Assembly: GCF_010119975.1 (NCBI RefSeq)
Contig: NZ_CP048222.1
Location: 4,110,501 to 4,174,500 of the forward strand
Length of the DNA: 64,000 nt
Origin: Rhodocytophaga rosea
Lineage (GTDB): Bacteria > Bacteroidota > Bacteroidia > Cytophagales > 172606-1
Reading direction: 5' to 3'
Every line of letters begins with the position of its first letter. The first letter of the stretch is position 1. The notes beneath the pieces are model-generated. The model worked only from the letters and a program-made list of their open reading frames with translations. It searched no databases and was not told the origin of the DNA. A program made the translations under genes and the position numbers. Of the stretch, positions 1 to 64,000 are shown in pieces.

Positions 1-2353
1 TTTCTTCTGCTTTAAAATTAAGGCTTTGCTGAATACCTTTAAAAACAGAAACAGTCTCAAAATCAATTTGTTCAAAAGTAATTTTTCCTGATTCTATTTT
101 TGAAAAATCCAGTATGTCGTTGATAATCACCATCAGGTTATCTGCGGAGAACTTAATGGCCTGGAGTTGCTCAATTTGTTCAGGAAGTGGGTTTTCCTCT
201 AAAAGCAGGTGAGTTAACCCAATCACTGCATTTAGAGGTGTACGTATTTCATGGCTCATCACCGATAAGAACTGTTCCTTTGCCCGCATAGATTTTTCTG
301 CTTCTTGCTTGGCATGGATTAATTCATTTTCTACCTTTTTCCGTTCCGTAATATTACGGGCTACTGTCTGGAAACCTTTCAGCAAGTCACCTTCCATTAA
401 CATGTGCACGCTTTGCCCTACCCATATAATTTCACCTTTGCCTGTAATTCCTTTAAATTCAATATAAGTATCCGGAATCTGTTCATAATATTGTTTCCGG
501 TAAAAATCTTCCAGGATATGTATATATTCTGTTACAACAAATTCGGAATAATGCCTGCCCAGTAATTGATCTTCGCTATATCCCAGAACATGGCAGGCAA
601 CAGGATTTGCGTAAATAAGATAACCTTTGTGGTCGCTGCCATAAATCATATCACTTGCACATTCTACCAGCTGCCTGTATTTGAGTTCACTGTTCTTAAG
701 TTTTTCCAGAGTTTTCTTCTGGTCGGTAATGTCCTGTGACATGGCCAGTACCTGTACACTTCCATCTTTCAAATACAGCGGCTTTTTTATGGTATGAAAC
801 CAGAATGTTTCCCCAGTTGGCCTTGTAAATGGCTCCTGTAACTCTATAGTAATACCTTGTTCAATTACCTGGCGGTCAGTGTTGCGGAAATGCTCATTCT
901 CTTCCTTCTGGGTATGCAGCCGGTAGTTATTCTGGAATATGAGTTCCTCTTTCTCCATACCATATAAGTCGGCTGTTGCCTGATTCACCATCAGGAAGTT
1001 ACCCTCCAGGTCTTTTACAAAAATCAGGTTTGGCCCTGTATCGAGTACCTGCCGGATAAAAGTTTCCTGGGTACGGAGTTCTTCCTCTGCTTTGGCCCGG
1101 CCGGTAATATCAATAAAGTAACCCAATAACAAAGGGGCTTCTTCATCCGTCTGCACAATGATCTTTCCCGACAGCACATACATGGTTTGATCCTTGTATG
1201 AAATCTTTTCTTCGCCAGATATCAGCTTTTTGCTTTTCCATACCTTTTTTTCCGCAGTTGCTAAGCGGCTGGCTGTTTCTTCATTAAAAATATCGAAATC
1301 AGTCTTACCCAGCATGTCTGTTGGTAACATATCAAGCGTCTGGGCAATATGCCGGTTAATAAATACATATCTGCCTTCCCGGTCCTTAATAAAAATGTCG
1401 ATAGGGAGTTTATTGAGAATAGTATTAAATAAGCTCTTCTGGGTATGAATTTCTTTTTCGTAAAGCTTACGCTGGGAAATATCACGGAATGCCGCCACTC
1501 TTACTTCTTTTCCCTTATACTGATGTTTTTTCGAAAGAATTTCTACAGGCAGGTAGCTACCATCTTTTTTAATTAATACCGTTTCATAGGGCTCATCAGG
1601 TTTATTACTGATGCGTATTTTCACCTCTTCCTGCAACTCCGGAACTACAAAACTAAGCAGGTGTTTTCCAATTACATCTTCAGGGGTATATTGTAATGCG
1701 GCCAGACTGGCCTGGTTTACTTCCAGAATAATTCCCTGGTCATGTACAGCAATTCCTTCAAACGCAGCTTCAAAGAGTGTCTTGTATCTTTCTTCACTTT
1801 CTTTTAAAGCCAGTGCTGCTTTTTTTTGATCGGTGATATCCCGGCCAATACCTAACATTTCGGTTACTTCACCCTGATTATTAAAGAATGCTTTATCTGT
1901 CCATTGATGCCACCTCACTTCTCCATCCGGCATAATTACCCGGTGTTCGTTCCGTACTACGGCGTTTTCAGGTGTTATCGTAGCATATTGTTGTTTTATA
2001 TAGGTAAGGTCTTCTTCTGGAATAACCGGCAAAAAGCTTTTCCCAATCAGTTGCTCTTTCTCTTTTCCAAAATACCGGCAATATGCTTTGTTCACATAGG
2101 TGAGCGTACCATCTTTTTTAAACCGGCAAATCAACTCTGTCTGGTCATCAAGCATGGATTTAAACAGAGAAAAATTCTCTGAAGCCGGAGTAAATTTTGT
2201 ACCTGAGGAAGGCTGGAGAATTTGCTCTGTTTCGCAAGTTTGATAAACCTGGTTTATGGCATACAATAAATTTTTCAGCTGATCGTCCATCAAATAGGCA
2301 TCACCCAGGTGTTGCCTGATTTGAGCTTTTAGTAAATCGCTAAAATCTTCCAT
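1..2353 (-). CDS. Multi-PAS sensor histidine kinase, C-terminus cut by window edge
   Basis: The frame opens at an ATG (complement of 2351-2353) and stays open for 784 codons to the left edge. After about 60 N-terminal residues come five PAS/PAC units of about 120 residues, each closing with a PAC-like tail such as DITDQKK, DISQRK or NITERKK. A HisKA dimerisation domain follows, with H-box SHEIRTPLNAVIG and the phospho-accepting His near residue 701. The ATPase domain, and any receiver domain, lie outside the window. No signal peptide or membrane helix is visible, so a cytoplasmic sensor is inferred. It is divergent from the efflux operon starting at 2665. Stacked PAS domains suggest redox or small-ligand sensing, but no cofactor residue can be assigned. 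The family is certain; the signal and the partner regulator are unknown. Confidence 0.93.
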   Translation of the reverse strand, partial: MEDFSDLLKAQIRQHLGDAYLMDDQLKNLLYAINQVYQTCETEQILQPSSGTKFTPASENFSLFKSMLDDQTELICRFKKDGTLTYVNKAYCRYFGKEKEQLIGKSFLPVIPEEDLTYIKQQYATITPENAVVRNEHRVIMPDGEVRWHQWTDKAFFNNQGEVTEMLGIGRDITDQKKAALALKESEERYKTLFEAAFEGIAVHDQGIILEVNQASLAALQYTPEDVIGKHLLSFVVPELQEEVKIRISNKPDEPYETVLIKKDGSYLPVEILSKKHQYKGKEVRVAAFRDISQRKLYEKEIHTQKSLFNTILNKLPIDIFIKDREGRYVFINRHIAQTLDMLPTDMLGKTDFDIFNEETASRLATAEKKVWKSKKLISGEEKISYKDQTMYVLSGKIIVQTDEEAPLLLGYFIDITGRAKAEEELRTQETFIRQVLDTGPNLIFVKDLEGNFLMVNQATADLYGMEKEELIFQNNYRLHTQKEENEHFRNTDRQVIEQGITIELQEPFTRPTGETFWFHTIKKPLYLKDGSVQVLAMSQDITDQKKTLEKLKNSELKYRQLVECASDMIYGSDHKGYLIYANPVACHVLGYSEDQLLGRHYSEFVVTEYIHILEDFYRKQYYEQIPDTYIEFKGITGKGEIIWVGQSVHMLMEGDLLKGFQTVARNITERKKVENELIHAKQEAEKSMRAKEQFLSVMSHEIRTPLNAVIGLTHLLLEENPLPEQIEQLQAIKFSADNLMVIINDILDFSKIESGKITFEQIDFETVSVFKGIQQSLNFKAEE

Positions 2354-2613
2354 ACAATAAAAAAATCAACACAGCCGGTTAAGCTAAAATAACTGCTTAA
2401 ATATATATACAATTTATGCCTTCTCAAATATTGAGCCGTACATAATATAGAGGGCATGTATGATTGTAAACTGTTTAGTTTAATAACATTGCTATATGAA
2501 TTGAATTGCTACGCCATTAGTCCCATACTTTCACCAGCTATCACATATGTATGCTCATACGTGTATTGATTTAAGAAATTATTCGATAATAATAAAAACT
2601 TAACACAAGAAAC

Positions 2614-2644
2614 TTTGAAATATAAAAACGTTTCCTGAGTTTTG
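2614..2644 (+). promoter_or_regulatory. Candidate Bacteroidota promoter for the efflux operon
   Basis: TTTG at 2614-2617 is followed after 19 bp by GAGTTTTG at 2637-2644, one mismatch from the Bacteroidota -7 box TANNTTTG. It lies 20 bp before the GTG start of the tetR-like gene, which would give a very short leader. The rest of the 311-bp divergent gap 2354-2664 is AT-rich, and no gene or clear operator was found in it. Confidence 0.45.
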
Positions 2645-2664
2645 TGTATTAAATTTTTACTACT

Positions 2665-3288
2665 GTGGAAGTGAAGGAACGCATACTTGCTGCTGCTGAA
2701 GGACTTTTTCTCCAGTATGGCTTCAGAAGTATATCAATGGACGATATTGCCCGCCACCTGGCTGTTTCTAAAAAAACTATATACCAGTTTTTTTCTGACA
2801 AAGATGAGATTGTGTGTCTGGTAGCCACGAGGCATTTTAACAGGGAGAAAGAATTATGTAAAGAACGGATTTTTGACCAGGCGGAGAATGCAGTGCATGA
2901 ATTATTACAAGTGTCCAGGCACATAAAAACGACTACGATGAATGCCAATCCGTCGATTATGTTTGACCTGCAGAAATACCATCCCAAAGCCTGGCAGATC
3001 TTTAAGGATTTTAAACTGGGATTTATTCTGCAGCATTTGCGGCGCAATTTAAAACAAGGAATTGAAGAGGGCTTATACCGGGCCGATATCAATGTGGAAA
3101 TAATAGCACGGCTACGGCTGGAACAAATACAACTCGCTTTTGATGCCAGTGCATTTCCGCCTACGGAATTTAACTTTTTTGATATTCAACTTGAGTTTCT
3201 CGACCATTTTATACGGGGCATTGTCACCGAAAAAGGATTACAGCTTTTAACTGAATACAAAACAAAAGAACACCATCATGCACAGTAG
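2665..3288 (+). CDS. TetR/AcrR-family transcriptional regulator
   Basis: This 207-residue protein begins with a classic TetR helix-turn-helix: KERILAAAEGLFLQYGF, then SISMDDIARHLAVSKKTIYQFF (residues about 4-45). The C-terminal two thirds is a helical ligand-binding domain of no assignable specificity. The start used is GTG at 2665; an in-frame stop lies 12 bp upstream and there is no earlier ATG, so a GTG start is likely. Its 3' end overlaps the tolC-like gene by 11 bp, making it the first gene of an RND efflux operon. By analogy with such operons it probably represses its own promoter until an exported compound binds; that is inference. Confidence 0.92.
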   Translation: MEVKERILAAAEGLFLQYGFRSISMDDIARHLAVSKKTIYQFFSDKDEIVCLVATRHFNREKELCKERIFDQAENAVHELLQVSRHIKTTTMNANPSIMFDLQKYHPKAWQIFKDFKLGFILQHLRRNLKQGIEEGLYRADINVEIIARLRLEQIQLAFDASAFPPTEFNFFDIQLEFLDHFIRGIVTEKGLQLLTEYKTKEHHHAQ

Positions 3289-4675
3289 ATTACTTATACT
3301 TTTTATGGCCATATGCAGTACCTGGCTCATCCCACATCAAAGTATTGCCCAAACCACACCACCGGCTCAGCAGAATTTCTCTTTGAAGCAGGCAGTAGAC
3401 TTTGCCTTGCTTAATAATGTGAATGTAAAAAATGCGCAATCTGATACCAAAAGTGCTAATGCCCGGGTGGGAGAAATACGAGCAGTAGGTTTACCTCAGA
3501 TAAGTGCACAGGCACAGCTATTGCATAATATTAAGATACAAAATGTGATTCTTGAAAGTGGTGCAGGCCCCTCTTTTGGTGATCCTAATGCTCCTCCTCC
3601 TCCGGCAGGAACTGTAATCGCCTTTCCGTTCCAATTGAAAAATAATGGCACTGTTGCACTAAATGTAAACCAGCTTATTTTCGATGGTTCGTACTTTATT
3701 GGACTTAAAGCCGCTAGTACCTATAAAGAACTCGCTCAGAAAACCTTAACACAATCTAAAGTGACTGTGGCAGATGCCGTAACAAAGGCATATTATGGTG
3801 TGTTAATCAACCGCGAAAGACTAGGATTACTAAATACTAATCTGACCCGCCTGGATACTTTATTTTCAGAAACACAGGCTATGTACCAAAATGGTTTTGT
3901 GGAAAAAATCGATGTAGACCGTATTGAGGTACAACGTAACAACCTGAATACGGAAAAGCAAAAAGTAGAAAGACTGGTAGATTTGAGTTCATATCTGCTG
4001 AAATTTCAGATGGGCTTACGGATGAATGATATTGTAGTGTTAACAGATAGGCTTAATGATGAAAATATTGAAAATATGGTTATTGCTGCCACTGAAAACT
4101 TCAACTACAACCAGCGGATAGAATACTCTACCTTACAGACTCAAAAAGAACTGGCTTATCTGGATATACGTAACAATCGGATGGGATACCTACCTCAGTT
4201 AGCTGCCTTTGGGACTTTTGGATATAACCCCGCAGCAACCAAGTTGGGAAATATCACGCAGAACGAACGGTGGATTGACTATAGTTATGTTGGTCTGCAA
4301 TTAAACGTACCAATTTTCGATGGTTTACGAAAACACTATAAAATACAACAAGCCAAATTAACTTACGAAAAAACTCAGCAGAGCACTGCCCTATTACAGA
4401 ATTCCATTGACCTGGAAATCAGGCAGGCAACTGTTACCCTCACCAACAGCCTGGAATCACTGAAATCGCAAAAGCGGAACCTGGATCTGGCACAGGAAAT
4501 AGTACGGGTAACCCGTATCAAATACCAGCAGGGCGTAGGCTCCAATATAGAGGTAATTAATGCAGAAGCTGATTTTAAAGAAGCCCAGACGAATTACTAT
4601 GCTGCCTTGTATGATGCCTACATCGCAAAAGTAGACCTCGACCGGGCCACAGGACAGCTTTATGTAACCGAATAA
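3278..4675 (+). CDS. TolC-family outer membrane efflux protein
   Basis: A 465-residue protein with an N-terminal signal peptide (hydrophobic residues 4-24, ending SIAQ). The mature part has the two-fold repeated helical pattern of outer membrane efflux proteins, with FSLKQAVDFALLNNVNVKNA at the start of the first repeat and QGVGSNIEVINAEADFKEAQ in the last. TolC-family trimers form the outer membrane channel and periplasmic tunnel of tripartite pumps. The ATG overlaps the 3' end of the upstream regulator by 11 bp, which suggests translational coupling. The adaptor and RND pump genes follow on the same strand. Confidence 0.93.
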   Translation: MHSRLLILFMAICSTWLIPHQSIAQTTPPAQQNFSLKQAVDFALLNNVNVKNAQSDTKSANARVGEIRAVGLPQISAQAQLLHNIKIQNVILESGAGPSFGDPNAPPPPAGTVIAFPFQLKNNGTVALNVNQLIFDGSYFIGLKAASTYKELAQKTLTQSKVTVADAVTKAYYGVLINRERLGLLNTNLTRLDTLFSETQAMYQNGFVEKIDVDRIEVQRNNLNTEKQKVERLVDLSSYLLKFQMGLRMNDIVVLTDRLNDENIENMVIAATENFNYNQRIEYSTLQTQKELAYLDIRNNRMGYLPQLAAFGTFGYNPAATKLGNITQNERWIDYSYVGLQLNVPIFDGLRKHYKIQQAKLTYEKTQQSTALLQNSIDLEIRQATVTLTNSLESLKSQKRNLDLAQEIVRVTRIKYQQGVGSNIEVINAEADFKEAQTNYYAALYDAYIAKVDLDRATGQLYVTE

Positions 4676-4740
4676 ATTCAAGATCCTTCCCAGCTAATGT
4701 AATAGTTATATTAAAAAATCGCATATTCTTTATCATACCC

Positions 4741-5889
4741 ATGAAAAATACACATAGACTGATTTTTGCCACTATTTTAGCCTTTGCCTGCAGTTCTGGT
4801 TCAGACGTAGATAAGAAAAAACAAGAACTCGCCGAATTAAAAGCCCAGCAACAGGAAATTACCGGAAAGATTAAACAATTAGAAACTGACCTGGCCAAGC
4901 TGGCTCCAGCAAAAGCTGCTGAAGCCAGAATAAAACTGGTGGAGATTACGCCCATACAGCCGCAAACCTTCAAACATTATATTCCGGTACAAGGCACTAT
5001 AGAATCGGACAATAATGTGATGGTAAGTCCTAAAACTGGCGGTGTAGTTACCGCTGTATATGTAAACGAAGGAGACCGGGTAAGTAAAGGACAAGTACTG
5101 GCTGTGATTGATGATGCCGTGATGCGCCAGAGTGTGGAAGAATTGAAAACTGGTCTTGAACTGGCTACTACAGTGTATCAGAAACAGGAAAATCTCTGGA
5201 ATCAGAAAATAGGTTCTGAAATCCAATACCTGCAAGCCAAAAACAATAAGGAAAGTTTAGAGAGAAAGCTGCAAACACTTAATTCTCAATTGGCTATGAA
5301 CCGCATTACCTCTCCTCTTAATGGTACAGTAGACGAAGTAAATGTGAAAGCTGGCGAAGCTGCTAGTCCCGGTGTAGGTGTAGTGAGGGTAGTGAACCTG
5401 GCGGAAGTGAAAGTAAAAGCCAGAGTAGCCGACTCCTATATTACGGCTGTGAAGAAAGGCGATGAAGTAAAAATAACGCTGCCTGATATCAAAGAAGAAA
5501 TCCAGGGAAAAATTAGTTTTGTAGGACAGGTAGTAAACCCTCAAAGCCGGACCTTCGATATTGAAGTTACCCTCAACAACCGGGATAATAAACTCAAGCC
5601 GAATATGCTGGCGGTAATAAATATCAATGACAAAACTGCCCAGAATGCCATTGTGATCGAGGAAAACTTTGTTCAGCAAACTGAAAACGGCGATGTTGTA
5701 TTCGTAGCCGGAAGTCAGAAAGCTGAAGCTCGTAAAGTAAAAACCGGATTAGCCTACAATGGCAGAGTAGAAATTCTGGAAGGGTTAAAACAGGGCGATA
5801 GCATCATTACCAATGGATACCAGGACCTGGTAGATGGACAATCTATCAAAGTTTCCAATACATCTGATAAGTTAACATCCGCTAACTAA
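4741..5889 (+). CDS. RND efflux periplasmic adaptor (HlyD/AcrA family), lipoprotein
   Basis: A 382-residue membrane fusion protein. The N-terminus ends in a lipobox-like FAC at residues 15-17, so lipid anchoring is likely. A predicted coiled coil (KKKQELAELKAQQQEITGK) follows. The lipoyl/barrel-sandwich half-motifs are GGVVTAVYVNEGDRVSKGQ and ITSPLNGTVDEVNVKAGE, with a helical hairpin between them, then beta-barrel and membrane-proximal domains. The adaptor links the TolC-like channel (65 bp upstream) to the RND pump (8 bp downstream). The extra charged coiled coil directly after the lipobox is longer than in AcrA. Substrate is unknown. Confidence 0.93.
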   Translation: MKNTHRLIFATILAFACSSGSDVDKKKQELAELKAQQQEITGKIKQLETDLAKLAPAKAAEARIKLVEITPIQPQTFKHYIPVQGTIESDNNVMVSPKTGGVVTAVYVNEGDRVSKGQVLAVIDDAVMRQSVEELKTGLELATTVYQKQENLWNQKIGSEIQYLQAKNNKESLERKLQTLNSQLAMNRITSPLNGTVDEVNVKAGEAASPGVGVVRVVNLAEVKVKARVADSYITAVKKGDEVKITLPDIKEEIQGKISFVGQVVNPQSRTFDIEVTLNNRDNKLKPNMLAVININDKTAQNAIVIEENFVQQTENGDVVFVAGSQKAEARKVKTGLAYNGRVEILEGLKQGDSIITNGYQDLVDGQSIKVSNTSDKLTSAN

Positions 5890-5897
5890 ATATTGTT

Positions 5898-8800
5898 ATG
5901 AGAGAACACAAAGGACTCGCCTTTACCAACTGGTGTATCGAGAACAAAACAACGGTCTATATCTTCATCATTATGGTGACGATAGCCGGTGTGTTCACCT
6001 ACCAGAATTTGCCCAAGGAATCATATCCGGAGATTGTAGTACCTCAAATGGTAGTTACCACTTTTAATTATGGTACTAGTCCGGAAGATGTGGAAAACCT
6101 GATTACCAAACCGATTGAAAAAGAACTCAAAACGGTAAAAGGAATAAAAAAGGTTACTTCTAATTCTATTCAGGATCTTTCTGCTGTAATTGTCGAATTC
6201 AATACTGGAGAAGATGTGGCAGAGGCCAAACAACGCACAAAGGATGCCGTTGATAAAGCACGAACTGAATTACCCGATGACTTGGATCAAGAGCCAGATG
6301 TACAGGAACTGGATTTTTCCGAATTTCCGGTCATGCAGGTGAACGTATCTGGTAATTTCCCTCTTAAAAAGCTGAAAGAATTTGCCGAAGTATTACAGGA
6401 TGAGATTGAAGCCTTGCCTCAGGTTCGCCGAGCAGATCTGATTGGTGCTTTAAACCGCGAAATTCAGATCAACGTGGATTTGTACCGGATGCAGGCGGCA
6501 GGCATTAACTTCAGTAATATTCAACAGGCAGTTGCCGGTGAAAACATAAATATTTCCGGAGGTGATCTGAATGTAAATGATGTTCGCCGTACGCTCCGGG
6601 TTACCGGTGAATTCAAGAACATCAAAAGCCTGCAGGATATTGTAATTCGGTCTTCTACCGGAAATACAGTATTCTTGAAGGAAATCGCAACAGTAGAAGA
6701 TAGTTATGAAGAACGTCAGGATTTCGCCCGTCTGAATGGAAACCCGGTTATTTCATTGAGTGTAATTAAACGCTCAGGACAGAACCTGATCGAAGCATCT
6801 GACAACGTACAGCAGATTGTGGAACGGATGAAGGCAGAAACTTTTCCCGAAGGATTAAATATCACCATTACAGGTGACCAGTCAGACCAGACCCGTACTG
6901 ATTTGAATGACCTGCTTAATACCATTATTCTGGGTTTTATATTCGTAGTACTGGTGCTGATGTTCTTTATGGGAACCAGAGATGCTATTTTTGTTGCCCT
7001 CTCTGTACCCTTATCTGCATTGCTTGCATTTTTGATTCTGAAAGTGGTAGGCTATTTTATGCCGGAAATTAATCTTACCCTGAACTTCATGGTAATGTTC
7101 GCCTTCCTGCTGGGATTAGGGATTGTGGTGGACGATGCCATTGTGGTAATCGAAAATACACACCGTATTTTTAACTCAGAAAATATATCCATTAAAGATG
7201 CGGCAAAAAAAGCAGCCGGAGAAGTGTTTATACCAGTGCTTTCCGGTACCATTACGACCATAGCACCATTCGTACCCTTACTCTTCTGGCCCGGGCTGAT
7301 CGGAGAATTTATGAAGTTCCTGCCTATCACCCTGATCGCCACCTTGTTCGCTTCTCTAGTGGTAGCCTATGTGATGAACCCAGTATTCGCTGTTTCCTTC
7401 ATGACCAAGCATGATGCAGAAAGTGCCGGAGACGCCCGTAAACTGATAAAGCCACTGCTGATTATGGGAGTGATTGCTGTATTGTGCTATATCGGTGTTG
7501 GAGTAGGTTTAGGGAATTTTATTGTCTTCCTGATGCTGATCTATGTGATAAACCACTATGTATTTACGCCAGCGATCTATAAATTCCAGCACAATTTATG
7601 GCCCAGGTTTATGCATCAATACCGCAGGTTTATCTCTTTTGCCATTACAGGGCGTCGGCCAGTGTATTTTCTGTTAGGTGTAATAGGTTTATTCATTTTT
7701 ACTTTTGGCATATTCGGGGCTTTCCCGCCACCTGTAGAATTTTTCCCTTCCGGAGAGCCTAACTTTGTATATGTGTATAACAAAATGCCTATTGGAACAG
7801 ATGCTACCAAAACAGATTCAGTTACTAAACTAATTGAAGCGAGAGTAAATAAGGTTCTGGTGCCTCATAAGGATATAGTGACCTCGGTTATTTCCAATGT
7901 GGGTATAGGCGCCGGTGATCCCATAAATCCGGATCTTACCATTACACCTCATAAGAGTAAGGTAACGGTAGCTTTTGTTAAGTTTGAAGAACGCCTGCAT
8001 GTATCTACCAAAGAAATTCTGGAAAAAATACGGGCCAGTGTACAAGATATTCCAGGTACCGAACTTTCGGTAGAACAAGAAAGTGGGGGTCCGCAGGTAG
8101 GTAAACCGGTGAGTATAGAAATGGCCGGAGCCGATTTTAATGAGTTATTGAAAATTCAGCGAATGGTTCGGGCTGCCATTGCCAAAGCTGGTGTTCAGGG
8201 TATTGAAGAACTCAAGTCAGATCTGGTACTGAACAAACCTGAAATTATTGTGGACATCGATCGTGAAAAAGCGGCCCGTGAAGGTATTTCTACCGCCCAG
8301 ATTGCTGGGGAAATTCGTACCGCCTTGTATGGACTGGAAGTATCTCAGTACCGGGAAGCCAAAGATGAGTATCCGATTATGGTGCGCCTTGATACTACCT
8401 ACCGCAACCGGATTGAAGATATTTTAGCCATGAATATTTCTTATCTGGATATGGCATCTGGCAGGTTCCGGCAGGTTCCTTTAAATGCAGTAGCAGATGT
8501 CAGGTATGGAACTTCTTTTAGCAGCATCAACCGCAAAAACCAGGAACGGTTGGTTACCTTATCTTCTAACCTGTTAACCGGATATAATGCCAATGAAGTG
8601 GTAGCCCAGGTACAGGAAGCGATCAACGATCTGGAACTTCCGGCAGGATATACTATAAAAATGGGAGGCGAGCAGGAAGACCAGCAGGAAACATTCTTGT
8701 TTTTAATTACTGCCCTGGCCACAGCCGTTGCACTCATCTTTATTGTGCTTGTTACGCAGTTTAATTCTGTTTCAAAACCCATTATCATTTTCATGACCAT

Positions 8801-9275
8801 TCTGTTTAGTTTTATTGGTGTATTGCTTGGATTTATCATATTCGGCATGACCTTATCTATTCTGATGACAGGTGTAGGAATTGTAGCACTTGCTGGTATT
8901 GTGGTAAAAAATGGCATTATTCTGATTGAGTTTACAGATGAACTTCGCTTGCGTGGAAAAGATTTGCGTACAGCGGTTATCGAAGGCGGTGCTACCCGTT
9001 TGAATCCGGTTATTCTGACGGCAGCTGCCTGCGTATTAGGTCTGATTCCGCTGGCTATTGGCTTAAATGTTAATTTTGTGAGCCTGTTTACACACCTTAA
9101 TCCCGAAATATTTATTGGGGGACAAAGCTCTGTATTCTGGGGGCCATTAGCCTGGACCATCATTTTCGGTTTAACTTTCTCTACTTTCTTAACCCTGGTA
9201 ATTGTGCCAGTAATGTATATGCTGGTAGAACGGGTAAGACAAAAAATGACCAGACGCAGCAAGGTAGTTGCATAA
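5898..9275 (+). CDS. RND-family efflux transporter, AcrB-like inner membrane pump
   Basis: 1125 residues, somewhat longer than the roughly 1050 of AcrB. It has the ACR_tran layout: TM1 near residues 20-38, a periplasmic porter domain, TM2-6, a second porter domain and TM7-12. The TM4 proton-relay acids are in LGLGIVVDDAIVVIENTHR, and the TM10 lysine is in LAGIVVKNGIILIEF. It uses the proton gradient to push compounds from the periplasm or inner membrane into the TolC channel. It is the last gene of the operon; a strong hairpin follows at 9356-9390. Extra hydrophobic sequence around residues 515-560 accounts for part of the extra length. Substrates cannot be inferred. Confidence 0.95.
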   Translation: MREHKGLAFTNWCIENKTTVYIFIIMVTIAGVFTYQNLPKESYPEIVVPQMVVTTFNYGTSPEDVENLITKPIEKELKTVKGIKKVTSNSIQDLSAVIVEFNTGEDVAEAKQRTKDAVDKARTELPDDLDQEPDVQELDFSEFPVMQVNVSGNFPLKKLKEFAEVLQDEIEALPQVRRADLIGALNREIQINVDLYRMQAAGINFSNIQQAVAGENINISGGDLNVNDVRRTLRVTGEFKNIKSLQDIVIRSSTGNTVFLKEIATVEDSYEERQDFARLNGNPVISLSVIKRSGQNLIEASDNVQQIVERMKAETFPEGLNITITGDQSDQTRTDLNDLLNTIILGFIFVVLVLMFFMGTRDAIFVALSVPLSALLAFLILKVVGYFMPEINLTLNFMVMFAFLLGLGIVVDDAIVVIENTHRIFNSENISIKDAAKKAAGEVFIPVLSGTITTIAPFVPLLFWPGLIGEFMKFLPITLIATLFASLVVAYVMNPVFAVSFMTKHDAESAGDARKLIKPLLIMGVIAVLCYIGVGVGLGNFIVFLMLIYVINHYVFTPAIYKFQHNLWPRFMHQYRRFISFAITGRRPVYFLLGVIGLFIFTFGIFGAFPPPVEFFPSGEPNFVYVYNKMPIGTDATKTDSVTKLIEARVNKVLVPHKDIVTSVISNVGIGAGDPINPDLTITPHKSKVTVAFVKFEERLHVSTKEILEKIRASVQDIPGTELSVEQESGGPQVGKPVSIEMAGADFNELLKIQRMVRAAIAKAGVQGIEELKSDLVLNKPEIIVDIDREKAAREGISTAQIAGEIRTALYGLEVSQYREAKDEYPIMVRLDTTYRNRIEDILAMNISYLDMASGRFRQVPLNAVADVRYGTSFSSINRKNQERLVTLSSNLLTGYNANEVVAQVQEAINDLELPAGYTIKMGGEQEDQQETFLFLITALATAVALIFIVLVTQFNSVSKPIIIFMTILFSFIGVLLGFIIFGMTLSILMTGVGIVALAGIVVKNGIILIEFTDELRLRGKDLRTAVIEGGATRLNPVILTAAACVLGLIPLAIGLNVNFVSLFTHLNPEIFIGGQSSVFWGPLAWTIIFGLTFSTFLTLVIVPVMYMLVERVRQKMTRRSKVVA

Positions 9276-9355
9276 TAAGCTTTATAAATGCACCAAAGAT
9301 TCTTAGCCAGCTATTCACTAAGCACAAAATAGAATACGTTTTTCTGAACATTTTT

Positions 9356-9390
9356 GAATAAAGCCTGTACAATTTATGCAGGCTTTATTC
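9356..9390 (+). terminator. Hairpin terminator after the RND operon
   Basis: A 12-bp perfect stem (9356-9367 pairing with 9379-9390, core AAAGCCTG/CAGGCTTT) with an 11-nt loop, 80 bp after the pump stop codon. Confidence 0.75.
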
Positions 9391-9418
9391 GTCTTATCCC
9401 TTATATACAATCACATAC

Positions 9419-10696
9419 ATGGTAACCCGCCTTTTAGTTATTTTCCTTATACTCGTATTACTTGCTTTTATGGACTGGTATATTATCCAGGCTATGCGGC
9501 AACTCACTGGTAGTTTTTCTTCAGGCTTGCGCAAAGGCGTAACCTTTGTAGCCTGGGCACTTACGATTGGTTCCCTCATTTCAGTACTTATATTTTTGCT
9601 CACGCCAGCTTTCCAGAATACAGTGCTTCGGAGTGTGCTTGGCATTATTATATTCTCCAATCTGATTACCAAGCTTTTCATGACGGTATTTCTGTTTGTA
9701 GATGATATAGTCCGCCTGGGCAAATGGATTGTAAGTTTCTTTACAACAGAAAGTTCCCCTGCCATTCCCAACAACCAGCAACCAACAACAAGTAACCAGA
9801 ATGTAATTCCACGGTCAGAATTTCTGGTGAAAGCTGCTGTAGTAGCCGGAGCTCTTCCTCTGGTAGGTATTGGCTATGGTATTATTCTAGGCGCTCATGA
9901 TTACCGTGTCCGCCGGATTACAGTGAAGTTACCCAACTTGCCCAAATCGTTTGATGGCATCCGCATCGCCCAGATTTCGGATATTCATTCCGGCAGTTTT
10001 TTTAACAAACGGGCAGTGAAAGGTGGGGTAGAAATGATATTAAAAGAAAAAGCAGATGTGATCTTCTTCACTGGCGATCTGGTAAACAATGTAGCTACGG
10101 AAGTAGAAGATTATATTCCGGTATTTGAAAAACTAAAAGCACCTCTCGGCATATATTCTACTCTGGGCAACCATGATTACGGCGATTATGCCAGCTGGCC
10201 CAGTCAGCAGGCGAAACGCCAGAACCTGGAAAACCTCAAACAGGCACATAAACTGCTGGGTTGGGATCTGCTGATGAACGAACACCGGATGCTCAAACAA
10301 GGTGGTGAACAGCTCGCTATTATTGGCATTGAAAATTATGGAGCCAGAGGTAACTTCCCCAAATATGGCAAACTGGCACCAGCCTATACAGGTACACAAG
10401 ATGCGCCGGTAAAATTATTATTATCGCATGATCCCAGTCACTGGGATGCCCAGGTACGTCCAGAATACCCGGATATTGACATTATGTTTGCCGGACATAC
10501 GCATGGGATGCAATTCGGCGTAGAAATTGGAAATATTAAATGGAGTCCGGTTCAATACATGTATGAACAATGGGCTGGTTTGTACCAGAAAGGCAAACAA
10601 TACCTGTATGTGAACAGAGGCTTCGGCTATATTGGCTTTCCAGGCCGTATCGGTATGCCCCCCGAAATCACTATTATGGAACTGAAATCGGTATAA
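9419..10696 (+). CDS. Membrane-anchored metallophosphoesterase
   Basis: 425 residues. The N-terminal 110 residues hold three or four hydrophobic segments, and another hydrophobic stretch lies near residue 140. The catalytic calcineurin-like domain follows with all metal motifs: ISDIHSG (DxH), FTGDLV (GD), LGNHDYGD (GNHD), LLLSHDP and FAGHTHGMQFG (GHTH). Proteins of this layout (YkuE-like) are thought to hydrolyse phosphoesters at the membrane, in some cases lipid phosphates; the substrate here is unknown. ATG at 9419 places a hydrophobic helix at residues 5-25. It is a single-gene unit with hairpins on both sides. Confidence 0.9.
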   Translation: MVTRLLVIFLILVLLAFMDWYIIQAMRQLTGSFSSGLRKGVTFVAWALTIGSLISVLIFLLTPAFQNTVLRSVLGIIIFSNLITKLFMTVFLFVDDIVRLGKWIVSFFTTESSPAIPNNQQPTTSNQNVIPRSEFLVKAAVVAGALPLVGIGYGIILGAHDYRVRRITVKLPNLPKSFDGIRIAQISDIHSGSFFNKRAVKGGVEMILKEKADVIFFTGDLVNNVATEVEDYIPVFEKLKAPLGIYSTLGNHDYGDYASWPSQQAKRQNLENLKQAHKLLGWDLLMNEHRMLKQGGEQLAIIGIENYGARGNFPKYGKLAPAYTGTQDAPVKLLLSHDPSHWDAQVRPEYPDIDIMFAGHTHGMQFGVEIGNIKWSPVQYMYEQWAGLYQKGKQYLYVNRGFGYIGFPGRIGMPPEITIMELKSV

Positions 10697-10797
10697 GTCG
10701 GATTCTTGGTTTAGATATAAGAGGCAACAAGAAAAACCGCCAATATTCTACATTGCTTTGTATCCATGCCATTTTGTAAAGGCTATGTTTAATTACC

Positions 10798-10822
10798 AGC
10801 AGGAGGAAAATTTCTTCCTGCT
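10798..10822 (+). terminator. Probable terminator after the metallophosphoesterase
   Basis: Imperfect 10-bp stem AGCAGGAGGA/TCTTCCTGCT (one mismatch) followed by ATTTTTT. Confidence 0.65.
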
Positions 10823-10882
10823 ATTTTTTGCCCTTCATCATATAAGTAATCTGGGAAAAGAGATAATTATTGCCTGATAACA

Positions 10883-10915
10883 TTGGCGTTATTAGTATAA
10901 TTAATTATACTTTTG
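10883..10915 (+). promoter_or_regulatory. Bacteroidota-type promoter for the dehydrogenase/cytochrome gene
   Basis: TACTTTTG at 10908-10915 is a perfect TANNTTTG box. A TTG at 10883-10885 lies 22 bp upstream. The ATG at 10935 is 19 bp downstream, which fits a short leader. Confidence 0.55.
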
Positions 10916-10934
10916 AGTTTATTTCATTTTATAT

Positions 10935-13900
10935 ATGATCAGGTTCCAATTCTCCACTACCCAAACCAGCTTTTATCTGGCTATACTTGCTGGCACACTT
11001 ACTTTAGCAGGATGCCAGTCGGAAAATGCGAAAGAGCAGCAAAATGAACAGCAGGAAGAAAAAGTTGTTGACAAACGAATTAAACAACTGGAGCCCCAGC
11101 AAACAGCGCAGATGGCAAAAGCTATCGAAGCCACTGTATCTCCTCAATTAGCTGAAGGACTTACCCTCAAGTTGTGGGGCGTAGATTCGCTAGTGGCCGA
11201 TCCGATTGCCATTGATATGGATGATGCCGGACGTTTATTTTACACCAGAACCAACCGGCAGAAAAATTCAGAATTTGATATCAGAGGGCATCAGGATTGG
11301 GAAATTGGATCTATACAATTAACAAACATAGAAGAAAAAAGGGCATTTCTGCGTAAAGTCTTATCTCCAGAAAACAGCAAGAAAAATGAATGGCTGGCCG
11401 ACCTGAATGGTGATGGCTCTCATGACTGGAAAGATATGACGGTAGAAAAGGAGCATGTGTACCGGCTGGAAGATGTTTCCGGAGATGGCATAGCAGATTT
11501 ATCTCAACTGGTAGTAGAGGATTTTAACGATGAAGTAACCGACGTAGCAGAAGGTTTGATGGCCGAAGGTGAAGACTTATACGTAGCTGTCGGACCGGAT
11601 TTATGGCGCATGAAAGATAAAAATGGCGACGGGATAGCTGAGGAGAAAACATCGATTTCACATGGCTATGGTATCCACATTGGGTTCGGGGGCCATGGCA
11701 TGTCTGGGGTCGAGATGGGTCCGGATGGAAAGGTGTACTGGAGTGTAGGCGATATTGGATTTAATGGCAAAGGCTCGGATGGCACCAAATGGGAGTTTCC
11801 CAACAGTGGCGTAATTGTTCGTTCAAACCCCGATGGAAGTGATTTTGAAGTGTTTGCCTCTGGTCTGCGGAACATCCATGAATTTGTATTTGATGAGTAT
11901 GGCAATATGATCAGCCAGGATAACGATGGCGACCACCCTGGAGAAAAGGAACGGCTGGTGTATATTGTGAATGGCTCAGATACTGGCTGGCGCACCAACT
12001 GGCAATTTGGTAAGTACAGAGATCCTGATAACAATACTTATAAAGTCTGGATGGATGAGAATATGTACAAACCCAGGTTTGAAGGCCAGGCAGCATATAT
12101 TACGCCTTGTATCCAGAATTTTGTAAGTGGTCCTACTGGCATGGTGTATAATCCTGGAACTGCCTTAAGTCCGGAATACAAAAACACATTTTTTATTGTA
12201 GAATTCGTAGGAAGTCCGGCCAGGTCAGCCTTGCATTCATTTAAACTAAAACCAAAAGGTGCTACTTTCGAATTGAATGGAACCCAAAAACTAGTAAGTG
12301 GTATATTACCAACCGGTATTGACTTTGGTCCGGATGGAGCTATGTATATCGCCGACTGGATTGAGGGCTGGAATACCAAAGATTACGGACGAATCTGGAA
12401 GCTGGATGTGGCCAAAGGGGCTGACAGTGTGGCCCGTGCCCAGACCAAGGCATTAGTTACAGAAGATCTCTCCAAACGGAATGTAAGTCAGTTGGGCGAA
12501 CTGCTGAAATACCAGGATATGCGGGTACGCCAGAAAGCGCAATTTGAGTTAGCCAAACGAGGCGCAGAAGGAGCCGGAGAGTTTGAGAAAAATATCAAAC
12601 AGACCGAAAACCAGTTAGCCAGAGTGCATGGCATCTGGGGAATGGCACAGTTAGCCCGCAAAGAGGCAAAATATGCACAATCACTGTTACCTTTACTAAA
12701 AGATACTGACCCCGAAATCAGGTCACAGGCTGCGAAATGGTTGGGAGATATCAAATACAAAGAAGCCGGACAAGCCTTGGTTCCTTTACTAAAAGATGAT
12801 TACAGCCGGGCACGTTTTTTTGCAGCAGAAGCCTTAGGAAGAATTGCCTATGAGCCAGCCATCAATCCAATTATTGAAATGTTGCAGGCCAACAACGATG
12901 CCGATGCTTATCTGCGTCATGCCGGAAGTTTAGCTTTGGCCCGTATCGGAAAAGCCGATCCAGTTGTCGCTTTATCCAGCAGTTCTTCCCGTGCTTTGCG
13001 TATTGTGGCTGTAGTAGCCTTGCGCCGTATGCAGCATCCTGGTGTGGCTAACTTCCTCAAAGATCAGGATGAATTCATCGTAACCGAAACTGCCAGAGCC
13101 ATCAACGACGATCTATCTATTAACGATGCCTTACCAGCGTTGGGAGATATTCTGGCCACTACAAAATTTAAAAATGAAGCCTTGATCCGCCGGGCTATTA
13201 ATGCCAACCTGGAAGTAGGAACAGAGAAAGCCTTGCAAAACCTGATTGATTATGCCAATAAAGAAGGAAATCCGGTAGCGATGCGGGCAGAAGCCATCGA
13301 TGCGCTCAGCACCTGGGCTAAACCTTCGGTACTGGACCGGGTAGATGGACGATACAGAGGCGAAGTTTCCAGAGATGCTGCTCAGGTGAGAAGCAAATCA
13401 GCAGAAGCCCTTATTGCTTTAGCCAGTAACAAAGAAGCACCTGTACGCTTGAGTAGTGCAAAAGCCATCGGTAAACTCAATATAAGCCAGGGAGCAGCCA
13501 CTTTAATGGCGAGATTAAAAACAGACGCAAAACCGGAGGTAAAGATAGAAGCACTGAAAGCACTGGCAGCCATGGAAGATAATCAGATTGGCCAGGCCAT
13601 TGAACAAGCCATTTCAGATAAAGATAAAAGTGTCAGGGTAGCCGGTTTGGATCTATTAGGCAAACTGGATATTTCCAAAGACCTGATGGTTTCCTTGCTT
13701 TCAAATGTAATTGATACTAAAACTACGGAAGAAAAACAGGCGGCATTGGTTACACTTGGTAAACTACCTGTAGCTCAGACAAAACCTGTACTCGATGGCT
13801 TACTAACCAAGATGGAAGCCGGAAAAGTGCCTGCTGAAATCCAGCTGGAGTTCTCCGAAGCCATTGATAGCAGCAAATCACCTGAACTGATCAACCGCTA

Positions 13901-14387
13901 CAAAGAGATTATGGCTAAATCATCGCCTAATGCTGAACTAGCTTCTTATCAGGGAAGCCTGCTGGGCGGAGATGCCAAACGGGGAGAAAGAATATTCTAC
14001 AGCCACCAGACGGCCCAATGTATCCGCTGCCATTCTTATGATGATATGGGAGGAAACGCTGGCCCACGACTAAATGGCGTAGCCAAACGACTGGCCCGTC
14101 CGCAGATACTGGAAGCACTGATTAATCCCAGCGCACGGCTGGCACCAGGTTTTGGGTTGGTCATGCTGGAACTGAAAGGTGGCAAGAATGTAAGTGGTAT
14201 TCTGCAGGAAGAAAAGGCCAACAGCCTCGTTGTAAAAGTAGGTAACCAGCCGGATACCACTATAATAAAGGCTAATATTACCAAACGGACCAATGCGCCT
14301 TCCAGCATGCCCGACATGAAACAACTCCTCACCAAACGGGAAATCCGGGATCTGGTCAGCTTCCTGTCTACTTTGAAAGAAGATTGA
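10935..14387 (+). CDS. Lipoprotein: sorbosone-dehydrogenase-like propeller, HEAT repeats, cytochrome c domain
   Basis: 1150 residues. A signal peptide ends in lipobox LAGC (near residues 24-27). Residues about 50-490 form a PQQ-dependent glucose/sorbosone dehydrogenase-like beta-propeller (GVEMGPDGKVYWSVGDIGF, PTGIDFGPDGAMYIADW). Residues about 500-1000 are HEAT-like repeats (DPEIRSQAAKWLGDIKYKEA). The C-terminal 130 residues are a c-type cytochrome domain with heme site CIRCH and one candidate distal Met. This architecture is known from large membrane-bound dehydrogenase families of Planctomycetes and Bacteroidota and is usually linked to periplasmic sugar or polyol oxidation. The real substrate is unknown. 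It has its own promoter and terminator, and no permease or glycoside hydrolase lies nearby. Confidence 0.85.
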   Translation: MIRFQFSTTQTSFYLAILAGTLTLAGCQSENAKEQQNEQQEEKVVDKRIKQLEPQQTAQMAKAIEATVSPQLAEGLTLKLWGVDSLVADPIAIDMDDAGRLFYTRTNRQKNSEFDIRGHQDWEIGSIQLTNIEEKRAFLRKVLSPENSKKNEWLADLNGDGSHDWKDMTVEKEHVYRLEDVSGDGIADLSQLVVEDFNDEVTDVAEGLMAEGEDLYVAVGPDLWRMKDKNGDGIAEEKTSISHGYGIHIGFGGHGMSGVEMGPDGKVYWSVGDIGFNGKGSDGTKWEFPNSGVIVRSNPDGSDFEVFASGLRNIHEFVFDEYGNMISQDNDGDHPGEKERLVYIVNGSDTGWRTNWQFGKYRDPDNNTYKVWMDENMYKPRFEGQAAYITPCIQNFVSGPTGMVYNPGTALSPEYKNTFFIVEFVGSPARSALHSFKLKPKGATFELNGTQKLVSGILPTGIDFGPDGAMYIADWIEGWNTKDYGRIWKLDVAKGADSVARAQTKALVTEDLSKRNVSQLGELLKYQDMRVRQKAQFELAKRGAEGAGEFEKNIKQTENQLARVHGIWGMAQLARKEAKYAQSLLPLLKDTDPEIRSQAAKWLGDIKYKEAGQALVPLLKDDYSRARFFAAEALGRIAYEPAINPIIEMLQANNDADAYLRHAGSLALARIGKADPVVALSSSSSRALRIVAVVALRRMQHPGVANFLKDQDEFIVTETARAINDDLSINDALPALGDILATTKFKNEALIRRAINANLEVGTEKALQNLIDYANKEGNPVAMRAEAIDALSTWAKPSVLDRVDGRYRGEVSRDAAQVRSKSAEALIALASNKEAPVRLSSAKAIGKLNISQGAATLMARLKTDAKPEVKIEALKALAAMEDNQIGQAIEQAISDKDKSVRVAGLDLLGKLDISKDLMVSLLSNVIDTKTTEEKQAALVTLGKLPVAQTKPVLDGLLTKMEAGKVPAEIQLEFSEAIDSSKSPELINRYKEIMAKSSPNAELASYQGSLLGGDAKRGERIFYSHQTAQCIRCHSYDDMGGNAGPRLNGVAKRLARPQILEALINPSARLAPGFGLVMLELKGGKNVSGILQEEKANSLVVKVGNQPDTTIIKANITKRTNAPSSMPDMKQLLTKREIRDLVSFLSTLKED

Positions 14388-14408
14388 TTTAGGCAAATAT
14401 AAATTTTG

Positions 14409-14444
14409 CAACAGGCTATTTATTGTAAGATAAGTAGCCTGTTG
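14409..14444 (+). terminator. Hairpin terminator after the dehydrogenase/cytochrome gene
   Basis: Perfect 10-bp stem CAACAGGCTA/TAGCCTGTTG (14409-14418 with 14435-14444) with a 16-nt loop. It sits directly before an ATG at 14446, which argues that the next gene starts further downstream. Confidence 0.6.
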
Positions 14445-14523
14445 TATGTTAACCGGTGTAAGAATTAGAGATATACTTCTAGGTGAGCGATGGTTGAATA
14501 AGCAGGAGCAATTTGAAAGAGAA

Positions 14524-14964
14524 ATGAATCTGATAGCCAAGTATCAGATCAAAAATAAAATTATTAATGAGTTGCTTAATCATGTCTTTACTTCCGAAGT
14601 CTCTTACTCAAATGGTATTTCGAAAAAATCAAAAAAGCCTAATAAGGAGTATTTATTGGGGATTTATGAGGTACGAGGACAGATAGAAGAAGACAGGAAT
14701 GACGATTCTTTTGTAATAGGATATGATGAGTTATTGCCTGACCTTAGGAAAACCTTGTATGAATACATTGACGTTACTCATGTTACATCAGAAAAAGGCA
14801 GTTACGTTATTTTCACAGACTATGAAAAAACTGATTTTATTGGTATTCTCAAAACTAACAGAACACTTGCAGAAGTCAGAGCTGTAACCAAATACAATAA
14901 AGAGCAACATAATCTCAAGGATGCCGAAGTTGTTTTTATAAACGGAAGATTAAAAGAACAATAA
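14524..14964 (+). CDS. Hypothetical protein
   Basis: I do not recognise this 146-residue protein. It is charged and soluble-looking, with an N-terminal helix (MNLIAKYQIKNKIINELLNH) and alternating beta-type segments (EYLLGIYEVRGQIE, SFVIGYDELL, YVIFTDY). There is no signal peptide. An ATG at 14446 would add 26 residues but lies against the terminator hairpin; the ATG at 14524 follows a purine-rich GAAAGAGAA and is preferred. It lies immediately upstream of an insertion element on the opposite strand. Its codon use resembles its neighbours, so it is probably a real, poorly characterised lineage gene. Confidence 0.55.
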   Translation: MNLIAKYQIKNKIINELLNHVFTSEVSYSNGISKKSKKPNKEYLLGIYEVRGQIEEDRNDDSFVIGYDELLPDLRKTLYEYIDVTHVTSEKGSYVIFTDYEKTDFIGILKTNRTLAEVRAVTKYNKEQHNLKDAEVVFINGRLKEQ

Positions 14965-14980
14965 CAGCTACTAACATATA

Positions 14981-15017
14981 AGGGTTCATGGGGTGGTCTT
15001 AACCCACCATGAACCCT
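14981..15017. repeat. Inverted repeat abutting the IS element
   Basis: AGGGTTCATGG (14981-14991) pairs perfectly with CCATGAACCCT (15007-15017) around a 15-nt GC-richer centre. It may be a terminator for the preceding gene or a palindromic insertion target. The GAAC at 15011-15014 touches the proposed IS end. Confidence 0.6.
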
Positions 15018-15253
15018 GTGTTGCACGAAACCGGGTGGTTTAACCTGCCCTTATTTATGGGGAATCAATCAATAGAGAAGAAGCTTCTGGGTGAAGCGGT
15101 AGTACACTAAAAGAAGATAGTGTAAAAAAAGGAAGAGAAAAGATCTCACTATTTGTAAACTGAGCAGCCGTGTTGGCTCCAAGTAAGGTGACTATATTCC
15201 AACATGGGCAATAACTTTCCCGGCCAATTTTTTGAGTGGCTTTTTTATTCTAC

Positions 15254-16426
15254 TCAGGCAGTTTTCAAGTGTAAAGCTATCGATAGCAGGTAAGCCCTAT
15301 CAGGTGGGGAACGGGCTGCTTCAAAGCGCAAGATTTCTCTCATGCGGCCTTTGCTGCAGCAAGGACACAGGTCTATATCATAGCCTAAGCGTTCTTTGCA
15401 GATGCTTTTCCAGTCCGACACTCTTTTTTCCGGCGTAGCTACTCTCAAATCTTGTCTGGCCAGTGCTAAATCATGGGCTTTTGCTTTGGAAGACAAAATG
15501 CCATAGTGGCGGATGCGGACAAACTTTGGTGGCAGAATGTGCAGGCTGAAACGCCTGATGAACTCAGTAGCCTCCAAACTCATGGTTTTCTTTGCTGCTT
15601 CTTGCCGGTAATCTTTGTAAGCGAAGCTCACCTTGCCATCCTCTATACTTTGGAGGCGGTGATTGGAGATAGCTACTTTGTGGGTGTAACGTCCCAGATA
15701 TTCAATCACCTGAGCAGGACCTAAGAAAGGCCTTTTACAGTATACCACCCAGTCTTTGGCAAATAACTCTTTCCATAGCCCATTATCCACCTGTGCTTTA
15801 TTAGCAGAAAGAAAGCTTCTCAGTAGTGAGACATAGCGAGCACGGAACACTTTACTGAGTGCTTTGACCGGGAAAAGATATTTACCTGTACTTCTGGCCT
15901 TTTTCCAGTGGCCACTCCCAGAGATCCCTCCACCCGGCACAATACAATGCAGATGTGGATGCAGTGAGAGGTTCTGTCCCCAGGTGTGCAGAATGGAGAT
16001 CATACCTGTTTTAGCACCCAGATGCTTGGGATTATTGGCAAAGCTGTTGATCGTAGACCAGGCTGTCTTGAAGAGCAAAGCATAGAGTTCTTGGGGATAC
16101 TGCAGGCACAATAGATTAAGGGAGTGGGGCAAGGTGAAGACCACATGAAAGTAGCTGACCGGTAACAGGTCTGCCTCCCTTTGCATAATCCACTTTTCAC
16201 GATTGGTAGTCTGACACTTAGGGCAGTGTCTGTTGCGGCAGCTGTTGTAGCTAATACGCAGGTAGCCACAACTATCACAGGCATCTATATGGCCGCCTAG
16301 TCTGGCAGTACGGCAATGCTCAATCGCCTTTAGGGTGGAGAACTTGTGAGCAGAGACTGCATGCGTGGCCATAAACTCATGTAAGTGAGCCGACAGTATA
16401 TGGGCTAACTCTAGGGCAGGCTTCAT
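15254..16426 (-). CDS. IS91-family transposase (HUH/Y2 rolling-circle nuclease)
   Basis: 390 residues, intact. The N-terminal zinc finger has cysteines at 50, 53, 63, 68 and 71 (CDSCGYLR and CRNRHCPKC). The HUH metal motif is HPHLHC at residues 156-161. Two candidate nucleophilic tyrosines three residues apart lie in YLGRYTH at 243 and 247, the Y2 arrangement of IS91. A second Cys pair (CPCC) is near the C-terminus. The protein would nick one strand at oriIS and join it to the target through phosphotyrosine. The ATG overlaps the recombinase stop as ATGA, so the two are translationally coupled. Confidence 0.95.
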   Translation of the reverse strand: MKPALELAHILSAHLHEFMATHAVSAHKFSTLKAIEHCRTARLGGHIDACDSCGYLRISYNSCRNRHCPKCQTTNREKWIMQREADLLPVSYFHVVFTLPHSLNLLCLQYPQELYALLFKTAWSTINSFANNPKHLGAKTGMISILHTWGQNLSLHPHLHCIVPGGGISGSGHWKKARSTGKYLFPVKALSKVFRARYVSLLRSFLSANKAQVDNGLWKELFAKDWVVYCKRPFLGPAQVIEYLGRYTHKVAISNHRLQSIEDGKVSFAYKDYRQEAAKKTMSLEATEFIRRFSLHILPPKFVRIRHYGILSSKAKAHDLALARQDLRVATPEKRVSDWKSICKERLGYDIDLCPCCSKGRMREILRFEAARSPPDRAYLLSIALHLKTA

Positions 16427-17361
16427 GCCTCCTTTGTATAGAGGGTATCTAGAGGAGAGAAAGGAGCTTTTCTGCCAAGTCCTGCCATGTGCAGATATAC
16501 AAGGGTAGTTTCCAGGAAGCTATGGCCTAAAAGTTCTTTGATGGAGACAATATCCAATCCATCTTCTAGCAGATGGGTGGCATAGGAATGGCGCAGGGTA
16601 TGTACACAGATGCCTTTCTTTTTGATGCCCGCTTTACTAACTGCATCCTGCATGAGCCATTGCACGCCTTTGCGGCTGAGCTGCGAGCCATATTCCTTGC
16701 CATTGAAGAGGTAGTAGTGGGGTTTGCAGGCAGACAGGTAGGAGAGCAGTCCTCTTTTCATCAGCTGGGAGAGGGGTACATAGCGGTCTTTTCTTCCTTT
16801 GCTTTGGCGAATGTGGATCTGCATGCGGTCAAAATCTAAATCTGAGATCTCAAGCCGGCATACTTCCTGCATGCGAAGGCCTGCTGAATAGATTAAGGCC
16901 AGCAGCACCCGGTGCTTTAACAGACGGGGTGCTTTGAGCAGAGCTTTGACTTCCTGCTTACTGAGGACCGCTGGCAGTTTGTGTACTTTAGGGATGGAAG
17001 GTAGGCGGATAGCCCGGTCATCTCTGCCGGTAAGCCGGTAGAGCAGGCGTAGGCCATAGACAGCATGTTTGAAAGAGCTTTTAGAAGGCTTGTTCGTTTT
17101 CTTCTGCAGCATCCACAGGTAATCTCTGACCTGATCTTCGTCTAGTTCGGTAGGCAACTGATTGTAGTAGAGAGCAATCTGAGCCATGTGGCGGGAGTAG
17201 TTTTTTAACGTGCTCAGACTTCTGCCAGACAGGGAGATATCCCTTTCCAGCTTGTTGTAAAGGAGAGAAAATCCGCTTACCTTCAGGCAAGCCTGTTGGA
17301 TAAAAGTAGGGTGGGTGTTAGTGTTTGGTGTTGACATAGTGGTAAGAGTTTGGTGAAACAT
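16423..17361 (-). CDS. Tyrosine recombinase encoded by the IS91-like element
   Basis: About 312 residues from the chosen ATG (complement of 17359-17361); a later ATG at 17337 is also possible, and a TTG lies further upstream. The N-terminal SAM-like core-binding domain covers residues about 15-105. The catalytic domain follows with Arg in AGLRMQEVCRLE, Lys in SKGRKDR, HTLRHSYATHLL, the second His in LLGHSFLETT and the nucleophile Tyr in TLVYLH. All XerC/D-type catalytic residues are present. It is co-transcribed with the HUH transposase. Similar tyrosine-recombinase companions are known in some IS91-like elements. Its role, perhaps resolution of circles or dimers, is inference. Confidence 0.9.
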   Translation of the reverse strand: MFHQTLTTMSTPNTNTHPTFIQQACLKVSGFSLLYNKLERDISLSGRSLSTLKNYSRHMAQIALYYNQLPTELDEDQVRDYLWMLQKKTNKPSKSSFKHAVYGLRLLYRLTGRDDRAIRLPSIPKVHKLPAVLSKQEVKALLKAPRLLKHRVLLALIYSAGLRMQEVCRLEISDLDFDRMQIHIRQSKGRKDRYVPLSQLMKRGLLSYLSACKPHYYLFNGKEYGSQLSRKGVQWLMQDAVSKAGIKKKGICVHTLRHSYATHLLEDGLDIVSIKELLGHSFLETTLVYLHMAGLGRKAPFSPLDTLYTKEA

Positions 17362-17428
17362 ACTCCTATAACTATTCCCACCTACCAACAGGCTACCGTA
17401 GGTTTAGTGCAACACTAGAAACTACTCT

Positions 17429-19249
17429 TCACCTTCCCCTCACCAATCCGGCAGCTTGCAGTTCTTCACGTAAAGCACGTAACCTGGAATTTTCATCATA
17501 TAAATGCAGGCTAAAAATACGTACTTGTTCGGCCAGTGCCGGAAAAGATCTTAATACTTTTAACCAGGAAGTGATATGTTGATAGGTATACCGTCCCCGG
17601 CGGTCGGTTTGCTGAAGGGCATATTCTGCTTTTTCCATCACCAGATCCATACATTCATCGGGGTAGAGATGGGCCACCGTAGCCAGCATCTGATCAAAAT
17701 GCTGCACTTCCTGGTTTTTGTATTGCTTAAGTAATTCCATGATTTTCTTGTACTGCTCCTCCGCTTCAAGCAATTGAATGTAGAACAAAGGATTGTACCC
17801 ATTGGCATACGATTTTACAAAAGCAGAACGGGATTCAGACGTAAAATACTTCCGAAGCTGGCGGTAATTTTCGATGCTTTGTTTACGCTGGGTATAGTAG
17901 GTAAGTACTTCTATATAAAAATCTCTGTCCTGTTCCGGCTTCAAATGCTTCAGAATATATTCATCGAACAATACCGGATTTTTCCCGAACACCAGTTTGG
18001 CTACCCGGATAAATGAAGGCATATCTTGTTTGGCCTGGTGCTTATCCAGCAATTGCTGGGCAACATCTGTTTTATAAGCAGCAAACTCTTCAGCCGTTTT
18101 CAGCCAAAGCGTTTCGTTCCTGGTAACTCCAGCAATATGTAGCATCAGATCTGCGGTATCTGTGTCTATCAACTGGTGTTTTTCCAGCAGGGTTTGTAAG
18201 TAAGAAGCAATGGCAGGTGAAACCATCAGTGCTGTCAGTACCCGTTCAAAATTTCCCAGCTCATACCAAACCTGAGCCCGTTCGCTATACCTGTTGAATT
18301 GTTTGTCATACAAAGTATACCGCTCGATAAGAAAATCGAGTGCTTGCCGTATATCTTTTTCAGGAATTACAGCCCGGCTGATACCGGAAGCCAGGTCTTT
18401 GAGCAAACTTTCCCATACTTCCAGGATAAACTCCTGGTAGCTTCTGCCATCAAACAATGAATATTCATCTGATTCCGGTTCTTCTACCAACCGGATACCT
18501 TCATATACAGCCAATAACAGTTGCCATCCTTCCATAAATTTGCCCAGGCTCACGAGTGCAGAAACTTGTTTTAGTACTGGCTCCAACACTTCCTGCACCA
18601 TTTCCACGGCCATCTCATCGAGTTCGTCACCTTCTCCGTAATAATCATCATAAGAACGGCCATACTCCTCATGCATATCTTCATCGAAGGCAAGCTCTGA
18701 AAGCGCTTCATGGATTTGTTCGCTGGTTGCTTCCATTGGGGAGGTAGGCGTATATTTTACAGAAGAAGTCTGGCTGCGGCTTTGCATAAAGTGTAAAAAC
18801 TGGCTGCGCAGGGATACATCTTTAGTGAGTAATTGCCGGAGAAATTCTTCTTTTACGGAAGGAGCCGCCTCGGAGAATCTTTCTTCAAAGGAAGCAGTAT
18901 CCTCTTCTACAAGCTGTGCGTCTTCTGCTACAGAAGCGTAAGCAACCGTTTCTGTAAAATCGCCATTGAGAATCGCCAATCCGAAAGCTACACAATGTTT
19001 GCAAATGCCTTCCATATCATAAGGACAATTGCAATCGAAGTCTAGATCACTGTTTTTAATGGTCAACTTCACTCTATAGCGGTACGAACCCTCTACAGTA
19101 CCTTCAAAGGTATTGCCTTTGCGGCTTATTTTCCGCACAGCATCGCTCTGGTAGTATTCCAAACCGCGCTGGTAACTGGAAGTAGTAGCCAGAGATTTCA
19201 GGTCGTTTTTTGAGAAAAGCTGCATGCGTATATCTTGCTTGTATGCCAA
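17429..19249 (-). CDS. SWIM zinc-finger protein
   Basis: 606 residues. The SWIM zinc motif CxCxnCxH is at about residues 55-70 (DCNCPYDMEGICKHCVAF). An acidic linker follows, then a long helical region of TPR-like character to the C-terminus. SWIM domains bind DNA or proteins; stand-alone bacterial versions often accompany SNF2 helicases, but none is present here. No signal peptide is seen. It is transcribed divergently from metG. Its stop codon lies only 13 bp from the inferred right end of the IS element, so the insertion just missed the gene, although it may have separated it from its terminator. Confidence 0.85.
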   Translation of the reverse strand: MAYKQDIRMQLFSKNDLKSLATTSSYQRGLEYYQSDAVRKISRKGNTFEGTVEGSYRYRVKLTIKNSDLDFDCNCPYDMEGICKHCVAFGLAILNGDFTETVAYASVAEDAQLVEEDTASFEERFSEAAPSVKEEFLRQLLTKDVSLRSQFLHFMQSRSQTSSVKYTPTSPMEATSEQIHEALSELAFDEDMHEEYGRSYDDYYGEGDELDEMAVEMVQEVLEPVLKQVSALVSLGKFMEGWQLLLAVYEGIRLVEEPESDEYSLFDGRSYQEFILEVWESLLKDLASGISRAVIPEKDIRQALDFLIERYTLYDKQFNRYSERAQVWYELGNFERVLTALMVSPAIASYLQTLLEKHQLIDTDTADLMLHIAGVTRNETLWLKTAEEFAAYKTDVAQQLLDKHQAKQDMPSFIRVAKLVFGKNPVLFDEYILKHLKPEQDRDFYIEVLTYYTQRKQSIENYRQLRKYFTSESRSAFVKSYANGYNPLFYIQLLEAEEQYKKIMELLKQYKNQEVQHFDQMLATVAHLYPDECMDLVMEKAEYALQQTDRRGRYTYQHITSWLKVLRSFPALAEQVRIFSLHLYDENSRLRALREELQAAGLVRGR

Positions 19250-19731
19250 ATTAGCCTTTTGGCAATATATAAACCAGAATGCATGATAATTTTTAACAGT
19301 TTAATCTACAACTCATTATCCCAATACTTAGCACACTAAGCGCACTTAACGAGCCTGGCCAGAAAATTTCTTCGATCTGTAAATTACCATAACTATTAAA
19401 CCCTTCGACGCAATACATATTTACACCAACCCTAGCCAACTCGATTATGACAAACAGGTTACTAAAGAAGCATATAAATTGCTGACCGCTTATCTGAGAA
19501 CCGGACTTAAACACCGATTATACTTATATAGATTCAAACCTGTAGCAAAGCACCTTACAGTTTTTTTCATGCCGAATCTCAGGTATTTCATTAATTTTGC
19601 TGATTAGATAGGTTGAGGATTGTAAGAGTAATATTTGTAGATGAATAGAAAATACTCATTTCATAAACGAATCTTAAATTTTCTAATCTTTAACTCTTCT
19701 AATTTCTCAATCATTAACAAACCAGACTTTC
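19250..19731. other. 482-bp divergent intergenic region, SWIM gene / metG
   Basis: This AT-rich gap must hold two promoters. No exact TANNTTTG box was found for metG; AATATTTG near 19631-19638 is the nearest. No T-box, SAM riboswitch-like structure, tRNA or convincing small gene was recognised. Frames in 19293-19514 are not gene-like. Confidence 0.5.
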
Positions 19732-21798
19732 ATGAGAAACGAACCACCCAAAAGATATACTGTAACCGCAGCCTTGCCCTATGCTAACGGACCCGTACAC
19801 ATCGGCCATCTGGCTGGTGTATACATTCCTGCTGATATTTACGTGCGCTACTTACGCCTCCGGGAACGAGATGTTTTGTTTGTATGCGGCTCCGACGAAC
19901 ATGGCGTTCCTATTACTTTTCGGGCCCAGAAAGAAGGGATTACCCCTCAGCAGGCCGTAGATCAGTATCATAAAATGATTAAGGAAGCCTTTCAGGACTT
20001 CGGAATATCATTCGATATGTATTCCCGCACCTCTAATGCTACCCATCATGAAACAGCCAGTGCCTTCTTCCGGAAAATGTATGAGCAGGGCAATTTCACA
20101 GAAAAATTCTCTGACCAGTATTTTGATGCAAAAGCCAATCAATTCCTGACCGACCGTTTCATTCAAGGTACTTGTCCGGTATGTAGTTTTCCTAATGCTT
20201 ACGGCGACCAGTGTGAAAATTGCGGTTCTACTTTAAGTCCGGATGAACTGATCAATCCGGTTTCGATGCTGAGCGGAGAAAAACCAGTATTGAAAGCAAC
20301 CAAACACTGGTACCTGCCATTAGACCAGTACGAAGACTGGTTGCGTGAATGGATATTGGAAGGCCATAAAGAGTGGAAAACCAATGTATACGGCCAGTGT
20401 AAATCCTGGATTGATGGTGGCCTGCATCCCCGCCCCATGACCCGTGACCTGGACTGGGGTATTCCCGTTCCAGTGGAAGGGGCAGAAGGAAAAGTATTAT
20501 ATGTGTGGTTTGATGCACCCATCGGGTATATTTCCTCTACCAAAGATTACTTTAAAGAAAAAGTACAGAACTCCACTGGAGAGGAATGGAAGCCATACTG
20601 GCAGAGCAACGATACCCAGTTGGTGCATTTTATTGGCAAGGATAATATTGTATTCCATTGCATTATTTTTCCGATCATGCTCAAGGCGCATGGCGATTAT
20701 ATTCTGCCGGAAAATGTACCGGCTAATGAGTTTCTGAACCTGGAAGGAAATAAAATTTCTACTTCCAGAAACTGGGCGGTATGGCTGCATGAATACTTAC
20801 AGGCATTTCCGGGAAAACAGGATGTACTGCGGTATGTACTTTGTGCCAATGCTCCCGAAACCAAAGACAATGATTTTACCTGGAAAGACTTTCAGAACCG
20901 TAATAATAATGAACTGGTAGGTAACCTGGGTAACTTCGTAAATAGAGTAATGGTACTTACACATAAATTTTTCAGTGGTAATGTGCCAATAAGAGGTAAG
21001 CTTTTCGATATTGATCATAACCTGATAAAAGAATTACAGGAATTCCCTGAAAAGATTGCTGCATCAATCGAAAATTACCGTTTCCGGGAAGCTTTAAGTT
21101 TACTTATGGATTTGTCCCGTGCCGGAAATAAATACTTAGCAGATACAGCACCCTGGAATCTGATCAAAACGGATGAAGCCAGGGTACAAACCATTCTGAA
21201 TCTAGGTTTGCAGGTAGCTGCTAACTTGGCAATTGTGATGGAGCCATTTCTGCCTTTTTCAGCTTGTAAATTATATGGAATGCTCAATCTGGATTCCTAT
21301 AAATGGGCAAATGCCGGTAGTATTGATTTACTATCAGATGGCCATCCCTTGAAAGAAGCCCAATTGCTGTTTGACAAAATTGAAGATGCTCCCGTAGAAG
21401 CACAGGTGCAGAAGTTATTAAATACCAAAACAGCAAATGAACTGGCCAACAAAAAGCTGCCACCAGCTAAACCGGAAATTAACTTTGATGATTTTACCAA
21501 ACTAGATATCCGGATTGCTACTATTCAGGCAGCAGAACTGGTGCCTAAAACGAAAAAACTATTAAAACTCACTTTAAATACCGGCCTCGATACCAGAACA
21601 GTAGTAAGCGGCATTGCTGAGCATTATAAGCCGGAGGAAATTATTGGAAGACAAGTCTGTTTGCTGGCAAATCTGGCTCCCCGGGATATCAAAGGCATAC
21701 AATCGCAGGGCATGATTCTGATGGCGGAAGATAAAGATGGCAGCCTGTCGTTTGTAAATCCGGAGAAAGTAATTGTGAATGGGGGTACAGTGAGTTAA
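19732..21798 (+). CDS. metG: Methionine-tRNA ligase
   Basis: 688 residues. It charges tRNA-Met for initiation and elongation. The class I signatures are present: HIGH in [11 protein letters not shown] near residues 20-30, and the KMSKS equivalent as NKISTSRNW near 340. The connective peptide has a zinc knuckle (CPVCSFP and CENCG). An anticodon-binding helical domain is followed by a C-terminal Trbp111/EMAP-type tRNA-binding domain from about residue 585 ([17 protein letters not shown]). This long, tRNA-binding-domain form is usual in Bacteroidota. It is a single-gene unit followed by a dispersed hairpin repeat and a bidirectional terminator. Confidence 0.98.
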
Positions 21799-21852
21799 GA
21801 CTTTAAGTACTTTATGTAATAGAATATGCGAGGAAGCCTATGTCCCCTAAGG

Positions 21853-21937
21853 CCGGATGGGCCTCGCTTTTACAACCGCCACTCTATATACCAGATGACC
21901 CAAAGATTGTATAAGGTGACTCCTGCAAAAGCGGTGA
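21853..21937 (+). repeat. Dispersed hairpin-forming repeat, copy 1
   Basis: An 85-bp intergenic unit matching 26233-26332 in the same orientation. Shared blocks include GCCACTCTATA, TTGTATAAGGTG and TCCTGCAAAAGCGGTGAT. The first 36 positions align without gaps at 29 of 36. The unit folds back on itself: the CCTCGCTTTT..CCACTCTATA arm faces the GTATAAGGTG..GCAAAAGCGG arm. It is about 15 bp shorter in the loop than copy 2. It resembles a REP or mini-MITE element; no coding potential is seen. Confidence 0.75.
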
Positions 21938-21963
21938 TTGATTTTTATTTTGAAATAGTTTAT

Positions 21964-22008
21964 AAACGCAGAACCGGCAAGATGTAAATTCTTGCCGGTT
22001 CTGCGTTT
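21964..22008. terminator. Bidirectional terminator, metG / TatD-like gene
   Basis: Perfect 19-bp stem (21964-21982 with 21990-22008; AAACGCAGAACCGGCAAGA) with a 7-nt loop. The A-run and T-run flanks suit termination from both convergent genes. Confidence 0.85.
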
Positions 22009-22039
22009 AGTTTCTTAATACTTTGTACTCAATACTTAG

Positions 22040-22948
22040 TTAGCGGATGATCTTGGAATCAATCTGGTCTATTCTGGGGTCTTGGCCGCCACGGAGTACG
22101 GTACTGCCGGAGAATTTTTCCCGTTGGTCTATGGTGATGGGGTTCAGCCAGTCGTCTTCGTTCATTTGCCCGCTTTGGCCAAAAGCTGCCAGGGCATTCT
22201 GGTAGCAAACCTGGTGAATGTGTGCTTCCGGAATTCCCCTTTCCTGCATCAACGCAGCTGTTTTTGGCACAGCCAGCGGATCACTGATACCCCAGTCGGC
22301 AGCACTGTTGATCATAATACGTTCCGGGCCATATTGGCGTACAATTTCTGTCATGCGCTCATTACCCATTTTGGTTCTGGGATAAATGGTAAAAGCTGCC
22401 CAGAAACCTCTGTCCAACACTTCTTTCACGGTTTCTTCATTATTATGATCTACAATCACCATGGAAGGGTCTACACCGTGTTCGATGCATACATCCATGC
22501 TGCGGGAAGTGCCCTTTTTCTTATCCCGGTGGGGTGTATGAATCTGTATAGGTAAAGCTAATTCTTTTGCCAGTTCTATTTGCAGGCGGTAAAATTTATC
22601 TTCAGCAGCCGTCTGGTCGTCGTAGCCGATTTCGCCGATACCTACTACGCCTTCCTTGCTGGCAAATAAGGGCAGCAATTCCATCACTTGTTCTGCTAGT
22701 GCTTCGTTGTTGGCTTCTTTGGAATTTAACCCGATGGTGCAATAATGCCGGATGCCAAACTGGCTTGCCCGGAAACGTTCCCAGCCTACCAGGCTACTGA
22801 AATAATCTTTAAAAGAACCTGCTTCCGTACGGGCCTGTCCCAGCCAGAAAGCTGGTTCAATAATGGCTACAATACCTGCTTTACGCATGGCATCGTAATC
22901 ATCGGTAGTACGGGAAGTCATGTGAACGTGTGGATCTATGAATAGCAT
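22040..22948 (-). CDS. TatD-family metal-dependent hydrolase, EboB-like
   Basis: 302 residues, TIM-barrel amidohydrolase type. Metal ligands can be read: HVH in FIDPHVHM, Glu in GIGEIGYD, His in QIHTPHRD, His in VDHNNEE and Asp in NSAADWG. TatD relatives act as nucleases or small-molecule hydrolases. In ebo gene clusters a TatD-like protein (EboB) accompanies EboA, and an EboA-like gene lies in this same minus-strand run at 24022-24912. It is the last gene of the run, ending at the 19-bp terminator. Assignment as EboB rests on context; the other Ebo enzymes (UbiA-type prenyltransferase, dehydroquinate-synthase-like) are absent here. Confidence 0.8.
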   Translation of the reverse strand: MLFIDPHVHMTSRTTDDYDAMRKAGIVAIIEPAFWLGQARTEAGSFKDYFSSLVGWERFRASQFGIRHYCTIGLNSKEANNEALAEQVMELLPLFASKEGVVGIGEIGYDDQTAAEDKFYRLQIELAKELALPIQIHTPHRDKKKGTSRSMDVCIEHGVDPSMVIVDHNNEETVKEVLDRGFWAAFTIYPRTKMGNERMTEIVRQYGPERIMINSAADWGISDPLAVPKTAALMQERGIPEAHIHQVCYQNALAAFGQSGQMNEDDWLNPITIDQREKFSGSTVLRGGQDPRIDQIDSKIIR

Positions 22949-23017
22949 AGTGATAAAAGGTTGAATGATTTGTTTATAAAATATTCAGTTTGTGTTGTCT
23001 TCTTTGGTTGGTAAAAT

Positions 23018-23671
23018 TTATTCTCTTGCTTTCTCAACGGCCTGTTTTATTGCTTTGTTTATAATTGGACTGATTTCCTCCGCTTTATCTACAATCATAA
23101 AATGATGGCCTCCAGGTATTTCTATTGTATTAGTATCATTTCTGAGTGGAATTAATAAATCTTTATTTCCATGAATTTTAATACAACTCTCAATCCTGAT
23201 GTTGTTATCCCAGGTAATCAATTGTTCAATCGCCCATTTTACAAATCGCAGGTCTGTTTCGTTTATAATTTCTCTGAGCAATTGTTTATTCTTAGCTCCG
23301 AAAATCCACTCCGCCAGCTTTGCCGGTGGTTTAAAAAACACAGCAGGAATCACTTTTATAATTCCGGTTTTGCCAATTATCCGGTAAACTCTTCTCAAAT
23401 CACTTTTTGTCTCTGCTGAAGAAATCAAAATAACCAACGCAGGTTTGAGTATTTTACTGATTTCAATGGCAATAAGCCCTCCGAAACTGACGCCTATCAG
23501 TATAAAATTTTCTTTTGTATTAATTTTTTCTGCCAGACGGCTAGCATATTCACTCAATTCTTCATCACGCTTTGGTTCTATCCAATCCAGGGAAATAAGT
23601 TCATACCTAAGATCCAGATACTCAAATACTCTTTTATCGGCGCCTAATCCGCTTATGGCATACACCTTCAT
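23018..23671 (-). CDS. Small alpha/beta hydrolase
   Basis: 217 residues of the alpha/beta hydrolase fold. The nucleophile elbow is GVSFGG (Ser near residue 63), preceded by the oxyanion-type opening AISGLGADKRVF. A late Asp in HGNKDLLIPL and the His in IPGGHHFMI complete a plausible triad. No signal peptide is present. It lies between the ferredoxin and the TatD-like gene on the same strand with gaps of 25 and 69 bp. Its base composition is slightly more AT-rich than its neighbours. The substrate is unknown; esterase or lipase-like activity is a guess from the fold. Confidence 0.8.
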   Translation of the reverse strand: MKVYAISGLGADKRVFEYLDLRYELISLDWIEPKRDEELSEYASRLAEKINTKENFILIGVSFGGLIAIEISKILKPALVILISSAETKSDLRRVYRIIGKTGIIKVIPAVFFKPPAKLAEWIFGAKNKQLLREIINETDLRFVKWAIEQLITWDNNIRIESCIKIHGNKDLLIPLRNDTNTIEIPGGHHFMIVDKAEEISPIINKAIKQAVEKARE

Positions 23672-23696
23672 CTTAAACGCCCATGCTCCTTCAACA

Positions 23697-23993
23697 TTAT
23701 ACCTTTGCCAGCTTAATCGCTTTTTCCGGGCAGGCTGTTACACATAAACCGCAAGCATGACATTGATCCGCTTTTACGGCATAGGCTTTTTTTCTGCCAT
23801 GAACCCATGTTTTCAGCTTTCCGGCAAAATTGAGCGCCTTGTATTCATCACTTGTCATTTCCTGCATTTCAAATACATCATAGGGGCATACTTCTACACA
23901 ATCCTGCTTGCCTTCACATTTTGATAAGTTAATAACAGGAAACCATTTTCCAGCGTCCGGTTTACAAGAAGAAGTGTCTGAAGCCATAGTCAT
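23697..23993 (-). CDS. Ferredoxin, two 4Fe-4S sites
   Basis: 98 residues. The C-terminal cluster motif is CHACGLCVTACP (CxxCxxCxxxCP). The first is CEGKQDCVEVCP, with a longer Cys spacing (CxxxxxCxxxCP), so one cluster may be atypical or 3Fe-4S. About 35 residues separate the two, as in long-type ferredoxins. It carries electrons to an unidentified oxidoreductase. It sits 28 bp downstream of the EboA-like gene in the same run, which suggests an electron-transfer step in that cluster. No oxidoreductase partner is encoded in the cluster. Confidence 0.88.
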   Translation of the reverse strand: MTMASDTSSCKPDAGKWFPVINLSKCEGKQDCVEVCPYDVFEMQEMTSDEYKALNFAGKLKTWVHGRKKAYAVKADQCHACGLCVTACPEKAIKLAKV

Positions 23994-24021
23994 ACTATTT
24001 TTATGTATACTTAAACGACGC

Positions 24022-24912
24022 TCATTGCTCCTGGATATTGTCCCAGCTAATTTGTCCTAAAGCAATTTTATCTGCCAGTTGCGGATGCTGGTTCAATAGT
24101 TTTTTTGCCTGCGGTAAACTACTGGCCTGACAAGCCAACGCTGCCGTAGACTGTTGCAAGGTATCTCCGGAGTTAAAAAGCTTTTCCATATCCGGAAAAA
24201 TCTGCTCATTCAGAAAAGGCCCCACTGGCCGCCAGAGTTCAGCAGGAACAGGCCGCCCGGCTGCCCAGCGTTCATGGGCAAAATCTGACAGCATTCTGGC
24301 CAGATTCGCATTAGCCCGTTGGTCTAAACCATGAATCCGATGTAAAGGACTACCTACAAAAATAGTTTTTAATACCAGCTGGTTCCAGGCAGGTTCATCC
24401 AGGTATTCTGAAGGATATGGATTGTCTAAGGCTATTGCATTAAATACATCCGTCATGTTAGTACGGATTCCTTCAGTGGTACGGTGGCGGTGTAATTCCG
24501 GATGCGGAAGCAAAGGTAAACTCAGATACAAAGCAGTTTGCTCACCCACATCGCCAGTACTGAATAATTGGTTTAGAACATGTACGAACTTCTGTGGGTC
24601 TTGATGTGGCAGCGAAAGTACCAGTAGTATACGGGTAGCCTGGTCGGTGGTCCAGTGAGCCGGATTCCAGCCTTTCCGCAAAGCCCCGGCTTTTTGAATA
24701 TCACCAGCCGTGAGTTGTAGCTTTTCTTTCCCAACAAAACGGGGGGCTGTGCCAAAAGCCAGGTAAAATTGCCGCTCTGCATTTTCAGCAGAAATAAGAC
24801 CTAATTTCTGGTCAAGCCATTCTTTTCCTTTTGCTGGTGCATTGCTGATAATCCAGTTGTATAAGGTTTCTTTGATAGCCTCTATGTCGGCCTGATAGGT
24901 TATAGAAGACAT
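24022..24912 (-). CDS. EboA-like protein
   Basis: 296 residues, all-helical appearance. The overall pattern (an APRFVGK segment, HWTTDQATRILLVLSLPH, TEGIRTNMTDVFNAIALDNP, SPLHRIHGLDQRANANLA, FAHERWAAGR) matches my recollection of the EboA-domain family. Ebo clusters of cyanobacteria and Bacteroidota are linked to moving or processing secondary-metabolite precursors (scytonemin is the known case); EboA has no known enzymatic activity. It begins a minus-strand run with the ferredoxin, the hydrolase and the TatD-like gene. Identification is from remembered family features, not a search. Confidence 0.65.
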   Translation of the reverse strand: MSSITYQADIEAIKETLYNWIISNAPAKGKEWLDQKLGLISAENAERQFYLAFGTAPRFVGKEKLQLTAGDIQKAGALRKGWNPAHWTTDQATRILLVLSLPHQDPQKFVHVLNQLFSTGDVGEQTALYLSLPLLPHPELHRHRTTEGIRTNMTDVFNAIALDNPYPSEYLDEPAWNQLVLKTIFVGSPLHRIHGLDQRANANLARMLSDFAHERWAAGRPVPAELWRPVGPFLNEQIFPDMEKLFNSGDTLQQSTAALACQASSLPQAKKLLNQHPQLADKIALGQISWDNIQEQ

Positions 24913-25008
24913 GCGTTAATTAAATAGGGTTGAACTTTACTACGAATTACTGAAATACATCAGTTAAAAAATGTAGTATCGATGCCTAAGGTATAAAATA
25001 TTTGGGCA

Positions 25009-26139
25009 TTAAAACAAGCTTGTAACAATTTTAGCTACTCTTTCTATCTCCTCGCTCGTTAAATTAGATCCGGATGGCAGGCAAATACCCCTGTTGAATA
25101 AGTCTTCGGCTACATTCCGGTTGCCATAATAGGGATAACTCGCAAACACAGGCTGTAAATGCATCGGTTTCCATAGCGGCCTTGCTTCTATGTTTTCTGC
25201 CGCCAAGGCCAGCCGGATGCTTTCCCTGGTTACGCCCTTTGATTGTTTTTCGTCTATGACTATACAGGTAAGCCATCGGTTGCTTCGGGTATTTTCTAAT
25301 TCTGGTGCGAAAGAAATGACCGGAATATGCGCAAATGCTTTCTGGTAAAAGGCATAATTTGCCCTGCGTTGCTTTACTCTATCGTCGATCACTTCCATTT
25401 GTCCACGGCCAATGCCTGCTGCAATATTACTCATCCGGTAATTATAGCCAATTTGTGAATGCTGATAATGGGGTGCATTATCTCTGGCCTGGGTTGCTAG
25501 AAAACGGGCTTTAGTTATCAGGCCTTCCTCATCCGACAATAAAGCGCCTCCTCCAGAGGTAGTGATAATTTTATTGCCATTAAAAGAAAGAATACCTAGT
25601 TTTCCGAAAGTACCTAGTTTTTTGCCTTTATAACTGGCACCTAAGGCTTCTGCTGCATCTTCTATCACCGGAATATCAAATTCCTTGGATAGTGCCATTA
25701 ATTCATCCATTCTGGCAGCTTGTCCATACAAATGCACTATGATCATGGCTTTTGGTTTTTTACCTTTTGCCAGCCGGTCTTCAATCGCATTGCGGGTTTC
25801 TTTTACACAAATGTTCCAGGTAGAATAGCCGCTGTCTACAAAAATGGGAGTTGCTCTCTGGTATATAATCGGATTGGCAGTCGCAGAAAAAGTAAAGGTT
25901 GGGCAAATTACTTCGTCTTCGGCTTTTATGCCCAGTAAAATCAAGGCTAAATGGATGGCAGCGGTACCAGAGCTTAAAGCGGCTGCATGGGAAACGCCAG
26001 TATAGCGGCACAAATCCTGCTCAAAGCCATCTACATTGGGACCTAAAGGAGCGATCCAGTTTTCTTCAAACGCCTGATGAATATAGTTTAATTCAGTGCC
26101 GCCCATATGCGGTGAAGAGAGGTATATTTTTTTAGACAT
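25009..26139 (-). CDS. DegT/DnrJ/EryC1-family sugar aminotransferase
   Basis: 376 residues, fold type I PLP enzyme. The start shows LSSPHMGGTELNYIHQAF and NWIAPLGPNVDGFE. Substrate/PLP motifs are SGTAAIHLAL and VIEDAAEALGASYKGK; the Schiff-base Lys is in FNGNKIITTSGGG. The motifs resemble PglE/PseC-type enzymes that aminate nucleotide 4-keto-sugars. A PglD-like acetyltransferase gene lies upstream on the same strand (26376-26981), consistent with a di-N-acetylated sugar such as bacillosamine. A 4,6-dehydratase and a glycosyl transferase are not seen beside them. The substrate is inference. Confidence 0.92.
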   Translation of the reverse strand: MSKKIYLSSPHMGGTELNYIHQAFEENWIAPLGPNVDGFEQDLCRYTGVSHAAALSSGTAAIHLALILLGIKAEDEVICPTFTFSATANPIIYQRATPIFVDSGYSTWNICVKETRNAIEDRLAKGKKPKAMIIVHLYGQAARMDELMALSKEFDIPVIEDAAEALGASYKGKKLGTFGKLGILSFNGNKIITTSGGGALLSDEEGLITKARFLATQARDNAPHYQHSQIGYNYRMSNIAAGIGRGQMEVIDDRVKQRRANYAFYQKAFAHIPVISFAPELENTRSNRWLTCIVIDEKQSKGVTRESIRLALAAENIEARPLWKPMHLQPVFASYPYYGNRNVAEDLFNRGICLPSGSNLTSEEIERVAKIVTSLF

Positions 26140-26232
26140 GAAGTAGTTTTCGTTGTCAGTTGTTAGATAAAATATGTAAATGAGTTCCTTTGTATATTAA
26201 TACTGACGACCTCCGCACAGGCTTTTGCCCTC

Positions 26233-26332
26233 CCGGGCAGGCCCCGCTATTACATCTGCCACTCTATACAACCCGTACATGGCCAGTGCTGACCCAAAGG
26301 TTGTATAAGGTGGCTCCTGCAAAAGCGGTGAT
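26233..26332 (+). repeat. Dispersed hairpin-forming repeat, copy 2
   Basis: A 100-bp unit. Its arms run from CCGCTATTACATCTGCCACT (from 26243) and to GGTGGCTCCTGCAAAAGCGG (to about 26329); the full 30-nt arms pair at 23 of 30 positions, around a loop of about 25 nt. It is in the same orientation as copy 1 at 21853-21937 and lies between the aminotransferase and the PglD-like acetyltransferase genes. Confidence 0.75.
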
Positions 26333-26375
26333 AAGTAGATACGCATTTTTTCACTTGTTTTGGTATTACATTATC

Positions 26376-26981
26376 TCAAAGTAAGGGTTTGATTTTGATA
26401 ATTCGGGCTGGTACTCCTACGGCTTTGGCATAATCTGGAATATCTTTGGTTACAACGGCTCCTGCTCCAATCACACACCATTTGCCAATACTAATACCAG
26501 GAATAATAGTAGCGCCAGCTCCAATATGGGTTCCTTCGCCTATCGATACATTTCCGCTTAAGGTAGCATTGGGAGAAATATGTACAAAATTTTCCAGTAC
26601 ACAATCGTGGTCTACACTGGCTGAAGTGTTAATAATGCAATGTTGGCCAACCGAAGCAGAAGCTTGTATCACTGCATGGTGAAATACTACGGTCCCATCA
26701 TCTACTTTAGCATAAGCAGAAACAATCGCAGAAGGATGAATTACTTTTCCATAGGTATGCTGTACCAAAGCCGTTATTTTCCGGCGGATCTGATTATTTC
26801 CTACCGCTATAATGAGTGGCTCTTCTGGCAAATATTTTGCCTGGTATGAACCTAAAACAGGTAAGCCTAATAGTTGTTGTATATCCGGATTATCGTCAAA
26901 AATCCCTGTAACCGGAACCTTGCTGGCTTGCAGGCAATCTATAATCACTTTGGCATGTCCGCTTGCACCGTATAAAAGCAT
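26376..26981 (-). CDS. PglD/NeuD-type sugar O/N-acetyltransferase
   Basis: 201 residues. The N-terminal Rossmann-like part opens LLYGASGHAKVIIDCL (PglD-N domain). It is followed by left-handed beta-helix hexapeptide repeats (IGEGTHIGAGATIIPGISIG) and a final VTKDIPDYAKAVGVPAR. Family members acetylate UDP-4-amino sugars using acetyl-CoA; the catalytic His is likely in SASVDHDCVLE. The aminotransferase gene lies 237 bp downstream, separated by the hairpin repeat. Together they suggest a nucleotide-sugar branch for surface glycans. Confidence 0.9.
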   Translation of the reverse strand: MLLYGASGHAKVIIDCLQASKVPVTGIFDDNPDIQQLLGLPVLGSYQAKYLPEEPLIIAVGNNQIRRKITALVQHTYGKVIHPSAIVSAYAKVDDGTVVFHHAVIQASASVGQHCIINTSASVDHDCVLENFVHISPNATLSGNVSIGEGTHIGAGATIIPGISIGKWCVIGAGAVVTKDIPDYAKAVGVPARIIKIKPLL

Positions 26982-27090
26982 AGTTCGTAAATAATTAAGC
27001 GGTTAAGATTAAATTTCAAAAGCGGTGCAAAATACGAACAGGCATGAAAATATCAGCTATTTTTTAATTGATTACCCTTATAAACACAAA

Positions 27091-27113
27091 AGGGAAGTGT
27101 TTTAAGCTTCCCT
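27091..27113 (-). terminator. Terminator after ald
   Basis: Stem AGGGAAG/CTTCCCT (7 bp perfect, 9-nt loop). On the minus strand it is followed by TTTTG, 27 bp past the ald stop. Confidence 0.7.
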
Positions 27114-27139
27114 CTTTATAGTTAGTTCTTATATGAAAA

Positions 27140-28267
27140 TTACACTGTGGCCATTTCCAGGTAATCATCTACATTGGTGTAAGAAAGGCCCCAGGCATCG
27201 GCTACTCCTTTATATACGACTTCTCCCTTTACCACGTTTAACCCAGACAGCAAATCCCGGTTTTCCTGACAGGCTTTTTTCCATCCCTTATTAGCAAGTT
27301 GAATGGCATATGGCAAGGTAGCATTGGTTAAGGCCAGTGTAGAGGTATACGGTACGGCACCAGGCATATTAGCTACACAATAATGTACCACATCGTCAAT
27401 AATAAAGGTGGGATTTTCGTGGGTGGTAGGCTTGCAGGTTTCGATACATCCACCCTGGTCAACGGCCACATCTACCAGCACCGTTCCCGGACGCATGATT
27501 TTGAGCATGTCTCTGGTAATTAAGTGTGGCGCTTTGGCTCCTGGAATTAGTACAGCTCCAATAATCAGGTCTGACACTTTGATCCGCTCCCGTATATTGT
27601 ATTCATTCGACATCATGGTATCTACATTGGGAGGCATAATATCATCCAGATACCGCAACCTAGCCAGGCTCACATCCATAATGGTAACATGTGCTCCTAA
27701 GCCAGCCGCCATTTTAGCAGCTTGTGTACCTACCACACCTCCTCCCAGCACTAATACACGGGCAGGTGGTACGCCTGGTACACCGCCTAGCAAAATACCT
27801 CTGCCTTTAAGCGGTTTTTCCAGGTAATGAGCTCCTTCCTGAATAGACATTCTGCCGGCTACCTCCGACATAGGTATCAGTAAAGGCAGGCTTCTGTCGG
27901 CTTTTTCTACCGTTTCATAGGCCAGGCAGACCGCCTTACGGGCGATCATGGCATGGGTAAGTTCTTCGGAGGAGGCAAAATGAAAATAGGTAAAAAGCAA
28001 CTGGTCTTCCCGGATCAGGTTATACTCCTGGGCAATAGGTTCTTTTACCTTGATGATCATTTCAGCTGTTTCATACACCGCTTCAATAGTTGGTAGAATG
28101 GTAGCACCAGCACTAGTGTAATCGGCATCAGAAAATCCGCTGCCTGTACCTGCATTGGCCTGCATATACACCGTATGCCCATGTTTTTTAATTTCTGCAA
28201 CACCGGCAGGAGTTAAGGCTACCCGGTTTTCGTTGTTTTTAATTTCTTTTGGAACGCCAATAATCAT
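27140..28267 (-). CDS. ald: Alanine dehydrogenase
   Basis: 375 residues from the start used. It catalyses NAD-dependent interconversion of L-alanine and pyruvate plus ammonia. The N-terminus [19 protein letters not shown] is diagnostic; the NAD site is [19 protein letters not shown], and the substrate/catalytic region has YFHFASS and [12 protein letters not shown]. The start is set at the ATG complementary to 28265-28267, because a perfect TATATTTG -7 box lies 37 bp upstream (28304-28311). A longer frame from 28339 would begin upstream of that box. Length and motifs are normal for the family. Single-gene unit. Confidence 0.97.
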
Positions 28268-28303
28268 GGTTATAATGAGTTCGTTGTGAAGATTTGGTTG
28301 CTG

Positions 28304-28311
28304 CAAATATA
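28304..28311 (-). promoter_or_regulatory. -7 promoter box for ald
   Basis: CAAATATA on the plus strand reads TATATTTG on the coding strand, a perfect TANNTTTG match 37 bp before the ald ATG. The -33 element is unclear; a TTG lies 25 bp upstream. Confidence 0.5.
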
Positions 28312-28499
28312 AGGATAAAATCCGTAGACAGCCTGACAATCAGGCAACCAATACAGGCTTAATTTTAAGGATACTTTAGCGAGCCAATGGTCATTTATGA
28401 GTTTTATATTCTGAAGGTTGAATGAGAAATTCTTTAAAAATCAATACAGTTTTTCCAGATTCTGAGCTCTCTCTTCTGGCTTCTACATTCTGTAAAATA

Positions 28500-29210
28500 T
28501 TATTCTTTGCTGGTTTTACGGTTAGCCTGGTACCAGTCGCAAATATCGGTAAGCACACATTGTTTGCAGCGGGGTGCAGCATACACACATACTTTCTGCC
28601 CATGCCAGAAAAAATGTTTGTGGAAGTTGAATAGCACTTTGGCATCCTTGGGCAACATATCTAATAGTAAGGTGTGTGCTTTTTCAGCATTGGTTTTGGG
28701 GCCGATCACGCCGAGGCGTTGTGTAACCCGGTGAACATGTGTATCTACCGGCAATACAGGTTTATAGAAATTAAAAAGTAAGACCAGAGTAGATGTTTTT
28801 AGTCCCACACCAGGCAAGGAAGTCAGCCAGTTCATTGCTTCCTCTACCGGCATATCCCGCAGAAAGTCAATATTGGCTTCTCCATGGTCTGCCAGAATTT
28901 TACCCACCACTTTTTTTATATTCACAGCCTTTGCTTCCGGAAATCTGGAACTGGAAATGGCATCAATCAACTCCGGCAACGGCGCATCTCGTATGCCTTC
29001 CCAGGAACCAAAACGCTCGTGCATTTGCCGGTAGGCTTTTTCTTCATCGGCATGCGTAGTTCGGTGTGAGAGCATCGTAGAAATAAGTTCACGCATAGCA
29101 TCCCGGCGGTTATAAAGGTCTTGTTCGCCGTATACCTGCTGCAACCGTTCATGTGCCAGCAACGTTTTTTCTTTCAAAGTCATTTCGGGTTGAGCGCCTG
29201 AAGCAGCCAT
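28500..29210 (-). CDS. nth: Endonuclease III-family DNA glycosylase
   Basis: 236 residues. The helix-hairpin-helix with catalytic Lys is LPGVGLKTSTLVLL, the catalytic Asp is in PVDTHVHRV, and the 4Fe-4S loop CVYAAPRCKQCVLTDIC has the C-x6-C-x2-C-x5-C spacing of endonuclease III. It excises oxidised pyrimidines and cleaves at abasic sites. An N-terminal extension of about 20 residues precedes the usual core. The paralogue could have a somewhat different lesion preference, since its sequence around the HhH differs from E. coli Nth. It is divergent from the small gene at 29347. Confidence 0.88.
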   Translation of the reverse strand: MAASGAQPEMTLKEKTLLAHERLQQVYGEQDLYNRRDAMRELISTMLSHRTTHADEEKAYRQMHERFGSWEGIRDAPLPELIDAISSSRFPEAKAVNIKKVVGKILADHGEANIDFLRDMPVEEAMNWLTSLPGVGLKTSTLVLLFNFYKPVLPVDTHVHRVTQRLGVIGPKTNAEKAHTLLLDMLPKDAKVLFNFHKHFFWHGQKVCVYAAPRCKQCVLTDICDWYQANRKTSKE

Positions 29211-29346
29211 AGCTTTATTGATTTGTTAATCGATGAATAGATTCGTACACCATATACTGATTTTGGGAAAACAGGGTTTTAGTAAGCAGAAAACAGACAG
29301 TAGAAATAGTTACTACCTTTACGGAAAGGTAAAGTGGAAATGACAT

Positions 29347-29631
29347 ATGAAGCCAAGAGGAAAACAAGGGGAATTTTGGGAAGAAATTAACCGGGTACTA
29401 TGGGAGGAATGGGACCCTATCAGTGTTGGCAAACATGAATGGATAAGGGATGAGTATAAAAGTTATGTACCTTCTATTTTTAAGCTTTTGATACAGAATG
29501 AATCAGCCACTATTATTGCCTACCGGTTGAATGAACATGCAAGGGTAAGTATGGGGCTTCATCCTGATTCGGAACATAACTTGGCTATCGCCAAAAGGTT
29601 AATTATTCTCAAAGAACAATTTATTGGTTAA
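29347..29631 (+). CDS. Small conserved-looking hypothetical protein
   Basis: 94 residues, soluble. It contains NRVLWEEWDPISVG and RDEYKSYVPSIFKLL, a pattern I associate with small uncharacterised DUF1871-like proteins (WDPIG..., DEYD.Y...). ATG at 29347 is preceded by GGAAATGACAT, with no strong ribosome-binding site. It is followed 75 bp later by rsgA on the same strand. Function unknown; it may be an immunity-type or adaptor protein, but nothing here supports a specific role. Confidence 0.7.
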   Translation: MKPRGKQGEFWEEINRVLWEEWDPISVGKHEWIRDEYKSYVPSIFKLLIQNESATIIAYRLNEHARVSMGLHPDSEHNLAIAKRLIILKEQFIG

Positions 29632-29706
29632 GTTTGCAAGTTGCGCCAGTATTTAAAACAGTACGAGATTAGCACTAATACGTATTCTATTTATTAACCA
29701 TCCCCT

Positions 29707-30633
29707 ATGCAAGAAGGATTAGTTATCCGGTCCACCGGTTCGTGGTATGAAGTAATGTCAGAAGACAAGCAGATATATCAGTGCCGTTTACGGGGAAAAT
29801 TCAAAATAAAGGGGCTCAAAGTCACTAATCCTATTGCGGTGGGCGACCGGGTAAAATACCAGGTAGAAGATGTGGCTGCCAATACCGGAATTATTCAGGA
29901 AATACTGCCCAGAGAGAATTACATCATCCGGAAATCTGTACAGAAAGCGGCGTATGGACATATGCTGGCAGCCAATATTGACCAGGCCATTTTACTGGTG
30001 ACGCTGGCTTTTCCCAGAACTTCCCTTGGCTTTATTGACCGTTTTCTGGTTACTGCTGAATCATTCCGTATTCCGAGCCGGATTGTATTTAACAAAGCAG
30101 ACTTACTGGATGAAGAAGCACTTGAGATTCAGCAGGAAATTGCAACTATTTATGAGAATATAGGATATCCCTGCCTGCTTACTTCTGTAGTAAACAAACA
30201 AGGTATAGAAGCCTTCCAGAATATATTAACCAACAAAAAATCATTGCTTGCCGGGCATTCTGGAGTGGGAAAATCGTCATTGGTGAATCTGATTGCGCCT
30301 GGTCTGCAACTTCGTACTTCTGAGGTTTCCACCTTTGCCAATAAAGGTGTCCACACTACTACATTTGCCGAAATGTTTGAAATCGCCGAAAATACCTATA
30401 TTATTGACACACCCGGCATTAAAGAACTCGGACTGATCGATATAGAAAAAGAAGAATTAAGCCATTTTTTTCCGGAAATGCGGAAAATGCTGGGGCAATG
30501 CAAGTTTTATAACTGCACTCATGTACATGAACCAGGTTGTGCAGTAATAGAAGCGGTAGTGAATGAGCAAATCGCTCAAAGCCGCTACGAAAGTTACTTG
30601 AGTATGCTGGATGATACCGATAACCGCAGATAA
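29707..30633 (+). CDS. rsgA: Ribosome small subunit biogenesis GTPase RsgA
   Basis: 308 residues. It acts late in 30S subunit maturation. The order is an OB-fold N-terminus (residues 1-70), then a circularly permuted GTPase: NKADLLD (G4) before GHSGVGKSSLVN (G1) and DTPGIKELG (G3). The zinc knuckle CKFYNCTHVHEPGC follows, then a C-terminal helix. Length is normal. A perfect hairpin terminator follows at 30661. The last codons of this gene are duplicated as a remnant at about 32908-33017. Confidence 0.97.
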   Translation: MQEGLVIRSTGSWYEVMSEDKQIYQCRLRGKFKIKGLKVTNPIAVGDRVKYQVEDVAANTGIIQEILPRENYIIRKSVQKAAYGHMLAANIDQAILLVTLAFPRTSLGFIDRFLVTAESFRIPSRIVFNKADLLDEEALEIQQEIATIYENIGYPCLLTSVVNKQGIEAFQNILTNKKSLLAGHSGVGKSSLVNLIAPGLQLRTSEVSTFANKGVHTTTFAEMFEIAENTYIIDTPGIKELGLIDIEKEELSHFFPEMRKMLGQCKFYNCTHVHEPGCAVIEAVVNEQIAQSRYESYLSMLDDTDNRR

Positions 30634-30660
30634 AAGGTTACAGATTCTATTATTCACACA

Positions 30661-30688
30661 AAAGCCAGATAGAAGCCTATCTGGCTTT
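30661..30688. terminator. Bidirectional terminator rsgA / T9SS gene copy A
   Basis: Perfect 12-bp stem AAAGCCAGATAG/CTATCTGGCTTT with a 4-nt loop, between convergent genes. A degenerate copy lies at 33041-33068. Confidence 0.85.
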
Positions 30689-30710
30689 GGCATACAAATT
30701 AGAGCAAACG

Positions 30711-32635
30711 TTACTTTACCAATACAACCTTATTTGTAATTACCTTGCCTGGTGTTGCTAATCGTACAATATAAACACCTTCCTGCTGCCCGTTAGGCTG
30801 CCATTCTACACTGTTGGTTCCTCCGGCCTGCATTTCTCCAGCAAATACATTAGTTGCTTCTATTCCTTTGCTATCATAAATTCTCAGACTGACAGGCCCT
30901 GTTTGCTGTGCAGTAAAGTTGAAGGTTATTTTCTCTCTGAAAGGATTGGGAAATGCTTCCAGCTTCAAAAGTGTTTCTTCCGGTGCTTTTTCTTCTACAG
31001 CGGCCAGCCTTGCTCCTGTGGCCACATAAGAGACACTGGCTGCCCATCCCGGATAATTTATACTGCCATCGGAAACAAAGCGCAGGGTAAGGCTGCCAGT
31101 AGAGGAAGTAATGATACCAGGACTGGTGCTGCCGGTGTAGACTCCGATCAGGGGTGAAGCAGTGGAAGTGCCATCATAGATGTAGAGTTTGTCATAGTTG
31201 TTTTCCAGCTGAAAAGAAGTAAAAGTCAGGCGCAGTTTATAGCCGACTCTGGGCGATAAAGTCTGGGTAAGATTCAGGTTATTCTGATAATTGGCTGCAA
31301 ATCCGGGATCATAGTAGGTGGTACCGGCATTCACACCTGTAGAGCCACTGCTCATCACAATCTCTCCTGGTTGGATCTGCCTGGTGGTTTTAACTACCCA
31401 GAAATCATGATTCCCTTTGCTGGGTTGAGACACATCTTTCCCTGCTTCTGCATCTGTAACACCTGCCAATATAAAGCCTCCATCATTAGTTTGAAATCCG
31501 GAACGTAAAACACTATAATGAAATAGACCATTTCCAGAAACAGGGTTCGCTTTAAAAGTTCTACTCCATTGTATTTGCCCACTCCCGGTAATTTTGAATA
31601 ATTGGCTATAACGATTGTAGTGATCATCAGTAGCCTCACTCAATAACAAATATCCGCCATCATTGTCCTTGATAACATTCACACCTTCATTATAAATCAC
31701 TGCATATCCGGCTGATAGATCCCATTGTTTAATGCCGGTACTAGTGATTTTTACAATCCAGTGTGAGCTGTAACTGGTACTGTAACTGGTACTAAGTGTG
31801 GTTTTATCTCCACTGATGCCTGATTCAGAAGTGCCTCCCAATAAATAGCCGCCATCACTGGTTTGTGTCAATGAAGTTAAATACTCATTATAGTCGCCCC
31901 CAAAGGATTTATCCCATTGTTTGGTGCATTGCTTGTTATTTTTACTATCCAGTAATCATCAGCCCCTTTATTGGCTGCAGTTTTATCCCCACTGATGCCT
32001 GAGTAAGAATGGCCTCCCACTAAAAAGCCGCCATCACTGGTTTGTATCAATGAAGTTAAGTCATCGAAACCGTCACCGCCAAAGGATTTATCCCATTGTT
32101 TGGTGCCATCGCTTGTTGTTTTTACTATCCAGTAATCTGAATCCCCTTTACTTGCCTGGCTTTTATCGCCCCCGACACCTGAATCGGAATGGCCTGCGAG
32201 TAGAAAACCACCATCACTGGTTTGTATCAATGAAGTTAAGTCATCGAAACCGTCACCGCCAAAGGATTTGTCCCATTGTTTGGTGCCATCGCTTGAAATC
32301 TTGACCACCCAGTAATCAATAGCCCCTTTATTGGCTGCAGTTTTATCCCCACTGATGCTTGAGTAAGAATGGCCTCCCACTAAAAAGCCGCCATCTGCGG
32401 TAGGTATGATTTTCTTAGCCCTATCTTCATTACTGCCTCCGAAGCGTTTATCCCACTCTTTTACAGGGGTAGCCTGTGCCTGTGCCAGGTCTATAATGAG
32501 GCTCAGTAAACAAACTGTGAACAGGCATACTTTTATCAGCAGGGCAGTAGTTGATGTTCTATAATTGGCAGCCTTGCCTGAGAAGTTAGTTGAAGTTGTT
32601 TTAATACTTTTTTGGGTAGAAGGATAGAGATACAT
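30711..32635 (-). pseudogene. T9SS-sorted CUB/repeat protein, copy A, frameshifted
   Basis: Two overlapping fragments (31877-32635 and 30711-31871) form one gene broken near 31927. Sibling repeats read TTGGTGCCATCGC where this one reads TTGGTGCATTGC, so one base is missing. Restored, the product would be about 641 residues: signal peptide (to AQAQA), four or five 60-residue propeller-like repeats (WDKSFGG...TSDGGFLLAGHS...DYWIVK), a CUB domain (YYDPGFAANYQNN, YDKLYIYDG) and a T9SS type A sorting domain (EAFPNPF..., ending VVLVK). The repeats are 180 bp apart at DNA level and nearly identical at 32041 and 32221. It is a tandem paralogue of the intact gene at 33091. It is either a pseudogene, a phase-variable gene or a sequencing error. 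Confidence 0.85.
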
Positions 32636-32721
32636 ATAGTAGGTAGTGTGTTAAAGGTTATACAATTGAGTTGATAATAAATTGATTGGTTTGTGCTGAA
32701 TAATGCGTTTGAAGCATGGTT

Positions 32722-32729
32722 CAAAAGTA
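32722..32729 (-). promoter_or_regulatory. -7 box of T9SS gene copy A
   Basis: The complement reads TACTTTTG, a perfect TANNTTTG, 87 bp before the ATG. The box is conserved in the duplicated upstream region of copy B (35231-35238). Confidence 0.5.
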
Positions 32730-32907
32730 ATGCATGCCCAAAAAAAGTGTTATTACATATGTTCCAATCTTTGTAACTCTCGTCCTATGGGTGTTTTTTT
32801 TCAACAATTCTGCTGTGTTTCTTCTAAAAATATGGCTTACATCAACCAACACTCCGGCACAAGTCGATTTTCTCGCATAGTAATGTGGTTTAAAGCGTGA
32901 AGGGAAA

Positions 32908-33017
32908 GGTGCACAACCAGACAGTGGTATATGGAAGCAGTAGCCAAGGATGAAATCACTCAGAGCCGCTATGAAAGGTACCTGAGTATGCTGGACGATT
33001 TGGATAATCGCAGATAG
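32908..33017 (+). pseudogene. rsgA: Remnant of rsgA 3' end
   Basis: The 28 codons before the TAG at 33015-33017 encode MEAVAKDEITQSRYERYLSM followed by LDDLDNRR. The genuine rsgA ends IEAVVNEQIAQSRYESYLSM followed by LDDTDNRR. Similarity continues upstream with a frameshift to about 32908 and then stops. It is a passenger of the tandem duplication, without start signals and not expected to be functional. Confidence 0.85.
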
Positions 33018-33040
33018 TTATTTAAATACTCATATACACA

Positions 33041-33068
33041 AAAGCCAGATAGTCTCCTACCTGGCTCT
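33041..33068. terminator. Degenerate copy of the rsgA terminator
   Basis: AAAGCCAGATAG/CTACCTGGCTCT, the same hairpin as 30661-30688 with two changed bases in the right arm. It may still terminate the copy B gene on the minus strand. Confidence 0.65.
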
Positions 33069-33090
33069 TGATTATAAGCATACAGTTGCT

Positions 33091-35160
33091 TTATCTGATC
33101 AATACGATTTTATTGGTAATGACTCTACCTGGAGTGCCCAAGCGTATAATGTAAACACCTTCCTGCTGTCCGTTAGGCTGCCATTCCAGACTTTTGGTTT
33201 CTCCAGCCTGCATTTCTCCGGCAAATACATCAGCCGCCTCTATGCCTTTGCTATCATAAATCTTTAGATTGACTGGCCCTGTTTGCTGTACAGTAAAGTT
33301 GAAAGTTATTCTCTCTCTGAAAGGATTAGGAAAAGCTTCCAGCTTCAGAAGTGTTTCTTGTGTATCTTCTACTGCTGTTTCTTCTGCTGCGAGTCTTGCT
33401 CCCACTGGCACATAAGAGATGTTAGCTACCCATCCCGGAGAAGTAGCTATAGCATCAGAGGTAAAGCGAAAAGTAAGACTTCCTCCTGAGGAAGTGATGA
33501 TACCAGGACTGTTAGAACCTGTATATACCCCAATCAAAGGAGCTGAAGTGGAAGTGCCATTATAGATGTAGAGTTTGTCGTATATATTCTCTAATTGAAA
33601 AGAAGTGAAAGTGAGACGTAGTTTATAGCCGGCTCTGGCTGACAGCGTCTGAGTTACATTCAGATTGTCTTGATAATTGACCAAAAAACCGGGATCATAG
33701 TAAATATTACCAGAACTAACGCCAATAGATCCACTCCTCATCACAATCTCTCCTGGTTTGATTTTACGTATGGTTTTAACTACCCAGAAGTCATTCATAC
33801 CTTTGCTTGGCTGGGAAATATCTCCTTCTACACCCAGATCTGTAAACCCTCCCATTACAATACTTCCATCCGATGTTTGAAACGCAGAAACCAGATAAGT
33901 CTTATGTACACCTCCTAGCTCATAACCACCAATGCCTCCCTTATAAAATGAAACCCACTGAGTCTTGCCATTTTTATCAATCTTTTTCAATTCGGCATAA
34001 ATTTGATAATTAGCATCGGGAGAATAGGTATCATCCATTGTACTTAATATCAGATATCCACCGTCTGAATCTTTAATAAGATCTTGATGAAAACCAAATC
34101 CAGGGTAAATTTCCCATTGTAGTATTCCACTACCATCTGTTTTTACAATCCATTGTTTACCTTCATAAATCTCATCATAATGACCACCTAATAAATACCC
34201 TCCATCATCTGTTGCAAGTAGGGAAGAACAACCGTCATTGTCCAAACTCCCAAAACGTTTATCCCACAGTTTATGGCCGCTGGTATTTATTTTTATCATC
34301 CAATAATCTTTACCGCCCCAGCTAGGCTCTGTTTTCTCACCGCTTACACCTGAATTAGACGAACCAGCAAGCATATAATTTCCATCTGTAGTCATAATCA
34401 TAGCACCTAGAAAATCCCCTGCTGAACCCCCAAAACGTCTATCCCATTGTTTAGCACCAGTGCTGGTAATTTTAATAATCCAGTAATCACTCCCTCCTCT
34501 GCTTGCTTCGCTTTTATCGCCGCCTGTATCCGAGTTAGAATAACCGCCTAATAAGTATCCTCCATCTGCTGTTTGTACCACCGCCCGCAATCCATCGTTA
34601 CCTGTACCTCCGAAGCGTTTATCCCATTGTTTGATGCCACCGCTCGAGATTTTTATGACCCAGCCATCCTGCCCTCCTCTGCTTGCTTCTGTTTTGTCTC
34701 CACCAGTCCCGGAATAAGAATTGCCAACGAGCAAAAAGCCTCCATCTGAAGTTTGAATCACAGACCTAAGCTCATCATCGAGGTTACCTCCGAAGCGTCT
34801 GTCCCATTCTTTATCTCCAGCTGCCCGGATTTTTACTATCCAGTAATCCATGCGGCCTCTGCTTGTTTCTGATTTATCTCCGCTAATACCTGAATAAGAA
34901 TTTCCTGCCAGTAAATAACCTCCGTCTTTGGTAGGAATAACTTTTGCAATCTTATCATCATTGCTACCCCCAAAGCGCCTGTCCCATAGTTTTTCACCTT
35001 GTGCCTGTATTAGATCTGTAATTAGGCTGATTATACAAGCCGTTAACAGGCATACTTTTATCAGGAAGGCGGTAGCAGATGTTCTGTAAACTGCAGGCTT
35101 GCCTAAGTGCTTAGTTGGAGTGATGTTAATCTTTTTTGGAGTAGACAAATAGAGATACAT
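33091..35160 (-). CDS. T9SS-sorted secreted repeat protein with CUB domain, copy B
   Basis: About 689 residues from the ATG matching copy A (complement of 35158-35160); the frame extends 22 codons further upstream without support. A signal peptide (FLIKVCLLTACIISLI..., ending IQAQ) is followed by six or more repeats of about 60 residues (WDRRFGG...DGGYLLAGNSYSG...DYWIVKI), resembling delta-60/propeller repeats. A CUB domain has YYDPGFLVNYQDN and YDKLYIYNG. The T9SS sorting domain spans the last 85 residues (EAFPNPFRERITFNF to KIVLIR). It is expected to reach the cell surface through the PorU-dependent T9SS. Function is unknown; adhesion or polymer binding is plausible from the CUB domain. Confidence 0.9.
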   Translation of the reverse strand: MYLYLSTPKKINITPTKHLGKPAVYRTSATAFLIKVCLLTACIISLITDLIQAQGEKLWDRRFGGSNDDKIAKVIPTKDGGYLLAGNSYSGISGDKSETSRGRMDYWIVKIRAAGDKEWDRRFGGNLDDELRSVIQTSDGGFLLVGNSYSGTGGDKTEASRGGQDGWVIKISSGGIKQWDKRFGGTGNDGLRAVVQTADGGYLLGGYSNSDTGGDKSEASRGGSDYWIIKITSTGAKQWDRRFGGSAGDFLGAMIMTTDGNYMLAGSSNSGVSGEKTEPSWGGKDYWMIKINTSGHKLWDKRFGSLDNDGCSSLLATDDGGYLLGGHYDEIYEGKQWIVKTDGSGILQWEIYPGFGFHQDLIKDSDGGYLILSTMDDTYSPDANYQIYAELKKIDKNGKTQWVSFYKGGIGGYELGGVHKTYLVSAFQTSDGSIVMGGFTDLGVEGDISQPSKGMNDFWVVKTIRKIKPGEIVMRSGSIGVSSGNIYYDPGFLVNYQDNLNVTQTLSARAGYKLRLTFTSFQLENIYDKLYIYNGTSTSAPLIGVYTGSNSPGIITSSGGSLTFRFTSDAIATSPGWVANISYVPVGARLAAEETAVEDTQETLLKLEAFPNPFRERITFNFTVQQTGPVNLKIYDSKGIEAADVFAGEMQAGETKSLEWQPNGQQEGVYIIRLGTPGRVITNKIVLIR

Positions 35161-35230
35161 ATAGTAGGTATGTGTTAAGTGGTTATACAATTGATTGGTT
35201 TGTGGTGAATCATGCTTTTGAAGCATGGTT

Positions 35231-35238
35231 CAAAAATA
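35231..35238 (-). promoter_or_regulatory. -7 box of T9SS gene copy B
   Basis: The complement reads TATTTTTG, a perfect TANNTTTG, 71 bp before the chosen ATG, in the block conserved with copy A. The -33 element is not clear. Confidence 0.5.
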
Positions 35239-35447
35239 GTGCATGCCCAAAAAAAGGGTTATCACATATGTTCCAATCTTTATAACTCTCGTCCTACAAG
35301 TATTTTTTTACTACAATTCTGCTGTATTTTTTCAAAAAAATATGGCTTGTATAATCGGACAGTCCGGCAGGAAGAGAGTTTCTCTTGGCAGAATGGGATA
35401 TAGTCTAATAGGAAAAGTGTTGCCGGGAACGGTAAAATAAAAATATC

Positions 35448-36437
35448 CTATGGACGAAATTTAAGAAAGATCCGCAGATAGAGTTTATATAAACTCCATA
35501 CGCTGATCTTGTGTGTTGACAGCCATAATATTACCTGTGTGATAAAATCTATATAGCTCAGCTCTTTGAGTAAAGCTGCATATCCTGAAACCAGAGGATA
35601 GTTTTTTGTATAATAACTCTGCCGCAGGTGATACCTAATATTGGTTGCCAGTGCCTGCCGTTCTCCTTCAGTCCGGTTTAGTTTGTATGCTTTCTGGCAA
35701 ACGATAAGCGTGGATTCCAGTAGCTTATTCTGGCGCAACTGGTAAAATTTTGTTGACAGAGAGCCTTTTACTTTGCGTTTGAAGGTTAAAATCTCATCCT
35801 GATAGGCATATTTATATTTCCTGGACGAACGCACCCAGAAGTCGAAATCTTCATAACTCAAGGATTCATCATAGCCGCCCAGTGCCTCCAACACGCTTTT
35901 GCGCATCATCATGGTAGGCGTACAAATAAAATACTGCTGTAATACTTGCTGATACACATCTCCGGAAGGAATACTTTTTCTGGACTTTCCCTGCGTATCC
36001 GTCTGGTAATGATGTGATACAACAATGGAGCGCTCGTTTATATAAGCGGCATTAGAAAATATTACACCATAGCGAGTATCCAGCGTTTCAAACAGGCTTA
36101 CCTGTTTTTCTATCCTTGTATCAAGCAGTACGTCGTCGGCCGCAAGATCAATAATGTATGTACCGGAAGCCAGCAATAGTGCCCGGTTAAAGGAACGGCA
36201 ATTACCCAGATTGATTTCATTTACCAGAAACTGTACCTGCGGATGTTCTTTCAAAAATGCATGAATGACTGCCACACTGTTATCACTACTGGCATCATCT
36301 ACCACGATCAGCTCGATAGCAGCATATGTCTGGTTAATTACCGAAAACAGGGCTTCTGTTACAAACCGCTCATGGTTATAGCACAAACAAATAACCGTCA
36401 CCGGCGGATAAGCTCTTCTGTCTGAGGGAGTCAACAA
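35448..36437 (-). CDS. Family 2 glycosyltransferase
   Basis: 329 residues. The GT-A nucleotide-sugar site starts VTVICLCYNHERFVTEAL, continues with LIVVDDASSDNSV, and has the metal-binding acidic motif in IDLAADDVLLD in place of a plain DxD. A second acidic stretch, GYDESLSYEDFDFWVR, supplies the likely catalytic base. The C-terminal 100 residues are basic and helical without a clear membrane span. It transfers a sugar from a nucleotide donor, probably for a surface polysaccharide or lipid. It is isolated from other glycan genes, and donor and acceptor are unknown. Confidence 0.92.
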   Translation of the reverse strand: MLTPSDRRAYPPVTVICLCYNHERFVTEALFSVINQTYAAIELIVVDDASSDNSVAVIHAFLKEHPQVQFLVNEINLGNCRSFNRALLLASGTYIIDLAADDVLLDTRIEKQVSLFETLDTRYGVIFSNAAYINERSIVVSHHYQTDTQGKSRKSIPSGDVYQQVLQQYFICTPTMMMRKSVLEALGGYDESLSYEDFDFWVRSSRKYKYAYQDEILTFKRKVKGSLSTKFYQLRQNKLLESTLIVCQKAYKLNRTEGERQALATNIRYHLRQSYYTKNYPLVSGYAALLKELSYIDFITQVILWLSTHKISVWSLYKLYLRIFLKFRP

Positions 36438-36519
36438 ATAATAAATTAAATAAGAATTAAACCATTTTCTTCAATCCATTTCTAAGCAACAATCAAAACA
36501 AAATTAAACAACAATTCAC

Positions 36520-37383
36520 ATGAAAAAAGTAGTTTTGAATACCATCGCATATGCTGTAGCAGCCGGTATTATGTTCACCGCCTGTAAAAAGGAAGACGAA
36601 GCCCCGGTGCAGCCCACAGAAAAAGCGGTAGAAGATAATAGCATGAGCATGGCTGAATCCGATGAGGTGCTGGCTATTGCTGAAGAAGAAATGAACAGCA
36701 ATTACAGCAACATGCGGATAGATGCTACCCAGGAAACGCATGAGAATTCACACGGAGCTACAATCACTTTCACGCCCAAAGGCAGTAATGCTACCGGTAG
36801 CATATTAATAGACTTTGGAACCACAGGCATTAAGTCGGATGTAGATGGCAAAACCCGCAAAGGAAAGATTCTGATCACCTTTACCGGCAAATACAGAACT
36901 CCTGGCACTACTCAAACTATTACATTTGATAATTATCAGGTAAATGGAAATAAAGTGGAAGGCACCCAGATACTTACACATGCTGTAGAAAATAATACCT
37001 ATAAAACCAATGTAAAAATAACTGGTGGCAAAATTAGTTATACAGATAATACTACCATAACATGGAACAGTGAACATGTAAGAACCTGGAATCTGAATGG
37101 CACATTGCTCAACTTTGAAGATGATGAATTTACGGTAAGTGGTACATCAAGTGGTAAAGCCCGGGATGGCAAGAATTTTTCTTCAGTAATAGCAGTAGGG
37201 ACCCCCTTATTATGGAAGTTTTCCTGCTTGAGTGAAAGCAGATTTGTAGCGGTAAGCGGTATTGTAAAAGTAATGCCAGAAGGCGGACAGGAATGGACAG
37301 CTGATTACGGCAATGGTTCCTGCGACCGGGAGGTTGTAGTAAAATCGGGTAACTTCACTGCTACCATTACTTTAGAAAAATAA
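36520..37383 (+). CDS. Putative lipoprotein of unknown function
   Basis: 287 residues. The N-terminus MKKVVLNTIAYAVAAGIMF ends in lipobox FTAC (Cys near 22), followed by KKEDEAP, a surface-export-like acidic stretch common in Bacteroidota lipoproteins. The rest is beta-rich with many Thr, Asn and Gly residues (GSILIDFGTTGIKSDVDGKT, GTIVKV-like strands). I do not recognise a domain. It is followed by a 30-nt palindromic terminator, so it forms a single-gene unit. Confidence 0.85.
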   Translation: MKKVVLNTIAYAVAAGIMFTACKKEDEAPVQPTEKAVEDNSMSMAESDEVLAIAEEEMNSNYSNMRIDATQETHENSHGATITFTPKGSNATGSILIDFGTTGIKSDVDGKTRKGKILITFTGKYRTPGTTQTITFDNYQVNGNKVEGTQILTHAVENNTYKTNVKITGGKISYTDNTTITWNSEHVRTWNLNGTLLNFEDDEFTVSGTSSGKARDGKNFSSVIAVGTPLLWKFSCLSESRFVAVSGIVKVMPEGGQEWTADYGNGSCDREVVVKSGNFTATITLEK

Positions 37384-37429
37384 TTACCAGGTTTCGAAAA
37401 TGATTTAATTTTATAAATTTCTTCTGAGT

Positions 37430-37459
37430 AAAGCCTTTCCAGAATTCTGGAAAGGCTTT
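37430..37459 (+). terminator. Palindromic terminator after the lipoprotein gene
   Basis: A perfect 30-nt palindrome (AAAGCCTTTCCAG..CTGGAAAGGCTTT) followed by TTTTTATTT. Confidence 0.85.
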
Positions 37460-37557
37460 TTTATTTATATTTTTCATTGTTCAAAACCTTTTTGGGGTTT
37501 ACAGGTATAAGCATTTATTTTGCTGAAAGACACTCCACATTTTTATACCTGATATTT

Positions 37558-39393
37558 ATGATGAAGCATGGGGCAAACTACCTCGGCAACAGACGTTGCT
37601 CATTTACTTTATGGGCGCCTCTGGCCGAAAAAGTCGAATTGCATCTTATATCTCCGGAAGAACGATTGATGGCCATGGAAAAAAAAGAACACGGGTATTT
37701 TTCTGTTGAAACAGACAATATATCTCCTGGTACGCAATATTTTTACCGGCTTAATGGCGAAAAAGACCGCCCGGACCCAGCTTCGCATTTTCAACCGGAA
37801 GGTTTACACAAAGCTTCCCAGGTGATCGATCATACTACCTATCAGTGGAAGGATAATACCTGGCAAGGTATTGAGCTGAAAGATATGATTATCTATGAAC
37901 TCCATGTAGGCACATTTACTCCGGAAGGTACCTTTCAGGCTTTGATTAGCCGGTTGGATGATTTAGTGGATCTTGGAATTAATGCCATTGAAATTATGCC
38001 CATTTCCCAGTTCCCTGGTAACCGCAACTGGGGCTATGATGGTGTTCATCCCTATTCCGTTCAAAATTCCTATGGCACTCCCGATGACCTTCGGCAACTG
38101 GTAGATGAATGTCATGCCAGGGGAATTGCCGTAATTCTGGATATGGTATACAACCACCTGGGTCCGGAAGGAAATTATGTAACGGAAATGGGACCTTACT
38201 TTATTGATAAGTACCATACCCCCTGGGGAGCTGCTCTAAACTTTGATGAATATTACTGCGATCCGGTGCGGGATTTTTTTGCAGAAAGTGCGGTATTTTT
38301 CTTAGATAATTACCATATAGACGGACTCCGGCTGGATGCCATTCATGCTGTATTTGATATGGGCGCTGTTCACTTCTGGCAGTATGTGACCGAAAAAATA
38401 GAGCAACTCTCTTTGCTCAAAGGCAAACGCTTTTTCACCATTGCCGAAAGTGACCTGAATGATACCAAAGTAATAAAGCCTCGTGAGATAGGCGGCTGGG
38501 GATTCGACAGCCAGTGGATGGATGATTTTCACCATTCCTTGCATGCTTTACTTACTAAGGAAAAAACAGGATATTATTCCGATTTTGGCAGGCTGGAACA
38601 CCTGGCAAAAGCCATACAGAAAGGATATGTGTATAATGGAGATTATTCTGAATATCGCAAAAGGAAATATGGCAATGATTCTTCCAGCCACTCAGGCGAA
38701 GATTTTGTGGTATGTATCCAGAACCATGACCAGGTAGGCAACCGCATGCTGGGCGACCGGATCACCAGTCTACTTTCTGTTGAAGCACTTAAACTGGCAG
38801 CCGCTACGATGCTGCTTTCTCCTTACATTCCAATGCTGTTTATGGGTGAAGAGTATGCCGAGGATGCGCCGTTTACTTATTTTGTAAGTCATACCGACTC
38901 CTGGCTGGTAGAAGCGGTACGCAACGGCCGCAAAGCGGAATTTTCTGCATTTGCCTGGCTAGGTGAAGCGCCTGACCCCCAGGCAGAAGAAACATTCCAA
39001 TCTTCTAAACTACAATGGCACAAACGCACGGAAGGAAAACAACAGCTTATATATCGCTGGTACAAACAATTGATTGCCTTACGCAAAGAACGGACTGCTT
39101 TGCACCATCCGGATAAAAATAATGTACAAGTAAGTATAGCCGCCCAGCATATTCTGGTATTACAGCGCTGGCATGAATCTGATGATTTGTTATGCCTGCT
39201 CAACTTTGCTGATACACCAACAGAATTCCGCCTAGAAGGAAATGACAGCATCTGGCAGCAGATCCTGGATTCTACAGATACTAAATTTGGCGGCACAGGT
39301 TCAGATTTACCATATGTATTACAGTCGAATACCAGGTTGCAACTAAGTCCGTACAGTGTTACAGTGTACGAAAGGCGAAGCTCGGAAAGCTAG
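37558..39393 (+). CDS. treZ: Malto-oligosyltrehalose trehalohydrolase
   Basis: 611 residues from ATG at 37558; an upstream frame start at 37477 would overlap the terminator region and add a non-homologous leader. The N-terminal carbohydrate-binding domain has RRCSFTLWAPLAEKVELHL. The GH13 TIM barrel has NRNWGYDGVHPYSVQNSYG, the nucleophile Asp in IDGLRLDAIHA, the acid Glu in FTIAESDLND and the third Asp in IQNHDQVGNR. It releases trehalose from maltooligosyl-trehalose. TreY, its usual partner, is not in the window. Without TreY the gene could be part of a dispersed pathway or act in glycogen/maltodextrin turnover. Confidence 0.93.
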   Translation: MMKHGANYLGNRRCSFTLWAPLAEKVELHLISPEERLMAMEKKEHGYFSVETDNISPGTQYFYRLNGEKDRPDPASHFQPEGLHKASQVIDHTTYQWKDNTWQGIELKDMIIYELHVGTFTPEGTFQALISRLDDLVDLGINAIEIMPISQFPGNRNWGYDGVHPYSVQNSYGTPDDLRQLVDECHARGIAVILDMVYNHLGPEGNYVTEMGPYFIDKYHTPWGAALNFDEYYCDPVRDFFAESAVFFLDNYHIDGLRLDAIHAVFDMGAVHFWQYVTEKIEQLSLLKGKRFFTIAESDLNDTKVIKPREIGGWGFDSQWMDDFHHSLHALLTKEKTGYYSDFGRLEHLAKAIQKGYVYNGDYSEYRKRKYGNDSSSHSGEDFVVCIQNHDQVGNRMLGDRITSLLSVEALKLAAATMLLSPYIPMLFMGEEYAEDAPFTYFVSHTDSWLVEAVRNGRKAEFSAFAWLGEAPDPQAEETFQSSKLQWHKRTEGKQQLIYRWYKQLIALRKERTALHHPDKNNVQVSIAAQHILVLQRWHESDDLLCLLNFADTPTEFRLEGNDSIWQQILDSTDTKFGGTGSDLPYVLQSNTRLQLSPYSVTVYERRSSES

Positions 39394-39457
39394 ATAGGGA
39401 ATCTTTGTAGAATCAATGGGATTGTTCTACTTACAGAATAAATTTAATTTAAATCCA

Positions 39458-39703
39458 ATGATGAATGCACATGCCCGGTTCTGCCAGGCTTATGAAATTG
39501 AGGAGGTTGAATTACTTGGCCGTTTATATGAAATAGATGAATTGATACTTTTTCTGCCTCCTCAACCCACAGTTGAAGAGAAGAAAATATTGCAGGCATT
39601 GCTTGGTCTACAGGGTGAAACCTACGGCTATATGGACTGGGTGAAATCCAATAATACCTTCGAATTGATCATGCAATGGCGTGAGCAAACTGAAAATCTG
39701 TGA
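39458..39703 (+). CDS. Small hypothetical protein between treZ and waaA
   Basis: 81 residues from the second possible start (ATG 39458); an ATG at 39416 would add 14. It is acidic and helical, with YEIEEVELLGRLYEIDELI and LQGETYGYMDWVKSN. No known domain recognised. It starts 64 bp after treZ and ends 52 bp before waaA on the same strand, so it may be co-transcribed with both. Confidence 0.55.
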   Translation: MMNAHARFCQAYEIEEVELLGRLYEIDELILFLPPQPTVEEKKILQALLGLQGETYGYMDWVKSNNTFELIMQWREQTENL

Positions 39704-39755
39704 TATAAACTACTCTTTTGGATGAATTCCTTTATTTTGCCGAAAATTTATCTGC

Positions 39756-41012
39756 ATGAGCCGTTTGTTGTACTCAGTTGCTTTACAAATATATGGTTTA
39801 CTTATCCACCTGGTAGCCCTATGGAATCCCAAAGCGAAACAGTGGATAAATGGCAGAAAACATATTTTTGAACGGATTACCAACGCTTTTCAGGGAAATA
39901 CATTGCCTGTCGCCTGGTTTCATGCCGCTTCTTTAGGCGAGTTTGAACAAGCCCGGCCGGTTATTGAACAGTTCCGGAAAGAATTTCCAGACTATAAAAT
40001 TCTGCTTACTTTCTTTTCTCCATCCGGCTATGAGGTACGGAAAAATTACCCGGGTGCTGATTACATATTTTACATGCCTCTGGATACTACTTCCCATGCA
40101 CGCACTTTTATCAAATTGGTACAACCTGCAATTGTGTTTTTCGCCAAGTATGAGTTCTGGTACCATTACCTGAATGAGCTAAAAAGAGCCAATATTCCGG
40201 TAATTTCATTTTCAGCTATTTTCCGCAAAGAGCAGGTGTTTTTTAAATCGTATGGCGGTTTTTTCCGGTCTATTCTCCGGAATTTTGAGCATATTTTTGT
40301 ACAGAACCAGATGTCTGCGGCACTTCTGCAAAGCATTAGCATCCAACAAACTTCTGTGGCTGGCGACACCAGATTTGACCGGGTACAAACCATTGCCAGC
40401 CAGAAAAAGGATTTACCTCTGATAGCTTCTTTCAAGCAAGACAAAAAACTAGTAGTAATAGGTAGCAGCTGGCCACAAGATATGCATGTATTGCTGCCGT
40501 TTCTGAACAGTTTTATACAGCCGCTTAAAGTGATTATTGCTCCACACGAAATTCATGAAGCAGAGATCGTCCGCCTGCAAGAACAAATCCGGAAAAAATC
40601 AGTGCGTTTCTCTCAGGCTCAGAAGGATGATATAGCATCGTCTGATGTGCTTATCATTGATAATATTGGTATGTTATCTTCCTTATACCAATATGGTGAA
40701 TTTGCGTATATCGGAGGTGCGTTTGGCAAAGGATTACATAATATTCTGGAAGCGGCTACTTTTGGAATGCCCATATTCTTCGGCCCCCACTACCATAGAT
40801 TCCAGGAAGCCGTAGATTTGATTGCATCCGGAGGGGCTGTTTCTGTAAACAACTCAGAAGAATTTGGCAAACATTTCACAAACTTATATGAACACGAAGA
40901 AGAAAGGCTCCAAAAAGCAGAAGTTTCCAGGCAATACGTAGCCAGCCGCACCGGGGCTACTCAAAAAATTATGGCTTACACCCACCAGCTACTTTCCGGG
41001 AAAAGTGCTTAA
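39756..41012 (+). CDS. waaA: 3-deoxy-D-manno-octulosonic acid transferase
   Basis: 418 residues. It adds Kdo to the lipid A precursor at the inner membrane. The N-terminal membrane-associating helix (SRLLYSVALQIYGLLIHLVA) is followed by the GT30 hallmarks VAWFHAASLGEFEQARPV, TFFSPSGYEV, FFAKYEFWYHYLNEL and the late GGAFGKGLHNILEAATFGMP with GPHYHRFQEA. Length and motif order are normal. The motif evidence is strong; the number of Kdo residues added cannot be predicted. Confidence 0.96.
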   Translation: MSRLLYSVALQIYGLLIHLVALWNPKAKQWINGRKHIFERITNAFQGNTLPVAWFHAASLGEFEQARPVIEQFRKEFPDYKILLTFFSPSGYEVRKNYPGADYIFYMPLDTTSHARTFIKLVQPAIVFFAKYEFWYHYLNELKRANIPVISFSAIFRKEQVFFKSYGGFFRSILRNFEHIFVQNQMSAALLQSISIQQTSVAGDTRFDRVQTIASQKKDLPLIASFKQDKKLVVIGSSWPQDMHVLLPFLNSFIQPLKVIIAPHEIHEAEIVRLQEQIRKKSVRFSQAQKDDIASSDVLIIDNIGMLSSLYQYGEFAYIGGAFGKGLHNILEAATFGMPIFFGPHYHRFQEAVDLIASGGAVSVNNSEEFGKHFTNLYEHEEERLQKAEVSRQYVASRTGATQKIMAYTHQLLSGKSA

Positions 41013-41078
41013 GCTATCATCGTTATTGTAAAGGGCCAAATTATATTCTTGATATGCACTACTTAAATTTTAAGCCAA

Positions 41079-41978
41079 CTACTTTCTATCTTCTTCCTGC
41101 AATCTTTTATTAATATTAATAGCGGCTTTACTCCCTTCAGCGGCTGCGATCACTACTTGTTGCATATCCTTATCGGCATCTCCGGCAGCATATACACCTG
41201 GCACAGTCGTCTGTTGTAATCTATCTGTCCGGATCATTCCCTTATCTGAATACCTGCAGCCCAGCTGCTGTGCAAGATCAGATTGCTGAACAAAACCCAG
41301 CACAAAAAACAAACCCCGGCATTCTATATAACTTCCGTCTTTGAAATGGATCAATTCCAGTTGTGAATCTGTGCCAGATAGTTTGGAGATCTTTTCAGTA
41401 TGAACAGCTATCCCATTAGCCTGTAGCCGAACTATATCTTCCGGGATAAGCCGGTTTTTTCCATCTGTACACAGGGTAACCTTCGGGCTCCAGGTTTTTA
41501 GGGATAACGCCAGTCCTATAGCAACCCGGCCTTTTCCATACGCCACCAGAGGCTGATTCCGTTTTTGCCAGCCATCACAATATGGGCAATGATGTACACT
41601 TTTGCCGTAATACAAGTCTATATCTTTAATTTCAGGTAAATAATCCCGTACACCAGTAGCAATCAGAATTTTTCTGGCCAGATATTGTTCGCCATCTTTT
41701 GTTTCTACTTGGAATAAACCATCCTTTTGAGACGCTTTGGTTATTTCACAAAATTTAAAATCTACGCCATAGGGTTCGAGTTGTTCACGCCCGATGCGTA
41801 ACAACTCCATAGGAGGAGTATTATCTCTGGTAAAAAATCCCCAGGAAGCCTCTGTTCTGGCATTTCTTGGTGTTCCGGCATCACATACCAATACTTTTCG
41901 CAGGCAGCGCCCCAATACTAATGCAGCACTCAATCCGGCAGGTCCGCCACCGGCAATAATCACATCATAGGTTTGCAT
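41079..41978 (-). CDS. Thioredoxin-reductase-like FAD-dependent oxidoreductase
   Basis: 299 residues from the ATG complementary to 41976-41978; 20 further upstream codons look non-conserved. The FAD site is VIIAGGGPAGLSAALVLG, the CxxC redox site is HCPYCDG, and the NADPH-type loop has LVAYGKGRVAIGLAL in which the canonical GxGxxA is modified. The final FAD motif is GVYAAGDADKDMQQVVIAA. The short-type fold and CPYC place it with thioredoxin-reductase-like flavoproteins, but the degenerate NADPH loop suggests a paralogue rather than the main TrxB. It is divergent from the SDR gene at 42170. Confidence 0.87.
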   Translation of the reverse strand: MQTYDVIIAGGGPAGLSAALVLGRCLRKVLVCDAGTPRNARTEASWGFFTRDNTPPMELLRIGREQLEPYGVDFKFCEITKASQKDGLFQVETKDGEQYLARKILIATGVRDYLPEIKDIDLYYGKSVHHCPYCDGWQKRNQPLVAYGKGRVAIGLALSLKTWSPKVTLCTDGKNRLIPEDIVRLQANGIAVHTEKISKLSGTDSQLELIHFKDGSYIECRGLFFVLGFVQQSDLAQQLGCRYSDKGMIRTDRLQQTTVPGVYAAGDADKDMQQVVIAAAEGSKAAININKRLQEEDRK

Positions 41979-42169
41979 AGGGAGAACACAACAGGTAAAT
42001 AAACGTATATAGCTTGTATCTAATGATTTAGCATACAAAAAACTTAAAAATCAACACGCAATTTTCAAGTTTTCTTTCTTACAATCCAACTTATCCTGGA
42101 TGCTTACGTAACCCTAAAGTAAATAATCATCTAAATCCATCAAATTTTTGCAATCATTATCAAAAAACT

Positions 42170-43510
42170 ATGGAACCCAGACTTAAAAACAAAGTAGCCA
42201 TTGTTACCGGTGGAGGTGCCGGCATTGGCGAAGCTATTAGTAAAAAATTTGCCCTGGAAGGCGCCAGAGTACTGGTTTGCGGCATGCCCGACGATCCAAT
42301 AGATGCAGTAGTAAAAGAAATAACCAGCAAAGGTGGATTGGCGGTAGCCTACAAAGGAGATATATCTCTGGCTGAACATGCCAGATTGTGTGTAGATACA
42401 GCCGTAAAAACCTGGGGTAAACTCGATATTCTGATCAATAATGCAGGGGTATTTCCCGTAATGAGCACTATTCAGGATTATCCCATTGATGCCTTCGAAT
42501 ACCTGGTAAAAAATAATATTTACAGTGTATTTATGATGACCAGGTTTGCTATTCCTTATTTGCAGCAAACCAAAGGTTGTGTGGTAAGTGCAGGTTCTGA
42601 ATCCGGACTGATAGGTATTGCAGAGAATACACCCTATGGCGGTACCAAAGGTTTTATTCATTCTTTCACAAAAGGGCTTGCCGCCGAGCAGGCACAATTT
42701 GGTGTACGGGTAAATGCGGTATGTCCTGGCGCCATCGACACTGCCTGGACACACAAAGAAACAGGGCCGATGTCGGCTAAAAATGAAAAAATGATCATTG
42801 AAGCAACGCCTATGGGAAGAAGAGGGACACCAGAAGAAGTAGCGAATGTATATTTATTCCTGGCTTCTGATGAAGCTTCTTTTGTAACTGGCTCCTTGTA
42901 TTCCGTAGATGGAGGCGTTACCATTAACAAAGGTGCAACCGGATCTATGGCAGATAAATCTATGAAAGCTGAACCGGCTGGTGAGCTTAACCTGAAACAT
43001 TCTAAGGAAGGCGATACCGCAAAAGACCGCTATAATAAAGTATATAATTCTTCTCAGAAGGCATCTGCTCCGGAAAGTTCTGGTTCCGGTGGAGATAAGC
43101 TGGTAAAAACCATAACAAAAACTCTGGTAGGTGTTTCGGTGGGTATAGCAGCAGCGAAAGCGATCTTGAATGCCTCGAAGAATAGTACTCCCGAAGGCCA
43201 ACAGACTTCTCCGGAAACTAAACCCAAAACAAAAGCTACGACACCTACGCTACAACCGGATGAACCGCTGGTAGAAGCAAATACAGATCCTACCATACCT
43301 GCCGCAAAGCCAGTAAATACACCCCTTACAGAGGCGAAAACAGATCCTACAATTCCGGCTTCCAAACCTAAATCTGCCGGTGCAGGTTCTAAAAATAAAG
43401 GCTGGACTAAAAAGATGGATGAGAAAAAGAATACTGACAACACCCAAACCGGCGGAAGCCCTGGCAATAAAGGTTTTACCAATGAAGCGGCTACCGGCAA
43501 TACAGATTAA
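42170..43510 (+). CDS. Short-chain dehydrogenase with long disordered C-terminal tail
   Basis: 446 residues; residues 1-255 form a normal classical SDR. The NAD(P) loop is VTGGGAGIGEAI, and NNAG follows at about residue 88. The catalytic Ser is in VVSAGSESG, and YGGTK holds Tyr and Lys. Residues about 256-446 are a low-complexity tail rich in Lys, Thr, Pro and Ala, with a two-fold repeat EANTDPTIPAAKP / EAKTDPTIPASKP and a hydrophobic insert LVGVSVGIAAAKAILNA. The enzymatic part predicts NAD(P)-dependent alcohol/ketone oxidoreduction of unknown substrate. The tail is not a known SDR feature and may anchor the protein. Confidence 0.9.
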   Translation: MEPRLKNKVAIVTGGGAGIGEAISKKFALEGARVLVCGMPDDPIDAVVKEITSKGGLAVAYKGDISLAEHARLCVDTAVKTWGKLDILINNAGVFPVMSTIQDYPIDAFEYLVKNNIYSVFMMTRFAIPYLQQTKGCVVSAGSESGLIGIAENTPYGGTKGFIHSFTKGLAAEQAQFGVRVNAVCPGAIDTAWTHKETGPMSAKNEKMIIEATPMGRRGTPEEVANVYLFLASDEASFVTGSLYSVDGGVTINKGATGSMADKSMKAEPAGELNLKHSKEGDTAKDRYNKVYNSSQKASAPESSGSGGDKLVKTITKTLVGVSVGIAAAKAILNASKNSTPEGQQTSPETKPKTKATTPTLQPDEPLVEANTDPTIPAAKPVNTPLTEAKTDPTIPASKPKSAGAGSKNKGWTKKMDEKKNTDNTQTGGSPGNKGFTNEAATGNTD

Positions 43511-43570
43511 AATTTCGTTGTTGGTTGTTCGTTAATAGTTATAGAAAGATTATCAAGTCAATTGAGATAA

Positions 43571-43611
43571 AAACAAAAACGACTGGTTAGACTAACCAGT
43601 CGTTTTTGTTT
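43571..43611. terminator. Bidirectional terminator SDR gene / glyA
   Basis: Perfect 19-bp stem (43571-43589 with 43593-43611, core ACGACTGGTTA) with a 3-nt loop, A-rich and T-rich flanks. Confidence 0.9.
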
Positions 43612-43679
43612 ATTGTATGTGAATCGATGCATTACGGTCTTACAAATCATATGAACAATTATAAACCAATAACGAATTA

Positions 43680-44972
43680 CTATCTGTATAATGGAAAATC
43701 ATTCATCCATTTATTGATCTCTTTCTTTACACTCCCAATTTTAGAGTCATTTTCATGGTTCATCAGCACAGCATCAATGTATTCTACAATCTGCAGCATA
43801 TCATTCTCCTTCATCCCTCTGGTGGTAATAGCTGCTGTGCCTACCCGCATCCCTGACGTAACAAAAGGAGATTTGTCGTCGAAAGGAACCATGTTTTTGT
43901 TAATAGTAATATCGGCTTTAATGAGTGTGTTTTCAGCAATTTTACCAGTCAGGTTCTTAGAACGAAGGTCAATGAGCATCAGGTGATTATCAGTGCCGCC
44001 GGAAATGATCTGGTAGCCTTTTTCTACAAAAGCTTTTGCCATTACTTTGGCATTTTTCTGTACCTGGGCTACGTATTGCGCATATTCATCTGATAAGGCT
44101 TCATGATAAGCTACTGCTTTGGCTGCAATTACATGTTCGAGTGGGCCACCTTGTATTCCTGGAAAAACACCCATATCCAGTAAGGCCGACATCATTTTGA
44201 GCTCTCCTTTCGGGGTACGCTGACCGAATGGATTTTCAAAATCGTGGCGCATCATAATCATACCACCTCTGGGCCCACGGAGGGTTTTGTGCGTAGTAGT
44301 AGTTACCACATGACAATGATCCAGGGGATCATTTAGCAAACCTTTGGCAATCAAACCAGCCGGGTGAGCAATATCAGCCATCAGTAGGGCACCTACCTGA
44401 TCTGCAATAGCCCGCAGGCGCTGGTAATCCCAGTCTCTGGAATAGGCCGAAGCACCGCAGATAATCAGTTTCGGACGCTCTCTCAGGGCAGTTTCCTCTA
44501 CTTTGTCCCAGTTGATAGTTCCGGTTTCTTTCTCTACGCCATAAAAGAAAGGCTGGTAGAGTTTTCCTGAAAAATTCACCGCAGACCCATGCGTGAGGTG
44601 GCCGCCATGTGATAAGTCGAATCCTAAAATTTTGTCACCGGCATTCAATACTGCCAGAAAAACGGCCGCATTTGCCTGTGCTCCAGAATGAGGTTGTACA
44701 TTCACCCAGGTTGCCCCAAATAATTCTTTTGCCCGGTCGATGGCCAGTTGTTCGATCTGGTCTACGATTTCGCAGCCGCCATAATAGCGTTTGCCGGGAA
44801 GACCCTCGGCATATTTATTGGTAAGAACGGTTCCCATTGCCTGCATTACCTGCTTAGAAACAAAGTTTTCTGAAGCAATCAACTCAATGCCACTTTCCTG
44901 GCGGTGCTTTTCCTGATTGATCAGGTCGAATATCTGGGTATCCTGTAAAGATACCTGGGTGAGGTTATTCAT
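43680..44972 (-). CDS. glyA: Serine hydroxymethyltransferase
   Basis: 430 residues. It converts serine and tetrahydrofolate to glycine and methylene-tetrahydrofolate, feeding one-carbon metabolism. The N-terminus has [19 protein letters not shown]. The substrate Tyr/His region is [11 protein letters not shown] and HSGAQANAA, and the PLP Lys sits in [28 protein letters not shown] and [15 protein letters not shown] are also present. Length and motif order are normal. Single-gene unit with the 19-bp terminator after its stop. Confidence 0.98.
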
Positions 44973-45150
44973 AGGAATTCTGGATTTTTTGTAAAAATAC
45001 GGTTAAATTCTATATATCCTGCAAATCCGAATGTAATTTACAGCAATTCATTTTCTCCCGGCTGGAGAATTCTTATCTGCAAAAAGGATACTTTGTAGCA
45101 ACGTAAACCCTACTCTGTGAGAGTGTATAATTGAGATTAAAACAAAATTT

Positions 45151-45738
45151 ATGAAGGAAATTAAACAGGTATGCGTTTACTGCGCCTCCAGTACCCAAAT
45201 TGATAGACTATACCTGGAAGCTACCGAAGTGTTGGCAAAAGAATTGGTAAAACATAACATTACTGTTGTATTTGGCGGCGGCAGTGTAGGTCTGATGGGA
45301 AAACTGGCCGATGTAGTATTATCAGAAGGAGGACGGATTATTGGGATTATGCCCCAGTTTATGAGAGATGTGGAATGGGCGCATAAACAAGTAAAAGAGT
45401 TTCATTTTGTGGGTGATATGCATGAGCGGAAAAAGAAGTTTCTGGATGGAACAGATGCCTTAATTACGTTACCCGGCGGTTGTGGCACCCTGGAAGAACT
45501 GCTCGAAGCCATCACCCTGAAAAGATTAGGTTTATTTACCAAACCTATCATTATTGTCAATATCAATCATTACTACGATCCGCTGATTGATATGCTGGAG
45601 AAGTGCATTTCCGAAAATTTTATGAGCGAGCAACACCGCCAGATGTGGACAGTAATTGAGGATACAGCCCAGATTATAGAAGCCATTCAATCATCGCCAG
45701 CCTGGGAAATTGGTGCTATCCAAACAGCAAGGGTGTAA
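45151..45738 (+). CDS. LOG-family protein (phosphoribohydrolase fold)
   Basis: 195 residues. The fold signatures are VCVYCASS, GGGSVGLMGKLADV and the PGGxGTxxE motif as PGGCGTLEELLEAIT; an Arg in MHERKKKFLDGTDA is part of the active site. Relatives in plants release active cytokinin from its riboside monophosphate; bacterial members (TIGR00730) are usually nucleotide-5'-monophosphate nucleosidases. Physiological substrate unknown. ATG at 45151 follows the glyA divergent gap. Confidence 0.93.
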   Translation: MKEIKQVCVYCASSTQIDRLYLEATEVLAKELVKHNITVVFGGGSVGLMGKLADVVLSEGGRIIGIMPQFMRDVEWAHKQVKEFHFVGDMHERKKKFLDGTDALITLPGGCGTLEELLEAITLKRLGLFTKPIIIVNINHYYDPLIDMLEKCISENFMSEQHRQMWTVIEDTAQIIEAIQSSPAWEIGAIQTARV

Positions 45739-45753
45739 AGCTGTTGTTTATAT

Positions 45754-46698
45754 CTACACACTCAAATCTGGTAGGATCTGTTTGAGGTGATGGAGCAAAT
45801 GTCTCCCATAATCTAATGCCATATGTTCCAGCGTTACTGGCACATCCCCGGCAATACTGATCTGATGGGATAGTATTTCAGGTGTAAATTGTTGCATGAA
45901 ATGAGCCAGGTGCAGGTTATACTGTTTCCAAAATTCTATTAAAAAGAACCAGTCTGCCTGCTGGTAATTCTGAGTAAGTACCCAAAAATCCTGGCTGTAT
46001 CCCGGAAACTGAATGCCATCCCTTTCGCAGACCCTGATCCATTTGTGCTGATTATTGGAAGCAGAATCTATTAAATGGCCCATAATCTCTTTGTTTGACC
46101 ATTTGTCAGGTAAAGGCTTCAAACTGGCTTGTTGAGGGAGAATAGTTTTTAATAGGGGCTCTACTGTGTGTATGATGGCTTTCAATTGAGTAGCTGCTTG
46201 CTTTACAGCGTATAAAGGCAGGCTGAGTTCCATCTTTACATTGCCACGTTCATAAATTCGTTCAGCAGGAGGAAAATCTACTTCAATAAACCCCAGCTTC
46301 TTATACATCTGTCGTGCAGCTTCGAGCTTACTGTTGGTAACAAGTACCAGTTTTTTAGCACCTGTTTCAAGGGCTTTTTCAATGGCATACTGGCAAAGCA
46401 CTTTTCCAATCTTTTTGCCCTGAAATTTGGGAGAAACGGCCATTTTAGCCAGTTCATATACTTGCTCATCTTCTTTAATCAGTGCACAAGTTCCCGCTAC
46501 CTCCCCATTATATATAGCAAAAAATATAAAACCTCCCTGTTGCAGAATATATTCTTCCGGATTATTTAATACCCTTTGGTCTGGTTCTTCTACCGTAAAA
46601 TAGGCCATAATCCACTCCAGGTTCAGGTCTCTGAAATACGTTTTATACCGGGGCGTATAGTCAATAATTTCGGTGGTTGAAGGGGGATGTGTTTGCAT
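45754..46698 (-). CDS. GNAT acetyltransferase fused to DinB-like domain
   Basis: 314 residues from the ATG complementary to 46696-46698. Residues about 8-155 form a GNAT domain (IYNGEVAGTCALIKED, AVSPKFQGKKIGKVLCQYA with the acetyl-CoA loop QGKKIG). Residues about 165-310 form a DinB/YfiT-like four-helix domain (LKPLPDKWSNKEIMGHLIDS, YGRHLLHHLKQIL), with candidate metal His residues at HLIDSASNNQHKW and DYGRHLLHHL. DinB domains are metal-binding thiol-transferase-like or unknown. The two domains are usually separate proteins. Convergent with the LOG gene. Confidence 0.87.
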   Translation of the reverse strand: MQTHPPSTTEIIDYTPRYKTYFRDLNLEWIMAYFTVEEPDQRVLNNPEEYILQQGGFIFFAIYNGEVAGTCALIKEDEQVYELAKMAVSPKFQGKKIGKVLCQYAIEKALETGAKKLVLVTNSKLEAARQMYKKLGFIEVDFPPAERIYERGNVKMELSLPLYAVKQAATQLKAIIHTVEPLLKTILPQQASLKPLPDKWSNKEIMGHLIDSASNNQHKWIRVCERDGIQFPGYSQDFWVLTQNYQQADWFFLIEFWKQYNLHLAHFMQQFTPEILSHQISIAGDVPVTLEHMALDYGRHLLHHLKQILPDLSV

Positions 46699-46957
46699 AA
46701 GCAGATAAAGTTGAAACAATCTTATATATTTATAGAATTTTTTTATGAGATACTTCTCCCAAGATGGATAAGTATGACTATGAGAAATATTATATGAATC
46801 TCATATTTGCATGAAAATACGTTTATTTTTCATGGCTACTAACTCGATATGAGCTGATTTCGTACGTAAACTGATAATAAGCTGGCTCAATAGTAAATAT
46901 AGTGTGTACTAAAATTATGTTGGCTCTTCGTTGAAAAATTTATAAGCATGTTAACTT

Positions 46958-49915
46958 ATGACTACAGCTGAAGCAATTAAAGAACTTACCTTTGGAATTA
47001 CACGAACATCAACCGGAGAGGAATTTATTAAATCTTTAGCCCAATCCCTGGCCAAAGCCTTACAAATAGATTATGTATTTATTGGCGAACTTGATGAACA
47101 GACAGACTCTATTCACTCGATTGCTTTTGTTGTGAAAGGGCAATTAGTAGAGCCTGTGCAGTATCCGGTGGTAGGGTCGCTTTGCGAACAGGTGCTTCAT
47201 TATAATTTTTGTGAATTTCCTCACCATGTACAACAGCAATTTCCTTATAATCAAAGCTTAAAACATTATAATGTAGATAGTTATGTAGGCATTCCTTTGC
47301 TAAGCTCTCATAACAAAAATCTGGGAATATTATATGTAATGCATACAGAAGCTATCGAAGAGGTAGACGAAGTAAAAACCATGCTTAGCCTGGTTGCTAA
47401 ACGGGCCGAGATGGAACTGGAACGTAGCCTGTATGAAAAACAATTGCTGGCAAAAAACCAGGCACTCATGCAGGCGAATGATGAGTTAGCGAAAACCCGG
47501 CAAGCCTTACTGGATACTAACAAGCAACTGGAAATGCGGGTGGACGAACGGACAAGAGAACTTTCGGCAAGTGAGGAAGAACTCCGGCTATCGCTGGAGC
47601 AACTCAGCCAGACAAACCGTACCTTAAGAGACCGGGAAGCATTTTTAGCCTCTATCATCAACCAGACGAGTGTAGGTATTTGCGTAGCGAATCATGAAGG
47701 GCGGTTTATTTTTGTAAATGAAGGCTATTGCAAAATAACCGGCCGTACGCAGGCAGAGCTATTTACCCTCACCCTTTTAGACATTACCTATATTGAAGAT
47801 CAGGGTGATAATGTGGAACAGCTCAATAACCTGAGAAAAACCGGACAGGGATTTAAAATGGAAAAACGGTACGTACGTCCCGATGGCTCTTTGGTCTGGT
47901 GCCTGATAAGTGTTTCCAGAATAGAGCAGGAAGAAGGATTAACTGTACGTACTTTGGCTGTATGCCAGGATATTACCGAACGGAAACGATCAGAAGTTGC
48001 TTTACTTCAAACAGAAGAACGATTCCAGTTGCTTTCTAAAGCCACCAATGATGCCATCTGGGACTGGAATATTACAGCCAGTCAACTCTGGTGGAATGAA
48101 GGTTATAAAACTATTTTTGGCTACAAAGCCGAAGAAATTGAACCAAGCTTAGAAGCGTGGTACAACCGCATCCATCCTGATGACCAAAAACGGGTGATGG
48201 AAGGCATCCGGCAATTTATAAATCAGGGTGGAAAACAGAGAGCCGATGAATACCGCTTCCAAAAAGGTGATGGTTCTTATGCATATGTACTAGACAGGAG
48301 CTATGCCCTGCACGAACAGGGTGGAAAAGTCTACCGCATGATTGGTTCTATGATGGACGTAACAGAACGGAAAATGGCAGAGGAAGCATTGCTGCGGAGC
48401 CAGCAACAGGAGCGGGATATTAGAATAAAGATCGAACAACAAAGGCAATTCTTATATTTACTATTCTCACAAGTACCAGCCATTATCAGTGTAGTCAGAG
48501 GTCCGGATCTGGTGTATGAGCTGGCCAATGAAACACTTCAGAAATTTACAGGCAAACAATACCTGGGAAGAACATTAAGAGAGGTATATCCTGAAATAGA
48601 ATCCTCCTTATACCAGATTTACCAGCGTGTCTATCAGACAGGCGAACGGTTTGTAGGACAGTCTTTTCCGATTTTTCTGGATTGGCAACAGACAGGTAAA
48701 CCGTATGCGAAATACTTTAATATTGTATATGAAGCGTTTAAAGATGAACAGGGAAAAATAGATGGCGTAATTTCTTTTGGTTATGAAGTAACCAGCCAGG
48801 TTGAATCACGCCGTATGCTCGAAAAGAGCGAAGCCCAGATACGGCTGATTCTGGAGAGTATTCCGCACCTTGCCTGGACATCTTTACCAGAAACTTCTAT
48901 CAATTATTTTAACAAGCGCTGGTATGACTATACCGGCCTTTCAGAAGAACAAAGTCTCAGGCTTGGATGGCAATCTGTGATCCATCCGGATGACCTGCCT
49001 ATAGCTATTGAACGAAGAACCATTGGACGCGGTAAAGGCGAACCCTACGAAGTAGAAAACCGGTACCGCAAAGGGAGTGATGGCGCTTACCGCTGGCATC
49101 TGGCCAGGGTAGTTCCGATCCGGAATGCAGAGGGTAAAATTACGCTCTGGGTGGGTACGGCTACCGATATCCACGACCAGAAAACGACCCAGCATACCCT
49201 TGAAAACACATTGAAAGAATTGCATGAAAAGAATTATGAGCTGGATCAGTTTGTTTACAAAACTTCTCATGATCTGCGGGCACCGCTTACTACGATTATG
49301 GGCCTGGTAACCATACTAAAACTGGAGCCCGATGAAGCTACCAAAACGCATTACGTAGATCTGATCGAAACCAGGGTGCATAAACTGGATACTTTTATTA
49401 AATCCATGCTCGATTATTCCAGAAACACCCGTACCGCTGCTAAATATGAGAAGATTAATTTAGAAGCATTATTGCAGGAATGTATTGCCGAACTGGAATA
49501 TATGCGCAATTTTGACAGGCTGCATGTGAACTTACATATTGAAGAAGAGTATGTATTTTCGGATGTGTTCAGACTTAAAATTATTTTCTCGAATCTCATT
49601 TCCAATGCCATCAAGTACCAGGATTATAATAAACCACAAAGCCGGTTGAACATTCAGGTGATGCCAGCAGGCAACCAGGTAGTAATTACCTTTGCCGATA
49701 ATGGCGTAGGAATCGATCAGGCATATCAGGACCGTATTTTCAATATGTTCTTCCGGGCAGCAGAGCAATCCGAAGGGTCTGGCCTTGGATTATATATTGT
49801 AAAACAGGCGGCTACTGTACTTCAGGGCAACATTCATCTGGCAAGCCAGGCAGGAAAAGGCACTACATTTACCGTAACCTTACCTAGATTAACTCCGGAA
49901 TTTACTACTAGGTAA
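46958..49915 (+). CDS. GAF-PAS-PAS-PAS-PAS sensor histidine kinase
   Basis: 985 residues, intact, no transmembrane segment seen. A GAF domain spans residues about 1-160, a coiled coil about 165-235, then PAS/PAC units with tails DITERKRSE (about 340), DVTERKMAE (about 470) and others to about 760. The HisKA H-box is SHDLRAPLTTIMGLV. The HATPase has N-box LISNAIKYQD, FADNGVGID and GSGLGLYIVK. It is a cytosolic sensor. The ABC ATPase gene starts 4 bp after its stop, so the three genes probably form one operon. No response regulator is encoded nearby. Confidence 0.95.
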   Translation: MTTAEAIKELTFGITRTSTGEEFIKSLAQSLAKALQIDYVFIGELDEQTDSIHSIAFVVKGQLVEPVQYPVVGSLCEQVLHYNFCEFPHHVQQQFPYNQSLKHYNVDSYVGIPLLSSHNKNLGILYVMHTEAIEEVDEVKTMLSLVAKRAEMELERSLYEKQLLAKNQALMQANDELAKTRQALLDTNKQLEMRVDERTRELSASEEELRLSLEQLSQTNRTLRDREAFLASIINQTSVGICVANHEGRFIFVNEGYCKITGRTQAELFTLTLLDITYIEDQGDNVEQLNNLRKTGQGFKMEKRYVRPDGSLVWCLISVSRIEQEEGLTVRTLAVCQDITERKRSEVALLQTEERFQLLSKATNDAIWDWNITASQLWWNEGYKTIFGYKAEEIEPSLEAWYNRIHPDDQKRVMEGIRQFINQGGKQRADEYRFQKGDGSYAYVLDRSYALHEQGGKVYRMIGSMMDVTERKMAEEALLRSQQQERDIRIKIEQQRQFLYLLFSQVPAIISVVRGPDLVYELANETLQKFTGKQYLGRTLREVYPEIESSLYQIYQRVYQTGERFVGQSFPIFLDWQQTGKPYAKYFNIVYEAFKDEQGKIDGVISFGYEVTSQVESRRMLEKSEAQIRLILESIPHLAWTSLPETSINYFNKRWYDYTGLSEEQSLRLGWQSVIHPDDLPIAIERRTIGRGKGEPYEVENRYRKGSDGAYRWHLARVVPIRNAEGKITLWVGTATDIHDQKTTQHTLENTLKELHEKNYELDQFVYKTSHDLRAPLTTIMGLVTILKLEPDEATKTHYVDLIETRVHKLDTFIKSMLDYSRNTRTAAKYEKINLEALLQECIAELEYMRNFDRLHVNLHIEEEYVFSDVFRLKIIFSNLISNAIKYQDYNKPQSRLNIQVMPAGNQVVITFADNGVGIDQAYQDRIFNMFFRAAEQSEGSGLGLYIVKQAATVLQGNIHLASQAGKGTTFTVTLPRLTPEFTTR

Positions 49916-49919
49916 TTTG

Positions 49920-50561
49920 ATGTTAGAAATCAGGCATTACAAAAAGTATTATAACGGCATTCTGGTGTTGGACATTCCCCATCTGGTATTTCCGGCAGGT
50001 ATTCACTGGATAAAGGGTAAAAACGGCTCTGGTAAAACTACTTTGTTTAAAACGCTGGCTGGCCTGGTGCCTTTTGAAGGAACCATACAACTCGACTCCC
50101 AAACAGATCTGAGAAAACAAGCCGTTCCCTACCGGATGAAAGTAAATTATGGCGAAGCCGAGCCGGTATATCCTGGTTTTTTATCTGCAAAGGACCTGAT
50201 CCATTTTGTTTCGGCTGCTAAAAAAGCACCCACAGGTCAAGCGGACAGTCTGATAGAAGTATTTCAAATGGATCATTACATTCATACGCCTTGTGCCACC
50301 TATTCAAGCGGTATGCTCAAAAAGCTTTCACTGGTACTGGCATTTCTGGGAAAACCCAGCCTTATTATTCTGGATGAGCCTCTTACTACCATTGATGATG
50401 CCACAGCCACACAAGTATATCACCTGATTCAAAGGTATTGGCTAGAGTCAAATACTTCCTTTCTGTTATCTTCTCATCACCAGTTTGATTTCTCTGCCTT
50501 ATCAGTAAGTACTACTTTTCTGGTAGAAAATCAAACGGTTATACCATTACCAGTTAAATGA
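49920..50561 (+). CDS. ABC transporter ATP-binding protein
   Basis: 213 residues from ATG 49920 (an adjacent TTG at 49917 is less likely). Walker A is GKNGSGKTT, Walker B is LIILDEPLTTID and the switch His is in LLSSHHQF. The signature motif is YSSGMLKKLSL, a non-canonical form of LSGGQ common in ABC-2-type and exporter ATPases. It starts 4 bp after the kinase stop and overlaps the membrane gene by ATGA (50558-50561), so coupled translation is likely. Small size and single-domain form suit a two-gene exporter. Confidence 0.93.
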   Translation: MLEIRHYKKYYNGILVLDIPHLVFPAGIHWIKGKNGSGKTTLFKTLAGLVPFEGTIQLDSQTDLRKQAVPYRMKVNYGEAEPVYPGFLSAKDLIHFVSAAKKAPTGQADSLIEVFQMDHYIHTPCATYSSGMLKKLSLVLAFLGKPSLIILDEPLTTIDDATATQVYHLIQRYWLESNTSFLLSSHHQFDFSALSVSTTFLVENQTVIPLPVK

Positions 50562-51673
50562 AAGCCAGCCTGTATAAAGTTTTGTTACGCACCCTGGCGA
50601 TTTCCTATTATCAGGCGAATGCAGGCTTCTTTTTTGTAGTGATTGTATTTGCATTTGGTTTGCTCCGGCCGGTAGAACACATTGCCTTAATCACCTATAT
50701 GCTGTATTCGCCATTTCTTTTAGGATTACTTTTTCTTGTATGGACGCTCTACACACTCAAAACTGTTCACTACATTAAACAAGCTTTCGAACAGCCACAA
50801 CATACTTTTTTGTATCAATTTTACCTGTTTCCCCTTCCCGCCCGCCTGTGGTACTGGCTGCTAATTCAAGTTTCGCTCTGGCAGCCTGTATTGTTATATC
50901 AGGCATTTATTATATATGTGGGTTTCTCAACCGGGCAAATTACGCCTTTGTATGGGATGGCTCTTTTTAGCATAGGTACACTTGCCATAACCGTTACTTT
51001 GTATAACCATTGGTTAGCGAAGCCTGATCCGGATAAGCATTACTGGGCTATCAGTCAGTTCATTCGCAATAGGTTTACGATGCCGTATTTTTTCTTTTAT
51101 TTGGGCTACCTGACAAACCAGCATACGACATTGCTGTTGCTCTCCAAAGCTTTTTCGTGTGCGCTTCTCGTGGGAACGGTGCGCCTGTATGCGATAGAAG
51201 GATACGATGCGGTTATATTGTTGCTGGGAATGCTGTTTGCGGCATCAGGAAATGCTATTATCACCTATCGGTGTCAGGAATTTGAGCAGAATCAATTACA
51301 ATTTATTAAAAACATGCCCTTTCCGGTAAAGAAACGTTTTTTATCACTGATGGGGATATATTTTCTATTGCTGATTCCTGAGATAACCATTTGCATCCGT
51401 TACCTGCTGTTTGCGGCCAGTCCGTGGATTATTCTACAAATTATATTGTTTGGCCTGAGCCTGCTCATTTTCTATCATAGCTACCTGACAAAGCAACAAC
51501 TCGATCAGGAAACGTTTATCCGCCACCTGTTTTTTATAGGTATTGCTGTGTTTCTCCTGATTCTGTTTAGAATGAATGGATGGTTATTTATAGGAGTCAG
51601 TCTAAGTACGGCTTATTACCTATACCAGAAACATTATTATTCCTATGAACTGATCACTTTACCGGAAGAATAA
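50558..51673 (+). CDS. ABC transporter membrane subunit
   Basis: 371 residues with about ten hydrophobic segments spread over the whole length (for example residues 15-35, 45-65, 100-130). No substrate-binding or ATPase motif is present. By adjacency and the ATGA overlap with the ATPase gene it is taken as the permease of the same transporter. The layout resembles ABC-2-type permeases but sequence similarity is not obvious to me. With a sensor kinase as the operon's first gene, it may export or sense a stress compound; that is inference. Confidence 0.75.
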   Translation: MKASLYKVLLRTLAISYYQANAGFFFVVIVFAFGLLRPVEHIALITYMLYSPFLLGLLFLVWTLYTLKTVHYIKQAFEQPQHTFLYQFYLFPLPARLWYWLLIQVSLWQPVLLYQAFIIYVGFSTGQITPLYGMALFSIGTLAITVTLYNHWLAKPDPDKHYWAISQFIRNRFTMPYFFFYLGYLTNQHTTLLLLSKAFSCALLVGTVRLYAIEGYDAVILLLGMLFAASGNAIITYRCQEFEQNQLQFIKNMPFPVKKRFLSLMGIYFLLLIPEITICIRYLLFAASPWIILQIILFGLSLLIFYHSYLTKQQLDQETFIRHLFFIGIAVFLLILFRMNGWLFIGVSLSTAYYLYQKHYYSYELITLPEE

Positions 51674-51700
51674 CCGGTTATAAGCATTTTTAAGCCAGTT

Positions 51701-52042
51701 TTAAGAAGGTACCCTGAAATTTTTTATACTCACCTGCTTTCCTGATTTCTGGGCATATTTTACCAGATCGCAGGTACCCTGGCTTTTGCCATCCCAGAAA
51801 GCAATAACCAGTTGCGCCAGGTTAATAATAGAATAGGTCCGGCTCAGATCAGGAATATCTTTATTTTCTGTATGGGGAATAATCCGGATGGGAATATTTT
51901 TCTCTTTCGCATACCGCTCTGCCAGTTGGTCTGCCCCTAATGCACCTCCTGAAACCATCTCTGTAATATATACATGTTGCAGGGTGTCCTTCAAAAATTC
52001 GTAATCTGAAAATGTACGCGAACCAATAACTGCTACCCTCAT
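51701..52042 (-). CDS. SLOG-domain protein, DUF2493/YspA-like
   Basis: 113 residues. The nucleotide-like binding fold begins MRVAVIGSRTFSDYEFL, and the G-rich loop VSGGALGADQLAERYAKEKN matches the DUF2493/YspA pattern. SLOG relatives bind nucleotides or ADP-ribose-like ligands and are common in defence and nucleotide-signalling settings. It is convergent with the ABC permease and divergent from the 52237-52289 repeats. Confidence 0.85.
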   Translation of the reverse strand: MRVAVIGSRTFSDYEFLKDTLQHVYITEMVSGGALGADQLAERYAKEKNIPIRIIPHTENKDIPDLSRTYSIINLAQLVIAFWDGKSQGTCDLVKYAQKSGKQVSIKNFRVPS

Positions 52043-52236
52043 GATTTCTTAAAAATGATAAAATCGACTTATTTATACGTAAATATTCACAAATAGGCAT
52101 ATGATATACAAATCTATGCTGAGTATTAGATCATTTCCTGTATCAATTCTTTTTATAATTGTAATCTTCCGGTTGATATTTATATTTTGTTGTCAGAATA
52201 TTGCATTAAATATAACATACATCAGGCTCAAAAGAT

Positions 52237-52289
52237 TTGTTTACGCTCTGTATACCATCCGTTTAATAGTTGTTTACGCTCTGTATACC
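52237..52289 (+). repeat. 20-bp direct repeat, possible operator
   Basis: TTGTTTACGCTCTGTATACC occurs at 52237-52256 and again at 52270-52289, identical over 20 bp with a start-to-start distance of 33 bp (about three helical turns). It lies in the 349-bp gap 52043-52391, otherwise AT-rich and without a supported gene, 100 bp before the ankyrin gene. It may be an operator or a local slip duplication. Confidence 0.7.
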
Positions 52290-52391
52290 CCGGTTTTTAG
52301 ATAATATGGCAATTTACTGGTTGTTTTGCCCTCATACTAATGGCAGTACTGCTATCTGCCTAATTCTGTTTTCATTCAGACACATTTATTT

Positions 52392-53339
52392 ATGATGGTT
52401 AAAATTATCTGGACATTAATTGGCATCAATACGCTTTTATTCCTGGCTGCACTGTGGCAAGCAGTTACTAAAACTTCTGATCCGGCCGGAAATGCGATGG
52501 CCAGTGCCTTTACCAGCATAATCGGGATAGGGTTGTTTATCAGCATTTGCCTGATGATGATCAGCCGCCATCCGCTGGTATTAGTAGTAGCAGGTTTGCT
52601 TTCCTGCGGACCTATCCTGATAGGAGTTAGTCTGATAAGCTCTTTGATTGATGGATTTAAACCGGCAAAACCACAAGAACCTATTCCGGCTCAAGCTTAT
52701 TTCTCCTCTGAAAATCAGATTGCTCTGGCAAAGGCTATATCCAGTGGTGATACAGTACTTATCCGGGATATGGTGACAAAAGGTGCTGATGTGAATGCCA
52801 TAGAACAGGGAAATGCGACGCCCTTACAATTTGCCCTCTACCAGATCCAGATCAACGATTTTAATGAGGCAACCATACGTGAATCCATCCGCACGCTCAT
52901 TGCCCTGGGTGCCAATCCTGATTCAGGTTTAGCGGAAGCGGTTAAAATTGTTTCGGCAGAAACTATACGGGTGTTTCTGGAGAATGGTGCTGATCCTAAC
53001 CTGGCAGATGAATTTGGTGATCCCTTATTATTTGGGGCAGGCGCTTATGGCAAACCAGGTGTTTTACATGCTTTTGTTGAAAATGGTGCCCACATTAACG
53101 TATTCAATAATGATGGCTGGACACCTCTCATGCGCCTGGCTTATTATGGAAACTGGGATTCTATGATCTATTTACTTGAAAAAGGAGCCGATTACAAACA
53201 CATTGGTCCGGATGGAAAAAGTGTGGAAAGCCTGCTGAAAGAATATTATACAAAGAATGGGGCTGCGCCTGATAATTTACCAGAGGCATATATAGCGGTT
53301 TGTAAGCGGTTTAAAAACCAAGGTATCGTTATTTATTGA
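52392..53339 (+). CDS. Membrane-anchored ankyrin-repeat protein
   Basis: 315 residues. Three hydrophobic segments occupy residues 5-25, 35-55 and 62-90. About five ankyrin repeats follow from residue about 110: SGDTVLIRDMVTKGADVNAI, ALGANPDS, LENGADPNLADEFGDPLLFG, VENGAHINVFNNDGWTPLMR and LEKGADYKHIGPDGKS. Ankyrin repeats bind proteins. The orientation (N-terminal TM, soluble repeats) suggests a membrane-attached scaffold. The small gene at 53368 follows by 28 bp. Partner is unknown. Confidence 0.85.
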   Translation: MMVKIIWTLIGINTLLFLAALWQAVTKTSDPAGNAMASAFTSIIGIGLFISICLMMISRHPLVLVVAGLLSCGPILIGVSLISSLIDGFKPAKPQEPIPAQAYFSSENQIALAKAISSGDTVLIRDMVTKGADVNAIEQGNATPLQFALYQIQINDFNEATIRESIRTLIALGANPDSGLAEAVKIVSAETIRVFLENGADPNLADEFGDPLLFGAGAYGKPGVLHAFVENGAHINVFNNDGWTPLMRLAYYGNWDSMIYLLEKGADYKHIGPDGKSVESLLKEYYTKNGAAPDNLPEAYIAVCKRFKNQGIVIY

Positions 53340-53367
53340 ATCATATAAAATAATTCTTATTGAGTAT

Positions 53368-53706
53368 ATGCAGCCCATTGATCATATAAAGGCATCTTTC
53401 AGCCATCCGGATGATATTTTAAACTATGCCCTCTCTTTACATCTGGAATGGGGAGAAAACTTTGGCAAACCTATTCACGAACGGATGAAGCAACAATATC
53501 CGCACTTATGGCCACAAGAGATTGAGCAGTTAGATAGCCAGGCCAAAGCCATCAAATATGATAGTTTCCGGTTATTTGAGCAGGAACTGGATGGTAAAAT
53601 TACAGAATTAGAAGTACGCCGCAGAATCAAAGAGCAATTTCCAGGTATCAGTCAGGATAATATCAACAGGCTTAGTACGCAGGGAATGTATTATGCCCGC
53701 AGGTAA
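53368..53706 (+). CDS. Small hypothetical protein
   Basis: 112 residues, not recognised. It is charged and helical (ILNYALSLHLEWGENFGKPI, QQYPHLWPQEIEQLDSQAKA), without signal peptide or membrane span. It starts 28 bp after the ankyrin gene on the same strand, so the two are likely co-transcribed and may be functionally linked. The AraC gene downstream has its own promoter. Confidence 0.65.
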   Translation: MQPIDHIKASFSHPDDILNYALSLHLEWGENFGKPIHERMKQQYPHLWPQEIEQLDSQAKAIKYDSFRLFEQELDGKITELEVRRRIKEQFPGISQDNINRLSTQGMYYARR

Positions 53707-53779
53707 TATAACAGTATCTGGTTTAAAAGCTATTGTACAGTAATCCTTTTGTATACGGTTCCCTCTTTTATCAAATTCA

Positions 53780-53810
53780 TTGTGAGAGTTAGCCTGTTTC
53801 TTTACCTTTG
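53780..53810 (+). promoter_or_regulatory. Bacteroidota promoter for the AraC-type gene
   Basis: TTG at 53780-53782 and TACCTTTG at 53803-53810 (perfect TANNTTTG) are separated by 20 bp. The ATG is at 53828, 17 bp downstream. Confidence 0.6.
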
Positions 53811-53827
53811 AAGCAGGACCTTTTTCT

Positions 53828-54997
53828 ATGTTTTCTGAAGGTATTCTCCAAATACTCACCATTTTAAATTTACTGGGGGCTGCACAAGGGCTATTTATGG
53901 CACTCCTGGTGTTGAGCATGAAAAGTGCTAACCGGAAGGCAAGTATACTGCTGGCAACTCTACTTTTTTGTTTTTCTATGAGCATTGGCGGTGCTACGCT
54001 GGGTGTATCCGGGTATTACCTGCGTTTTCCCCATCTCATCCGGGTTGGCGATCCGTTTGTATTGCTGCTGGGTCCTTTATTTTATCTCTATGCCAGATCA
54101 CTGGCCAGATATCCACTTCGTCCGAAAGAACTGTTACACTTCGTACCGTTTCTAGTATATGTTTTATCTCTTATTCCATTTTTTGCTGGAACCGCTACGG
54201 AGAAAATTGCTTTTGTACAGCAAATGCAGGAATCCAGGTCAGCCGGAATCATTGTTATTGTGGTACTCCGACTGGTTTTTTTGTTAGCATATTCCGTTAT
54301 TACTTACCGATTTCTGCAAACTTATACAGCCCGTATTAAAGAGAATTTCTCTAACATTGATAAACTGAATCTGGACTGGTTGATTGCCGTTTCCAAACTC
54401 CTGCTACTGGTCATTGTGTGCAGCGTAGGCATGTACGTACTTATTCTTTTTAGTAAACTGAGCTTTCTGGAAAGCAATTATATCAATGCATTTCTGGTGA
54501 GTCTGGTCATTTATGCGGTAGGCTTTCTGGGTGTTCGCCAGAGCAGAGTATTTGCAGCAGCCCCTTTGCCAGTATCCACAGCAATACCTGTTTCGATTGA
54601 ACCAGCTGAAACCAAACCAGCCACCAAATACGAAAATTCCACCCTAAGTCAGGAAAAATCAAGCCGGTATTTGCAAAAGTTGCTCCATAGTATGCAGCAA
54701 GACAAACTTTACCTCGACAGTGAGCTATCTCTGCAAACGCTGGCTGATAAACTTTCTATTCCACCACATTATCTTTCGCAGGTCATTAATGAGCAGTTAG
54801 GGCAGAACTTTTTCGATTTTGTAAACACTTACCGGGTAGAAGAAGTGAAAAGCCGGTTAACCGATCCTAAAAATCAACACTTAACCATCTTGGCAATTGC
54901 TTTTGATGCCGGATTCAATTCCAAATCTGCTTTTAATCTGGCTTTCAAATCGATCACTGGCTTTACTCCTTCACAATTCCGTACCCAGCATAAATAA
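53828..54997 (+). CDS. Membrane-anchored AraC-family transcriptional regulator
   Basis: 389 residues. The N-terminal 240 residues form about seven hydrophobic segments (for example ILTILNLLGAAQGLFMALLV, VGDPFVLLLGPLFYLYARSL, AFLVSLVIYAVGFLG). A linker precedes the C-terminal AraC double helix-turn-helix, with LSLQTLADKLSIPPHYLSQV and ILAIAFDAGFNSKSAFNLAF...FTPSQFR. Such 7TM-AraC proteins are common in Bacteroidota and are thought to sense extracellular or membrane signals directly. The nearest downstream gene on the same strand is the EEP-family protein (91 bp), a candidate target. Signal unknown. Confidence 0.93.
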   Translation: MFSEGILQILTILNLLGAAQGLFMALLVLSMKSANRKASILLATLLFCFSMSIGGATLGVSGYYLRFPHLIRVGDPFVLLLGPLFYLYARSLARYPLRPKELLHFVPFLVYVLSLIPFFAGTATEKIAFVQQMQESRSAGIIVIVVLRLVFLLAYSVITYRFLQTYTARIKENFSNIDKLNLDWLIAVSKLLLLVIVCSVGMYVLILFSKLSFLESNYINAFLVSLVIYAVGFLGVRQSRVFAAAPLPVSTAIPVSIEPAETKPATKYENSTLSQEKSSRYLQKLLHSMQQDKLYLDSELSLQTLADKLSIPPHYLSQVINEQLGQNFFDFVNTYRVEEVKSRLTDPKNQHLTILAIAFDAGFNSKSAFNLAFKSITGFTPSQFRTQHK

Positions 54998-55088
54998 TTG
55001 TATAATAATATGTATGACTGGCACATCATACAATTTTTGCCTTAATTGGGGCAATAAATCAATTGTGAATAATGAACCTTTACCGCCT

Positions 55089-55952
55089 ATGAATAAGCCA
55101 TCAACCCTGCCTATGTCCCTGTTTTTACTCTTTTTGTTTACTTCTTTCTTCATACAAAGCGTTGTTGCTCAGAAAAATACGCCTTTGAAAGTTGCTTCTT
55201 ACAACCTGCGCTATAATACGCCCAACGATGGCGTGAATGCCTGGCCAAACCGGAAAGAGCAGGTGAAGGCATTAATCAATTACCATGAATTTGATATTTT
55301 TGGAGTACAGGAAGCTTTAAGAGGTCAGCTCAATGACTTAGCGGAAAGTAATAAATTTGCTTTTACAGGCAAAGGCCGGGACGATGGCAAAGAGGCGGGA
55401 GAACATTCGGCTATATTTTATAAGAAAGACAGATTTAAATTAATCCAGTCAGGAGATTTCTGGTTAAGCGAAACACCAGAGAAACCTTCTCTGGGCTGGG
55501 ATGCCACTTGCTGTAACCGGATTTGTTCATGGGCAAAATTCACCGATCTGCAAACCAAAAAAGACTTTTACTACTTTAGTGTACACTTTGACCACCAGGG
55601 CGTGAAAGCCCGGCAGGAATCCGGGAAATTAATGGTGCAAAAAATAAAGGAAATTGCCAAAAATGCACCGGTCGTCTGCGTAGGCGATCTCAATTCAACG
55701 CCTGACACTGAGCAGGTCAAACTCATACAAACGCTGCTTAACGATTCCTACCAGGTTACCAAAGTGCCTCCTTACGGGCCAGTCGGCACATTTAATGGAT
55801 TCAAGTTTGATGCACCCATGGAAAACCGCATTGATTACATTTTTGTAAGCAAAAATATACAGGTACTCTCTTACGCTGCCTTATCTGATTCCAAAGAACA
55901 ACGTTATCCTTCTGATCATCTGCCGGTAGTAGCAAAAATAATTATTCCTTAG
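55089..55952 (+). CDS. Secreted endonuclease/exonuclease/phosphatase-family protein
   Basis: 287 residues from ATG 55089. A signal peptide (FLLFLFTSFFIQSVVAQ) precedes the EEP domain: ASYNLRYN, FGVQEAL (metal Glu), FSVHFDHQGVKARQESG, GDLNSTPD (catalytic His/Asp type motif GDxNxxP) and the final SDHLPVVAKI. These Mg-dependent hydrolases cleave phosphodiesters or phosphate monoesters; secreted Bacteroidota forms may act on nucleic acid, sphingomyelin-like or sugar-phosphate substrates. An in-frame extension to 54897 overlaps the AraC gene and lacks a signal peptide, so it was rejected. Confidence 0.9.
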   Translation: MNKPSTLPMSLFLLFLFTSFFIQSVVAQKNTPLKVASYNLRYNTPNDGVNAWPNRKEQVKALINYHEFDIFGVQEALRGQLNDLAESNKFAFTGKGRDDGKEAGEHSAIFYKKDRFKLIQSGDFWLSETPEKPSLGWDATCCNRICSWAKFTDLQTKKDFYYFSVHFDHQGVKARQESGKLMVQKIKEIAKNAPVVCVGDLNSTPDTEQVKLIQTLLNDSYQVTKVPPYGPVGTFNGFKFDAPMENRIDYIFVSKNIQVLSYAALSDSKEQRYPSDHLPVVAKIIIP

Positions 55953-56111
55953 CAGTTATGCTTAACTATGTAGAAAATCGCTGCATATAAGGTTACAAAG
56001 TCCATATTTATAAAGCCGGACGTCCGAAATTAAGTACCTGGACGACCTGGGAATACTTTTGATGCAATTTTGTGTCATCACTCAAACAAAATTGTATTCA
56101 ATCCCAATCCT

Positions 56112-56546
56112 ATGAAAACTGTCAGAACAGAAATCACCATTCATGCACCAGCCGAAAAAATATGGAATATCCTTATGGATTTTGAGCAGTATCCTTACTG
56201 GAATCCTTTTATTAAAAAGATCAGTGGCGAGAAAAAACAGCATGGAAAATTAGAGGCCTTTATACAGCCGGAAGGACAAAGCGGCATGAGGTTTAGACCT
56301 ACCATTCAGAAGTACGAACCCAACCGGGAATTCCAATGGCTGGGCAATCTGTGGTTTTCTGGTATTTTCGATGGGCGGCATAGCTTTAAACTTATACCTC
56401 TGGAAAATGGCAGTACGCTCTTTATTCATGCCGAGCAATTTACCGGCTTGCTGGTAACCCCACTATGGAGAATGTTGTATGCTCCTACATTAAAAGGCTT
56501 CGAAAGTATGAACGTTGCGCTCAAGCAACGGGCTGAAACGCTGTAG
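56112..56546 (+). CDS. SRPBCC-family (START-like) protein
   Basis: 144 residues from ATG 56112. The start KTVRTEITIHAPAEKIWNIL with EQYPYWNPFIKKI is typical of polyketide-cyclase/dehydrase-like SRPBCC proteins, which bind hydrophobic ligands in a helix-grip fold. The C-terminus FTGLLVTPLWRMLYAP with ALKQRAE completes it. No catalytic residues can be assigned. An upstream in-frame ATG at 56070 adds a non-homologous leader. Ligand unknown; a lipid or pigment-binding role is possible. Confidence 0.88.
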   Translation: MKTVRTEITIHAPAEKIWNILMDFEQYPYWNPFIKKISGEKKQHGKLEAFIQPEGQSGMRFRPTIQKYEPNREFQWLGNLWFSGIFDGRHSFKLIPLENGSTLFIHAEQFTGLLVTPLWRMLYAPTLKGFESMNVALKQRAETL

Positions 56547-56630
56547 ATATAGAGAATACTAACGGAAAAAGAATTTTCAACAAATCTTAGTTTTGTACAA
56601 ACATCATTTAGTTTTTAAGCAAATAAGTTA

Positions 56631-56833
56631 TATCTTTGCAAAAAAATTGAAAGCTTATACTATAAGTTTCTATTACTACATCAAAGCCTGCTACTCTTTA
56701 TGCAGGTAACAATTTCATAGTCTATCGCTTAATTGCTATTCTTCTATAGTTTTGTTTCCAATTTTTTTCTCTGAAAATGTACGCTTCAAGGGAATCGTAC
56801 GTACAAAACTTTATTTAAAATACTTACAAATCA
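56631..56833 (+). promoter_or_regulatory. Promoter box and long leader of the DEAD-box helicase gene
   Basis: A perfect TANNTTTG box (TATCTTTG, 56631-56638) lies about 195 bp before the ATG at 56834, predicting a leader of roughly 190 nt. It contains GTACGCTTCAAGGGAATCGT followed by ACGTAC. Long leaders are usual on cold-induced RNA helicase genes, so cold-responsive control is possible but not shown. The -33 element is weak. Confidence 0.45.
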
Positions 56834-58537
56834 ATGAAAAAACTAAGATTTGATGAACTCTCTCTGTCCGAAGAAATACAAAAAGCAGTGGCAGATATGG
56901 GGTTCGTTGAGGCTTCTCCGATACAATCGGAAGCCATCCCCTATATTCTCGACGGGAGAGATGTAATCGGTCAGGCGCAAACCGGAACAGGTAAAACAGC
57001 CGCTTTTGGTATTCCCGCCCTGGAAATGGTAGACACCAGCCAGAAAAATGTGCAGGTGCTGGTTCTTTGCCCTACCCGTGAACTTGCTGTTCAGGTGGCA
57101 GATGAATTTAAAAAACTCTCCAAATACCGCAAAGACATACATTCGGTAGCCATTTATGGAGGAGAAAATATTGAAAAACAGATTACTGCGCTCAGAAGAG
57201 GTGTACACATTGTAATTGGTACCCCAGGCCGGGTAATGGACCATATGGAACGCAGAACCCTGAATCTGGAAAACGTACGCATGATGGTTCTTGATGAAGC
57301 CGACGAAATGCTTGATATGGGATTCCGGGAAGATATTGAAAGTATTCTGGAACAGGTGCCGGATGAGAGGCAGACTATCTTCTTTTCAGCTACGATGTCT
57401 AAGCCTATTATGACATTAACCAAAAAATACCAGGTGAATCCACAGCTGGTAAAAGTGGTAAAGAATGAGCTGACAGCTAATAACATTGAGCAATTATTCT
57501 ATGAGGTGAAACCTAAAGCCAAAGTAGAAGTAATGGCCCGCCTGATAGATATGTACAACCTGAAGTTGATATTAGTGTTCTGTAACACTAAAATGAAGGT
57601 GGATGAACTGGTAGAAGACCTACAGATCAGAGGGTATCAGGCAGAGGGTTTACATGGGGACTTACGCCAGCAGCAGCGGAACAATGTAATGGCTAAATTC
57701 CGGGCTGGAGCCACTAATATTCTGGTAGCTACCGACGTAGCCGCCCGTGGTATTGATGTGGAAGATGTAGATGCTGTATTCAATTTTGATATTCCGTTGG
57801 ATGAAGAATACTATGTACACCGCATTGGCCGGACAGGGCGTGCCGGTAAATCCGGTAAAGCATTTTCGTTTGTGGTAGGCCGTGAAATTCAGCGTTTACG
57901 TGAAATTCAGGCATATACCAAAGTAAAAATCGAGCGGGGCGTAATTCCTTCCTATGAAGATATTGTAGGGGTAAAAAAAGCCAAGTTCATCGAAAAAATC
58001 AAAGAAACCATATCAGAAGGTGGCCTGGATATATTTGCAGATATGATCGACCAATTGCACCATGCCGGTTTAAGCAATGAGGATATTATTCTCGGCCTGA
58101 TCAAAATGAATATGGGCGTTCAGAAAAATGAATTTGCCGATATGGACCTGAGCGGTGATGACCGTTCGGAAAGAAGGGAAAGAAGAGGAGGCGAACGCGA
58201 AAGATTCGGAGACAGAGGCCGCCGGGAAGACCGTGGTGGTAGCCGGGATGGCCGCAGCAGCGGCAGAGGTGTCCGTGAAAATGACCGTTCTACCAATGCT
58301 TCCATGGTTCGGTTATTCATTAACATAGGTCGTGACCAGAAAGTACGTCCGGGAGATATTGTGGGAGCGATCGCTGGAGAAACTGGTATTGCCGGAAATG
58401 CCATCGGCAGTATTGATATTTACGATAAGTTTTCTTTTGTAGAAGTTCCTAAAACGGATGTACGCAAAGTACTGGAGCTAATGGATAACAATTCAATCAA
58501 AGGCAAAAAGGTAAATATTGAAATAGCCAAGCAATAA
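56834..58537 (+). CDS. DEAD-box ATP-dependent RNA helicase
   Basis: 567 residues. Helicase motifs are in order: Q-motif region and AQTGTGKTAAFG (I), PTRELAVQ (Ia), TPGRVMD, VLDEADEMLDMG (II), FFSATM (III), ILVATDVAARGID (V) and HRIGRTGRAG (VI). A linker rich in Arg, Gly, Asp and Glu (residues about 435-480) precedes a C-terminal DbpA-type RNA-binding domain (VRLFINIGRDQKVRPGDIVG). This is the CsdA/DeaD-type plan used in ribosome assembly and cold-shock RNA unwinding. Single-gene unit with its own terminator at 58558. Confidence 0.96.
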   Translation: MKKLRFDELSLSEEIQKAVADMGFVEASPIQSEAIPYILDGRDVIGQAQTGTGKTAAFGIPALEMVDTSQKNVQVLVLCPTRELAVQVADEFKKLSKYRKDIHSVAIYGGENIEKQITALRRGVHIVIGTPGRVMDHMERRTLNLENVRMMVLDEADEMLDMGFREDIESILEQVPDERQTIFFSATMSKPIMTLTKKYQVNPQLVKVVKNELTANNIEQLFYEVKPKAKVEVMARLIDMYNLKLILVFCNTKMKVDELVEDLQIRGYQAEGLHGDLRQQQRNNVMAKFRAGATNILVATDVAARGIDVEDVDAVFNFDIPLDEEYYVHRIGRTGRAGKSGKAFSFVVGREIQRLREIQAYTKVKIERGVIPSYEDIVGVKKAKFIEKIKETISEGGLDIFADMIDQLHHAGLSNEDIILGLIKMNMGVQKNEFADMDLSGDDRSERRERRGGERERFGDRGRREDRGGSRDGRSSGRGVRENDRSTNASMVRLFINIGRDQKVRPGDIVGAIAGETGIAGNAIGSIDIYDKFSFVEVPKTDVRKVLELMDNNSIKGKKVNIEIAKQ

Positions 58538-58557
58538 TTCATCAATAAACTCCTTAG

Positions 58558-58585
58558 AAAGACTGTAATTAATTTTACAGTCTTT
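58558..58585 (+). terminator. Terminator after the RNA helicase gene
   Basis: Perfect 11-bp stem AAAGACTGTAA/TTACAGTCTTT with a 6-nt loop followed by a T-run. Confidence 0.85.
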
Positions 58586-58668
58586 TTTTGTTTTAAAACC
58601 TCTTAGTTCTCACGCTTCCGCACTATATTTCCGATTCAGGCACAAATCAAATTGATCCATTAACTTAT

Positions 58669-59579
58669 ATGGCAAAACCACTTTGGGGCATAGATCTAGG
58701 AGGGACCAAAATCGAAGGCGTTGTATTACAACCGGAAGCAAAACCCAATGTATTAGCACGTCTCCGCATCCCCACAGAATCTGCCAGAGGATATGAACAC
58801 ATTATCAGTCAGATAAAAAAAGTGATAGGAATGCTGTCGGTGCAAACCGGCCTACAGCCAGAATTAATAAGAATCTGCACACCCGGAACTTTAGACCCTA
58901 TTACCCAGACGTTGAAAAACAGCAATACGCAGTGTCTGAACGGAAAACCTTTTAAACAGGATTTAGAGCAGGCTTTACAAATTTCTATACGTATTGCCAA
59001 TGATGCCAACTGTTTTGCGCTCGCAGAAGCCAATATGGGAGTCGTACAAGAGATACTACCTAAAGCAGAAGTGGTTTTTGGTGTAATACTAGGCACTGGT
59101 GTAGACGGGGGAGTAGTCGTACACAATAAAGTAATCAATGGCAGGCAAGGTATTGGCGGCGAATGGGGGCATAATGTGCTGGATGTATCTGGCGGCCCTT
59201 GCTATTGTGGGAAAACGGGATGTGTAGAAAAGGTGATTTCTGGTCCGGCACTAGAAAATTATTATCAGTCGATTAGCGGAAAAACTTACGTTTGCCAGAA
59301 ATAGTGCAAAACTATTACCTAGGCACTGATGAACAGGCAACGATTATCTTGCAACGTTTGATACACAATTTTGGTAAAGCGATCTCAGTTGTAATTAATA
59401 TTTTAGACCCAGACGTGATTGTATTAGGCGGCGGCGTTGGAAACATTGATTTACTGTATTCAGCCGGTGTAGAAGAAGTAAAAAAGTATGTATTCAATAA
59501 TCGCCTCAATACCATTTTTGCAAAACCCAGCTTAGGTGATAGCGCCGGGGTTTTTGGTGCAGCTATGCTGGTATCTTGA
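58669..59579 (+). pseudogene. ROK-family sugar kinase, frameshifted
   Basis: Two overlapping frames (58669-59304 and 59292-59579) make one ROK protein of about 303 residues. The first has GIDLGGTKIEGVVLQ (ATP phosphate loop), the catalytic Asp in IRIANDANCFALAEA, GVILGTGVDGG and the zinc knuckle GHNVLDVSGGPCYCGKTGC. The second has DVIVLGGGVGN and SAGVFGAAML. The reading changes near 59280-59286, where GGAAAAACTTACG is one base short of the codons G-K-N-L-R-L-P. The run AAAAA (59280-59284) is the likely slip site. Likely a glucokinase or N-acetyl-hexosamine kinase; either a recent pseudogene, phase variation or a sequencing error. Confidence 0.85.
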
Positions 59580-59609
59580 AATTTTAATTAAAATCTTTAC
59601 ACTTCATTA

Positions 59610-59641
59610 AAAGCCAGAGCAGTACATGCTGTTCTGGCTTT
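59610..59641 (+). terminator. Terminator after the ROK kinase gene
   Basis: Stem of 13 bp, AAAGCCAGAGCAG with CTGTTCTGGCTTT (one mismatch), and a 6-nt loop, followed by CAGTTTTTT. Confidence 0.8.
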
Positions 59642-59767
59642 CAGTTTTTTCTTATATTCCATATAGGATTATCTCAATAATTTTTATTGTCAATATTAAT
59701 AAATTGTTAATTTTTTATTAACTTAACATTACTCAATCGTATAGTATGTTACTTATTTATTACGCTG

Positions 59768-60610
59768 TTGAAAAGGAACCTTTACATATTACTCTGTCTC
59801 TATCTGATTCCTCTATTTGAGAGCTTTGGACAAGTACATCCTTTTCATTCTACGTTTGAACAACAAGCATTTACCTTTACTGATTCTGTTTCCCACGAAA
59901 ATTTACTGGCCTTATTTTTAGCCTCCAATACCAGTGCTGATGAAAAGCAATTTGCACAGATCAATAAGCAGGCAGAAGACTTATATCTTTTATTAAAGCA
60001 GGAGAAACAACAAATTAAATCTGAAAGACGCTACCTCAAATGGGTATTCGACCAGGTAAAAAATGAATTTTTCCACGAGTACGAAATGTATCCTGCATTT
60101 TATAGAACCTTTACCCAGAAAACATATAACTGCTTATCTGGCACAGCTTTGTATGCCCTGTTTTTACAAAAGTTAGGCTACACAGTGGATATTCACGAAA
60201 CCGCTCTCCATGCCTATTTGCTAGTAAAAATTAATAAAAGGCAATTTTTGATGGACGCTACTGACCCTGAAAATGGATTTATATCCGATTTAATTATGAT
60301 TAAGCAACGGGAGCAAATGTACAGGCAAAACGAACAAGCTAAAAACCAGCCTGCTTTTAACCGTAACATCCAATTGATAGAACTGGCAGGTTTGCAATAC
60401 TATAACGAGGCTATGCTCCAGTATAATAAACAGAATTACAAAGAAAGCGCTCAATTACTGGAAAAAGCCATTCGTTTATATCCCCGTTCTGAACGGATTG
60501 CGATTTTACAAACCAGTGCCATAAATCTGGTAGCAAGTACTTCCAATAAGAAAGATAACCGCAGAAAAAATGTAGTTAATCCTGCCTCAGCAGGATTATC
60601 CAATAAGTAA
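59768..60610 (+). CDS. Secreted transglutaminase-like protein with TPR-like tail
   Basis: 280 residues. A signal peptide (KRNLYILLCLYLIPLFESFG) precedes a transglutaminase-like fold with Cys in YNCLSGTALYALFLQKLG, His in HETALHAYLLV and Asp in FLMDATDPENG, the Cys-His-Asp triad of papain-like transglutaminase domains. The C-terminal third has a TPR-like unit (YYNEAMLQYNKQNYKESAQL) and a basic low-complexity end. The start is TTG at 59768, because the nearby ATG is in another frame. Proteins of this kind act as protease, peptidase or cross-linker in other bacteria; here it is unassigned. Confidence 0.75.
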   Translation: MKRNLYILLCLYLIPLFESFGQVHPFHSTFEQQAFTFTDSVSHENLLALFLASNTSADEKQFAQINKQAEDLYLLLKQEKQQIKSERRYLKWVFDQVKNEFFHEYEMYPAFYRTFTQKTYNCLSGTALYALFLQKLGYTVDIHETALHAYLLVKINKRQFLMDATDPENGFISDLIMIKQREQMYRQNEQAKNQPAFNRNIQLIELAGLQYYNEAMLQYNKQNYKESAQLLEKAIRLYPRSERIAILQTSAINLVASTSNKKDNRRKNVVNPASAGLSNK

Positions 60611-60625
60611 AGATTATATTCATAA

Positions 60626-60671
60626 AAATAAAAAGCCTGATACGTGTTGAAGCGTATCAGGCTTTTTATTT
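60626..60671. terminator. Bidirectional terminator, transglutaminase-like gene / dsbD-like gene
   Basis: Perfect 19-bp stem (60626-60644 with 60653-60671, core AGCCTGATACG) with an 8-nt loop. It ends both convergent genes. Confidence 0.9.
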
Positions 60672-60685
60672 GAAATACCTAATAA

Positions 60686-62848
60686 TTAGGGTACCCTTGA
60701 AGTAATAGGATTCGATACAGGCATCGTACTTCCACTTTTAAATTGTTCGATGCCACTATCAAGAAATGCAATGAAGTTTTTTGCATTTAAATCGTAGGCG
60801 GTAGCTGGCACCAGTAACTCTCCATCGTGATTCAGTAATGTATAAAAAGGCTGGGCATTATTATTAAACTTAGTAATCTGGAGATCGGCATTCTGGGCAC
60901 CAATGGTCTTTTTTACTTTGTTGTCATACGTAGAGGTATACCACTCTGACTCTGGCAATTCTGACTTATCATCTACATACAAAGCAATCACCACATATTC
61001 ATTGGACAGGCGGCTTAACACACTTGGGTCCGACCAAACTCTGGCTTCCATTTCCCGGCAATTAGCACATCCATGGCCGGTAAAATCAATAAAAACAGGT
61101 TTATTCACTTTTTGAGCATAAGCAAGCCCCTGCTTGTAATCGAAAAAGCCCTGTAAGCCATGCGGCAGTTTGAATGTATCATCATACTTAGGCTTTTCAG
61201 TCAGCGCATTGGTATTGCTTGCCAGCAAGCCTCTGGAGGGTGTATTCAGGTCAAAGTCTTGTGTCGTTTGAGGAGGCAGGTATCCGGCAAGCGCTTTTAA
61301 TGGAGCGCCATACATACCTGGAATCAGGTATACTACAAATGTAAAGGTGAGAATAGCTAAGATGGCTCTGGGCACACTTACTGTTTTCACTTCAGAGTCA
61401 TGGGGCATGCGGATTTTCCCCAGCAGGTAAAAACCAATCAGGGAAAATATCACAATCCAGAACGCCAGGAAAACCTCACGATCCAGAATACCCCAGTGAT
61501 ATACCTGGTCAGCAATGCTTAGGAATTTAAGAGCTAAAGCCAGTTCCAGAAATCCCAGTACTACTTTCACTGAATTAAGCCAGCCACCGGATTTAGGCAA
61601 ACTACTCAGCCACTGTGGAAAAATAGCAAACAAACTGAAGGGCAAGGCAAAAGCCAGGGAAAATGCGAACATACCTGCCACAGGTTTAACCACCATGCCG
61701 CCAGCAGATTCTACCAGGATACTACCTACCAGAGGGCCTGTGCATGAAAAAGAAACCAGCACAATGGTGAAAGCCATAAAAAACACACCTATCAATCCAC
61801 CCTTATCAGCTTGTGCATCCACTTTGGTGATTACGGAACCTGGTAATGTTAAATCGAACAGACCCAGGAATGATAAGGCAAAAACTATAAATATCAGGAA
61901 GAAGAAAACGTTGGGTAGCCAGTGTGTGCTCACAAAATTGGCGAAAGCTGGTCCGTTGATCAGCGAAACCAGTGTACCAATCAAGACATATAATACAATA
62001 ATAGACAAGCCATAAATAAGAGCCTTTGTAATTCCCTGTTTACGGGTTCCGCTATGATTGGTAAAAAATGTAACGGTCATAGGGATCATGGGAAAAACGC
62101 AAGGGGTAAGCAACGCAGCCAGACCTGCCAGAAAAGCAAATACCATAAAAGTTGCCAGAGAATAAGGATCATTATCTGCCGGCATGGTTACTCGTGAACT
62201 AGTAATGGCTGGTGCCGGTTTTACTTCCTCTGCCTTTGGCGTTTCTGCTACTTTATCTGTTCCCTCATCACCCACATTAGGGCTTTTTGTATCAGCTGAA
62301 CCATTTACAGTTTCTGTGTTTTCAGTTGAGGCATTTGAAAGCTGGCTACCATCTGAAGAGGTTGATCCGGCATCTGCCACAAATTTGATATTAGTAAAGC
62401 TATATTCATCTTCAAACGGGATACACTTACCATCAATATCCGAGCAAACCTGGTACACATAACTGGCTTCAATTTTTGGATTATTCTTCAGGATTTTCAC
62501 TGCCTGCCGGAATTCTCCCTTGCCAGTGAAATAGGTATAGTCACCATCAAAAATGTCACTATACTTTTTCTTAGGCTTCACTGGCTTTATGTCTCCTACC
62601 AGCTGATAGGTATCATTGGGCTTAAACTTAAATGTAGTTACCTGAGGGCCCAGTTCAGGGTCAAAGTCAGAAGAATACAGATACCAGTCTTTATCAATGG
62701 TGGCATAAAATATCAGTTCCGTTTGCTCACCAGCTTTTACCTCTTTTTTAGAAACATCATACGTCCATTTAGCCGGTTTTAATACCTGAGCCCAGGCAGT
62801 TACGGTCGTTATCAACAACAAAAATATCAAAGGGGAGAAGCGTCTCAT
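60686..62848 (-). CDS. DsbD-family thiol:disulfide interchange protein
   Basis: 720 residues. A signal peptide (FSPLIFLLLITTVTAWAQ) precedes an N-terminal DsbD-alpha-like beta domain (residues 25-170). A Ser/Thr/Pro/Glu-rich linker follows (residues 170-230), then about eight or nine membrane helices. Conserved membrane cysteines sit in LLTPCVFPMIP and VSFSCTGPLVG. The C-terminal thioredoxin domain has the CxxC motif in GHGCANCREMEARVW. It carries electrons from cytoplasmic thioredoxin across the membrane to periplasmic thiol proteins and cytochrome c maturation. The long linker is characteristic of Bacteroidota versions. Confidence 0.94.
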   Translation of the reverse strand: MRRFSPLIFLLLITTVTAWAQVLKPAKWTYDVSKKEVKAGEQTELIFYATIDKDWYLYSSDFDPELGPQVTTFKFKPNDTYQLVGDIKPVKPKKKYSDIFDGDYTYFTGKGEFRQAVKILKNNPKIEASYVYQVCSDIDGKCIPFEDEYSFTNIKFVADAGSTSSDGSQLSNASTENTETVNGSADTKSPNVGDEGTDKVAETPKAEEVKPAPAITSSRVTMPADNDPYSLATFMVFAFLAGLAALLTPCVFPMIPMTVTFFTNHSGTRKQGITKALIYGLSIIVLYVLIGTLVSLINGPAFANFVSTHWLPNVFFFLIFIVFALSFLGLFDLTLPGSVITKVDAQADKGGLIGVFFMAFTIVLVSFSCTGPLVGSILVESAGGMVVKPVAGMFAFSLAFALPFSLFAIFPQWLSSLPKSGGWLNSVKVVLGFLELALALKFLSIADQVYHWGILDREVFLAFWIVIFSLIGFYLLGKIRMPHDSEVKTVSVPRAILAILTFTFVVYLIPGMYGAPLKALAGYLPPQTTQDFDLNTPSRGLLASNTNALTEKPKYDDTFKLPHGLQGFFDYKQGLAYAQKVNKPVFIDFTGHGCANCREMEARVWSDPSVLSRLSNEYVVIALYVDDKSELPESEWYTSTYDNKVKKTIGAQNADLQITKFNNNAQPFYTLLNHDGELLVPATAYDLNAKNFIAFLDSGIEQFKSGSTMPVSNPITSRVP

Positions 62849-63336
62849 ACAAAAGGGAATATTTGCTTATGCTATAACAATACAATGTTAAAAAAATTTC
62901 AATTAAGACTTATAAAAAGCTGGCGCTATGGTGTTTTGCTTTTTGAACCATTATTCACACACCTATCCATTGTCAGATACAACCACAGATTGTATAGATT
63001 TGTTGCGCTTTCTGCTAAACCTATCTTCTTTCTCACAGCCTCTGAAGAGGCCGGTTTGTAAAACTTACTGGCTGCTCTTAAATTTCTTAAACTAGAGCAT
63101 AAGGTTTTCTTCCCATTGTTCGAATTGCAATAAACTTTCAGAATGATTGATGAGTGCTGCCTGGGAATTTTTTGCGGAAGAAAAACGAATGCCAGTAATA
63201 ATCAAGTCAGAGCGGTTTTTTAAATAAAAATTGCCTGAGAATGCAAGAGTTTGTCATACTGTTTGGGCATGGATTAACCGCCAGCCAGGAGCAGCCGAAA
63301 TGTAAAGTTCCAGATAATTATTAATCAATATATTGT
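62849..63336. other. 488-bp divergent intergenic region
   Basis: This gap separates the DsbD-type gene from the last gene. No supported gene. On the minus strand a 50-codon frame ends near 63093 with a protein-like sequence (ITGIRFSSAKNSQAALINHS, then ESLLQFEQWEENLML), preceded by a stop and lacking a start. It may be a remnant of a lost gene. No hairpin terminator or perfect promoter box found. Confidence 0.45.
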
Positions 63337-64000
63337 ATGAATCGTAAAACTTACACTTGTGCCTTCTTGTTGTTTTTTTCAACAATGGCATTTGATGCGC
63401 AGGATAGCTGGGCACAGAATGCAGAAATTGAGAAAAAAATTAAAAAGGCCGACGCTTTCTTAAACATCAAAGATTATGCGCAGGCGCTGCCCCTGTACTT
63501 AGAATTAGACCGTACAGCCCCCAAAGATCCTCAGACCAGCTATGCCATTGGTACATGTTATTTTAACATGCCAGGCGACATTTTAAAATCTATTCCTTAC
63601 TTCGAAACTGCCCTTCAGAGCAAAGACCCGAATATTCCGCCCAGAGCTTATTTTAATCTGGGAAAGGCATATCACCTGAATAATGATTTTGATAAAGCTA
63701 TCGAACAGTTTAACTATTACAAAACGGTAGCCAAAGAAGCCGAAAAACTGGCGGAAGCGACCAGGCAAATCCAGTTCTGTAATAATGCAAAAATACTTTC
63801 CAAAGCAGAGGCGATGGTTTTTGTGCAGAATATTGGCGCCCCTATCAACACCAAATACACTGAATATGGGCCGGTAATTTCTGCGGATGAAAAGCTGTTA
63901 ATTTATACAACGCTTAAACCTGGCACCCCAACTGCTTCAGGTGCTAAGGCACCAGAGTTCGAGGATATTCTCATTACCAATAAACTAGATAACAACTGGA
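63337..64000 (+). CDS. TPR/PD40-repeat envelope protein, C-terminus cut by window edge
   Basis: Open from ATG 63337 to the right edge (221 codons). A signal peptide (YTCAFLLFFSTMAFDAQDSWAQ) is followed by tandem TPR units (AEIEKKIKKADAFLNIKDYA, RAYFNLGKAYHLNNDFDKAI). Near residue 165 a PD40/WD40-like beta-propeller unit begins (YGPVISADEKLLIYTTLK). This TPR-PD40 order, usually followed by an OmpA-like C-terminus, is common in Bacteroidota envelope proteins, including the T9SS-associated PorE-type lipoprotein. Here no lipobox is seen, so it is a paralogue rather than PorE proper. The missing C-terminus would decide. Confidence 0.85.
   Translation, partial: MNRKTYTCAFLLFFSTMAFDAQDSWAQNAEIEKKIKKADAFLNIKDYAQALPLYLELDRTAPKDPQTSYAIGTCYFNMPGDILKSIPYFETALQSKDPNIPPRAYFNLGKAYHLNNDFDKAIEQFNYYKTVAKEAEKLAEATRQIQFCNNAKILSKAEAMVFVQNIGAPINTKYTEYGPVISADEKLLIYTTLKPGTPTASGAKAPEFEDILITNKLDNNW

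Follow-up and report, generated by a model that had tools for sequence, protein, structure and literature searches.

An rsgA gene tail between two T9SS genes of Rhodocytophaga rosea, the probable mark of an old tandem duplication

In the genome of Rhodocytophaga rosea (8.98 Mb, single contig), two neighboring genes of the T9SS type are separated by a stretch that reads as the end of rsgA. How did a second end of this housekeeping gene come to lie there? We addressed this question in a window of 64,000 nucleotides, the whole stretch of DNA analyzed (positions 4,110,501 to 4,174,500 of contig NZ_CP048222.1); unless a locus is named, coordinates below are those of the window. By title, the Rhodocytophaga literature contains nothing on this locus. 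Our interpretation, held with good confidence, is that an old tandem duplication, one of whose breakpoints fell within rsgA, followed the arrival of a T9SS gene (or its loss in Rhodocytophaga aerolata).

Two colinear units between rsgA and a glycosyltransferase gene

The left flank is an intact rsgA gene (29707–30633, plus strand) encoding a small-ribosomal-subunit biogenesis GTPase of 308 amino acids (TIGR00157, 246 bits; PF03193, 183 bits). A preliminary description of this DNA had called the gene essential; rsgA mutants of Escherichia coli and Bacillus subtilis are viable and slow-growing. The right flank is a GT2 glycosyltransferase gene (35448–36437, minus strand; PF00535, 3.3e-25), also identified by synteny. 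Two colinear units lie head to tail between them, unit 1 from 30547 to approximately 32905 and unit 2 from 32931 to approximately 35385. Read from the left, each unit opens with the final 28 codons of rsgA; a short spacer and a hairpin come next, followed by a T9SS gene on the minus strand and by approximately 250 bp of the DNA upstream of that gene. In unit 1, these 28 codons and the stop that follows them (30547–30633, plus strand; direct repeat D8) form the functional 3′ end of rsgA. Unit 2 begins with a second tail of 28 in-frame codons and a stop, without the GTPase domain (32931–33017, plus strand; homology perhaps from 32915).

A repeat search and BLASTN placed the units in one register, with a duplicated segment of approximately 2.4 kb and a spacing of approximately 2.38–2.53 kb. 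The paired blocks are the rsgA tails (30547–30632 and 32931–33016, 80% identity), the hairpins (30656–30697 and 33036–33077, 79%), the 3′ ends of the T9SS genes (30711–30996 and 33091–33376, 83%), the signal-peptide regions (32475–32669 and 35000–35194, 77%), and two upstream blocks (32666–32830 and 35175–35339, 86%; 32826–32874 and 35336–35384, 73%). In a DNA search, the upstream DNA of the two T9SS genes was 81% identical over 259 bp. Local alignment of the two tail-plus-hairpin segments scored 155, a value reached by none of 200 shuffles (mean 23.5, sd 3.7, maximum 38). On the left, homology begins securely at 30547/32931 and perhaps already at 30530/32915; on the right, it is secure to 32874/35384 and may reach about 32905/35425. 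Whole-genome DNA searches found two copies each of the tail/hairpin and of the upstream non-coding DNA and no third. A whole-genome search with the RsgA protein independently matched residues 281–308 to the second tail (E 7.7e-5, 71% identity), and this fragment is the sole second copy of rsgA sequence in the 8.98-Mb genome.

The arrangement is that of a tandem segmental duplication: the copies stand head to tail and in register with their non-coding DNA included, a fragment of the flanking gene lies at the internal join (32931–33017), and the intact rsgA (29707–30633) lies at the outer edge. The preliminary description of this DNA had proposed a duplication that started inside rsgA and left approximately 28 C-terminal codons between the two T9SS genes while rsgA itself stayed intact, a proposal that predicts DNA similarity outside the coding repeats. 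The tail, hairpin, and upstream DNA all repeat, and the proposal is supported.

The two T9SS genes and their upstream DNA

T9SS gene 2 is intact (33091–35226, minus strand) and encodes a signal region, repeats of approximately 60 amino acids, a CUB domain, and a type A sorting domain; its homologous start is probably 35160, not 35226. The copy proximal to rsgA, T9SS gene 1, is split into two minus-strand ORFs by a one-base deletion near 31926 (31920–31935). The C-terminal part (30711–31871) contains repeats, the CUB domain (PF00431, 6.7e-14), and the type A sorting domain (PF18962, 3e-6; TIGR04183, 34.0 bits), and the N-terminal part (31877–32635), a separate ORF out of frame with it, contains the signal region and repeats of approximately 60 amino acids. 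The repeat spacing in gene 1 is 179 nt at 31748/31927 and 180 nt elsewhere. Two T9SS copies are thus present, as first described, but the frameshift in one of them had gone unmentioned. The dN/dS between the copies is approximately 0.19 in each half of the frameshifted gene, and by this measure both copies appear to be under purifying selection. Since both halves of gene 1 are still conserved, the frameshift is either recent or a sequencing error, and gene 1 is accordingly a recent pseudogene or a gene misread at one base.

As in type A T9SS substrates (PF18962/TIGR04183; PMC10202324), the C-terminal sorting domains of both genes pass the TIGR04183 cut-off of 23 bits (31.2 for gene 2 and 34.0 for gene 1). 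The corresponding Pfam scores are 22.6 and 27.9 bits against a cut-off of 27, which places gene 2 below Pfam's own threshold. Here the sorting domain is combined with a CUB domain and with the 60-residue repeats, which are weakly similar to SBBP β-propeller repeats. From the sorting domain, T9SS-dependent secretion is predicted for both proteins.

The two copies are by far each other's best matches (68% in the C-terminal half); the next-best relatives are a CUB relative at 44% and repeat paralogs at 56–57%. Approximately 20 further R. rosea loci share the same repeats, several of them with a sorting domain, but only this pair is colinear through the signal region, repeats, CUB domain, and sorting domain, with an rsgA fragment adjoining. 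No comparable gene-tail fragment was recognized beside the 20 other paralog loci among the matches listed outside the family region. The repeat protein had 85 matches in R. rosea and 20 in R. aerolata, with a query taken from R. rosea itself, and the family is possibly a lineage-specific expansion.

Within gene 1, neighboring repeats are up to 84% identical, whereas repeats of gene 1 and gene 2 share 61–67%. This pattern suggests concerted evolution of the repeats within each gene, and the duplication is better judged from the sequence outside the repeats. Divergence is uneven along the genes: pS is 0.65–0.67 in the CUB domain, whereas the signal-peptide region and a portion of the sorting domain have values of 0.32–0.35.

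The upstream (promoter) regions form the right ends of the units: 32636–32905 for gene 1 (minus strand, limit approximate; 81% identity over 259 nt to the unit 2 copy) and 35161–35425 for gene 2 (minus strand, delimited by repeat and alignment; limit approximate, secure to 35384). Their conservation is unusually high (81–86%) and includes a conserved dyad, TTTGAAGCATGGTTCAAA (about 32708–32725), and this DNA is possibly a regulatory region. A coding signal was rejected, with differences evenly spread over the three frames (7/8/8), and in an Rfam search of this DNA for structured RNA every match fell below threshold. At another locus of the genome (L131), a 113-bp direct repeat (7533–7643 and 8426–8537 of that locus, 83% identity) lies approximately 100 nt upstream of a T9SS repeat-protein paralog and again upstream of a neighboring 152-aa ORF. 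It looks like a shared upstream region.

The hairpins and the second rsgA tail

Hairpin 1 (30661–30688) lies between the convergent rsgA and T9SS gene 1 and has a perfect 12-bp stem, with folding energies of −18.2 kcal/mol on the plus strand and −24.2 kcal/mol on the minus strand (z −4.4 and −5.5). Hairpin 2 (33039–33070, minus strand), terminator-like and placed for T9SS gene 2, has a 14-bp stem that is complete on the minus strand and mismatched on the plus strand only (−29.2 and −13.8 kcal/mol, respectively). It is therefore stronger than hairpin 1 on the T9SS strand (−29.2 against −24.2) and weaker on the rsgA strand (−13.8 against −18.2). An A·C pair on one strand is a G·U pair on the other, so that the fold has been kept for the T9SS gene and weakened in the rsgA direction, in which no functional rsgA precedes hairpin 2. 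In each unit the hairpin lies directly 3′ of the T9SS stop codon on the minus strand. It is most simply read as the predicted terminator of the T9SS gene itself, one that in unit 1 may also serve the convergent rsgA. The unit 2 hairpin had been taken for a degraded copy of the rsgA terminator, which is probably wrong, given that its stem is intact and stronger on the T9SS strand.

The tail had likewise been described as dead. Tail 2 is promoterless and without evident function. In 28 relatives, one position of the tail is invariably Ala or Ser and another invariably Ser or Asn; tail 2 has Thr at the first and Arg at the second. These two substitutions at near-invariant residues make it likely that the description is right, and tail 2 is probably non-functional now. 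Neutrality since the duplication is less secure. Tails 1 and 2 differ by pS 0.47 and pN 0.14 (dN/dS 0.21), with no indel; differences by codon position number 4, 2, and 11, mostly at the third, and both frame and stop are kept. At the start of tail 2, ATA has become ATG. A neutral model for tail 2 compared with one free omega (0.32) gave 2ΔlnL of 2.94 in a likelihood ratio test (p approximately 0.09; 28 codons), so that neutrality throughout is not rejected. With the dS of the non-repeat parts of the T9SS genes (approximately 1.0) as a clock, tail 2 has too few amino acid changes; with that of the signal-peptide region (approximately 0.45), the changes fit. Tail 2 may have been constrained or converted during part of its history.

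Two other histories bear on this pattern. In the first, the duplication was larger and took in all of rsgA, and most of the second rsgA was later deleted, leaving 28 codons. Such a history would account for the constrained pattern of tail 2 (free omega 0.32), but an extra deletion is required, no other rsgA trace is seen at 32840–32930 (162 of 200 shuffles score as well), and, except for a distant paralog, the rest of the genome contains no other part of rsgA. We regard it as decidedly unlikely. In the second, a unit from the single-copy locus of a related species recombined at the rsgA 3′ end beside the resident allele, so that the two tails would be orthologous ends of functional rsgA genes rather than products of one duplication. 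In part, the tails have diverged as two functional genes would (third-position bias, dN/dS 0.21), and the T9SS dS is high (1.0–1.5) relative to the tail and the upstream DNA. Against this stand the two tail 2 residues that break family-invariant positions and the fact that neither a donor nor a single-copy relative was found in the family or in 292 genomes of the order; tandem duplication also takes one event fewer. Addition from a related species is thus unlikely. Taken together, the possibilities that tail 2 is a retained small ORF instead of debris, or that both units are xenologs joined from two species, appear very unlikely.

Relatives and the origin of the locus

The comparison within the genus rests on one genome, R. 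aerolata KACC 12507 (record NZ_JAUKPO010000011.1). Its RsgA is 76% identical to that of R. rosea, so the two are well-separated species. The gene order in R. aerolata, namely an endonuclease III-like gene, rsgA, GT2, and a lipoprotein gene, comprises the same neighbors as in R. rosea, but rsgA and GT2 are directly convergent, a few nucleotides apart, with nothing in between. On the rsgA side the alignment ends shortly after the stop codon, and on the GT2 side it begins at about 35469. The site in R. aerolata is empty. Between the endonuclease III-like gene and rsgA, R. rosea has a 94-aa ORF (29347–29631) with no Pfam match; in R. aerolata the two genes are approximately 175 nt apart and no counterpart is present.

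A protein search found no close relative of the T9SS gene in the family, and in 292 genomes of the order nothing approached the CUB-plus-sorting half closely, the remaining matches reaching at most 48% identity over part of it. A DNA search, run without a positive control in those genomes, found no close ortholog of the T9SS upstream DNA in the family. The preliminary description had predicted relatives with a single-copy rsgA–hairpin–T9SS gene arrangement. None was found: the one congener analyzed has no T9SS gene at this site, and the 292 genomes of the order yielded no close relative of the protein.

Another alternative is that the insert is a mobile cassette, integrated site-specifically at the rsgA 3′ end with regeneration of the gene end, the tails being attachment-site repeats. 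An rsgA tail does bound both units, and a 10-nt match to the tail, CCGCAGATAG, lies near 35470–35480 beside the glycosyltransferase gene. As a putative third tail, the match does not exceed chance (equaled or surpassed in 22 of 200 and 68 of 200 shuffles). As a candidate, the stretch near 35466–35480 was rejected because it is the glycosyltransferase's own coding end, aligned to R. aerolata, and the far end of the insert has no direct repeat of the tail. Apart from the T9SS genes, the interval from rsgA to the glycosyltransferase gene holds no ORF of a size expected for an integrase or transposase. A mobile cassette is extremely improbable.

We therefore return to the tandem duplication, for which a three-step history may be proposed. 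First, to judge from the congener, a T9SS repeat/CUB gene with its terminator and promoter would have arrived between the convergent rsgA and GT2 genes; alternatively, it was lost in R. aerolata. Second, as the repeat anatomy shows, approximately 2.4 kb, from within the last 28–34 codons of rsgA to the T9SS upstream DNA, was duplicated head to tail, so that the complete rsgA remained on the left while a copy of its tail, lacking a promoter, came to separate the two T9SS genes. Third, the copies diverged: gene 1 carries a one-base frameshift, and the unit 2 hairpin kept its fold on the T9SS strand only. The uneven divergence, the constrained-looking tail, and the failure to find a single-copy relative were counted against the duplication. 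There is no long shared sequence at the join, so illegitimate joining (short-homology or non-homologous) is the likely mechanism, in an event too old to show it.

Illegitimate joins commonly fall inside a neighboring gene and leave one intact and one truncated copy. Tandem duplication by illegitimate recombination is well known in bacteria (PMC11111574; works of Reams/Neidle and Shimizu cited there), and the present locus resembles such cases in its head-to-tail arrangement and in the lack of extended homology at its ends. It differs in being ancient and diverged (75–83% in the non-repeat parts) rather than fresh, and in showing no promoter capture, since gene 1 has its own promoter region between itself and the join. 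The mechanism is ordinary and leaves knowledge of bacterial duplication unchanged; the locus provides a readable record of the origin of one pair in a large family of secreted repeat proteins, with one breakpoint fixed in a housekeeping gene. It also shows that gene fragments of this kind can survive to approximately 20% divergence, and annotating them as genes should be avoided. Elsewhere in R. rosea, another adjacent pair of large genes (locus L144, 3036–4485 and 6853–8303) is 79% identical over 1462 nt at and around the 3′ ends.
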